A stretch of DNA of 33,683 bases from Planctomycetales bacterium (GCA_020426925.1 JAGQPC010000397.1:1-33683); one strand, 5' to 3'. Positions 1-33,683 are shown, counted from the stretch's first letter. Made by a program: numbers and translations. The notes: generated by a model from the letters alone, not told the origin.

Positions 1-1477
1 TAGGAATCTGCAAGCTCAACCCAAAGTGCGAAGCGACCAGGAGGTTTCGAGTAAACGCTAAATTCTCCAATTCCGTAAATCGAGCATCCATATCGATGGT
101 GAAAAACGTCGCAGCCGGATACAGCCTTCTCGCAGCTTTGATGATTTCGAGTTTGTCTTCGGTCTCGTTGGCAAAAATCCCAACCAACGCTGTGTCCTCG
201 TTTGGAACTCGAGTAATCGTCGCGCCGGAATCGACGTCTTGAATCTGACGAGCAAAATAATCGCGGACATCGCTGATTCCGCCGTGATTTTTTGATAGCC
301 CGGTCAAGAACGGGATGACAGATATCTTGTTGTTGTCTGTATCTGGTCTATAGCATTCGTCGTCGATCTCCGTTGTGCTTTCTGCTTCGGTCTGTTCTTC
401 AACTTGTTTTCCGGGGTTGTCCTCGGCTATGGTTTCGTCTTTGTTGTTGCCGTTGGCACTTTTTACGAATTGTTCCAGCAAGTCGTCAGGACTCGAGACT
501 CCGTTTTCAACGAACAGGACCGTTTTTTTGCCCAGCAGCCATCGGCATTTTAGCTCGTCAGCTAACCGACCAATTAATGCTGCGTTATCGCCGATCGTCC
601 TAACAAACTTAATGTCCGTAAAGCTGTATTCCGTTGTCTTGGTCGCTGTAGCTGATGGTGAATAGATGGTAGTGCGACCGTTCTTGAGCCAGCCATCGTA
701 CGTGTCGTCGCCAACTTCGCTTTCCTCGTAGAATTCCTCAAGCTCGCCTGAATAGGATGGACCGATGATCGCTACGTCGATCTTGTTGAATTCTTGTTTT
801 TCTTCGTCTTCTGACCACTCAAGCGTTTTTTCGATCAAACGCTCGATCGCGAAAAGTGGCCGGTTGCCGAGCAGCCGATTGTCTATCCACATCACTAGAA
901 TACTGTCACCTCCGTTGGCGTACAGTTTGATGGGCAGAATCGCCTCAACGGGTATCTCGTGCCTGTTGTTCTCCACCTTCTTAATGACTTTGTAGTCTTC
1001 AATTCGGATGTAGCTCATCCGATCTTCGAAGTCCATCGAGAACCCCTGTAGCGACAACGCGTTCTCAACGGCATGCCGGTATTGAATACGGTCGGTCGCA
1101 TCGGTCCCCGACTGTTTGCCAAGCACTATGACCGGCATGACTAAGAGCGGTTGCTCCGAAGCCTCTTTGAATCGTTTCAGGACCGATTGATAACTTTCGG
1201 GTGTATCTGTCCCGGTCTTTGGTTTTTCGAACTGCTCCAGTGCCAGCGACCGATGCTTGAACGGGTCCTCCCAAATGCCTGTTGGATAACTCACGATGTC
1301 GCCCAGCGTGGGCACAAACGGAGCGGTCGAACTCACCTCCCGGTTCGACGAGTCCACGGGAGCTGGTGATTCGACTGCTGTGCCGGAGGGAAACCAGCTC
1401 AGAAAGAAAGCGGAAATCGCGGCGAAAGCTGCCGGCAAATTCCACTGAATCAGACCGTTTGTGTTTTGGAGACGCAT
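1..1477 (-). CDS. Uncharacterised exported protein, possible periplasmic-binding-like fold (3' end outside window)
   Basis: An open frame of 492 codons reads from the ATG at 1477 to the window edge without a stop, so the C-terminus is missing. The N-terminus (MRLQNTNGLIQWNLPAAF, then AISAFFLSWFPSGTA) looks like a signal peptide or anchor. Further on are a WEDPFKHRSLALEQFE segment, alternating beta/alpha stretches such as DSILVMWIDNRLL and KIDVAIIGPSYSGELEEF, and a late segment FFTIDMDARFTE followed by FTRNLLVASHFGL. From memory, these resemble a widespread family of unnamed bacterial proteins with a ligand-binding-receptor-like (type I periplasmic binding) core; that link is inference. The stretch between the IIGP and FFTIDMDAR motifs contains an acidic, low-complexity insert (KQVEEQTEAESTTEIDDE). 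No ATG lies in frame shortly upstream. The gene is divergent from the VOC gene. No function is assigned. Confidence 0.72.
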   Translation of the reverse strand, partial: MRLQNTNGLIQWNLPAAFAAISAFFLSWFPSGTAVESPAPVDSSNREVSSTAPFVPTLGDIVSYPTGIWEDPFKHRSLALEQFEKPKTGTDTPESYQSVLKRFKEASEQPLLVMPVIVLGKQSGTDATDRIQYRHAVENALSLQGFSMDFEDRMSYIRIEDYKVIKKVENNRHEIPVEAILPIKLYANGGDSILVMWIDNRLLGNRPLFAIERLIEKTLEWSEDEEKQEFNKIDVAIIGPSYSGELEEFYEESEVGDDTYDGWLKNGRTTIYSPSATATKTTEYSFTDIKFVRTIGDNAALIGRLADELKCRWLLGKKTVLFVENGVSSPDDLLEQFVKSANGNNKDETIAEDNPGKQVEEQTEAESTTEIDDECYRPDTDNNKISVIPFLTGLSKNHGGISDVRDYFARQIQDVDSGATITRVPNEDTALVGIFANETEDKLEIIKAARRLYPAATFFTIDMDARFTELENLAFTRNLLVASHFGLSLQIP

Positions 1478-1827
1478 GGGCAGTCCGCCGTAATTCAAGA
1501 AACGTGCGAAGTTTGAACGTATCTGCTGAACGCATCCGCCCCGTATAGCATACCTCGTACGGGGCTCGGTGGTTACGCCGACTTATTTAACGGACGGTCA
1601 CGATTCGTTGTGCTTCTACGAGTTAAATCGCATTCCGCAGGTTTTTCCGTCACAGTCGCCTGAACGATTGCCGGAAAAGTCATCCGTCGGTACGAGTTGA
1701 CTTGGTCGCCTGGGCGCCTGCAGTTGAGAGAACACCGGCCCTCCATCAAACCAACGCACGATAGTCGACAAACGGGTTTCCGCTGCTACATTTGGACCTG
1801 CACACAACTTCAATGGAGCACACAAAA
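1478..1827. other. Divergent intergenic region, no gene seen
   Basis: About 350 bases separate the divergent exported-protein gene and the VOC gene, and should hold both promoters. No convincing coding frame is present. An imperfectly spaced inverted repeat, CCCCGTA (1539-1545) and TACGGGG (1558-1564) with a 12-base loop, lies 60 bases upstream of the leftward gene. It has no T-run and is not a terminator; an operator or a 5'-leader hairpin are possible readings. Confidence 0.4.
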
Positions 1828-2214
1828 ATGAGCGACTTCAACTCTGCGAACAATCGAGCCGTTTGGTTTGACATTCCAGTGGCTGACCTCGATCGAGCCG
1901 TGAAGTTCTACGCGAATGTTTTGGCGATTGGCGTTTCCAAAGAACAGTTCGGCGACATGTCGTTCGGTATTCTCGACCACGCGGACGGAAACGGTGGATG
2001 TCTCGTGCCACGGTCTGACGAGATCACTTCTGACAGAGGGATTCTGATCTACCTGAACGTCAACGGCCGGATTCGCGACGCTGTGGCCAAAGTCGCCGAC
2101 AACGGTGGCATGGTCGTTGAAGACACGCATCCCATTGGCCCGCACGGCTACCGCGCGATCGTTCTGGACTCCGAAGGCAATCGCATGGCTCTCCATTCTG
2201 TCACTGACGCTTAA
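1828..2214 (+). CDS. VOC family (glyoxalase/bleomycin-resistance fold) protein
   Basis: This is a 128-residue cytoplasmic protein made of a single VOC domain. The opening RAVWFDIPVADLDRAVKFY is the classic first beta-alpha unit of the group related to lactoylglutathione lyase (COG3324-like). The end, GYRAIVLDSEGNRMALHS, is the matching last strand pair with the metal-ligand Glu region replaced by an NRMALHS ending. Such proteins usually act as metal-dependent dimers on small molecules, but the substrate cannot be read from sequence. I chose the ATG at 1828 because GGAG at 1815-1818 sits nine bases upstream; a TTG (1792) and an ATG (1813) are in frame further up but lack a comparable site. It stands alone, divergent from the gene at 1-1477. 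Confidence 0.88.
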   Translation: MSDFNSANNRAVWFDIPVADLDRAVKFYANVLAIGVSKEQFGDMSFGILDHADGNGGCLVPRSDEITSDRGILIYLNVNGRIRDAVAKVADNGGMVVEDTHPIGPHGYRAIVLDSEGNRMALHSVTDA

Positions 2215-2745
2215 GCTTCGCGCCTGGCATCGCCTGCCGCGCGGCAATCATTGAATCTGCACTCACACGGGAGCGTGGTGCTCTTTGTCGTCTGCTTGCA
2301 CCTGACTAACTGGGGGGACCTAAAAGAATCTTAGCAGGCTTTTTCGTGCGGTTTATCACGTGGTTTCGCTCGATCGTGTTCCGTGTTCTTAATACGCTTC
2401 CTGACCAGTGCCTTTTCCGAATGTCTTCGATCCATTACTTTCGTTGGGAATCTTAATCTCAATCCGCCAGTTTGAGATCAACAAGAACACGGCCGGGGAA
2501 ATAACGTTCAACGCAGCCGTTTTTTCATATAAGATGGAGTCCGCGGTAGATTTGCGCGGATGGAGCTTGCGCGCGGAGTTTGTTGGTTGTCAGTGTGGCG
2601 TTGGGAGTAGATGCCTATGGAGTGCATTGTGGTGTGTAGTTGTTGAGTGGTTTGTCTCCTGACATCCGCTAGTTGAGTTTGCTTTAGTTTTTGAGCTGTA
2701 GATCGAGTTTCTAACGAGGAAAAAGACAAAGTGGTGGAGCGAAAC
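2215..2745. other. Intergenic region before the PEP-CTERM gene, no gene seen
   Basis: This 531-base stretch has no frame with protein-like composition. Near its left end is a perfect 12-base palindrome TGCCGCGCGGCA (2235-2246), 21 bases after the VOC stop, without a T-run. The right part (about 2400-2745) is more AT-rich and probably holds the promoter and a long leader of the secreted-protein gene; I could not pick -35 and -10 boxes with confidence. Confidence 0.4.
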
Positions 2746-4836
2746 ATGTTTAGATCTTTGAAGCTGGCGCTTGCAACAGGTGCCTTGGTTGGCTGGTTGT
2801 TCTGCAGCCATAGTTATGCGTTTGATGTTCTCGGAACGGGAACAGACGCACTTCTTGGCGGGGACCTGACTGACCCTGACGACAATGGCGATCCAGAAAA
2901 CGACGACGGCTATGACGCAATCTTTGATTCGAGTGACGAGCCAGGTTTTGGTGGTGGCGAATTCGCTTTCAATGTTTTTGACAATCGACTTGGCCCCAGC
3001 AACGACAAGTGGTGCTGTGGAGTTGGTGGTGGTATTTCGGAAGACGATCCGATCTGGGTTTCTGCTCAGCTTGACGTTCCCTACTTTCTGACGCACTTCA
3101 CCGTATCTTCTGCGAACGATGTTCCAGGCCGAGACCCAACCCACTGGGCGATTCAGGGATCCAACGACGGCCAGAACTACACCGACATCTACGTGTACGA
3201 CGACTTCTCTCCTTGGGACGAACGTTTGCAAGTAATTCAATGGACTGCTGGAGATGATTTTCCAGCTCAAACAACATCGTATGACCACTTCCGAATGGCG
3301 ACGTACAACACGGACACCAATCCTAGTGGTGCGTATTTTCAAATCGGCGAAATTGAATTTTTCGGTACTCCGGACGGAGATGTTCCACCGATCTTTATCG
3401 GCGGAGAAAACACGATCGGCGAAAGAACATACGGCTCAGACCAATCAAACAACGTATTCGGTGAAGTTGCCGACGGCGTGTCTGGTTTCAGTGCCCGAAT
3501 TGTTACGGCTGAAGATCACGGTTTAGGCCAGCTGGATAATCACACGATTGCCGAGGAAGCCTTGGACGAAGCCGAAGGCACAAAAGGCATTAACGCGTAC
3601 CGATTTGCTGACTTTGGTGGTGGCGGTGGAACTTTCGGTGAGACTCAGCCTTATCCAAACGGCGTAGCTGATACCAGCCAAAGCGACTTTGCTGTGCAAG
3701 TAACGGCAAACGTTAAGATTCCTGCTGGCGAATACACGCTTGGTTTCGGCTCGGATGACGGTGGACAACTTACGATTGCCGGTGTCGAGTTCACGCTTGA
3801 TGGACTCAGCAACGATGCCTTCGAAGATGACCAGATTCGATTCGAAGGAAACCGAGGTCACAACTGGACCACGGGTTCGTTTTCGCTTGACGCTCCTCTC
3901 GAAACTACACTTGTCGCATCGATGCACGAACGAGGTGGTGGAGACAGCTTTGAAATCGCGATCACAGAAGGCGATGTTCTAGACGAAGCGCCAAACGCAA
4001 ACGACTGGGAATTGCTGGCCGACGGAGTTCTTGACTGGGAAATCACGACCAGCGCAGCTCCGCTTTTGAGCGCTGATCTTTCGGCCGAAGCAAACTTCCC
4101 CGAAGGACGCGTAGTTCAATTCGACGTCAACGGTGACACAGGTGAGTCGGATCAACTTGCTATCGACAATCCAAATCCTGACGTTTACACCACCATATTG
4201 ACACTAGGTGACGGTTCCGCATTCGAGATCAATGCGACTGGCAACGTTAGCAGTGGCGAAGGCTTCACGATCATTAATGCAGACGTAATCAACGGTACGC
4301 CTACGATTACTTCGACGGTCGCAGGTCAGAATTGGGTCTTCGATGCTGCTACCGGTCGAGTTTGCTTGGACTTCTGCACTGGTGGTGGTGGCGATGTCGC
4401 TGGCGACTACAACGGCAACGGCATGCGAGACACCGGAGACCTCGATCTGCAAGCAGCCGCTATTGCTGCAAACGATCCGGCGTTTGATTTGAACGGTGAC
4501 GGAAGCACGAACCTAGCTGACCGTGAGATGTGGGTTAACGAACTCGCTAACACGTACATGGGTGACTCGAACTTTGACGGCCAGTTCAACAGTAGCGACT
4601 TCGTAACCGTATTCGGTGCAGCCAAGTACGAATCTGGGCAAGCCGCAACGTGGGGCGAAGGCGACTGGAATGGCGACGGCCTGTTTAATAGCACGGACTT
4701 CGTTGCCGCCTTCTCTGGTGGTGGCTACGAAAAGGGCGAACGTGCTGGAGGACTGCAAACAGTTCCAGAGCCATCTTCGTTTGCTCTCATCCTGTTCGGC
4801 ATGATTGGCTTGTCGCGAATCGTTCGACGCAAGTAG
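2746..4836 (+). CDS. PEP-CTERM secreted protein with discoidin-like domain and dockerin-like repeats
   Basis: This 696-residue protein has a signal peptide (MFRSLKLALATGALVGWLFC, cut likely after SHSYA). Residues 100-206 look like an F5/8 type C (discoidin) carbohydrate-binding domain: QLDVPYFLTHFTVSSAND, then HWAIQGSNDGQNYTDIY, ending in FQIGEIEFFG. Around 320-400 is a PA14-like sandwich (AGEYTLGFGSDDGGQLTI). Residues 545-665 hold four acidic DxNxDG-type loops of a planctomycete dockerin-like module (GDYNGNG, DLNGDG, GDSNFDG, GDWNGDG). The tail VPEPSS, a hydrophobic stretch and RIVRRK form a canonical PEP-CTERM signal, so the protein should be processed by an exosortase encoded elsewhere. 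GGAG at 2736-2739, six bases upstream, supports the ATG at 2746; a GTG at 2731 is an alternative. A terminator follows. Ligand unknown; a surface sugar-binding role is inferred. Confidence 0.88.
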   Translation: MFRSLKLALATGALVGWLFCSHSYAFDVLGTGTDALLGGDLTDPDDNGDPENDDGYDAIFDSSDEPGFGGGEFAFNVFDNRLGPSNDKWCCGVGGGISEDDPIWVSAQLDVPYFLTHFTVSSANDVPGRDPTHWAIQGSNDGQNYTDIYVYDDFSPWDERLQVIQWTAGDDFPAQTTSYDHFRMATYNTDTNPSGAYFQIGEIEFFGTPDGDVPPIFIGGENTIGERTYGSDQSNNVFGEVADGVSGFSARIVTAEDHGLGQLDNHTIAEEALDEAEGTKGINAYRFADFGGGGGTFGETQPYPNGVADTSQSDFAVQVTANVKIPAGEYTLGFGSDDGGQLTIAGVEFTLDGLSNDAFEDDQIRFEGNRGHNWTTGSFSLDAPLETTLVASMHERGGGDSFEIAITEGDVLDEAPNANDWELLADGVLDWEITTSAAPLLSADLSAEANFPEGRVVQFDVNGDTGESDQLAIDNPNPDVYTTILTLGDGSAFEINATGNVSSGEGFTIINADVINGTPTITSTVAGQNWVFDAATGRVCLDFCTGGGGDVAGDYNGNGMRDTGDLDLQAAAIAANDPAFDLNGDGSTNLADREMWVNELANTYMGDSNFDGQFNSSDFVTVFGAAKYESGQAATWGEGDWNGDGLFNSTDFVAAFSGGGYEKGERAGGLQTVPEPSSFALILFGMIGLSRIVRRK

Positions 4837-4873
4837 CGTATCGCGCTGACAAGATTTGTTAGCTGAATACAAG

Positions 4874-4903
4874 AGGCGGCTCGAACCACGAGCTGCCTTT
4901 TTT
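4874..4903 (+). terminator. Rho-independent terminator
   Basis: AGGCGGCTCG (4874-4883) pairs with CGAGCTGCCT (4889-4898), with one G-T wobble and a five-base loop. It is followed directly by a run of T (4898-4903). It lies 38 bases after the stop of the PEP-CTERM gene and insulates it from the next gene in the same direction. Confidence 0.88.
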
Positions 4904-5042
4904 GTTTGCCCAATTTGTACGCATGGGGGGGGCCGAGCTTTCCGAGCAAAAAATCCGTTTTCTTGGATACGGCGGAGTTTTGCCGTGAATATCTGGTTGT
5001 CGGAAAAATTCCGCATCCAAAACACGCGAAAGGACCTGCTCG

Positions 5043-8000
5043 ATGCCCTCTTTCTTCAAACGCTCTCGCCGAATCAAAAACCGAAAAAGAACCAATCCCA
5101 ATAAATCCATTCAAATTGAATCGCTCGAAAACCGACAGCTGATGGCCGCTGATCTGAGCTTCGACGCTCAACTGGTTCCACAGCGAGAAGGCCGAGAAGA
5201 CGCACTTGTCGCCATCGGGAAAGATTTCGGCGGTGGACTGCAACTGAAAGATCGAGCTCCGCGCGGAACAGACGGAGACCTTCACGAAGTCGACGTTGCC
5301 TACATCGGAGGTTCACCCGCAACGACCGGTGCTTTGCTCGTGTCCGCTGCCGGCACTGGCAGCGAAATTCAGCTGTCGTCTTGGCGAGCAACTAACGGCA
5401 ACCCAAGTCCAGTTCACCTGCACGACGCCCCAACGTTTTCCGGTTTTGACGCCGATATCCATCCGCTCACGCCGCAAACTCAGTTGGCGAATAGCCGTGA
5501 CACATTTATCGCCAGCCGTATCGGAACTAGCGGAGACCTCTGGCTGACGTCTCAAACGATCAATGCTGCGGGCGCGTTTACTGCACACAGCACTCGAGGT
5601 TTCGGGTCCAACATCAACTTCAAAGTTTTGGATCACGCGATCACTCACGCGCCGGCCAGCAATGGCGAATCGTCGACGCAAGTTATCACTCCTGTGATCG
5701 GCGAAAATTCGGAGGGTGATTTGGAATTGCGAGTTGTTTCGTGGCGAGTGTCGCACAACTCGAATGATGTCCAAGGGCTCAAGTTCTCCGATCCGCTGGA
5801 TGTGAGCTACCTGCCTGCCGATGGCGGCGGATTGTCAATCCATCACTCAACCGCTGGTATATTTGAGATTAACTTTAAGGACACCAGCGATCGGCTCGTC
5901 ACGCGGTACATCGCCGTAACTGATGACGGATTGATCCTTGATGCAGGTGGCGGCAATTCTGGTAAATCGTTCCGCGGCACAAACAACAGCTACTACGGCG
6001 ATGAGTTCGCAACGGTGAGACTCAACAGCCAATCGTTCATTGCAGTCAACCAACAAGATGAATCGATCGAGGCCACAGTTTGGGAGCGCCGCGTCGAAGG
6101 ATGCTTCTTTTTCTTGTGTTCGTTTGAACCGTACGAACTTGGGAACAGCGAAAACGACGAACGATCGACGCTGCCTGGAATTTCGTTTGATGAGCCGAAT
6201 CTAACACACGCCTACGGTACCAGCCCGGGAACGCGAGAATACTTTGGTTCCAGCATCGTGGCTGCTGACTTCAATGGAGACGGATTTAAGGATCTCGCCG
6301 TTGGAGCGCCGGGCCAAAAAGTTAACGGGAACGAAAACGCTGGTGCCGTTACGATTCTCTATGGCGGCGAGAGTGGCCTATACAACTCGCCGTTGACTCG
6401 CACGATTCATCAGGACACTCCTGGGCTCAACGGTGTTGCCGACGAGGGCGACCTCTTCGGATTTTCATTGGCGGCAGGTGACTTCAACGGAGACGGCAAG
6501 GACGATCTGGCGATCGGGGCTCCAGGCGAATCGATCGAAGCTGAAAACCTGACCGAATCGGGTGTTGTCCACATTTTGTACGGAACAAGTGAAGGGCTCT
6601 CGATGAGCACTGATCAGATCTTCCGACAAGGAGCCGATGGCGCCGAGGGCATTTCAGAATCGGGAGATCAGTTCGCCTGGTCGCTGGCGGCAGGCGACTT
6701 CAACGGCGACGGACGTGACGACGTCGCGGTTGGTATTCCGTTCGAAGATCACCTTCAAGGTGGCTATGTCGACGGTGGAGCCGTTCACGTTTTCTACGGT
6801 TCTCATCAAGGCATTCGCACAACGGACGATGTGACGTTCCACCAAAACTCCAACGGCATGTTGGGATCGACCGCTTCAGGTGATGAATACGGATACTCGT
6901 TGGCAACTGGCGATATCGACAACGATGGCCGCGACGATTTGGCCATCGGAATTCCTGGTAAGACGTTCTTTGGATTCGACGATGCCGGAGCAGTCCACAT
7001 CGTCATGGGCACTGCCGGTGGTCTCGGAACGGAAGACCAGCTGATCTCACAGGACGGCATCGACAACAATAACGGCGGATCCGGCGGTGACATCAGTGAC
7101 GGCACAGAAACTGGTGACCGGTTCGGACACGCGGTAGCGCTCGGCGACTTCAACGGTGACGGATTTGATGACCTCGCTGTCAGTGCTCCGGAAGAAGATC
7201 ACTCGGGATTCGTCAATGCGGGACGGGTCCACGTTTTGCAAGGGTCAGCCAGCGGAATCACGAACGCGAACGAAAAGATGTTCGATCAAGACTCGCCCGG
7301 AGTCGCCACGAGCGCGGAAACTGGCGGACGATTCGGACACTCGCTTGCAGCTGGTGAAGTCCACGGTGACTCCAAAGATGATTTGTTGATCGGAGTGCCT
7401 TACCAAGATCGCCAAGTCGGCAACGTGACCTACGCAAACACTGGCATTGCGATTCTGCTCAATGGCACCGGATCAGGAATTAGTGGCTTTGGAAGTAAAG
7501 CCATTCAGCAGGGCGTAAACGGAATCGATGGCGAAGGCAATCCTGGTGATCACTTTGGAGAAGCGGTTCCACTCGCCGATATGAACAACGATGGAAAAGA
7601 CGACGCGGTTATCGGCGTTCCTAACGAAATGGTGACGAAGCTTAGTTCTGAATATGACTTCGCCGGCCAAGTGCAAATTGTATTCGCCGACGATTCTGGA
7701 TCGGGTTTGTCGTCAAGCGACACCGTTTGGGTTCAGGGCGACACAAAACACATTCGTGCAAAGCTTGCCGATTCGGGTTGGGAACAGCAGTACGTAGTTG
7801 GTAATGGTGAACTTTATGAATTGATGCCAGAGGGAGAAATTCTCCCTGAACACGCGGCAAGCGTTACGAAAACGATGACGCTGCTTTTAGCGTCGGAAGC
7901 GCTCGACATGCCCAACTCGCCAATTTCGCTGTCAGACGTCGTTACGATCAGCGAGAAAGCTGGAACCACGGGCGGCAGCAAGATGACAGGCACGCTCGAT

Positions 8001-9497
8001 GGCGAAGAAGCACTGCTCGAACCTGGCGATCAGATCACGTTGGAGGCACTGCTCTACGGCATGATGATCCATTCAGGCAATCGAGCGTCTGTCGCGATTG
8101 CTGAGCACATTGGAATCAACGTTTACGGAGCCGATGCCAGCGATGAAGACGCTCCATTCAACGCGTTCGTCGATCACATGAATACTCGAGCCGAAGCGAT
8201 TCCACTGCCCGCGACTCGCTATGGTCATCCGGCTGGCGGTAGCACAACGACGCCGCAAGACTTGATCACGTTCTGGCGAGAAGCTTGGAAAAACTCGACG
8301 TTCCGAACATACGCCGCAGCCGACGCGGCCTACCCAAACAACCCTGCGACGACGGTCAACACAGACGAGCCCAAAGAATTCACGCTTTCGCGAACGAAAA
8401 GCTACGTTGGTCACGATGGCTGGAAAGGTGGCCATGGCAAAGTCGGCGATGTGTTCGACAAGAACGGCAACGAAATCTCTGCCCCGATTTGCGATCAGTG
8501 TCACGTCGGCTCGGCGACTCGCGGTGGCCACACTTTGATCGTTGGCATCCAGCAATCGAAAGAAGACATGTACAACGCCGAGCAGCTTTACGATTTCGGA
8601 TTCAAGAAGCTGTTTACGCCGGACTTGCGGGGCACGAGTGACTTTCAATCAAAAGGCGGCGGCGGGATCGTGATCGCTCCAGGCACGCCGGTGATGGGCG
8701 ACCTTCGGGCGATTGCTCTCGATCACATCACCGGCAACGCGATTGTTTCGGCAAGCGTTGACGGTAACCAGCATCTACAGATTCGAATCTGGAACGCGAA
8801 CGTTGGCAGTGGCCAAATCGATGTGATTGGCGGAACGATTGTCTCTGTCGAGGACTTGGCTCCAGCGGTTGGCGATGTCAAACGCGACACCGTAATCGAT
8901 GCTGTCGAAATGCCATCGTCCGGAAAAATCCTGGGCGACTACGTTAGCGGCATGATCTCCGGCGGCAACTTGCGGCTGGACGCCTGGCGAGTCGGGGCTG
9001 ATTACGTGAAGCCGGCTGAATTCGTACCGATTGACGTCATCGGTGATTTCACCGGCGACCGCGCGGTTAATGAGCTGGATATCGAACGGCTAGGTGTGGA
9101 AATCAATTCGCGAACACCTAACTTGGAATTCGACTTGAACCACGATCAGAAAGTTGATCGCGAAGATCTTGCGCAGCTGATCGATGACGTAATGGGCTCG
9201 ACGATTGGCGACTCGAATCTGGACGGGCGTTTTGATTCGGGCGATTTGGTTCAGGTCTTCAAGGCCGGAAAATACGAAGATGGAGTTCGAAACAATGCGA
9301 CTTGGGCAGAAGGCGATTGGAACCAGGACGGAGATTTCGATTCCGGCGACCTAGTGTTCGCGTTTACTCGCGGCAGTTACTTGGCGCGGGCTCAATCTGA
9401 ACGCGACGTTGCTGCGTCGGTCGATGCTCTATTGGCGATGGAATCTGATCTGCACGACGATGATTTGACGGTGAACGGCCGTCGGGCGGTGATCTGA
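5043..9497 (+). CDS. Giant exported protein: FG-GAP propeller fused to an S11 (D-Ala-D-Ala carboxypeptidase-type) domain and dockerin-like repeats
   Basis: This 1484-residue protein starts with a basic segment and ESLENRQLMAAD (about residues 26-37), the planctomycete LEPR-XLL-type export motif. Residues 40-400 are unassigned. From 409 to about 870 there are seven FG-GAP/integrin-alpha repeats, each with a calcium loop plus LAxGxP (DFNGDGFKDLAVGAP and relatives), enough for a seven-bladed propeller. Residues about 915-1190 resemble peptidase S11: SVTK (S940, K943), SGN (1011-1013), a KGG in place of KTG (1128-1130), then SATRGGHTLIVGI. The family trims peptidoglycan peptides outside the membrane. 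A CDQCH sequence (1150-1154) interrupts the usual C-terminal part of this domain. The end (about 1345-1465) is a dockerin-like module closely resembling that of the previous gene; there is no PEP-CTERM tail. AGGA at 5031-5034, eight bases upstream, supports the start. Activity is unproven. Confidence 0.88.
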   Translation: MPSFFKRSRRIKNRKRTNPNKSIQIESLENRQLMAADLSFDAQLVPQREGREDALVAIGKDFGGGLQLKDRAPRGTDGDLHEVDVAYIGGSPATTGALLVSAAGTGSEIQLSSWRATNGNPSPVHLHDAPTFSGFDADIHPLTPQTQLANSRDTFIASRIGTSGDLWLTSQTINAAGAFTAHSTRGFGSNINFKVLDHAITHAPASNGESSTQVITPVIGENSEGDLELRVVSWRVSHNSNDVQGLKFSDPLDVSYLPADGGGLSIHHSTAGIFEINFKDTSDRLVTRYIAVTDDGLILDAGGGNSGKSFRGTNNSYYGDEFATVRLNSQSFIAVNQQDESIEATVWERRVEGCFFFLCSFEPYELGNSENDERSTLPGISFDEPNLTHAYGTSPGTREYFGSSIVAADFNGDGFKDLAVGAPGQKVNGNENAGAVTILYGGESGLYNSPLTRTIHQDTPGLNGVADEGDLFGFSLAAGDFNGDGKDDLAIGAPGESIEAENLTESGVVHILYGTSEGLSMSTDQIFRQGADGAEGISESGDQFAWSLAAGDFNGDGRDDVAVGIPFEDHLQGGYVDGGAVHVFYGSHQGIRTTDDVTFHQNSNGMLGSTASGDEYGYSLATGDIDNDGRDDLAIGIPGKTFFGFDDAGAVHIVMGTAGGLGTEDQLISQDGIDNNNGGSGGDISDGTETGDRFGHAVALGDFNGDGFDDLAVSAPEEDHSGFVNAGRVHVLQGSASGITNANEKMFDQDSPGVATSAETGGRFGHSLAAGEVHGDSKDDLLIGVPYQDRQVGNVTYANTGIAILLNGTGSGISGFGSKAIQQGVNGIDGEGNPGDHFGEAVPLADMNNDGKDDAVIGVPNEMVTKLSSEYDFAGQVQIVFADDSGSGLSSSDTVWVQGDTKHIRAKLADSGWEQQYVVGNGELYELMPEGEILPEHAASVTKTMTLLLASEALDMPNSPISLSDVVTISEKAGTTGGSKMTGTLDGEEALLEPGDQITLEALLYGMMIHSGNRASVAIAEHIGINVYGADASDEDAPFNAFVDHMNTRAEAIPLPATRYGHPAGGSTTTPQDLITFWREAWKNSTFRTYAAADAAYPNNPATTVNTDEPKEFTLSRTKSYVGHDGWKGGHGKVGDVFDKNGNEISAPICDQCHVGSATRGGHTLIVGIQQSKEDMYNAEQLYDFGFKKLFTPDLRGTSDFQSKGGGGIVIAPGTPVMGDLRAIALDHITGNAIVSASVDGNQHLQIRIWNANVGSGQIDVIGGTIVSVEDLAPAVGDVKRDTVIDAVEMPSSGKILGDYVSGMISGGNLRLDAWRVGADYVKPAEFVPIDVIGDFTGDRAVNELDIERLGVEINSRTPNLEFDLNHDQKVDREDLAQLIDDVMGSTIGDSNLDGRFDSGDLVQVFKAGKYEDGVRNNATWAEGDWNQDGDFDSGDLVFAFTRGSYLARAQSERDVAASVDALLAMESDLHDDDLTVNGRRAVI

Positions 9498-9546
9498 TAC
9501 TGAACGGAATAACCGTCGAAGCCCGATCGCGTGAAGCTGGAAAACA

Positions 9547-12500
9547 TCAGTCTTCGTCGAGGACGTGACGAATTTTTTCCAGCATCACGTTGGTGGAAGC
9601 TCCTTTTTCGAAGAACTCGACGTTCCGCAAGTGAGCAGCTGCGGTTCGATCGGCCGTGTACCCCGAAGAATAGATGACCTTAACGTGTGGATACTGCTGG
9701 TTGATGATTGCACCAAGCTCAAAACCGTCCATCTCAGGCATGGTCACATCGGTCAGCAACAGAGAAATATCGCCGGAATGCTCCGCTACTTTTTCGAGTG
9801 CTTCACTGCCACTTTTGGCGCCAATGACCGAGTAGCCGACACACTCCAGCAAGGCAGACACGGCCGACAAGACAATCTCTTCGTCATCGCAGACCAAAAT
9901 AGTTTCCGATCCGCCGCTTTCTGCGATCTCGTTCGAGTCATGTGCGTGTTGGATTGGCTGGTCTGTCATGGGAAGGTGCACGCTGATGATAGTTCCCTCG
10001 CCTTCCGTACTGTTGACGGAAACGAATCCGTTGCATCTCGCGATATCGGAGTAGACGGTCGACAATCCGAGCCCTGTTCCCTGTCCCGCTGGCTTTGTCG
10101 TAAAGAACGGCTCGAACGCACGTCGTAGCGTTTCTTCGGACATTCCGCAGCCAGTATCGGTGACCTTGATTCTCGCGTAAGAACCCGCTTTTCGCTGACC
10201 GGTCGAATCATCTTTGTCCAAGCGATAGACATCGGTTTGCACGTCAAGACTACCTTCTGCGACGATCGCATCACGCGCATTGAGAATAATGTTCAGCAGT
10301 GCTTGCTCTAGATCGGATTCATCAGCGAGGACAAGAAGTGGAGGTGAGCACAATTGAACGGTCAGGTTGATACGATGACCAATGAGTCGCCGAAACATAG
10401 GCTCACTATTGGTCACCAATTGATTCACGTCAAAGACAGCCAAATTTGCGTCTTTCTTCCGAGCAAACGAGAGCATCTGCTGTGTCAGAGTTGACGCACG
10501 CGCACATCCACGTTCGATTTCCTTGAGCGAATGCATTACGCCATCAGACAACTTTTCATGATGCGACAACAACAGCAACTCTGCATTGCCGCGAATTGCC
10601 ACAAGAAGATTGTTGAATTCGTGAGCGACTCCTGCGGCCAGTTGCCCAATCGCTTCCATTTTTTGGGCATGGTGTAGTTGCGCTTGCAGCGCTCGGTTCT
10701 GTTCTTCCGCGAGTTTGCGTCGAGTCACATCTCGAGAGGCAACCGTCAACCCGTTGATTTCACCGTCCACGATTCGGGGAGAAACACGCGACTCATAGTA
10801 AATGCGTTCACCGCCGCGCGGTTCAAATTCCGTCTCATAATCAGCGGCCTCGCCGGTACGAAGTACTTGCTCAAGTATTCCTTTGATCTTGTTTTTCTGG
10901 CCATCGAGCACGTAGGAATAAAGCGGAGTTCCAATGAGCTCGTCGACAGTTAAGCCAGGTGACGCGTAGTTACAGAAGTCGATTTTCAGATTGGAATCCA
11001 GCGTCAAAACGTGATCAGGCGAATGTTCGGTAAGCGAACGCCATCGAGCTTCCGACGCTCGAAGCGCCTCTTCGGCTACTTTCCAATCAGTGATATCTGT
11101 CCAGGCTGTCTGAACGTATGGTTTGCCGCCGATATGAATCAGGCTCGCTTCGACGCGAACGTCTCGTATATCACCGTTCTTAGTTCGGTGTTTCGTCTCA
11201 AATGAATCGGCACCTTCACTGAGGATCTTCTGCATATGCTCGGCAATATCTTCGAAAGACATCTGCGCTTCGAAGTCGAGAAAATTCAGTTGCTCGAATT
11301 CTTCTCGACTGTAGCCGAGGCAGACATGCGTTTGCTCATTGAATTCGACGATGCTTGTCGATGTTGGATCGATCAACGCACTGGAATGGGCAACTTGTTC
11401 GAAGATCGCTCGAAACCGTTCTTCCGATTCTCGCAAGGACGCTTCCGCCTTCATTCGTTCTGTGATTTCACGAGTGACCGAAAGAGAAGCCGTAATTCCT
11501 CCCTCTGAGTTTCGCAACGGGACGTAATGCGATTCCATCCACCGCCGAGTGCCATGCAGACCAATGATTTCGAACTGAAGAACTCCGGATTCCCCGGTGA
11601 AACTCGCTTCGTTCGCAGCGATGAACTTAGATCGGTGCTCTGGCACAACCACCGGATAGATGCACTGCCCACGAACCTGTTCCAACGAGTCCGCTTCAAT
11701 CATCGCCAGTCCCGCGGCATTCATATCTAGAAGCCTGCCTTCGGGATCCAGCAGCTTGACGCATTCCGGTTCCGATTCAAATACAGTTCGGAATCGCTCT
11801 TCACTGTCACGAACAGTCAGTTCCGCCGATTTCCGATCAGTAATGTCGTGGAACGTTCCCTGAATCGCGACGATCTGTTCGTCTTGAATGACAGGAGCTC
11901 CTTTGCTGCTTGCCCATCGGACAGTCCCATCCGGTCGGACGATTCTATGCTCGAATTCAAACGCCGCTCCCTCACAAGCACAGTTTTGGAGAATGGCCTT
12001 GAACTGCGATGTGTCTGCTGGATGGACGATCCGATTCACATAATCATCCTGACAAGGAAGCTGCTCGCTGGGATCCATTCCGACGATTCGATAACATTCT
12101 TCCGACCAATATTCAGGTTCGCACGATGGAACGTGCAAACGAAAAGTACCAATATGAGCAACTTGCTGCGCGTCGTGCAAAAACGCTCTGTTTTCCTGCA
12201 GTTCTTCTTTTGTCCGGCGACGCTCCCTGATCTCAGCTAGTAGCCGTTGATTCGCTTCCGAAAGTTCCGCTGTGCGTTGCTTGACGCGTTCCTCCAATTC
12301 AGCATTCAGTCGCGATAGCTCTGCTTCAGCCGATTTGCGGGCCGTTACATCACGAAAGAAAGCTCGCGTGGAAACCGGAGTGTCGCCCTCAAACGTGCAA
12401 CTTGCGTTCCCTTCTACGAAGACTTCCCTACCGTCTTTTGCGATGAACGTCGCACTAATCTCTGCGTGGCGACTACCAGACAGAAGTTCTTGAAACACCT

Positions 12501-13080
12501 TCTGGCATTCTGGTTTGCAGTCAGGACGCACGATATCGAACACGGTAAGGTGGTTCGCAAGTTCGTCGCTTGTATATCCAAGCGTTCGTTGCCATGCCTG
12601 GTTCACGTAGTCAAACGTTCCATCGGGATTCACGCACTGAATCAAATCCGTTGTATTTTCGATCAAATCCCGATAGCGGGCTTCGCTTTCTCGTAATCGC
12701 TTTTCGGCTTCGACGCGTTCACCAATCTCACGGACAATACCGAAAACCAAGTTCTTTCCGCGCAGAGTAATTGGCTGAGTGCGAATCTCTACCGAAACTC
12801 GCCTACCGCCTTTTTGCGCCAGAACAAATTCCGTTGGTCCGGTGGGATTACCTGCCAGGTTCGATGCCAGAAGAGCGGCTGCTTTGGGAACGTCGCGCAG
12901 ACGCAAGAGCCCAACCGCAAGGAAATTCCTGCCGATCAGTTCCCGTCTCGAGTAGCCGACAAGTTCCTCAGCAGCTCTGTTGCCATCGACAAAGGTGCCC
13001 TTGAGATCACTCAAATAACAAGCGTCAGGAGCACACTCGAAAACGTTTCGAAAATCATCGTTGTCCGTCTCGAAAATCAT
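9547..13080 (-). CDS. Multi-PAS hybrid sensor histidine kinase with C-terminal receiver
   Basis: This 1177-residue protein has no signal peptide or membrane segment, so it is a cytoplasmic sensor. I count six PAS domains, roughly 10-120, 142-250, 305-415, 430-540, 555-670 and 680-790, several ending in the DITxRKxAE linker, with a coiled coil near 250-295. The kinase core follows: the H-box GVAHEFNN with phospho-acceptor H820, an N-box (LEQALLNIILNARDAI), and G-boxes (VTDTGCGM, GQGTGLGLSTVY). A receiver (about 1060-1177) has the acidic pair CDDEE and phospho-acceptor D1111 in LLTDVTMPEMDG. The order PAS-HisKA-HATPase-REC is typical of hybrid kinases passing phosphate on to a separate Hpt or regulator, none of which is encoded nearby. 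A purine-rich site (AGGAAAGGAAGG) precedes the start. It converges on the preceding rightward gene with a 49-base gap. The signal sensed is unknown. Confidence 0.93.
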   Translation of the reverse strand: MIFETDNDDFRNVFECAPDACYLSDLKGTFVDGNRAAEELVGYSRRELIGRNFLAVGLLRLRDVPKAAALLASNLAGNPTGPTEFVLAQKGGRRVSVEIRTQPITLRGKNLVFGIVREIGERVEAEKRLRESEARYRDLIENTTDLIQCVNPDGTFDYVNQAWQRTLGYTSDELANHLTVFDIVRPDCKPECQKVFQELLSGSRHAEISATFIAKDGREVFVEGNASCTFEGDTPVSTRAFFRDVTARKSAEAELSRLNAELEERVKQRTAELSEANQRLLAEIRERRRTKEELQENRAFLHDAQQVAHIGTFRLHVPSCEPEYWSEECYRIVGMDPSEQLPCQDDYVNRIVHPADTSQFKAILQNCACEGAAFEFEHRIVRPDGTVRWASSKGAPVIQDEQIVAIQGTFHDITDRKSAELTVRDSEERFRTVFESEPECVKLLDPEGRLLDMNAAGLAMIEADSLEQVRGQCIYPVVVPEHRSKFIAANEASFTGESGVLQFEIIGLHGTRRWMESHYVPLRNSEGGITASLSVTREITERMKAEASLRESEERFRAIFEQVAHSSALIDPTSTSIVEFNEQTHVCLGYSREEFEQLNFLDFEAQMSFEDIAEHMQKILSEGADSFETKHRTKNGDIRDVRVEASLIHIGGKPYVQTAWTDITDWKVAEEALRASEARWRSLTEHSPDHVLTLDSNLKIDFCNYASPGLTVDELIGTPLYSYVLDGQKNKIKGILEQVLRTGEAADYETEFEPRGGERIYYESRVSPRIVDGEINGLTVASRDVTRRKLAEEQNRALQAQLHHAQKMEAIGQLAAGVAHEFNNLLVAIRGNAELLLLSHHEKLSDGVMHSLKEIERGCARASTLTQQMLSFARKKDANLAVFDVNQLVTNSEPMFRRLIGHRINLTVQLCSPPLLVLADESDLEQALLNIILNARDAIVAEGSLDVQTDVYRLDKDDSTGQRKAGSYARIKVTDTGCGMSEETLRRAFEPFFTTKPAGQGTGLGLSTVYSDIARCNGFVSVNSTEGEGTIISVHLPMTDQPIQHAHDSNEIAESGGSETILVCDDEEIVLSAVSALLECVGYSVIGAKSGSEALEKVAEHSGDISLLLTDVTMPEMDGFELGAIINQQYPHVKVIYSSGYTADRTAAAHLRNVEFFEKGASTNVMLEKIRHVLDED

Positions 13081-13433
13081 CGGACCTTCCTTTCCTCAGG
13101 CGCATCCCCAAGCTGATTTCACATTGTCACTACAATCCCGTCTGCATCGCATTCACCGTTTGCTCATTGCCAACAAGATTTGATCACCAATCACAGCCAG
13201 TTCCAACCATAGATAATCCGTCTGCTCCAATGCGAACTCCAGCCCCCCTTGCGACATGCAATATTACCCTCACTTCGATTGGGAACTTCGACGGTGCGTT
13301 GGCAGGAAACACATTGCGAGAGAAACAACTGGCGAGGTTTCGCCCTGCATGAGATCGAACGCCCCTTGAGATGTGCGCTCGGCTTAACCTCTAGCATCGA
13401 GATGCAGGATTAGATCAGGGTAGGCGACGTATT
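13081..13433. other. Intergenic region between histidine kinase and flagellin-like operon, no gene seen
   Basis: These 353 bases lie downstream of the leftward PEP-CTERM operon and upstream of the leftward histidine kinase. They must hold the kinase promoter. I saw no coding frame and no hairpin with a T-run, so the operon's end is undefined and read-through into the kinase gene is possible. Confidence 0.35.
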
Positions 13434-15113
13434 CTATCGTTGGATCAGTCTGCCGTCGCGTCGCAGCACTCGGCCAAAAACGCCGAGAGCAAAAACCGCT
13501 GTTAGTAGGAGTTCGCGTGTCTTGGGTTCTGGCACGAAGCCGGCGCGAATCGTTTTGTTTGGCGTCGACTCGAGTGCGAAATCGCGAATGATGAGCGAGT
13601 CGTCTTCGGCCGTTTCGGCACGAATCCAACCGTAGTGAAATTGATCGTCAACTTGTAAACGCACGCCAAAGAATGCGCTGTCTCGGTCATTAAATGTCAA
13701 CGAATTAAGCGTTAACGGAACATCGGAAAATCGAGACGTCGGTCCGATCGGCGTGCCGGTCGCCAATAAACCGATGCCGTCGCCGTCCACAGCGATCTCA
13801 GCCAAACCTATCCCTTCAATTTCAGCTTCACCAAACGGGAAGAAGAAATCGTCCAGTACGTGTTCAATGTGCGACCGCTCAATACGCACTGTATCAACTG
13901 CAGCGTCAACAATCTCAAGTGAATTTAGGGCAAGATAATTGCTCGTCACATTTATTTCTGACAGGTTTGCAAAAACGTTTCCGACGACGCCCAATCCTAA
14001 ACTCGATGAATGCAGCGAGCGGAGCGTAAAGTCAACGTTTGGATGAGGCGGACCAACTGCAAACGAAAGCGACTCATTAGAAACCATAACGACTCCCAAG
14101 TTTCCAACTGCCGTTATGGCATCATCAATGTCGTTAGACAGCACAGCAATCGTCAGCCCTCTTGCTAACCCGTTGTCGGCCGTGACGACGTTTCCTTGTC
14201 CGTTGAATTGATGCCCACCGATTGTCGCAACGATATCTACTCCAGCGGCTACGGTCTCGGTTGTTCCAATAGACGTCGAACCTTGCATTCCCGCTGCCAC
14301 ATTGGAGATTATTGCAATCTCGCTCGCGGAACCGAACGTCGTCGTTTGTAGTCTCAGCGTTCCGGCGTCTAATCCACTCGAGGCAATGTGAGCTGTGACT
14401 CCGGTGTAATCGGTAAAACTGTTAACGCGGTCTCGAACTTGAGCTCGCGTCATACCTTCAAATAAATCGACCTTCACGCCGTTGATTGTTAGTGTCTCGT
14501 CCTGGCCAAGCAGTATTGGTAACGCCGCGAGGTTGGTGACAAATGACGCTCGTTCAGCTGCCGTGGCAATGGTGACCGCGTGGCTTCCCGCGAACGTGGT
14601 ACCATCAACGTTTAGGACTTGGACCGAGCTACTGCTCGCCAGTCCCTGAAATCCCGAGTCGCCGTTCAGGAGAACTCGGTCTCCGTACACCGTATGGTTT
14701 GCGATACGATCAATTCGTTCCAGTTTGCTCTCGATCGACGATTGATTGCTCAGCAGTGCGTCAAAATCATTTACGCCTTCGTTCGCGGATGAAAGGGCGA
14801 TTTGGCGTATTTCTTTCAGAAGCGAAGCTGTTTCGCGCTGGCCCAGTTGAGCTGCTTGAAGCAAATCGAATGCATTCTTATCTAGGACTCCATCACCACG
14901 AAGATAGTGGTGAGTCACCGACACGTCCGAGATCCCGTCTCGATTTAAGTCGATTGGAAAAGTCATCGGGTGAACCAACACAGCATCGGTGTCGGAGAAC
15001 TCCCACGACCCGAGCACGTGCTGGTCTGCCGGGTTCGTGTAGATGATTGCGGAACATGCTTCGCTAACAAAAAGTGTAGTTGCCAACACGCTATAGATGA
15101 AGATTCGAACCAT
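13434..15113 (-). CDS. PEP-CTERM protein with internal flagellin-like module (paralogue 2)
   Basis: This 559-residue protein has a signal peptide (MVRIFIYSVLATTLFVSEAC, cut near CSA). Residues 23-72 and 435-525 look like the two halves of a common PEP-CTERM beta-sandwich (IDLNRDGISDVSVTHHY early; QFHYGWIRAE and FALESTPNKTIRAG late). Between them lies a flagellin-like segment. Residues 82-154 resemble the D1 helices (LLQAAQLGQ, KEIRQIALSSANEG, LERIDRIANHTVYGDRVLLN). Residues 165-325 contain DETLTINGVKVDL and NVVTADNGLARGLTI, like the Flagellin_IN variable region. Residues 370-428 (SSSLGLGV, LSEINVTS, SLEIVDAAVDTV) resemble the returning C-terminal D1 helix. The flagellin D0 ends are absent. 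The tail is a weak PEP-CTERM variant, VPEPKTRELLLTAVFALGVF then basic residues. GGAGG five bases upstream fixes the ATG at 15113; the annotated paralogue ends 33 bases upstream, implying an operon. Function unknown. Confidence 0.87.
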   Translation of the reverse strand: MVRIFIYSVLATTLFVSEACSAIIYTNPADQHVLGSWEFSDTDAVLVHPMTFPIDLNRDGISDVSVTHHYLRGDGVLDKNAFDLLQAAQLGQRETASLLKEIRQIALSSANEGVNDFDALLSNQSSIESKLERIDRIANHTVYGDRVLLNGDSGFQGLASSSSVQVLNVDGTTFAGSHAVTIATAAERASFVTNLAALPILLGQDETLTINGVKVDLFEGMTRAQVRDRVNSFTDYTGVTAHIASSGLDAGTLRLQTTTFGSASEIAIISNVAAGMQGSTSIGTTETVAAGVDIVATIGGHQFNGQGNVVTADNGLARGLTIAVLSNDIDDAITAVGNLGVVMVSNESLSFAVGPPHPNVDFTLRSLHSSSLGLGVVGNVFANLSEINVTSNYLALNSLEIVDAAVDTVRIERSHIEHVLDDFFFPFGEAEIEGIGLAEIAVDGDGIGLLATGTPIGPTSRFSDVPLTLNSLTFNDRDSAFFGVRLQVDDQFHYGWIRAETAEDDSLIIRDFALESTPNKTIRAGFVPEPKTRELLLTAVFALGVFGRVLRRDGRLIQR

Positions 15114-15146
15114 CTTTTCCTCCATGATGATGATGGCCGCTTGGGC

Positions 15147-16820
15147 TCAGTTGGATTTGCCTGGAGCTTTTGCAGCTCGCCCTACAAGCACAGCGACAAT
15201 CCAAATCACGGTTAAAACGCCACTCGAAGGTTCCGGAATAAAGCCGGCTCGAATCGATTTATTCGGAATCGACTCGAACGCAAAATCACTGATCACCAGT
15301 GATTCATCTTCTGCAAGTCTGGTTCGAATCCAGCCGTAATGAAACTGATCGTCGACGTGCAAGCGAACTCCTAGCAACCCGCTCTCGTGTCCGCGAAAGT
15401 CGTGCGAATCAATCGCGAGTGTCAGGTCTGAAAACTCCGACGCGGGACCGATGGTTGCTCCGGTATCGAGCACGAGGCTGCCCCCGTTGACCATCAAGTC
15501 TGAAAGCCCCAGACCGGCGATTTCTGATTCGCCGAAGGGAAAGAAGTAGTCATCCAGCACATTATCGATTTGCCCGGTTTCACTCTGAACCGTGTCGATC
15601 GCAGCATCGACTATCTGAAGCGAGTCTTGCGCTTTCGTGACGCTCGTTACATCTATCTCAGCGAGATTCGCGAACTGATTTCCGAACTGCCTCAGCCCCA
15701 ATCTTGTTGAATCCAGAGCTCCAAGGCTTACTTCGACATTGGGAAGCTCAGGCGAATCGACGACAAAGGAGAGCGACCGGTCGTAAATGAATACATCGCC
15801 TAGTTCGCCGGATTCCGTTTTGAAATCGTCCCGAGGAGACGGCGATACGGAAAAAGTAACGCCACGAGCCGGTCCGTCATCAATCGTCACGACATTGCCG
15901 TGCCCCGTGAATTCCTGTCCGGCGAATTCAACGACGATATCAGAACCGGCACGACTGATTTCTGTTCGACCGATGGTAGTCGAATTTTCCGTCGCTCCAG
16001 GTAAGTTGGAGATTACGGTCAATTCCCGTGCAGGGCCGAATAGTGGAGTTTGCAGTCGTAGCTCACCGCCGACGTTGAGTACTGCGTGTATACCCGAATG
16101 CGATGAGAAGTCGTTAAATCGATCTCGTACTTGTGTGTTGGTCATGTCCTCAAACAAGTCGATTTTGACGCCGTTCAGCGTAATTGTCTCGTCTTGAGCG
16201 AGTGTCCGCGCAAATTCGGACGCTGTTTGAAAGTAAGCTCGTTCGCCCGGAACAGTCACGTTCAAACTGTATGATCCCTGATTCGCAGTGCCATCGACAT
16301 TCAGAACGCGAACTGCAGGACTTGTCGTCGTCCCCATTTTTCCTGCGTCGCCATTTAGCAAAATCCTGTCGCCAAATACCGTGTTTTCAGCAACTCGGTT
16401 AAGAGTATCGATGTGGTTGTCGATGATGGCTTGATTTTCCGCGAGGGCGTCTGCATCTCCGCCTTCGTTCAACGTCGATAATGTTCTATCGCGGATGCTG
16501 CCGAGCAATTCTAAGATTGTTTCTTGACCTAACTGAGCAGTCTGAAGAAGATCGACCGCATTTCGGTTGATTCTTCCATGCGTCCGAATGTAGTGGTGAG
16601 CAATCGCTACGTCGGGAATGCCGTCACGATTGAGATCAACTGGCACTTCTGCTGGCCGTACCAAAACGGCGTCAGCATCCGAAAACTCCCACGTTCCGAT
16701 CGCGTGTCGATCTGGTGGATTTGAATAGATGATTTCAGCGTGCGCTTCGCGAGCGATCAAGCCAACGCAAATGCAAAAGAATGCCAACGCGCAGAACCGG
16801 GCCGATTTCAGTCGATTCAT
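15147..16820 (-). CDS. PEP-CTERM protein with internal flagellin-like module (paralogue 1)
   Basis: This 557-residue protein is first in the two-gene leftward operon and similar to paralogue 2 along its whole length. The signal peptide is MNRLKSARFCALAFFCICVG followed by LIAREAHA. The outer shell is residues 29-80 (VDLNRDGIPDVAIAHHYI) and 435-525 (QFHYGWIRTRLAEDESLVIS, FAFESIPNKSIRAGF). The inserted module covers residues 88-430. It has LLQTAQLGQ with GSIRDRTLSTLNEGGDAD and IDTLNRVAENTVFGDRILLN, which follow the flagellin N-terminal D1 pattern (LLQTAEGAL, RIRELAVQAANGT, EIDRIAxxTxFNGxxLL). It also has DETITLNGVKIDLFEDMT (Flagellin_IN-like) and LAEIDVTSVTKAQDSLQIVD (C-terminal D1-like). The tail IPEPSSG, a hydrophobic segment and GRAAKAPGK is a recognisable PEP-CTERM signal. 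AGGGAG just upstream supports the ATG at 16820; a GTG at 16838 is an in-frame alternative. Confidence 0.87.
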   Translation of the reverse strand: MNRLKSARFCALAFFCICVGLIAREAHAEIIYSNPPDRHAIGTWEFSDADAVLVRPAEVPVDLNRDGIPDVAIAHHYIRTHGRINRNAVDLLQTAQLGQETILELLGSIRDRTLSTLNEGGDADALAENQAIIDNHIDTLNRVAENTVFGDRILLNGDAGKMGTTTSPAVRVLNVDGTANQGSYSLNVTVPGERAYFQTASEFARTLAQDETITLNGVKIDLFEDMTNTQVRDRFNDFSSHSGIHAVLNVGGELRLQTPLFGPARELTVISNLPGATENSTTIGRTEISRAGSDIVVEFAGQEFTGHGNVVTIDDGPARGVTFSVSPSPRDDFKTESGELGDVFIYDRSLSFVVDSPELPNVEVSLGALDSTRLGLRQFGNQFANLAEIDVTSVTKAQDSLQIVDAAIDTVQSETGQIDNVLDDYFFPFGESEIAGLGLSDLMVNGGSLVLDTGATIGPASEFSDLTLAIDSHDFRGHESGLLGVRLHVDDQFHYGWIRTRLAEDESLVISDFAFESIPNKSIRAGFIPEPSSGVLTVIWIVAVLVGRAAKAPGKSN

Positions 16821-16971
16821 GTTGTGTCTCCCTCTCACCCCCTAATCGGATGCGGAGTCACGAAAACTTGGTCGAGATTTCCGGAAGTTGCCGCAACAAA
16901 AATCGGCTGTCCGCACTAGCGATGGCTGGTAAACTAAACCATCAAAATTCTCATATCAGGAGGAGTTGAAA
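16821..16971. promoter_or_regulatory. Divergent promoter region
   Basis: This 151-base gap lies between the leftward flagellin-like operon and the rightward oxidoreductase gene, so both promoters should be here. The rightward gene has a very strong ribosome site, AGGAGGAG (16958-16965), six bases before its ATG. No clear operator palindrome or sigma-54 (GG-N10-GC) element was found by eye. Confidence 0.45.
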
Positions 16972-18285
16972 ATGGATCGTCGCACGTTTGTCTCAGCCTC
17001 CACCGCCGCGCTGGCTACAACAACAATGGCAACCGGCCAGACGCAAGCGGCACCCAACGACCGGATTACGATTGCTGCCATCGGTGTGCGAGGGCGCGGC
17101 GGCAGCGTGCTGAGTGCCTTTGCCAGTCGTCCGAACGTTGATGTGAAATACATCGTCGATGTTGATGAATCGGTGCGAAACAACCGAGCCGAACAAATCC
17201 AGCAACGCACTGGCCGAAAGCCGCAAGCGATCAATGACTTTCGCGACGTTTTGGACGACGCCGAAGTGGACGCCATCATGCTTGGCACTCCGACACATTG
17301 GCACGCGATTCCGACGATCATGGCGTGCCAAGCGGGAAAGGATGTCTATGTCGAAAAGCCGGACGCTCACAACATTATCGAAGGCCAGCGGATGGTCGCC
17401 GCCGCGAAAAGGTACAAACGAGTCGTCCAACTTGGGACTCAATCGCGAAGCGGCAAACATTTTCACGACGCGATGAAATACATTTCTGAAGGCCACATCG
17501 GCCGGTGCTTATTTGCAAAAGCTTGGGAAAGTGCCAAGCAAGGTTCGATTGGCAAGCCCACCGATTCCGATCCGCCCGCCGGAGTCGATTACGACATGTG
17601 GCTCGGCCCGGCTCCGAAACGCCCGTTCAACAAAATGCGTTTCCATGGAAACTGGCGTTGGTTCTTTGACTACGGTGCCGGCGATCTGGGCAATGATGGT
17701 GTGCATCGATTGGATGTTGCTCGTTGGGCGTTCGATACGGCTTTGGCGGCACAAGGAGAAAAGCCGCTTGGGCCCGTGAAGTCGGTGTCTGCGCATGGCG
17801 GCAAATGCTATTTCGACGACCTGCAGGAATGGCCAGACAATCTGGTCTGTACGTACGATTTTGGCGAAGGCCGCGTCATGACGTACGAGATGCGAATTTG
17901 GACTCCGTACAACATGTTCGATGAAACGGAGGCTGCGATGGTTCTCGGCGACAACGGCTACGTCGTCATTGGCAACGAATCATGGCGAGCCTTCGGTCCA
18001 AAACACAAGTTAATTCGCAACGAAACTGGCGGATACGACAACACGGTTGCTCATGTCGAAGACTTCTTGAATTGCATGCAAACGCGCGGAAAGCCAGCAG
18101 CCGATTTGGAAACCGTTGGCCATCCGTCGAGCCTTCTTTGTCATCTTGGAAACGCAGCTTGGCTTGCGGGCCGGACGTTGCGATTCGATTCGGAGAATTA
18201 CCGATTCATCGGCGACGACGATGCGCAGCAGTTCCTCTCACGCCCGGTTTACCGTAAGCCATGGGTACTTCCGGACATCGGTTAG
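16972..18285 (+). CDS. Tat-exported Gfo/Idh/MocA family oxidoreductase
   Basis: This 437-residue protein starts with a twin-arginine leader, MDRRTFVSASTAALATTTMA, so it is probably folded with cofactor and then exported or anchored in the periplasm. After it comes the Rossmann segment ITIAAIGVRGRGGSVLSAF (NAD(P) binding, about 33-50), then the family signature GKDVYVEKPDAHN with EKP at 128-130. The C-terminal sheet domain carries DLGNDGVHRLDVARWAF, placing the conserved His of the substrate pocket near residue 245. Such enzymes oxidise or reduce sugars or inositols; planctomycetes have many Tat-exported paralogues, and the substrate cannot be told. The strong AGGAGGAG site fixes the ATG at 16972; the TTG at 16966 overlaps it. 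It is followed 122 bases later by the kinase gene in the same direction. Confidence 0.93.
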   Translation: MDRRTFVSASTAALATTTMATGQTQAAPNDRITIAAIGVRGRGGSVLSAFASRPNVDVKYIVDVDESVRNNRAEQIQQRTGRKPQAINDFRDVLDDAEVDAIMLGTPTHWHAIPTIMACQAGKDVYVEKPDAHNIIEGQRMVAAAKRYKRVVQLGTQSRSGKHFHDAMKYISEGHIGRCLFAKAWESAKQGSIGKPTDSDPPAGVDYDMWLGPAPKRPFNKMRFHGNWRWFFDYGAGDLGNDGVHRLDVARWAFDTALAAQGEKPLGPVKSVSAHGGKCYFDDLQEWPDNLVCTYDFGEGRVMTYEMRIWTPYNMFDETEAAMVLGDNGYVVIGNESWRAFGPKHKLIRNETGGYDNTVAHVEDFLNCMQTRGKPAADLETVGHPSSLLCHLGNAAWLAGRTLRFDSENYRFIGDDDAQQFLSRPVYRKPWVLPDIG

Positions 18286-18407
18286 CAAACAAACGCATTG
18301 CCGCTGATGCCAACGCCACTTGCTCGAACTATCATGGGATAGACGACGAGCATGCGCCAGTGCGCTGTGACAATTCATTAGCACGTTGAATCCAGGCAAG
18401 CGGACGA

Positions 18408-21400
18408 GTGGCAGATTCGCAATTAAAACGGAACCAGTTGCTTCGCGCGCTGTCCGTGCAAACTCAATTAGTATCGCTCGACGACGCGACAACCGCAGCT
18501 GGAGAAGCGGAACGCAGTTCTCGGTCGATCTCGCAAATCCTTGTACAGCAGGGCAAGATCAATAAGGATCAAGCATCAAAACTTGATTCGCTGTGCGATT
18601 CTTATGTCTCGGTTCACGATGGGAGCTACGACGATTCAGTTGCCACGCTGTGCCGGGAAATGGCGTTTGGCGTGGCGGATCCAGACGCTCCCACCGCGAT
18701 TCGAAACTTTCGTCTTGAAGCGAGAGCTGAAAAAGCTGCTCAGCTGCCGTCGAATGCTCAAACGGATCTATCTAGGTATCAAATCCTGCGACCGCATGCC
18801 AAAGGCGGATTGGGCGAAGTCTTCGTTGCTCTGGATGGCGAACTCAATCGCGAAGTCGCGTTGAAGGAGATTCAGCTTCAACACGCGCACGATGAATCGA
18901 TGCAAAAGCGATTTCTGTTGGAAGCAGAGGTGACCGGGAAACTTGAACACCCGGGTATCGTGCCGATTTACGGACTAGGAGTTCACGCGGACGGTCGGCC
19001 GTATTACGCGATGCGGTTTGTGCACGGTGACAATCTGGAAGACGCGATTAAACGATTCCACGAATTCCGAGTTGATGACGAAGATCGGACGCTTGTCTTC
19101 CGGGGACTCCTGCAACGGTTCGTGGACGTCTGCCAGTCCGTTGCGTTTGCCCATAGTCGTGGCGTCCTTCACCGTGACCTCAAGCCGAGCAACGTAATGC
19201 TTGGAAGCTTTGGCGAAACGTTGGTAGTCGATTGGGGATTGGCGAAGATGATCATTCCCGACGAAGGTGACGATTTCGATTCAGATCTTCCTTCGCCGAC
19301 CAAAGAAGGTTCTCACCAATTCGCTCAGACTCACCAGGGATCTGCAATCGGTACGCCAGCGTACATGAGTCCCGAGCAGGCCGCCGGGCAGCTTGATTTG
19401 ATCGGACCAGCGTCCGATATCTATTCGCTTGGAGCGACGCTGTACCACATTGTTACTGGACGGCCTTCGCAAAAAGACAAGATTCTTGCTGAGATGGTGT
19501 CAGATATCCAAACTGGTAACTTTCCGCGCCCGCGCGAAGTCAAAAGTCTTGTTCCGCGGCCGATCGAAGCGATCTGCTTGAAAGCAATGTCACTGCGAAT
19601 AGCAGACCGGTACGCTTCAGCGCTCGAACTTTCCGACGACGTAAATCGGTATCTCGCTGATGAATCTGTTACCGCGTGGCATGAACCTGTTACCGTTCGA
19701 CTGCGACGCTGGTTGCGCAGACACCAAACTGCGGCATCATCAATCGCAGTGGCTCTATTGGTAGCGGCCGCATCAATGGCGGTCTTGTCTTTTGTTGTGA
19801 CCGAAAAGAACACGAAGCTGTCGATCGCTAACGAAAAAGAGCGCGCCGCGCGAGAACTAGCCGAAGCGAACGAAGCAGTTGCCAAGGCTCAGTCTCAACT
19901 CGCGCTGGCAACTTTGACATCAGTGATTCATGACATCGAACAAGGGCTTCACGGGCTGTCCAGAGGCAGTGACATTCGCCGACGGTTGCTTGCTACTTCC
20001 ATGCAAAACCTCCGGAAGGTTTCGACCCAGTTTGTTAGCCAAGCTTCTGTTGACAGCGCTAATCTAGACGCACTGATGAGTATGGCGGACGTCGTGGCTC
20101 AGTTCGGAACTGAGGAACCTGGTAGTCTTCAGCCCGGAACATCCGCTCAACAAGTGGCCATTGAGCTGTATTCAAAAGCGAAAGAAATAGCGGCACAACT
20201 AGTGGACCAAGATCCAGACGACGAATTGCGATCAACGCTGGCACTGTGCCGTTGTCGACTCGGGAAGCTCTTGATTGAGGCAAATCAAAGCGAAGAGGCC
20301 GAAAAAGAATTCACTGCTGCCCTGAAAATCCACGATCGGCTGTTGCAATCAAACCAATCTCCGCAGAATCAAACGGACGTCGCGTTAACGTATGCTCAGC
20401 TCGCTGAGGCCACCGCGAACCGTCAACAAGTTAGTGAAGGGTACATCGATAGGGCGCTGCAAATGATTGACCAGATTGACGCCTCGCGACTGAGCAGCGA
20501 AACCGTATTCGATCTGTCGTTAGCACTTGCTCGCATCGGCGATCTCATGCAAGGTCGGTCTGAACCGAAAGCGGCGATTCCACATTTAGAAAGTGCATTG
20601 GGGATGGGGCGGAGTCTTCTTGAGCGTGATTCAACCAATTCGATCTATCGACGCCACACCTCGACACTTCTTGAACGATTGGGTATGGCTCACGAGCGGC
20701 AGCACGACACCCTGACCGCTAAAAGAATCTACGAAGAAATGTTGCAATTCAAACAGGAACTCGTTGACGACGACCCTGCAGATCTAATCGCGAAACTTGA
20801 ACTCGGAATTACGTATCGTCACCTGGGCGACGTTGCAGCCGACGACGCGCAACGACTCAATGCCTATCAACAATCTGACACTGTCCTTGAAGAGCTAACG
20901 CTACAAGATCCGAGCAACCCGCTCTTTATTCAGCCGCGAATGCTGACACTGGCAGGACTTGCCGTGGCGAATCACCGATTGGGGAATCTCGATGAAGCCA
21001 AACGAGTGTGGGAAACGAGCCTCGCTGAACGCCGCCGGTTCGCAGAAATCAATAGCAACTACGAAAACGTGATCGCTGAAAGCCAAGCATTGGTCCAGCT
21101 CAGCTTGCTCTCAATTCAGGTGAGACAACCTGCGGAGGCCATACGACAGCTCGATGAAGCCCTTGTGCGATTGAATAGCGTGCAAGGGACGCCTGCGATT
21201 CAGGCGACTATCGTCGATGTATTGGTGCGAAAAGGCAGTATCCTGGAGTTTGTCGGCCGGACTGATGAAGCCGAACAAACGTTCACTCAAATCGACAAGA
21301 TGGTTGACGAATTGATTGTCGAAACAACTAGCGGCGAGCCCACATTGTCAAATGCGGAAATCTTGGCGGGCCTCGGTGAGAACATCAGCAGCCGCGCTCA

Positions 21401-22256
21401 ACTGGCGGAGAAACTTTTTGCCGAGGCCATTCGTCTATCAGATGCTGCGCCAGAATCACAAAACCTTGATGATGTGCGGAAAACGTCAACTTGGTACGAA
21501 CGTCTTGGAATGATCTGTGAAGGTCTCAGCAAGTTTGACGCAGCGCTGGAACATTACGACGCGATGGCAAAATTGAAACAGAAGATCGCGATTGAAGATC
21601 CGCACAATGAAATGGCACAAGTAGAATTGGCGATCGCGTTGCGTCATCTAGGCGATATCGAATGGCGACGTTCTGACTCAGGCAAAGCACTTGAACACTA
21701 CCAAGAATCCGGTCAAGTTTCCCAATCGTTTTTGGAAACGACCAATCGTTGGGGAAGGAACCATCTATCAACGCTCTACGGTCGGCTAGGTGCGTTACAA
21801 CGCGAGCGAAACGAGCTTGATGACGCAATCCGCAGTTTTCAATCGAAGCTAGAGGTCGACCTTCGTTTCTACAAACAACAGCCAAAGGATGTCACTCAAC
21901 GCGTGAATCTGACGCAAGCCTACGCGAACCTGGGCGACCTGCTAACGGAAGTGAATCGGGTTGCAGAAGGGCTCCAAAACTATCGCGAGTCTCGAGCAAT
22001 CAGCGACCAGCTGCGTTCGGAATTCGCCAACAACGTAGAGCATCAACGGACTTATGTCATCATCTCAAACAAGCTTGCCGCGGCGTTTGTTGGCATCAAA
22101 GACTACGCATCGGCTACAGATGTCTACGAAGACGTTCGCTCGACACTTCAACAATTCATTGAATCCGGATTTGACAAAGATGCATCACAAGTCGAACTCG
22201 AAAAGGTCGAAGGGTCTTTGGAAAACGTCAAATCGCTGCACAGCGAAGCTAAATGA
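18408..22256 (+). CDS. Membrane-anchored Ser/Thr protein kinase with large TPR region
   Basis: This 1282-residue protein has an N-terminal planctomycete kinase extension (1-120), a PknB-type kinase domain, and a long repeat region. The kinase begins near YQIL (124) with a glycine loop (AKGGLGEVF), the ATP lysine K153 in VALKEI, the catalytic loop HRDLKPSN (H255, D257), the metal site DWG (D275) in place of DFG, and the activation segment GTPAYMSPEQ. All catalytic residues are present. One membrane segment at about 444-464 (SSIAVALLVAAASMAVLSFV) is followed by a short coiled coil (NEKERAARELAEANEAVAKA). About 800 residues of TPR-like helix pairs follow (for example AKRIYEEMLQFKQELVDDDP). The kinase should face the cytoplasm and the TPRs the other side, if the single segment crosses. 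A GTG at 18408 is the only plausible start, with a weak ribosome site. Targets unknown. Confidence 0.92.
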   Translation: MADSQLKRNQLLRALSVQTQLVSLDDATTAAGEAERSSRSISQILVQQGKINKDQASKLDSLCDSYVSVHDGSYDDSVATLCREMAFGVADPDAPTAIRNFRLEARAEKAAQLPSNAQTDLSRYQILRPHAKGGLGEVFVALDGELNREVALKEIQLQHAHDESMQKRFLLEAEVTGKLEHPGIVPIYGLGVHADGRPYYAMRFVHGDNLEDAIKRFHEFRVDDEDRTLVFRGLLQRFVDVCQSVAFAHSRGVLHRDLKPSNVMLGSFGETLVVDWGLAKMIIPDEGDDFDSDLPSPTKEGSHQFAQTHQGSAIGTPAYMSPEQAAGQLDLIGPASDIYSLGATLYHIVTGRPSQKDKILAEMVSDIQTGNFPRPREVKSLVPRPIEAICLKAMSLRIADRYASALELSDDVNRYLADESVTAWHEPVTVRLRRWLRRHQTAASSIAVALLVAAASMAVLSFVVTEKNTKLSIANEKERAARELAEANEAVAKAQSQLALATLTSVIHDIEQGLHGLSRGSDIRRRLLATSMQNLRKVSTQFVSQASVDSANLDALMSMADVVAQFGTEEPGSLQPGTSAQQVAIELYSKAKEIAAQLVDQDPDDELRSTLALCRCRLGKLLIEANQSEEAEKEFTAALKIHDRLLQSNQSPQNQTDVALTYAQLAEATANRQQVSEGYIDRALQMIDQIDASRLSSETVFDLSLALARIGDLMQGRSEPKAAIPHLESALGMGRSLLERDSTNSIYRRHTSTLLERLGMAHERQHDTLTAKRIYEEMLQFKQELVDDDPADLIAKLELGITYRHLGDVAADDAQRLNAYQQSDTVLEELTLQDPSNPLFIQPRMLTLAGLAVANHRLGNLDEAKRVWETSLAERRRFAEINSNYENVIAESQALVQLSLLSIQVRQPAEAIRQLDEALVRLNSVQGTPAIQATIVDVLVRKGSILEFVGRTDEAEQTFTQIDKMVDELIVETTSGEPTLSNAEILAGLGENISSRAQLAEKLFAEAIRLSDAAPESQNLDDVRKTSTWYERLGMICEGLSKFDAALEHYDAMAKLKQKIAIEDPHNEMAQVELAIALRHLGDIEWRRSDSGKALEHYQESGQVSQSFLETTNRWGRNHLSTLYGRLGALQRERNELDDAIRSFQSKLEVDLRFYKQQPKDVTQRVNLTQAYANLGDLLTEVNRVAEGLQNYRESRAISDQLRSEFANNVEHQRTYVIISNKLAAAFVGIKDYASATDVYEDVRSTLQQFIESGFDKDASQVELEKVEGSLENVKSLHSEAK

Positions 22257-22348
22257 AACTAGTTCCGTTGGAGTCCAGTCTTTGAACGCTTGGCTGTTTA
22301 CGGAGTGGCAACTTCCGGTCGATCGGTAGTTCTCATCGACCCACGAAA

Positions 22349-23245
22349 CTATTCACCAACGCGATTTCGGATCGCTTCGCAAAGCCGTTGCATCGTTTCG
22401 ATGTTCAGTTCTTCGGCTCTTGTTTCACGTGACATCTGCAGCTCTGCCATGATTGAGTCGACATCTGGTTTGTCGAGTTCACCTTTCCACGCGCCCAGAA
22501 TCGAACTACGTAGAAACTTGCGCCGATGGAGAAAGATGCGACGCGTAAACTGATGGAAAAACACAAGGTCAGGTATCGCCTCGCGGCGTTCTTTGTCCGA
22601 CACGACTTGGACAATCGCCGATGTGACCTTAGGCCGTGGAAAGAAGACCGCCGGGGGCACTTCTTTCAAGATTTCCGTCGTCGCGACGCTCTGCATCCAA
22701 ACGCTGAGGCTTCCGTAATCTTTGGTGCACGGCTTGGCGACCATTCGATCGGCAAGCTCCTTTTGAATCATCACGGTCATGGAATCCGGGTACTGATCGA
22801 TCAATAACAGGTTCGACATGACCGGAGTGGCGACGTTGTACGGGAGATTGGCGACGAGCTTAAAGCCGCGGCCAGGCGTGACTTTTTCGGCAATAAGATT
22901 CAGCACTTTTTCGTCAAAGTTGTTCTTGTTCCGCAAGACGTCTTGCTGGAGAAATGTAACGTTTTCGACTCCAAAGAGTTCCTCACGAGCCAAGTTGTGC
23001 AACTGCAGATCGATCTCGACCGTGATAACTTCCGCAGCACGTTCAGCCAGCCTTGCTGTCAGTGAACCAGTACCTGTACCGACCTCCAACACGACGTCGC
23101 TCGGCTGAATATCCGCCGCGTCGGCGACGAAATCGACCAAATTCAAATCAATCAAAAAATTCTGGCCGTGCTTTGTGTTCGGGCGGATGCCAATTTCGCG
23201 GAATCGACTTTGAAGAAAGCTGAGCGTTTGTCGTTTCGATTTCAT
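22349..23245 (-). CDS. rsmA: 16S rRNA dimethyladenosine transferase (RsmA/KsgA)
   Basis: This 298-residue protein has the full signature of RsmA, which dimethylates two adjacent adenines in helix 45 of 16S rRNA using S-adenosylmethionine late in 30S assembly. The sequence shows KHGQNFLID (26-33), the SAM-binding EVGTGTGSLT (54-63), the acidic VEID (76-79), the catalytic motif NLPYN (133-137) and the C-terminal helical region with FFPRPKVTSAIVQV. Between the SAM site and NLPYN is a somewhat long segment (about 103-130). The length is slightly above the usual 270. The gene converges on the kinase gene with a 92-base gap and lies downstream of ribE on the same strand, though 181 bases with a structured repeat separate them. 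The ribosome site before the ATG is weak. Confidence 0.95.
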   Translation of the reverse strand: MKSKRQTLSFLQSRFREIGIRPNTKHGQNFLIDLNLVDFVADAADIQPSDVVLEVGTGTGSLTARLAERAAEVITVEIDLQLHNLAREELFGVENVTFLQQDVLRNKNNFDEKVLNLIAEKVTPGRGFKLVANLPYNVATPVMSNLLLIDQYPDSMTVMIQKELADRMVAKPCTKDYGSLSVWMQSVATTEILKEVPPAVFFPRPKVTSAIVQVVSDKERREAIPDLVFFHQFTRRIFLHRRKFLRSSILGAWKGELDKPDVDSIMAELQMSRETRAEELNIETMQRLCEAIRNRVGE

Positions 23246-23336
23246 TTATGTGCAACTTCTGTTCGCCGCGCGTCCGTTGAATTGTTTTTTCGGCAACGTT
23301 GGGCGAGACAAGTATCTAATCATTCCAGCGGCATGT

Positions 23337-23410
23337 CGTAGTGGAAGTTGCTAAACTTCCCTCGTTTGCGAGATCTTTCGCTTCAGGGATCTTTGGCAAG
23401 ATCCACTACG
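23337..23410. repeat. Palindromic repeat element with three inner hairpins
   Basis: A 74-base element in the ribE-rsmA gap is bounded by the inverted repeat CGTAGTGGA (23337-23345) and TCCACTACG (23402-23410). Inside are GGAAGTT/AACTTCC with loop GCTA (23343-23360), CTCG/CGAG with loop TTTG (23361-23372) and GGATCTT/AAGATCC with loop TGGC (23387-23404). All three loops are four bases long. The arrangement suggests a multi-branched cruciform or RNA, as in REP-type intergenic repeats. A 12-base piece of its right end recurs at 29755. Confidence 0.72.
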
Positions 23411-23426
23411 TTGCTTCTACGTGCCA

Positions 23427-24038
23427 TTATTTGTCCTGCTGTTGTGCCAAGTGACCTTCCAATTGGCGAGCTACGTACTTGGCAAGCAAATCCGTTTCCA
23501 GATTCACGGAGTCGCCGACTTGTTTCGCACCAAGAGTGGTCACGTTCAGCGTGTGTGGAATCAACGCGACACTGAACCCTTCGTTCGTCACGTCGACAAG
23601 CGTCAGGCTGACGCCGTCAACCGTGATCGACCCTTTGCTGGCCATCTGCAGAGTCAGGTGCCGTGGAGTACTGATCCAAAACGTTGACCATTCTGACTCA
23701 TCAATGCGTTTGTCGACGCGGCCGATGCCATCGATGTGACCGCTGACGAGATGCCCTCCAAGACGATCGGAAAGTCGCAATGATCTTTCCAGGTTGACGG
23801 GAGAGCCGGTCGTGAATTCGCCCAAGTTAGTTTTCGCAAGTGTTTCGGGGCCAGCTTCAAACGATAGTTTCGAACCATCGACTTTGATCACCGTGAGGCA
23901 GCATCCGTTGTTAGAGATACTGTCACCGATTTCGACTTCTTCCGATACCGGTCCTGCATCGACAACGATTCGCTTCCCCGGTGGGGCATCGGTGATTTCG
24001 ACGACGTGCCCCATGTGTTCGACTAAACCAGAGAACAT
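23427..24038 (-). CDS. ribE: Riboflavin synthase, alpha chain
   Basis: This 203-residue protein catalyses the last step of riboflavin synthesis, dismutation of two 6,7-dimethyl-8-ribityllumazine molecules into riboflavin and a pyrimidinedione. It has the typical start MFSGLVEHMG and two tandem lumazine-binding barrels, about 1-97 and 98-190. The conserved elements GDSISNNGCCLTV (first barrel), GGHLVSGHIDGIG (domain junction) and KGSITVDGVSLTLV (second barrel) are all present. Usual length for the family is about 200-215. AGGTG lies just before the ATG. The gene stands alone, divergent from eno and not clustered with other rib genes in the window. No FMN riboswitch was recognised in its 235-base upstream region. 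Confidence 0.95.
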   Translation of the reverse strand: MFSGLVEHMGHVVEITDAPPGKRIVVDAGPVSEEVEIGDSISNNGCCLTVIKVDGSKLSFEAGPETLAKTNLGEFTTGSPVNLERSLRLSDRLGGHLVSGHIDGIGRVDKRIDESEWSTFWISTPRHLTLQMASKGSITVDGVSLTLVDVTNEGFSVALIPHTLNVTTLGAKQVGDSVNLETDLLAKYVARQLEGHLAQQQDK

Positions 24039-24193
24039 TTTTCACCTAATCTTTACTGCTCACCCGAGTGACGCCTTCATTGTGGCAAACGAAACGCATG
24101 TAGCATAGCGCCGCAAAACGGCGGCACCTAGCGGATTGGACGAAGATTGACAACAATGTCCCGCTACACCGCTCCTTTAGCAAAATTCATCAA

Positions 24194-25551
<1,358 letters not shown>

Positions 25552-25567
25552 GTTCGGTGTCACTCCA

Positions 25568-25721
25568 CTCTCCCTCTGGGAGAGTCGCCGCTCAGCGGCG
25601 GAGAGGGTGAGCCGAGAAAAACTGTGTGGTTATCGAACGCGTGTTGTTAGTGAAAACGCGTTCGCCGATTCCCCTCCCCGGAAACTCGCGAGCTCGTTTC
25701 CGACCCTCCCAGCGGGAGGGT
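25568..25721. repeat. Array of five hairpins downstream of eno
   Basis: The space after eno holds five inverted repeats in a row: CTCTCCC/GGGAGAG (25568-25584, loop TCT), CGCCGCT/AGCGGCG (25586-25600, one-base loop), GAACGCGT/ACGCGTTC (25635-25663), CGGAAAC/GTTTCCG (25679-25702, with GAGCTC inside) and ACCCTCCC/GGGAGGGT (25703-25721, loop AGC). The first and last share the GGGAGRG theme common in high-copy intergenic repeats. There is no T-run, so these are not standard terminators, though the first pair may help end eno transcription. Confidence 0.7.
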
Positions 25722-25756
25722 GAAGGAAAAGAGACAGACTTCGCAGCGGTGAGCAA

Positions 25757-26095
25757 TTGGCCAACACGCATTTCCATGCCGATGACGATCAAGCTCGCGA
25801 GCGACCGACGGTCTCCGATTCGCCTTGGTTTTGGATCTACCTTTTTGCCACGGCTGGGCTAATCGCGTTGATGTTGGCCGGAAACAAGTTCGATCATCGT
25901 CAAGCGGAAATTGAACGAGAGTTTTCGGCGCGTCAAAGTCATGGGCATGTTATCTCGGGCGACGAAGGCCCGATCGCTCCTCCAGTCGCGGGCGAGCAGC
26001 ATGTGACGCTTCGGCCGCTGTACATTGCCATGGGCGTGTGCGTTATCGTCGGTTGGACTGTGTTCTACCTGCGACGGACTTTTGGTAATGTTTGA
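25757..26095 (+). CDS. Small hypothetical membrane protein
   Basis: This is a 112-residue frame with protein-like composition that I do not recognise. It has a hydrophilic start (NTHFHADDDQARERP), a membrane helix (about 23-41, SPWFWIYLFATAGLIALML), a charged middle part (KFDHRQAEIEREFSARQSH, about 44-63) and a second membrane helix near the end (about 87-106, LYIAMGVCVIVGWTVFYLRR). Both ends would lie on the same side of the membrane, probably the cytoplasm given the arginines after helix 2. No ATG is available; the TTG at 25757 is the best start in the frame after the upstream stop at 25721, and no good ribosome site is visible, so the start is uncertain. It follows the hairpin array after eno. 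Confidence 0.6.
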   Translation: MANTHFHADDDQARERPTVSDSPWFWIYLFATAGLIALMLAGNKFDHRQAEIEREFSARQSHGHVISGDEGPIAPPVAGEQHVTLRPLYIAMGVCVIVGWTVFYLRRTFGNV

Positions 26096-26251
26096 CGGTC
26101 GGCGAATTCCGAAATCTATCGCAGAAATGGCGACTCTCAGCGAGTTCACCACATCACGATTCTCCATCTGATGGTCATGCAGATGTGCGACAACCGATTG
26201 CTTGTCGAGATTTGCACCGCATCGTGCTCGCATGTCTGACGTCTCTACGTC

Positions 26252-26386
26252 ATGAAACAACAAACTTCACTCGTTTCCGTGTTTTTTGTTGTCTGCGCAT
26301 GCTCGTTTTTTTCTGGCCGAGTGGCCGGCGAGACCGTCCGCGTCGCAACTTTTAACGCGTCGCTGAATCTGTGCTTGGCCCCATAG
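26252..26386 (+). pseudogene. Truncated remnant of an exported endonuclease/exonuclease/phosphatase (EEP) gene
   Basis: A 44-codon frame encodes a convincing signal peptide (MKQQTSLVSVFFVVCACSFF then SGRVAG), followed by ETVRVATFNASLN. That is the first beta strand of exported EEP-fold proteins, where the Asn of TFN is a conserved active-site metal-site residue. After SLN the reading frame runs into LCLAP and a stop, and no continuation of the family (for example the QxPDxxxLxE-like segment) is found in any frame downstream. The gene therefore looks cut off by a deletion or insertion near position 26370. A real functional micro-protein is possible but less likely. There is no clear ribosome site. 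Identification rests on a short match. Confidence 0.5.
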
Positions 26387-26803
26387 ATATGAATTGAATC
26401 GGCGCATTGGAATTGAAACAATTGACAACCGTCCAGTTCGCGAGGTGTCAATCATCGCTTGCGCAGCGGTGAAAATCTTAAAGTTTTTCGTGGAAGAGGT
26501 TTGACTAATCTCCATTGGCCGTTATTTTAAGTGTCCGGTAAGAGAAGCTTGAGGTCAGAACTAATCCTTTCACTTTAGACAATTTGGCGGACCGCTAATG
26601 CACTGTCATCAGCGCCTCGTTGGTGCTGGCATGACAATTTGTTTTTCTTGAGGCTAACGAAGCGGTTCGTTTGCAATTCTTCTTTGTGGCATTCTCGCCA
26701 ATTCATTTAGTCTCAAATCTTAGCGATTCGCCTTTCGGTTTTTCGGATTCAATTAGTTATTAACCAAGTTTTTCTTTTTGATTTGCAATTGGGAGTTTAG
26801 TAC
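26387..26803. other. Intergenic region before lectin-like PEP-CTERM gene, no gene seen
   Basis: These 417 bases contain no credible coding frame. The first part may be the debris of the deletion that truncated the EEP remnant. The last 250 bases are AT-rich with T-rich stretches and probably hold the promoter and a long leader for the following gene, whose ribosome site GGGAG is at 26791-26795. The 156 bases between 26096 and 26251 likewise show no gene. Confidence 0.4.
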
Positions 26804-28174
26804 ATGCGACGCATCTTGACGGGTACGGTTGTTCTTTGCTTGGCTGCAGCAGCCAACGCAGCAACGGTTGGTGAAGCTCAGCCATTTGCAGACGGAGCTG
26901 TTGATGGATGGAGTGGAATTTCAGTCTTGGACGGTTACGGCGGACTGCCAGCTGGTGACGCTGTAACTGCTGTTAACTATTACGCCTCTCCAGGCCGCGC
27001 CGACGGAAATCACAGTGTTCAGCCGATCATCGCTGAAAATGCTGGTGGCAACTGGTCGATTTGGGCTGTTGGTCCAGTTGACACGCCTGCTGCTGGTGGC
27101 GATTACTCGATTCCTTGGAGCACCGCTGCAATTCCAAGCAACGGCAACACTTACCATCCTGGGTTCTGGCAGTGGAACGCTGGCGTTGACGACGCCGACG
27201 GCGGTCTCGTTCCTTTCGGTGACGGAACCGGAAGCGGCATGATCCAGCACAACGAAGACGGCACGAGCTACGTTCCTGCAATTGGCAACGCTCTCACAGC
27301 TCAGCACGCATCGGGTGCTGGCGGACGTGCTTACCAAATCAACTTCGAAACTGCTGCTGCAGCAGCTCGTTTCTGCGACACGTCGACAGCTGATTTCTGC
27401 TTCGACTTCGACGCTAATGACGAAGGCGCCATGGTTTACGGTGACGGCGAAATCAGAGCAGAAGGTGGATTTGACGGCGGTTACTTGAAAGTAACGGACG
27501 CGGCTAACGGCCAACGCGGTAAAGTTGTCCTTCCTGACACGGGCGCTGGCGGACAGTTCGTGTTCGGTGGTCGTACGGGCGGTGCAAACTCTGCTCACCA
27601 CATCGACAACCTCGAAGCAAGCATCGTTGATGGTCGTGTTGAAATCAGCGCTATGCTGCGAGTTGGTGGTGGAACGGCCGACCCTGCCGATGGATTCAGC
27701 TTTAACTTCGTTCGACCCGGCGACCCAACATTGGCTGAGAACACTGACGGTTGGGCTGGAATCGCTACTGAACCGGAAAACCTTCCAGAAGAAGGTACTA
27801 CGACTGGTATCTCGATCGGATTTGACGAGTGGCAAAGCGGTCCAAGTGCTGCTGACACGGGCAACTACGACGTTGATGACATCATCGGAATGAGCCTCCG
27901 TCTTGACGGACAGTTGGTCGGTCAAACCGCAAACTTGACTACGAAGAACGGTGCATTGGACGACGTTACATCGCTTCAAACTGGCGAGAACGCAGACAAC
28001 CTGGGATGGGCTCAACTGACGATCAGTGCTCCACTGGATGGTGCGAACCTGAGCAACGTTCAGGTTACTTGGAAAGGTGCTCCCGTTGCATTCGTTCCAG
28101 AACCAAGCTCGAGCCTATTGGCGGCTGTACTTGCACTCTCGGCTTTGGGCCTCGTGCGACGCCGACGCAAGTAA
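26804..28174 (+). CDS. PEP-CTERM secreted protein with concanavalin-like lectin region
   Basis: This is a 456-residue exported protein. The signal peptide is MRRILTGTVVLCLAAAANA, cut before ATVGEAQ. The first part (20-180) is rich in Gly, Asn and aromatic residues (YHPGFWQWNAGVDDADGG). Residues about 195-430 look like a legume-lectin/LamG-type jelly roll. They have FVFGGRTGGANSAHHIDNLE, GFSFNFVRPGDPT and GISIGFDEWQSG, the last resembling the strand with a conserved acidic calcium-site residue. The tail VPEPSSS, a hydrophobic helix and LVRRRRK is a textbook PEP-CTERM sorting signal. GGGAG eight bases upstream supports the ATG, and a strong terminator lies 24 bases after the stop, so the gene is a single unit. 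A role in surface or matrix sugar binding is inferred from the fold only. Confidence 0.88.
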   Translation: MRRILTGTVVLCLAAAANAATVGEAQPFADGAVDGWSGISVLDGYGGLPAGDAVTAVNYYASPGRADGNHSVQPIIAENAGGNWSIWAVGPVDTPAAGGDYSIPWSTAAIPSNGNTYHPGFWQWNAGVDDADGGLVPFGDGTGSGMIQHNEDGTSYVPAIGNALTAQHASGAGGRAYQINFETAAAAARFCDTSTADFCFDFDANDEGAMVYGDGEIRAEGGFDGGYLKVTDAANGQRGKVVLPDTGAGGQFVFGGRTGGANSAHHIDNLEASIVDGRVEISAMLRVGGGTADPADGFSFNFVRPGDPTLAENTDGWAGIATEPENLPEEGTTTGISIGFDEWQSGPSAADTGNYDVDDIIGMSLRLDGQLVGQTANLTTKNGALDDVTSLQTGENADNLGWAQLTISAPLDGANLSNVQVTWKGAPVAFVPEPSSSLLAAVLALSALGLVRRRRK

Positions 28175-28197
28175 GCGTTTGAAAATCTGACTGAATC

Positions 28198-28230
28198 ACA
28201 AGGCCATGGTTTCTGCCATGGCCTTGTTTT
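28198..28230 (+). terminator. Rho-independent terminator
   Basis: ACAAGGCCATGG (28198-28209) pairs perfectly with CCATGGCCTTGT (28216-28227) around a six-base loop and is followed by TTT. It lies 24 bases after the stop of the lectin-like PEP-CTERM gene. Confidence 0.9.
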
Positions 28231-28255
28231 ATGCGCTGATAACTTTTTGAAGTGT

Positions 28256-28420
28256 GTAGGCTCGGAACAAGCGGCAAGCAATTCTTTGCTACACCGAACG
28301 CTGTGACGCCGCGCAGTTCCGGCTGATTGTACCACGCCCTGTGCCCTACCAAGCCGGAACAGCGCGGCGGCTTGCGGGAAGGCAAGATCAACGCGAATTC
28401 GCCGCTCGTTCCGAGCCTAC
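28256..28420. repeat. Nested inverted-repeat element, MITE-like
   Basis: The outer arms are at 28256-28284 and 28395-28420. Both read GTAGGCTCGGAAC, one variable base, AGCGGC, a short gap and AATTC on opposite strands. The inner arms are GCCGCGCAGTTCCGGCT (28308-28324) and its near-complement AGCCGGAACAGCGCGGC (28352-28368), with one mismatch. The 165-base unit has no coding potential and no visible target duplication. It lies between the terminator of the PEP-CTERM gene and the DUF1080 gene, and may be a non-autonomous mobile element or a REP-type repeat. Confidence 0.72.
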
Positions 28421-28505
28421 GCCGCCAACGCCTGTGCTGCACTTTTTCGGATACAATCTTGCGTGCGTAACCAATTCAGTTCCCGAGCTTGCAAGGAGAA
28501 AAGCA

Positions 28506-29288
28506 ATGAGAATCCTCTTCGTCGCGTTCGTTTCGGTCGCACTGTCGTTGTGCAACTTGACTAACTGTTCTGCTATTGCCGACGTCGGAGTTGGGGCGAA
28601 ACCTATCGACGGCGCAGAGATGATTCTGGACGGGTCTCGGAAAATGCTCGACGAAAAATGGACCTACTGGGAAGGACCTCGATTCAGTTCCTCGCTGCCA
28701 ATTAAATGGAAAGTCGTCGACGATCCTGTCGATGGAGGAACCGCCATCATGACTGACGATCCTGTGGCACAAGGAGGCAAATACGGAACTGCCGATATCG
28801 TTACGAAAAAGAAGTACAAAGACTTTCGGTTGCACGTAGAGTTTCTGATTCCAAATAAAGGTGGAAACAGCGGAGTCTACCTGCAAAATCGGTACGAGAT
28901 TCAGGTTCTCGACGGCGACAAGACGAAGCACGGGATGGGAGCCGTCATTAACGAAACGGAATCGCCCTATCACGCGTACAACGGGCTCGGGAAGTGGAAC
29001 GCATACGACATTAATTTCCGTGCAGCTAGATTTGCCGATGGCAAACGCACGGAAAAAGCACTGGTCTCGATGTACTTCAACGGCAAGAAGGTGCACGTCA
29101 ATCAACCGATCACTCAGGTTTGGGGCGGTCCCAATTCCGGAATCGACGGTGGAAATGATGGTGGGCGCGGAATCACCGACCGACCTGGAGGCTTGAAGCT
29201 CCAGTGTGAAGGACACGATGTGCGTTACCGCAACATCTGGATCAAAGAGCTAGACTTGGCCAAGCCGGACACTGACTTCAACGAATGA
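28506..29288 (+). CDS. Exported DUF1080 protein (3-keto-disaccharide hydrolase family)
   Basis: This 260-residue protein has a signal peptide (MRILFVAFVSVALSLCNLTN then CSAIA). The rest is one DUF1080 domain, a concanavalin-like fold now linked to 3-keto-disaccharide hydrolysis. The sequence shows the usual order: an early DGSRKMLDEKWTYWEG strand, KYKDFRLHVEFLIPNKGGNS, GVYLQNRYEIQVLDG (the family hallmark), WNAYDINFRAARF, and LKLQCEGHDVRYRNIWIKEL at the end. In planctomycetes such proteins are often found near Gfo/Idh/MocA enzymes, which could make or use keto-sugars; the exported oxidoreductase at 16972 is in the window but not adjacent. AAGGAG seven bases upstream supports the ATG at 28506. 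It converges on the small TPR gene with a 35-base gap. Confidence 0.93.
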   Translation: MRILFVAFVSVALSLCNLTNCSAIADVGVGAKPIDGAEMILDGSRKMLDEKWTYWEGPRFSSSLPIKWKVVDDPVDGGTAIMTDDPVAQGGKYGTADIVTKKKYKDFRLHVEFLIPNKGGNSGVYLQNRYEIQVLDGDKTKHGMGAVINETESPYHAYNGLGKWNAYDINFRAARFADGKRTEKALVSMYFNGKKVHVNQPITQVWGGPNSGIDGGNDGGRGITDRPGGLKLQCEGHDVRYRNIWIKELDLAKPDTDFNE

Positions 29289-29323
29289 TTGCCTTCGAAT
29301 AAGCGTCCAAGCAAGATCGCTTC

Positions 29324-29644
29324 CTATTCTCCGTACTCACCCAGGCTGGCGAGAAACTCGCTCATTTCGCCAGCCGCGTGGTGATCATTCTGCTTGCGAG
29401 CCTCCTCAATTCCGTTTCTTAGGAACTCGCGAGACTCGCTCAATCGACGCAGGCCGGCAAGCTGTTGTCCCGCCATGAAGAAGGCTGGGACGTACGCCGG
29501 GTCTTCCTGCGTCAGGTCGCTTAGCAGTTGCAAACTCTGGTCGTGCTGTTCTTCTTTTTGCAGTTCCATCGCCAGGCTGTATCGCAAGAACGTGTCTCTG
29601 GGCTCGTCTGCCAGCATTGCTTCTATTTTTTCTCGTCGAGACAT
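29324..29644 (-). CDS. Small TPR-repeat protein
   Basis: This 106-residue protein lacks signal or membrane segments and is mostly helical. It opens with SRREKIEAMLADEPRDTFLR and YSLAMELQKEEQHDQSLQLL, then DPAYVPAFFMAGQQLAGLRR and an acidic C-terminal helix, the pattern of two to three tetratricopeptide repeats. The length, the E-M-L-A-D-E-P start and the FLRYSLAMEL helix are typical of a small conserved TPR protein in planctomycetes (recalled, not searched). Such proteins act as adaptors; the partner is unknown. The ATG at 29644 begins the conserved part; an in-frame start at 29704 would add 20 basic, unrelated-looking residues. The ribosome site (AAAGAAAG) is weak. Confidence 0.78.
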   Translation of the reverse strand: MSRREKIEAMLADEPRDTFLRYSLAMELQKEEQHDQSLQLLSDLTQEDPAYVPAFFMAGQQLAGLRRLSESREFLRNGIEEARKQNDHHAAGEMSEFLASLGEYGE

Positions 29645-29754
29645 GATTCGCTTTCTTTTGTGGTATCGCTGCGTTCGAAATTCGCGAAACGCGCTAATCG
29701 GCAAATCTTATTTAATCCCACTCTGTCATCCAACCGATAAAAAACTCGCGCAAG

Positions 29755-29766
29755 AGATCCACTACG
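29755..29766. repeat. Fragment of the 23337 repeat element
   Basis: AGATCCACTACG is identical to the right end of the structured repeat at 23399-23410. The matching left arm is missing nearby, so this is either a degraded copy or a chance match. It lies 27 bases before the DUF11 gene start. Confidence 0.35.
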
Positions 29767-29792
29767 TAAATCACGGGGATTTGGACAAAGCG

Positions 29793-32147
29793 ATGAAGAT
29801 CAAAACATCATTCGCGGTATTGCTACCGCTGCTAGTACTCGGCCCGTTGTTTGCCGAGCAGCAAAACGACACGATAGCGACTAAAACGCAAGCAGTCGAC
29901 ACATCCGACGCGAACGCCGGCGCCAAGACAAGCCGTCGAACGGCCGGAGCGTTGCCAGCCGGCTGGTTTAAGACAAAGACCGTCGCCGGTCGAAGGCGCG
30001 GTGAATCGGTCGAGCCGGTCGCTCACTTCGACACTCCGGGGACAGGACCGACGTCGAGGCGTAGCGTGGCCGAACGGCTGCAGAGCGCAAAGAGCGCACA
30101 GATCTACAGCATTCCCAATCCACGACCAGCTGTTCCGCTGAACGTTCCGACAACGACTCAAACGACAGTCAGCGTCAGTCAGCAAACCGCACCGGCCAAC
30201 ATTCCGGCTCCAGTTGACGCGATCGTAGACAAAGCGTCACCTGCTGTTTTGGATGCCGCACCGCACGATTTGCTCGACGCGATTCCCGGCGCGCCATTGG
30301 AAACTGAGGCCAACGACCTGAACTCCATCGTTGTTGATCAGGACGTTTCCGTTGATACGTTTGCGCCGCAGCGATTAGACGCTGATGAAGTCGACAGCAC
30401 TTTGATCAAATCGGATATCGCGATTCCAGGCGAACTAGAGGTAGCAGACGTAATGGGCGAGGCAGCCGACTTTCAGCCAAACTCGGAATCGTTGTTTACA
30501 CCTCCGCCAGCGGCTCAACCACAGGCGGCAAGCGTCGTGACGAAGTCGTCGATTCGTCATGAAGCGACACAAAACGAAGCAAGCATCGAACGCATGCAGT
30601 TGTCGCCAATTGATGATCAAGAAGCGTCCTCGTCACCACAACTGGCTGCAACGCCAATGGAGCACGGTTTCTCCAGCACTGACGGAGAGGAATCGGTGGA
30701 ACCGGGCGAGTCAGATGTCCTGATCTCGAATCAGAATCCTGTCATCATGGTTCAGACTCGAGGCCCTCGCACAATCGTTGTGGGTAAGCCTGCGACGTAT
30801 TCGCTCGTCGTCACTAACGACAGCGATAACAATGCGAAGGACGTCATCGTCAACGTTCGTATTCCAACGTGGACGGAAGTGCAAAGCCAAGACGCGACGG
30901 TCGGCGCTGCTCGAATGACGCCCGATGATCAGGGCAATACGATTATGCGCTGGTCGGTTGGCTCGCTGGCTGCACACGGAAAAGAAATGCTGAAGCTGCA
31001 GATTGTTCCTCGCAGCAGTCGGCCGTTTGATTTGGGCGTGACGTGGGTCTTCAATCCGGCTCGGACTCGTGCTCAGATTCAAGTGCAAGAGCCGAAACTT
31101 GACTTGACTGTTGTGGGACCAGCAGACGTTCTGTACGGCGAAAAAAAGGTTTACACGCTGACTGTTTCGAACCCGGGAACGGGCGACGCGGAAAACGTCG
31201 TGCTGCAGTTGTTGCCGTTTGTGCCAAATGAAGATCCCGCGGTTCGCGAGTTAGGAGTGCTTAAAGCGGGTGAACGCCGAACACTGGAAGTAGAGCTCAA
31301 GGCACGCCAAACCGGACGACTTCACATTCGTGCCGAAGCGAACGCCGCAAATGGATTGCGTGCTCATGGGCAACAGGAAGTGTTTGTTCGCCGAGCGAGC
31401 ATTCAGGTCAAAGCGGAAGCTCCTGAAATGAAGTATGCAGGTAGCCGCGCGACGTTTCGGATCCGCGTTTCCAACAGCGGCGACGCGATGGCTCGCGATG
31501 TGATCGCGGTAGCTTCACTGCCGACAGGCGCTGAAGACGTTGAAGTTAAATCGAACGGAATCGTCAAAAACGATCGCTCTGAAATCCACTGGGAACTTGG
31601 AGCTCTTCGTCCAGGAGCTGTGCGAGTGCTCGAATTTGAGTGCACGTTGACAGAAGCAGGCACGAATCGAGTTGACGTCCGGTCCGTAGCTGGCGACAAC
31701 TTGAGTGCTGTTACTAGCGCTCAGACGACGGTCGAATCCCTCGCTGATCTGAAGCTTACAGTTGATGATCCAAAGGGCGCGATTGCCACGGGCACTGAGG
31801 TTACCTATGAAGTTCGTGTCCAGAATCGCGGTACGAAGGACGCGAAAAACATCAGCATGATCGGGTATTTCTCGGAAGGAATTGAACCGACTGCGATTAA
31901 TGGCTGGACTGGTAAAGTCAAAGAAGGGCAGGTCGAGATGGATCAAATTAACCGACTTGGGCCTGGCCAGGAGCTGACGATTAAGATTACAGCAACGGCA
32001 AACCGACCGGGCAATCATGTCTTCCGTGCAGAAGTAACTTGCAATAATCCGGAGACACGATTGGCGAGCGAAGAGTGGACTCGTTTCTATGGCGACGGCG
32101 TGCGTGTTTTGAACGCATCGTCGAAGCCAGCTTCGTCACGCCGCTAG
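29793..32147 (+). CDS. Exported DUF11-repeat surface protein
   Basis: This 784-residue protein has a signal peptide (MKIKTSFAVLLPLLVLGPLF, cut after FA), a low-complexity linker of about 290 residues rich in Ala, Pro, Ser and acidic residues, and four tandem DUF11/CARDB-like immunoglobulin-type domains at about 318-433, 434-532, 535-648 and 650-770. Each begins with a G-x-x-x-TYxLxVxNxG-type strand (GKPATYSLVVTNDSDNNAKD, EKKVYTLTVSNPGTGDAENV, SRATFRIRVSNSGDAMARDV, TEVTYEVRVQNRGTKDAKNI). DUF11 domains build envelope or surface structures, such as the chlamydial OmcB protein, but cysteines are scarce here. There is no PEP-CTERM tail. The ATG at 29793 precedes the signal peptide; the frame stays open for 133 more codons upstream, but that part overlaps the TPR gene and is not protein-like. 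A terminator follows. Confidence 0.88.
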   Translation: MKIKTSFAVLLPLLVLGPLFAEQQNDTIATKTQAVDTSDANAGAKTSRRTAGALPAGWFKTKTVAGRRRGESVEPVAHFDTPGTGPTSRRSVAERLQSAKSAQIYSIPNPRPAVPLNVPTTTQTTVSVSQQTAPANIPAPVDAIVDKASPAVLDAAPHDLLDAIPGAPLETEANDLNSIVVDQDVSVDTFAPQRLDADEVDSTLIKSDIAIPGELEVADVMGEAADFQPNSESLFTPPPAAQPQAASVVTKSSIRHEATQNEASIERMQLSPIDDQEASSSPQLAATPMEHGFSSTDGEESVEPGESDVLISNQNPVIMVQTRGPRTIVVGKPATYSLVVTNDSDNNAKDVIVNVRIPTWTEVQSQDATVGAARMTPDDQGNTIMRWSVGSLAAHGKEMLKLQIVPRSSRPFDLGVTWVFNPARTRAQIQVQEPKLDLTVVGPADVLYGEKKVYTLTVSNPGTGDAENVVLQLLPFVPNEDPAVRELGVLKAGERRTLEVELKARQTGRLHIRAEANAANGLRAHGQQEVFVRRASIQVKAEAPEMKYAGSRATFRIRVSNSGDAMARDVIAVASLPTGAEDVEVKSNGIVKNDRSEIHWELGALRPGAVRVLEFECTLTEAGTNRVDVRSVAGDNLSAVTSAQTTVESLADLKLTVDDPKGAIATGTEVTYEVRVQNRGTKDAKNISMIGYFSEGIEPTAINGWTGKVKEGQVEMDQINRLGPGQELTIKITATANRPGNHVFRAEVTCNNPETRLASEEWTRFYGDGVRVLNASSKPASSRR

Positions 32148-32207
32148 TTTTCGGCTCCAGTCCCGTTGCTGAACAATCCGCGGAAAATCTCTTGCTGACA
32201 CCAAATA

Positions 32208-32236
32208 GAAAAGCCATCCGGAGCGGATGGCTTTTC
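32208..32236. terminator. Bidirectional terminator between convergent genes
   Basis: GAAAAGCCATCC (32208-32219) pairs perfectly with GGATGGCTTTTC (32225-32236) around a five-base loop. Because the stem ends in A4/T4, both strands end in a T-run. It lies between the stops of the DUF11 gene and lexA and probably serves both. Confidence 0.88.
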
Positions 32237-32283
32237 GTGTTTATGTTCACAGGCATGCAGGATGCATACTTCGCGAGCCAGCT

Positions 32284-32883
32284 TCAGTACTGGCGAACCA
32301 CTCCTACAACTACGCCGACGACGGCAGCGTTTTTCACGTAAATTGGATCCATGTCGGAGTTCGCCGGTTGCAGTCGCACTCGACCTTTTTCCGGATGCCA
32401 GTATTTCAGCGTTGCTTCGCCATCGTCCGTTCGTGCGACGACCATTTGACCCGCGGATGCTGTGTCAGCACGCTCGACAATCACGTAATCTCCGTCGGCG
32501 ATTTGTGCGTCGATCATCGAATTTCCAGAAACTCGTAGCGCGAAACGACCCTGCTGGGTAAACATTTCCTGAAAGTCAACCGAATCCGACTGCTCGATTG
32601 CCTCGTGCATTACGCCAGCCGCTACCTGGCCCAGCAGCGGCATACCTTCGGTCTTTCCGAATTCTGGAGCGAGCTGAATTGCGCGAGACATGTTGGGCTC
32701 GCGGCTGATCAGTCCTTTTCTTTCCAACGCTCGCAAATGGCACATCACGCCGTTTGGAGAACTGATGTTGAATCTGTTGCCAATCTCGCGCACAGTAGGG
32801 CCGTAACCGCGGTTCTGGATCTTGTCATGGATAAACTCGAAAACTGCAAGCTGTCGCTTTGTGAGTTGTTCCAAAAGCGTCAT
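32284..32883 (-). CDS. lexA: LexA repressor, SOS regulator with self-cleaving peptidase domain
   Basis: This 199-residue protein represses DNA-damage (SOS) genes and cuts itself when RecA filaments form. It has the winged-helix DNA-binding domain (1-65, with GYGPTVREIGNRFNISSPNG) and an S24 peptidase domain. The scissile Ala89-Gly90 lies in LLGQVAAGVM, the nucleophile Ser122 in RVSGNSMID and the general base Lys160 in GEATLKYW, all at spacings like E. coli LexA (Ala84-Gly85, Ser119, Lys156). AAGGA eight bases upstream supports the ATG at 32883; an in-frame start at 32958 would add 25 residues that the family lacks. The recognition helix is NGVMCHLRALERKG, so the operator is probably unlike that of enterobacteria; I could not identify a LexA box upstream by eye. 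Confidence 0.95.
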   Translation of the reverse strand: MTLLEQLTKRQLAVFEFIHDKIQNRGYGPTVREIGNRFNISSPNGVMCHLRALERKGLISREPNMSRAIQLAPEFGKTEGMPLLGQVAAGVMHEAIEQSDSVDFQEMFTQQGRFALRVSGNSMIDAQIADGDYVIVERADTASAGQMVVARTDDGEATLKYWHPEKGRVRLQPANSDMDPIYVKNAAVVGVVVGVVRQY

Positions 32884-33283
32884 CAACTTCTTCCTTCTCA
32901 GCGCGTCCGCAAGCGGCACATCCCACTCGCGGTCATTTTGTAGATCAGCCGAGAGCATTTTTTGCAGGTTGTACGCAAGAAGTGTCGATGCCCATGAGCC
33001 CTCAATTGTAACTAGTCTGCTCGCTGTCCGAAACGGTTGGAAAGCAGGGCAATCTAGCGTGCTTCTGCGGTGTCCGCTAAATCTTCACGCGTACGACGGA
33101 CTTCCAGTCCGGCAATTCTGCGTTCTGAACATGATTCACGGACGGACTATGACGAGGCCAGTTGCCGGAGTCCAGGCAGGCTTCAGCCGGCTCCGTTCAG
33201 CCTTTAGACGCCTCAAGGCTGTATTCCAACGGACATTTCAGACCAGGGTCGGACTGTCCGTCGCACATTAATGATCTGTTCTG
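32884..33283. repeat. Intergenic region with GGAC/GTCC-based hairpins, no gene seen
   Basis: This 400-base gap lies upstream of lexA and downstream of the SMR gene, both leftward. The lexA promoter should be near 32900-33000. The rest (33097-33260) holds several inverted repeats: CGGACT/AGTCCG (33097-33111), TCCGTT/AACGGA enclosing AGCCTT/AAGGCT (33192-33233), and CGGAC/GTCCG (33250-33260). They repeat the theme GGAC/GTCC and look like an intergenic repeat family or its debris. Confidence 0.5.
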
Positions 33284-33610
33284 CTAAGGGCCGCCGCTTG
33301 CGATTTTCAGTCCTGCTACGCCGGCAATGATTAGGCCGATAGAGATCAACTTCAGAGGTGCGGCGGACTCTTTGAACATTGCGATTCCAACGACGGCGAT
33401 AAGTGCTGTTCCGACACCAGACCAGACAGCATAGCCCACGCTCACGTCAATCTCGCGGATCGCGAACGTCAATGCGATGAAGCTAAAGACGTAGAACCCT
33501 GCCATTGCGACGGTCGGAACGGGACGCGTAAAGCCGTCCGTCATCTTCATTGCGGTGGTGCCACATACTTCAAGTACGATCGCCACTGCCAAGTAAAGCC
33601 AACCGCCCAT
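33284..33610 (-). CDS. SMR-family multidrug/quaternary-ammonium exporter (EmrE/QacC type)
   Basis: This 108-residue inner-membrane protein has four hydrophobic helices and the small-multidrug-resistance hallmarks. Glu14 in helix 1 (AIVLEVCGTTAMK) is at the same position as the proton/substrate-binding Glu14 of EmrE, followed by DGFTRPVPTV and the helix 3 packing motif YAVWSGVGTALIAVVG. These proteins work as antiparallel dimers that exchange protons for cationic drugs. The EVxGTTxMK and WSGVG pattern fits the EmrE/Qac subgroup better than the guanidinium exporter (Gdx/SugE) subgroup. The position of Glu14 supports the ATG at 33610; a TTG at 33619 is an alternative. Its upstream end lies 73 bases from the window edge, and no guanidine riboswitch is visible in that piece. 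Confidence 0.92.
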   Translation of the reverse strand: MGGWLYLAVAIVLEVCGTTAMKMTDGFTRPVPTVAMAGFYVFSFIALTFAIREIDVSVGYAVWSGVGTALIAVVGIAMFKESAAPLKLISIGLIIAGVAGLKIASGGP

Positions 33611-33683
33611 TTCCTGCAAAGCTCGCTATCCATCGGTCAAATAGTCTGCAAGACGATACCTCGATCGCCTGCATTGTTCAATG

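Follow-up and report, generated by a model that had tools for sequence, protein, structure and literature searches.

The S11 DD-carboxypeptidases, among them E. coli PBP5 and PBP6, the Streptomyces K15 enzyme and the DacF-like proteins of Clostridia, are the closest described counterparts of a putative hydrolase domain that is embedded in a giant planctomycete protein. The likeness extends to the fold of the helical half, to the spacing of the SxxK, SGN and K-x-G motifs and to a Cys that opens the next strand in many of these enzymes, as in the fusion protein. The fusion protein departs from them, however, in having KGG or KAG in place of KTG and SGNR in place of SGND, an insertion of ~9 residues before the G(D/E) turn, a deletion of 4 residues in the PHGL loop, and, after motif III, an insertion of ~15 residues that brings an additional Cys. 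Furthermore, its S11 domain lies inside a chain of 1484 residues and lacks the C-terminal domain or membrane anchor that such enzymes usually have.

A second comparison is offered by the housekeeping S11 protein of planctomycetes, which comes from the same phylum, carries an S11 domain and is presumably exported. In the host genome (G000, contig C203, L002:259-2328), Pfam identified this protein as a combination of Beta-lactamase2, PG_binding_1 and S11 domains. It differs from the fusion protein in its partner domains, in its canonical LLPSGNDA and VKTGTT motifs, in its location on another contig and in its separate branch in the tree. Proteins of ~690–750 aa with class A β-lactamase-like, peptidoglycan-binding and canonical S11 regions were seen at many Pirellulales-type loci (L007, L049, L073 and others), the own-genome copy being assigned by Pfam and the others judged by length and motifs.

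The third known system is that of the bacterial integrin-type FG-GAP propellers (PMC3192720), which are matched in the fusion protein by seven repeats, six of them with clear DxNxDGxxD loops; here, unlike in the described examples, the propeller directly precedes an S11 enzyme. The fusion protein is a rare, new assembly from known parts. Planctomycete peptidoglycan enzymes and giant exported proteins have been little studied, and if the reading favored below is true, a penicillin-binding-type hydrolase would be carried in a calcium-dependent integrin-like scaffold, a class of wall-maintenance enzyme having moved to an extracellular task.

The window, meaning the whole stretch of 33,683 nucleotides that was analyzed, contains one uninterrupted open reading frame at 5043–9497 on the + strand, which starts with ATG and encodes 1484 aa. 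The order of domains in the product is putative planctomycete export motif, propeller-like domain, seven FG-GAP repeats, Peptidase_S11, blade-like stretch and dockerin-type C terminus. The features are as follows.

4871–4901, + strand: terminator-like hairpin (13 pairs, T-rich tail) separating the fusion gene from its upstream neighbor
5028–5034, + strand: Shine-Dalgarno-like GAAAGGA, recognized by sequence (AAAGGA lies 8 bases before the ATG)
5043–9497, + strand: gene for the fusion protein (open reading frame and Pfam; ortholog L022)
5043–5153, + strand: basic N terminus and putative planctomycete export motif SLENRQLMAAD (Pfam PF07595, 20.5 bits, under the cut-off of 25.5)
5277–6197, + strand: N-terminal domain, residues 79–385, with β-propeller-like blades and a conserved C354/C359 pair (pLDDT, fold matches, 42% identity to the ortholog)
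6243–7679, + strand: seven FG-GAP repeats of an integrin-type propeller (Pfam; the DxNxDGxxD calcium loop is clear in six)
7722–8633, + strand: Peptidase_S11 or SxxK serine hydrolase domain, residues 894–1197 (Pfam, PDB sequence search, model superposition)
7860–7871, + strand: motif I, S940-V-T-K943 (invariant with the ortholog; aligned structurally with SxxK of PBP5 and K15)
8073–8081, + strand: motif II, S1011-G-N1013, followed by R and not the usual D (ortholog alignment, S11 census)
8424–8432, + strand: motif III, K1128-G-G1130 (KTG in other S11 domains, KAG in the ortholog, KGG in a decayed copy)
8439–8504, + strand: insertion of ~15 residues after motif III and C1150-x-x-C1153-H (ortholog and S11 alignments)
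8691–9017, + strand: post-S11 stretch, residues 1217–1325, with blade-like repeats (43% identity; the N-terminal blades match it weakly by profile)
9042–9380, + strand: dockerin-type module at the C terminus, predicted to bind calcium (Dockerin_1 profile)

The identity of the central domain was confirmed by several matches. Pfam placed Peptidase_S11 at residues 936–1070 with an E value of 2.2e-18 and a score of 67.1 bits (cut-off 27.6), and the ortholog also scored over the cut-off at 60.9 bits. Among PDB sequences, the S11 domain matched the Streptomyces K15 DD-transpeptidase (4.4e-14) and P. aeruginosa PBP5 (7.8e-11), and SxxK (S940/K943) and SGN (S1011/N1013) were found at the spacing of the S11 family. 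In an AF2 model of the domain built on an alignment of 52 sequences, the helical half, including SxxK and SGN, was mostly at pLDDT ≥90 and superposed on E. coli PBP6 with Z 19.2 and an rmsd of 1.7 over 142 residues; on the same scale PBP5 scored Z 18.5, K15 15 and class A β-lactamases 13.7. In a longer model, the aligned stretch started at 807 against PBP5 39 and at 804 against K15 27, which places S940 on Ser44 of PBP5 and Ser35 of K15 if this first aligned stretch is ungapped. The strand that bears motif III and K1128 in the C-terminal sheet was modeled at low confidence (pLDDT 28–59). The initial annotation had made it a test whether S940, K943, S1011 and K1128 come together in a model; the first three are located in the confident core, whereas the placing of K1128 depends on alignment. 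Its coordinates and residue positions were found to be as given, and the S11 domain, the dockerin-type repeats and the seven FG-GAP repeats that it described were all recovered by Pfam. It had overlooked the N-terminal domain at ~79–385 and the strand-rich stretch of ~110 residues after S11.

We favor, at a probability of a little under one-half, the interpretation that this protein is an active, exported, scaffold-held SxxK serine hydrolase of the S11 type with changed specificity. In the predicted reaction, S940 would attack a peptide or amide bond to form an acyl-enzyme with the assistance of K943, S1011 and K1128, and water would then release the product.

The case for changed specificity centers on motif III. 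When the domain was aligned with 15 S11 proteins from outside the phylum, DGWKGGH fell on DG(L/I)KTGH, which identified K1128 as the motif III lysine, an assignment that rests on alignment because the modeled strand is of low confidence. Alignments with planctomycete S11 proteins were split and mostly chose K1140-N-G, which was also the default MAFFT and hhalign result. That candidate was rejected, as K1140 is Glu in both relatives of the fusion protein and K1128 was obtained in both pairwise and multiple alignments with non-planctomycete S11 proteins (one of eight pairwise alignments still chose K1140). All three copies of the fusion protein keep K1128, and the middle residue of the motif is G in the window, A in the ortholog and G in the decayed copy. 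A census of 71 other S11 domains returned KTG in 68 and KNG in three, and never G or A in the middle; 64 of the 71 have D after SGN, where the fusion protein has R. Of the motifs that were initially assigned to the S11 family, SVTK and SGN have the family spacing; in the third, K and G are conserved, but KGG/KAG departs from S11 practice and lacks the hydroxyl.

In penicillin-binding proteins, the Thr/Ser hydroxyl of KTG helps to bind the terminal carboxylate of the substrate. Loss of this hydroxyl, together with the insertion carrying C1150, suggests from the sequence that substrate recognition is altered in the fusion S11 domain. C1150 and H1154 are special to the fusion-protein family, and C1153 occupies the position of a Cys that is frequent in S11 proteins. 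A probable disulfide joins C1150 and C1153; the protein has four cysteines in all, arranged as two conserved close pairs, which makes disulfides a simpler reading than heme. The C-x-x-C-H at 8490–8504 in the S11 domain is formally a heme c motif and is kept in all three copies; heme attachment was rejected as the main reading on the basis of the common S11 Cys position and the two close Cys pairs. With the motif III hydroxyl lost, SGNR in place of SGND and a loop capable of forming a disulfide, a plain D-Ala-D-Ala carboxylate would probably not be recognized, and the substrate may instead be an altered one, for example, an internal peptidoglycan bond or another extracellular peptide. The altered motif III also gives a direct handle on the part that this residue plays in substrate choice.

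These departures bear on the possibility that the protein is an ordinary DD-carboxypeptidase or transpeptidase that trims the peptidoglycan of its own cell from a larger scaffold. The nearest folds and sequences are indeed DD-carboxypeptidases and DD-transpeptidases. However, the genome already has a canonical S11 protein, which the fusion S11 domain does not resemble as a copy would, the domain diverges at motif III and SGND, and the gene, which occurs in only two genera, has decayed in a genome of one of them. We consider this explanation rather unlikely, and the fusion protein is most likely distinct from the housekeeping S11 enzyme of the genome. A quick tree placed the two fusion S11 domains outside a clade of 34 planctomycete S11 domains (SH-aLRT 87) and grouped them weakly with PBP5/DacF types (83). 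An origin as a recent copy of the housekeeping domain is disfavored by this tree, in which support is modest and the fusion branch is very long at 2.64 changes per column; owing to the long branch, the exact source of the domain is unsure.

The distribution of the gene was searched with the S11 domain as query. One full-length homologue (L022 in G395) was recovered from a different genus of the same family; it has 1541 aa, 54% identity and the same domain order. Conservation of the architecture at this identity in another genus means that the fusion did not arise by chance or from a frame artefact. A decayed copy is present in G470, which belongs to the same genus as G395 (L065:9150-10582, − strand). 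In this copy, residues ~124–1098 (~2.9 kb) are deleted and the rest, which retains the K1128 segment, is interrupted by in-frame stops and has a few ambiguous bases. No other FG-GAP and S11 fusion was found among 241 genomes of the family, 396 sampled from the order or 392 sampled from the phylum, and contig scans yielded no further relatives. The other matches were S11 proteins of other architecture, and those retrieved for inspection had no FG-GAP-like repeats. The combination was likewise not found in the open-access papers searched. The gene is real, very rare and known from two genera, in keeping with the earlier description of the domain combination as unusual, and its decay in a relative indicates that it is dispensable.

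Identity to the intact ortholog was 63% for S11 and 62% for FG-GAP but 49% for the dockerin module and 42–43% for the flanking domains; the better conservation of S11 and FG-GAP indicates, from sequence comparison, purifying selection on the core. S940, K943, S1011, N1013, K1128, G1130 and H1131 are invariant between the two genera. A mutated binding module could also have kept these letters, and in such a pseudoenzyme the S11 fold would bind peptidoglycan or another ligand without turnover. Motif III without a hydroxyl and SGN followed by R, both unlike the S11 domains compared, as well as the long tree branch would fit this alternative. A pure binder could nevertheless lose some of the nucleophile, the two lysines, S1011 and N1013, all of which are kept across two genera, and S11 is among the two best-conserved domains. 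The earlier suggestion of a simply dead enzyme is thus argued against, and we regard a pseudoenzyme as rather unlikely.

An active hydrolase would be positioned by the modules that surround it. The protein is predicted to be exported and probably held at the surface or in a matrix. The exported chain proposed in the initial annotation agrees with a Planc_extracel motif (PF07595) at residues 24–37, which scored 20.5–22.5 bits and thus just under the Pfam cut-off of 25.5; the corresponding motif of the ortholog, ETLEPKILLAGD, is visible, though without a match to the profile. The FG-GAP repeats (seven stretches, E 7.1e-71) and the dockerin module are predicted to bind calcium and would hold or position the S11 domain. 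Against a cut-off of 22.9, Dockerin_1 scored 36.8 bits with the C terminus alone, 28.7 in the genome scan and 21.5 with the whole protein. At least 136 dockerin-type matches, that of the fusion protein among them, were found in the host genome, and no match to cohesin (PF00963) was found in the host assembly (9.15 Mb, 83% complete), whose planctomycete type is marked by the PF07595 motif and by the kin recovered with S11 queries. The dockerin module is a general one in proteins of this genome and is no evidence of a cellulosome, and a cohesin-dockerin assembly is not supported.

The N-terminal domain was modeled as propeller blades at residues ~159–300 (pLDDT 72–93), which matched propeller structures with Z 10–12. 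Photorhabdus PLL/PHL seven-bladed lectins gave the best fold matches, superposing on the blades with Z ~12 over ~135 residues; they share 16–17% identity with the fusion blades and lack a sequence-level match. Other propellers scored nearly as high, so that a lectin identity for the modeled blades is only a lead. The domain had no PDB sequence match, and weak matches to HtrA-like proteins were judged to be chance. The model of residues 129–1328 was of low confidence overall, including the FG-GAP part and the domain arrangement, and gave no Foldseek match at E ≤0.001.

In a low-confidence model, residues 1217–1325 have a strand pattern resembling that of the N-terminal domain, and the two regions have diverged equally strongly. 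A profile test for a split propeller was only suggestive, the score of the window C terminus being matched by 52 of 1000 shuffles and that of the ortholog being better; hhalign of the N-terminal blades against the post-S11 stretch was weak as well. A plausible hypothesis is an outer seven-bladed ring of five blades before and two after, with the FG-GAP and S11 core inserted between them. The fuller proposal, that of a nested scaffold in which a split seven-bladed propeller encloses an integrin-type propeller and a separate surface S11 subfamily with KGG/KAG, a disulfide-capped loop and a substrate other than D-Ala-D-Ala, is rather unlikely.

The fusion gene is probably transcribed on its own: it is flanked by terminator-like hairpins (the second at 9553–9572, 3′ of the gene), although chance often produces such matches here, and its downstream neighbor is encoded on the opposite strand. 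None of the flanking genes is common to the three genomes with fusion copies, and there is no conserved operon or neighborhood. This bears on a role in antagonism or predation, in which contact with other bacteria would let the enzyme attack their peptidoglycan. Putative export, surface display and an enzyme class that works on peptidoglycan would suit such a factor, but no immunity gene or secretion cluster was seen among the annotated genes of the window, the neighbors are not conserved, and the data give no hint of a target cell; the role, raised in the initial annotation, is highly improbable.

The upstream protein (2731–4836, + strand) has an F5/8-type C domain and a PEP-CTERM-like end, both below cut-off, and a dockerin-type module in common with the fusion protein. 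Downstream, a hybrid histidine kinase that combines many PAS domains with HisKA, HATPase and receiver domains is encoded at 9547–13080 (− strand), followed by a tandem pair of genes at 13434–15125 and 15147–16838 (− strand), each encoding 563 aa with weak flagellin N-terminal matches, and by a Ser/Thr protein kinase of 1282 aa fused to TPR repeats at 18408–22256 (+ strand).
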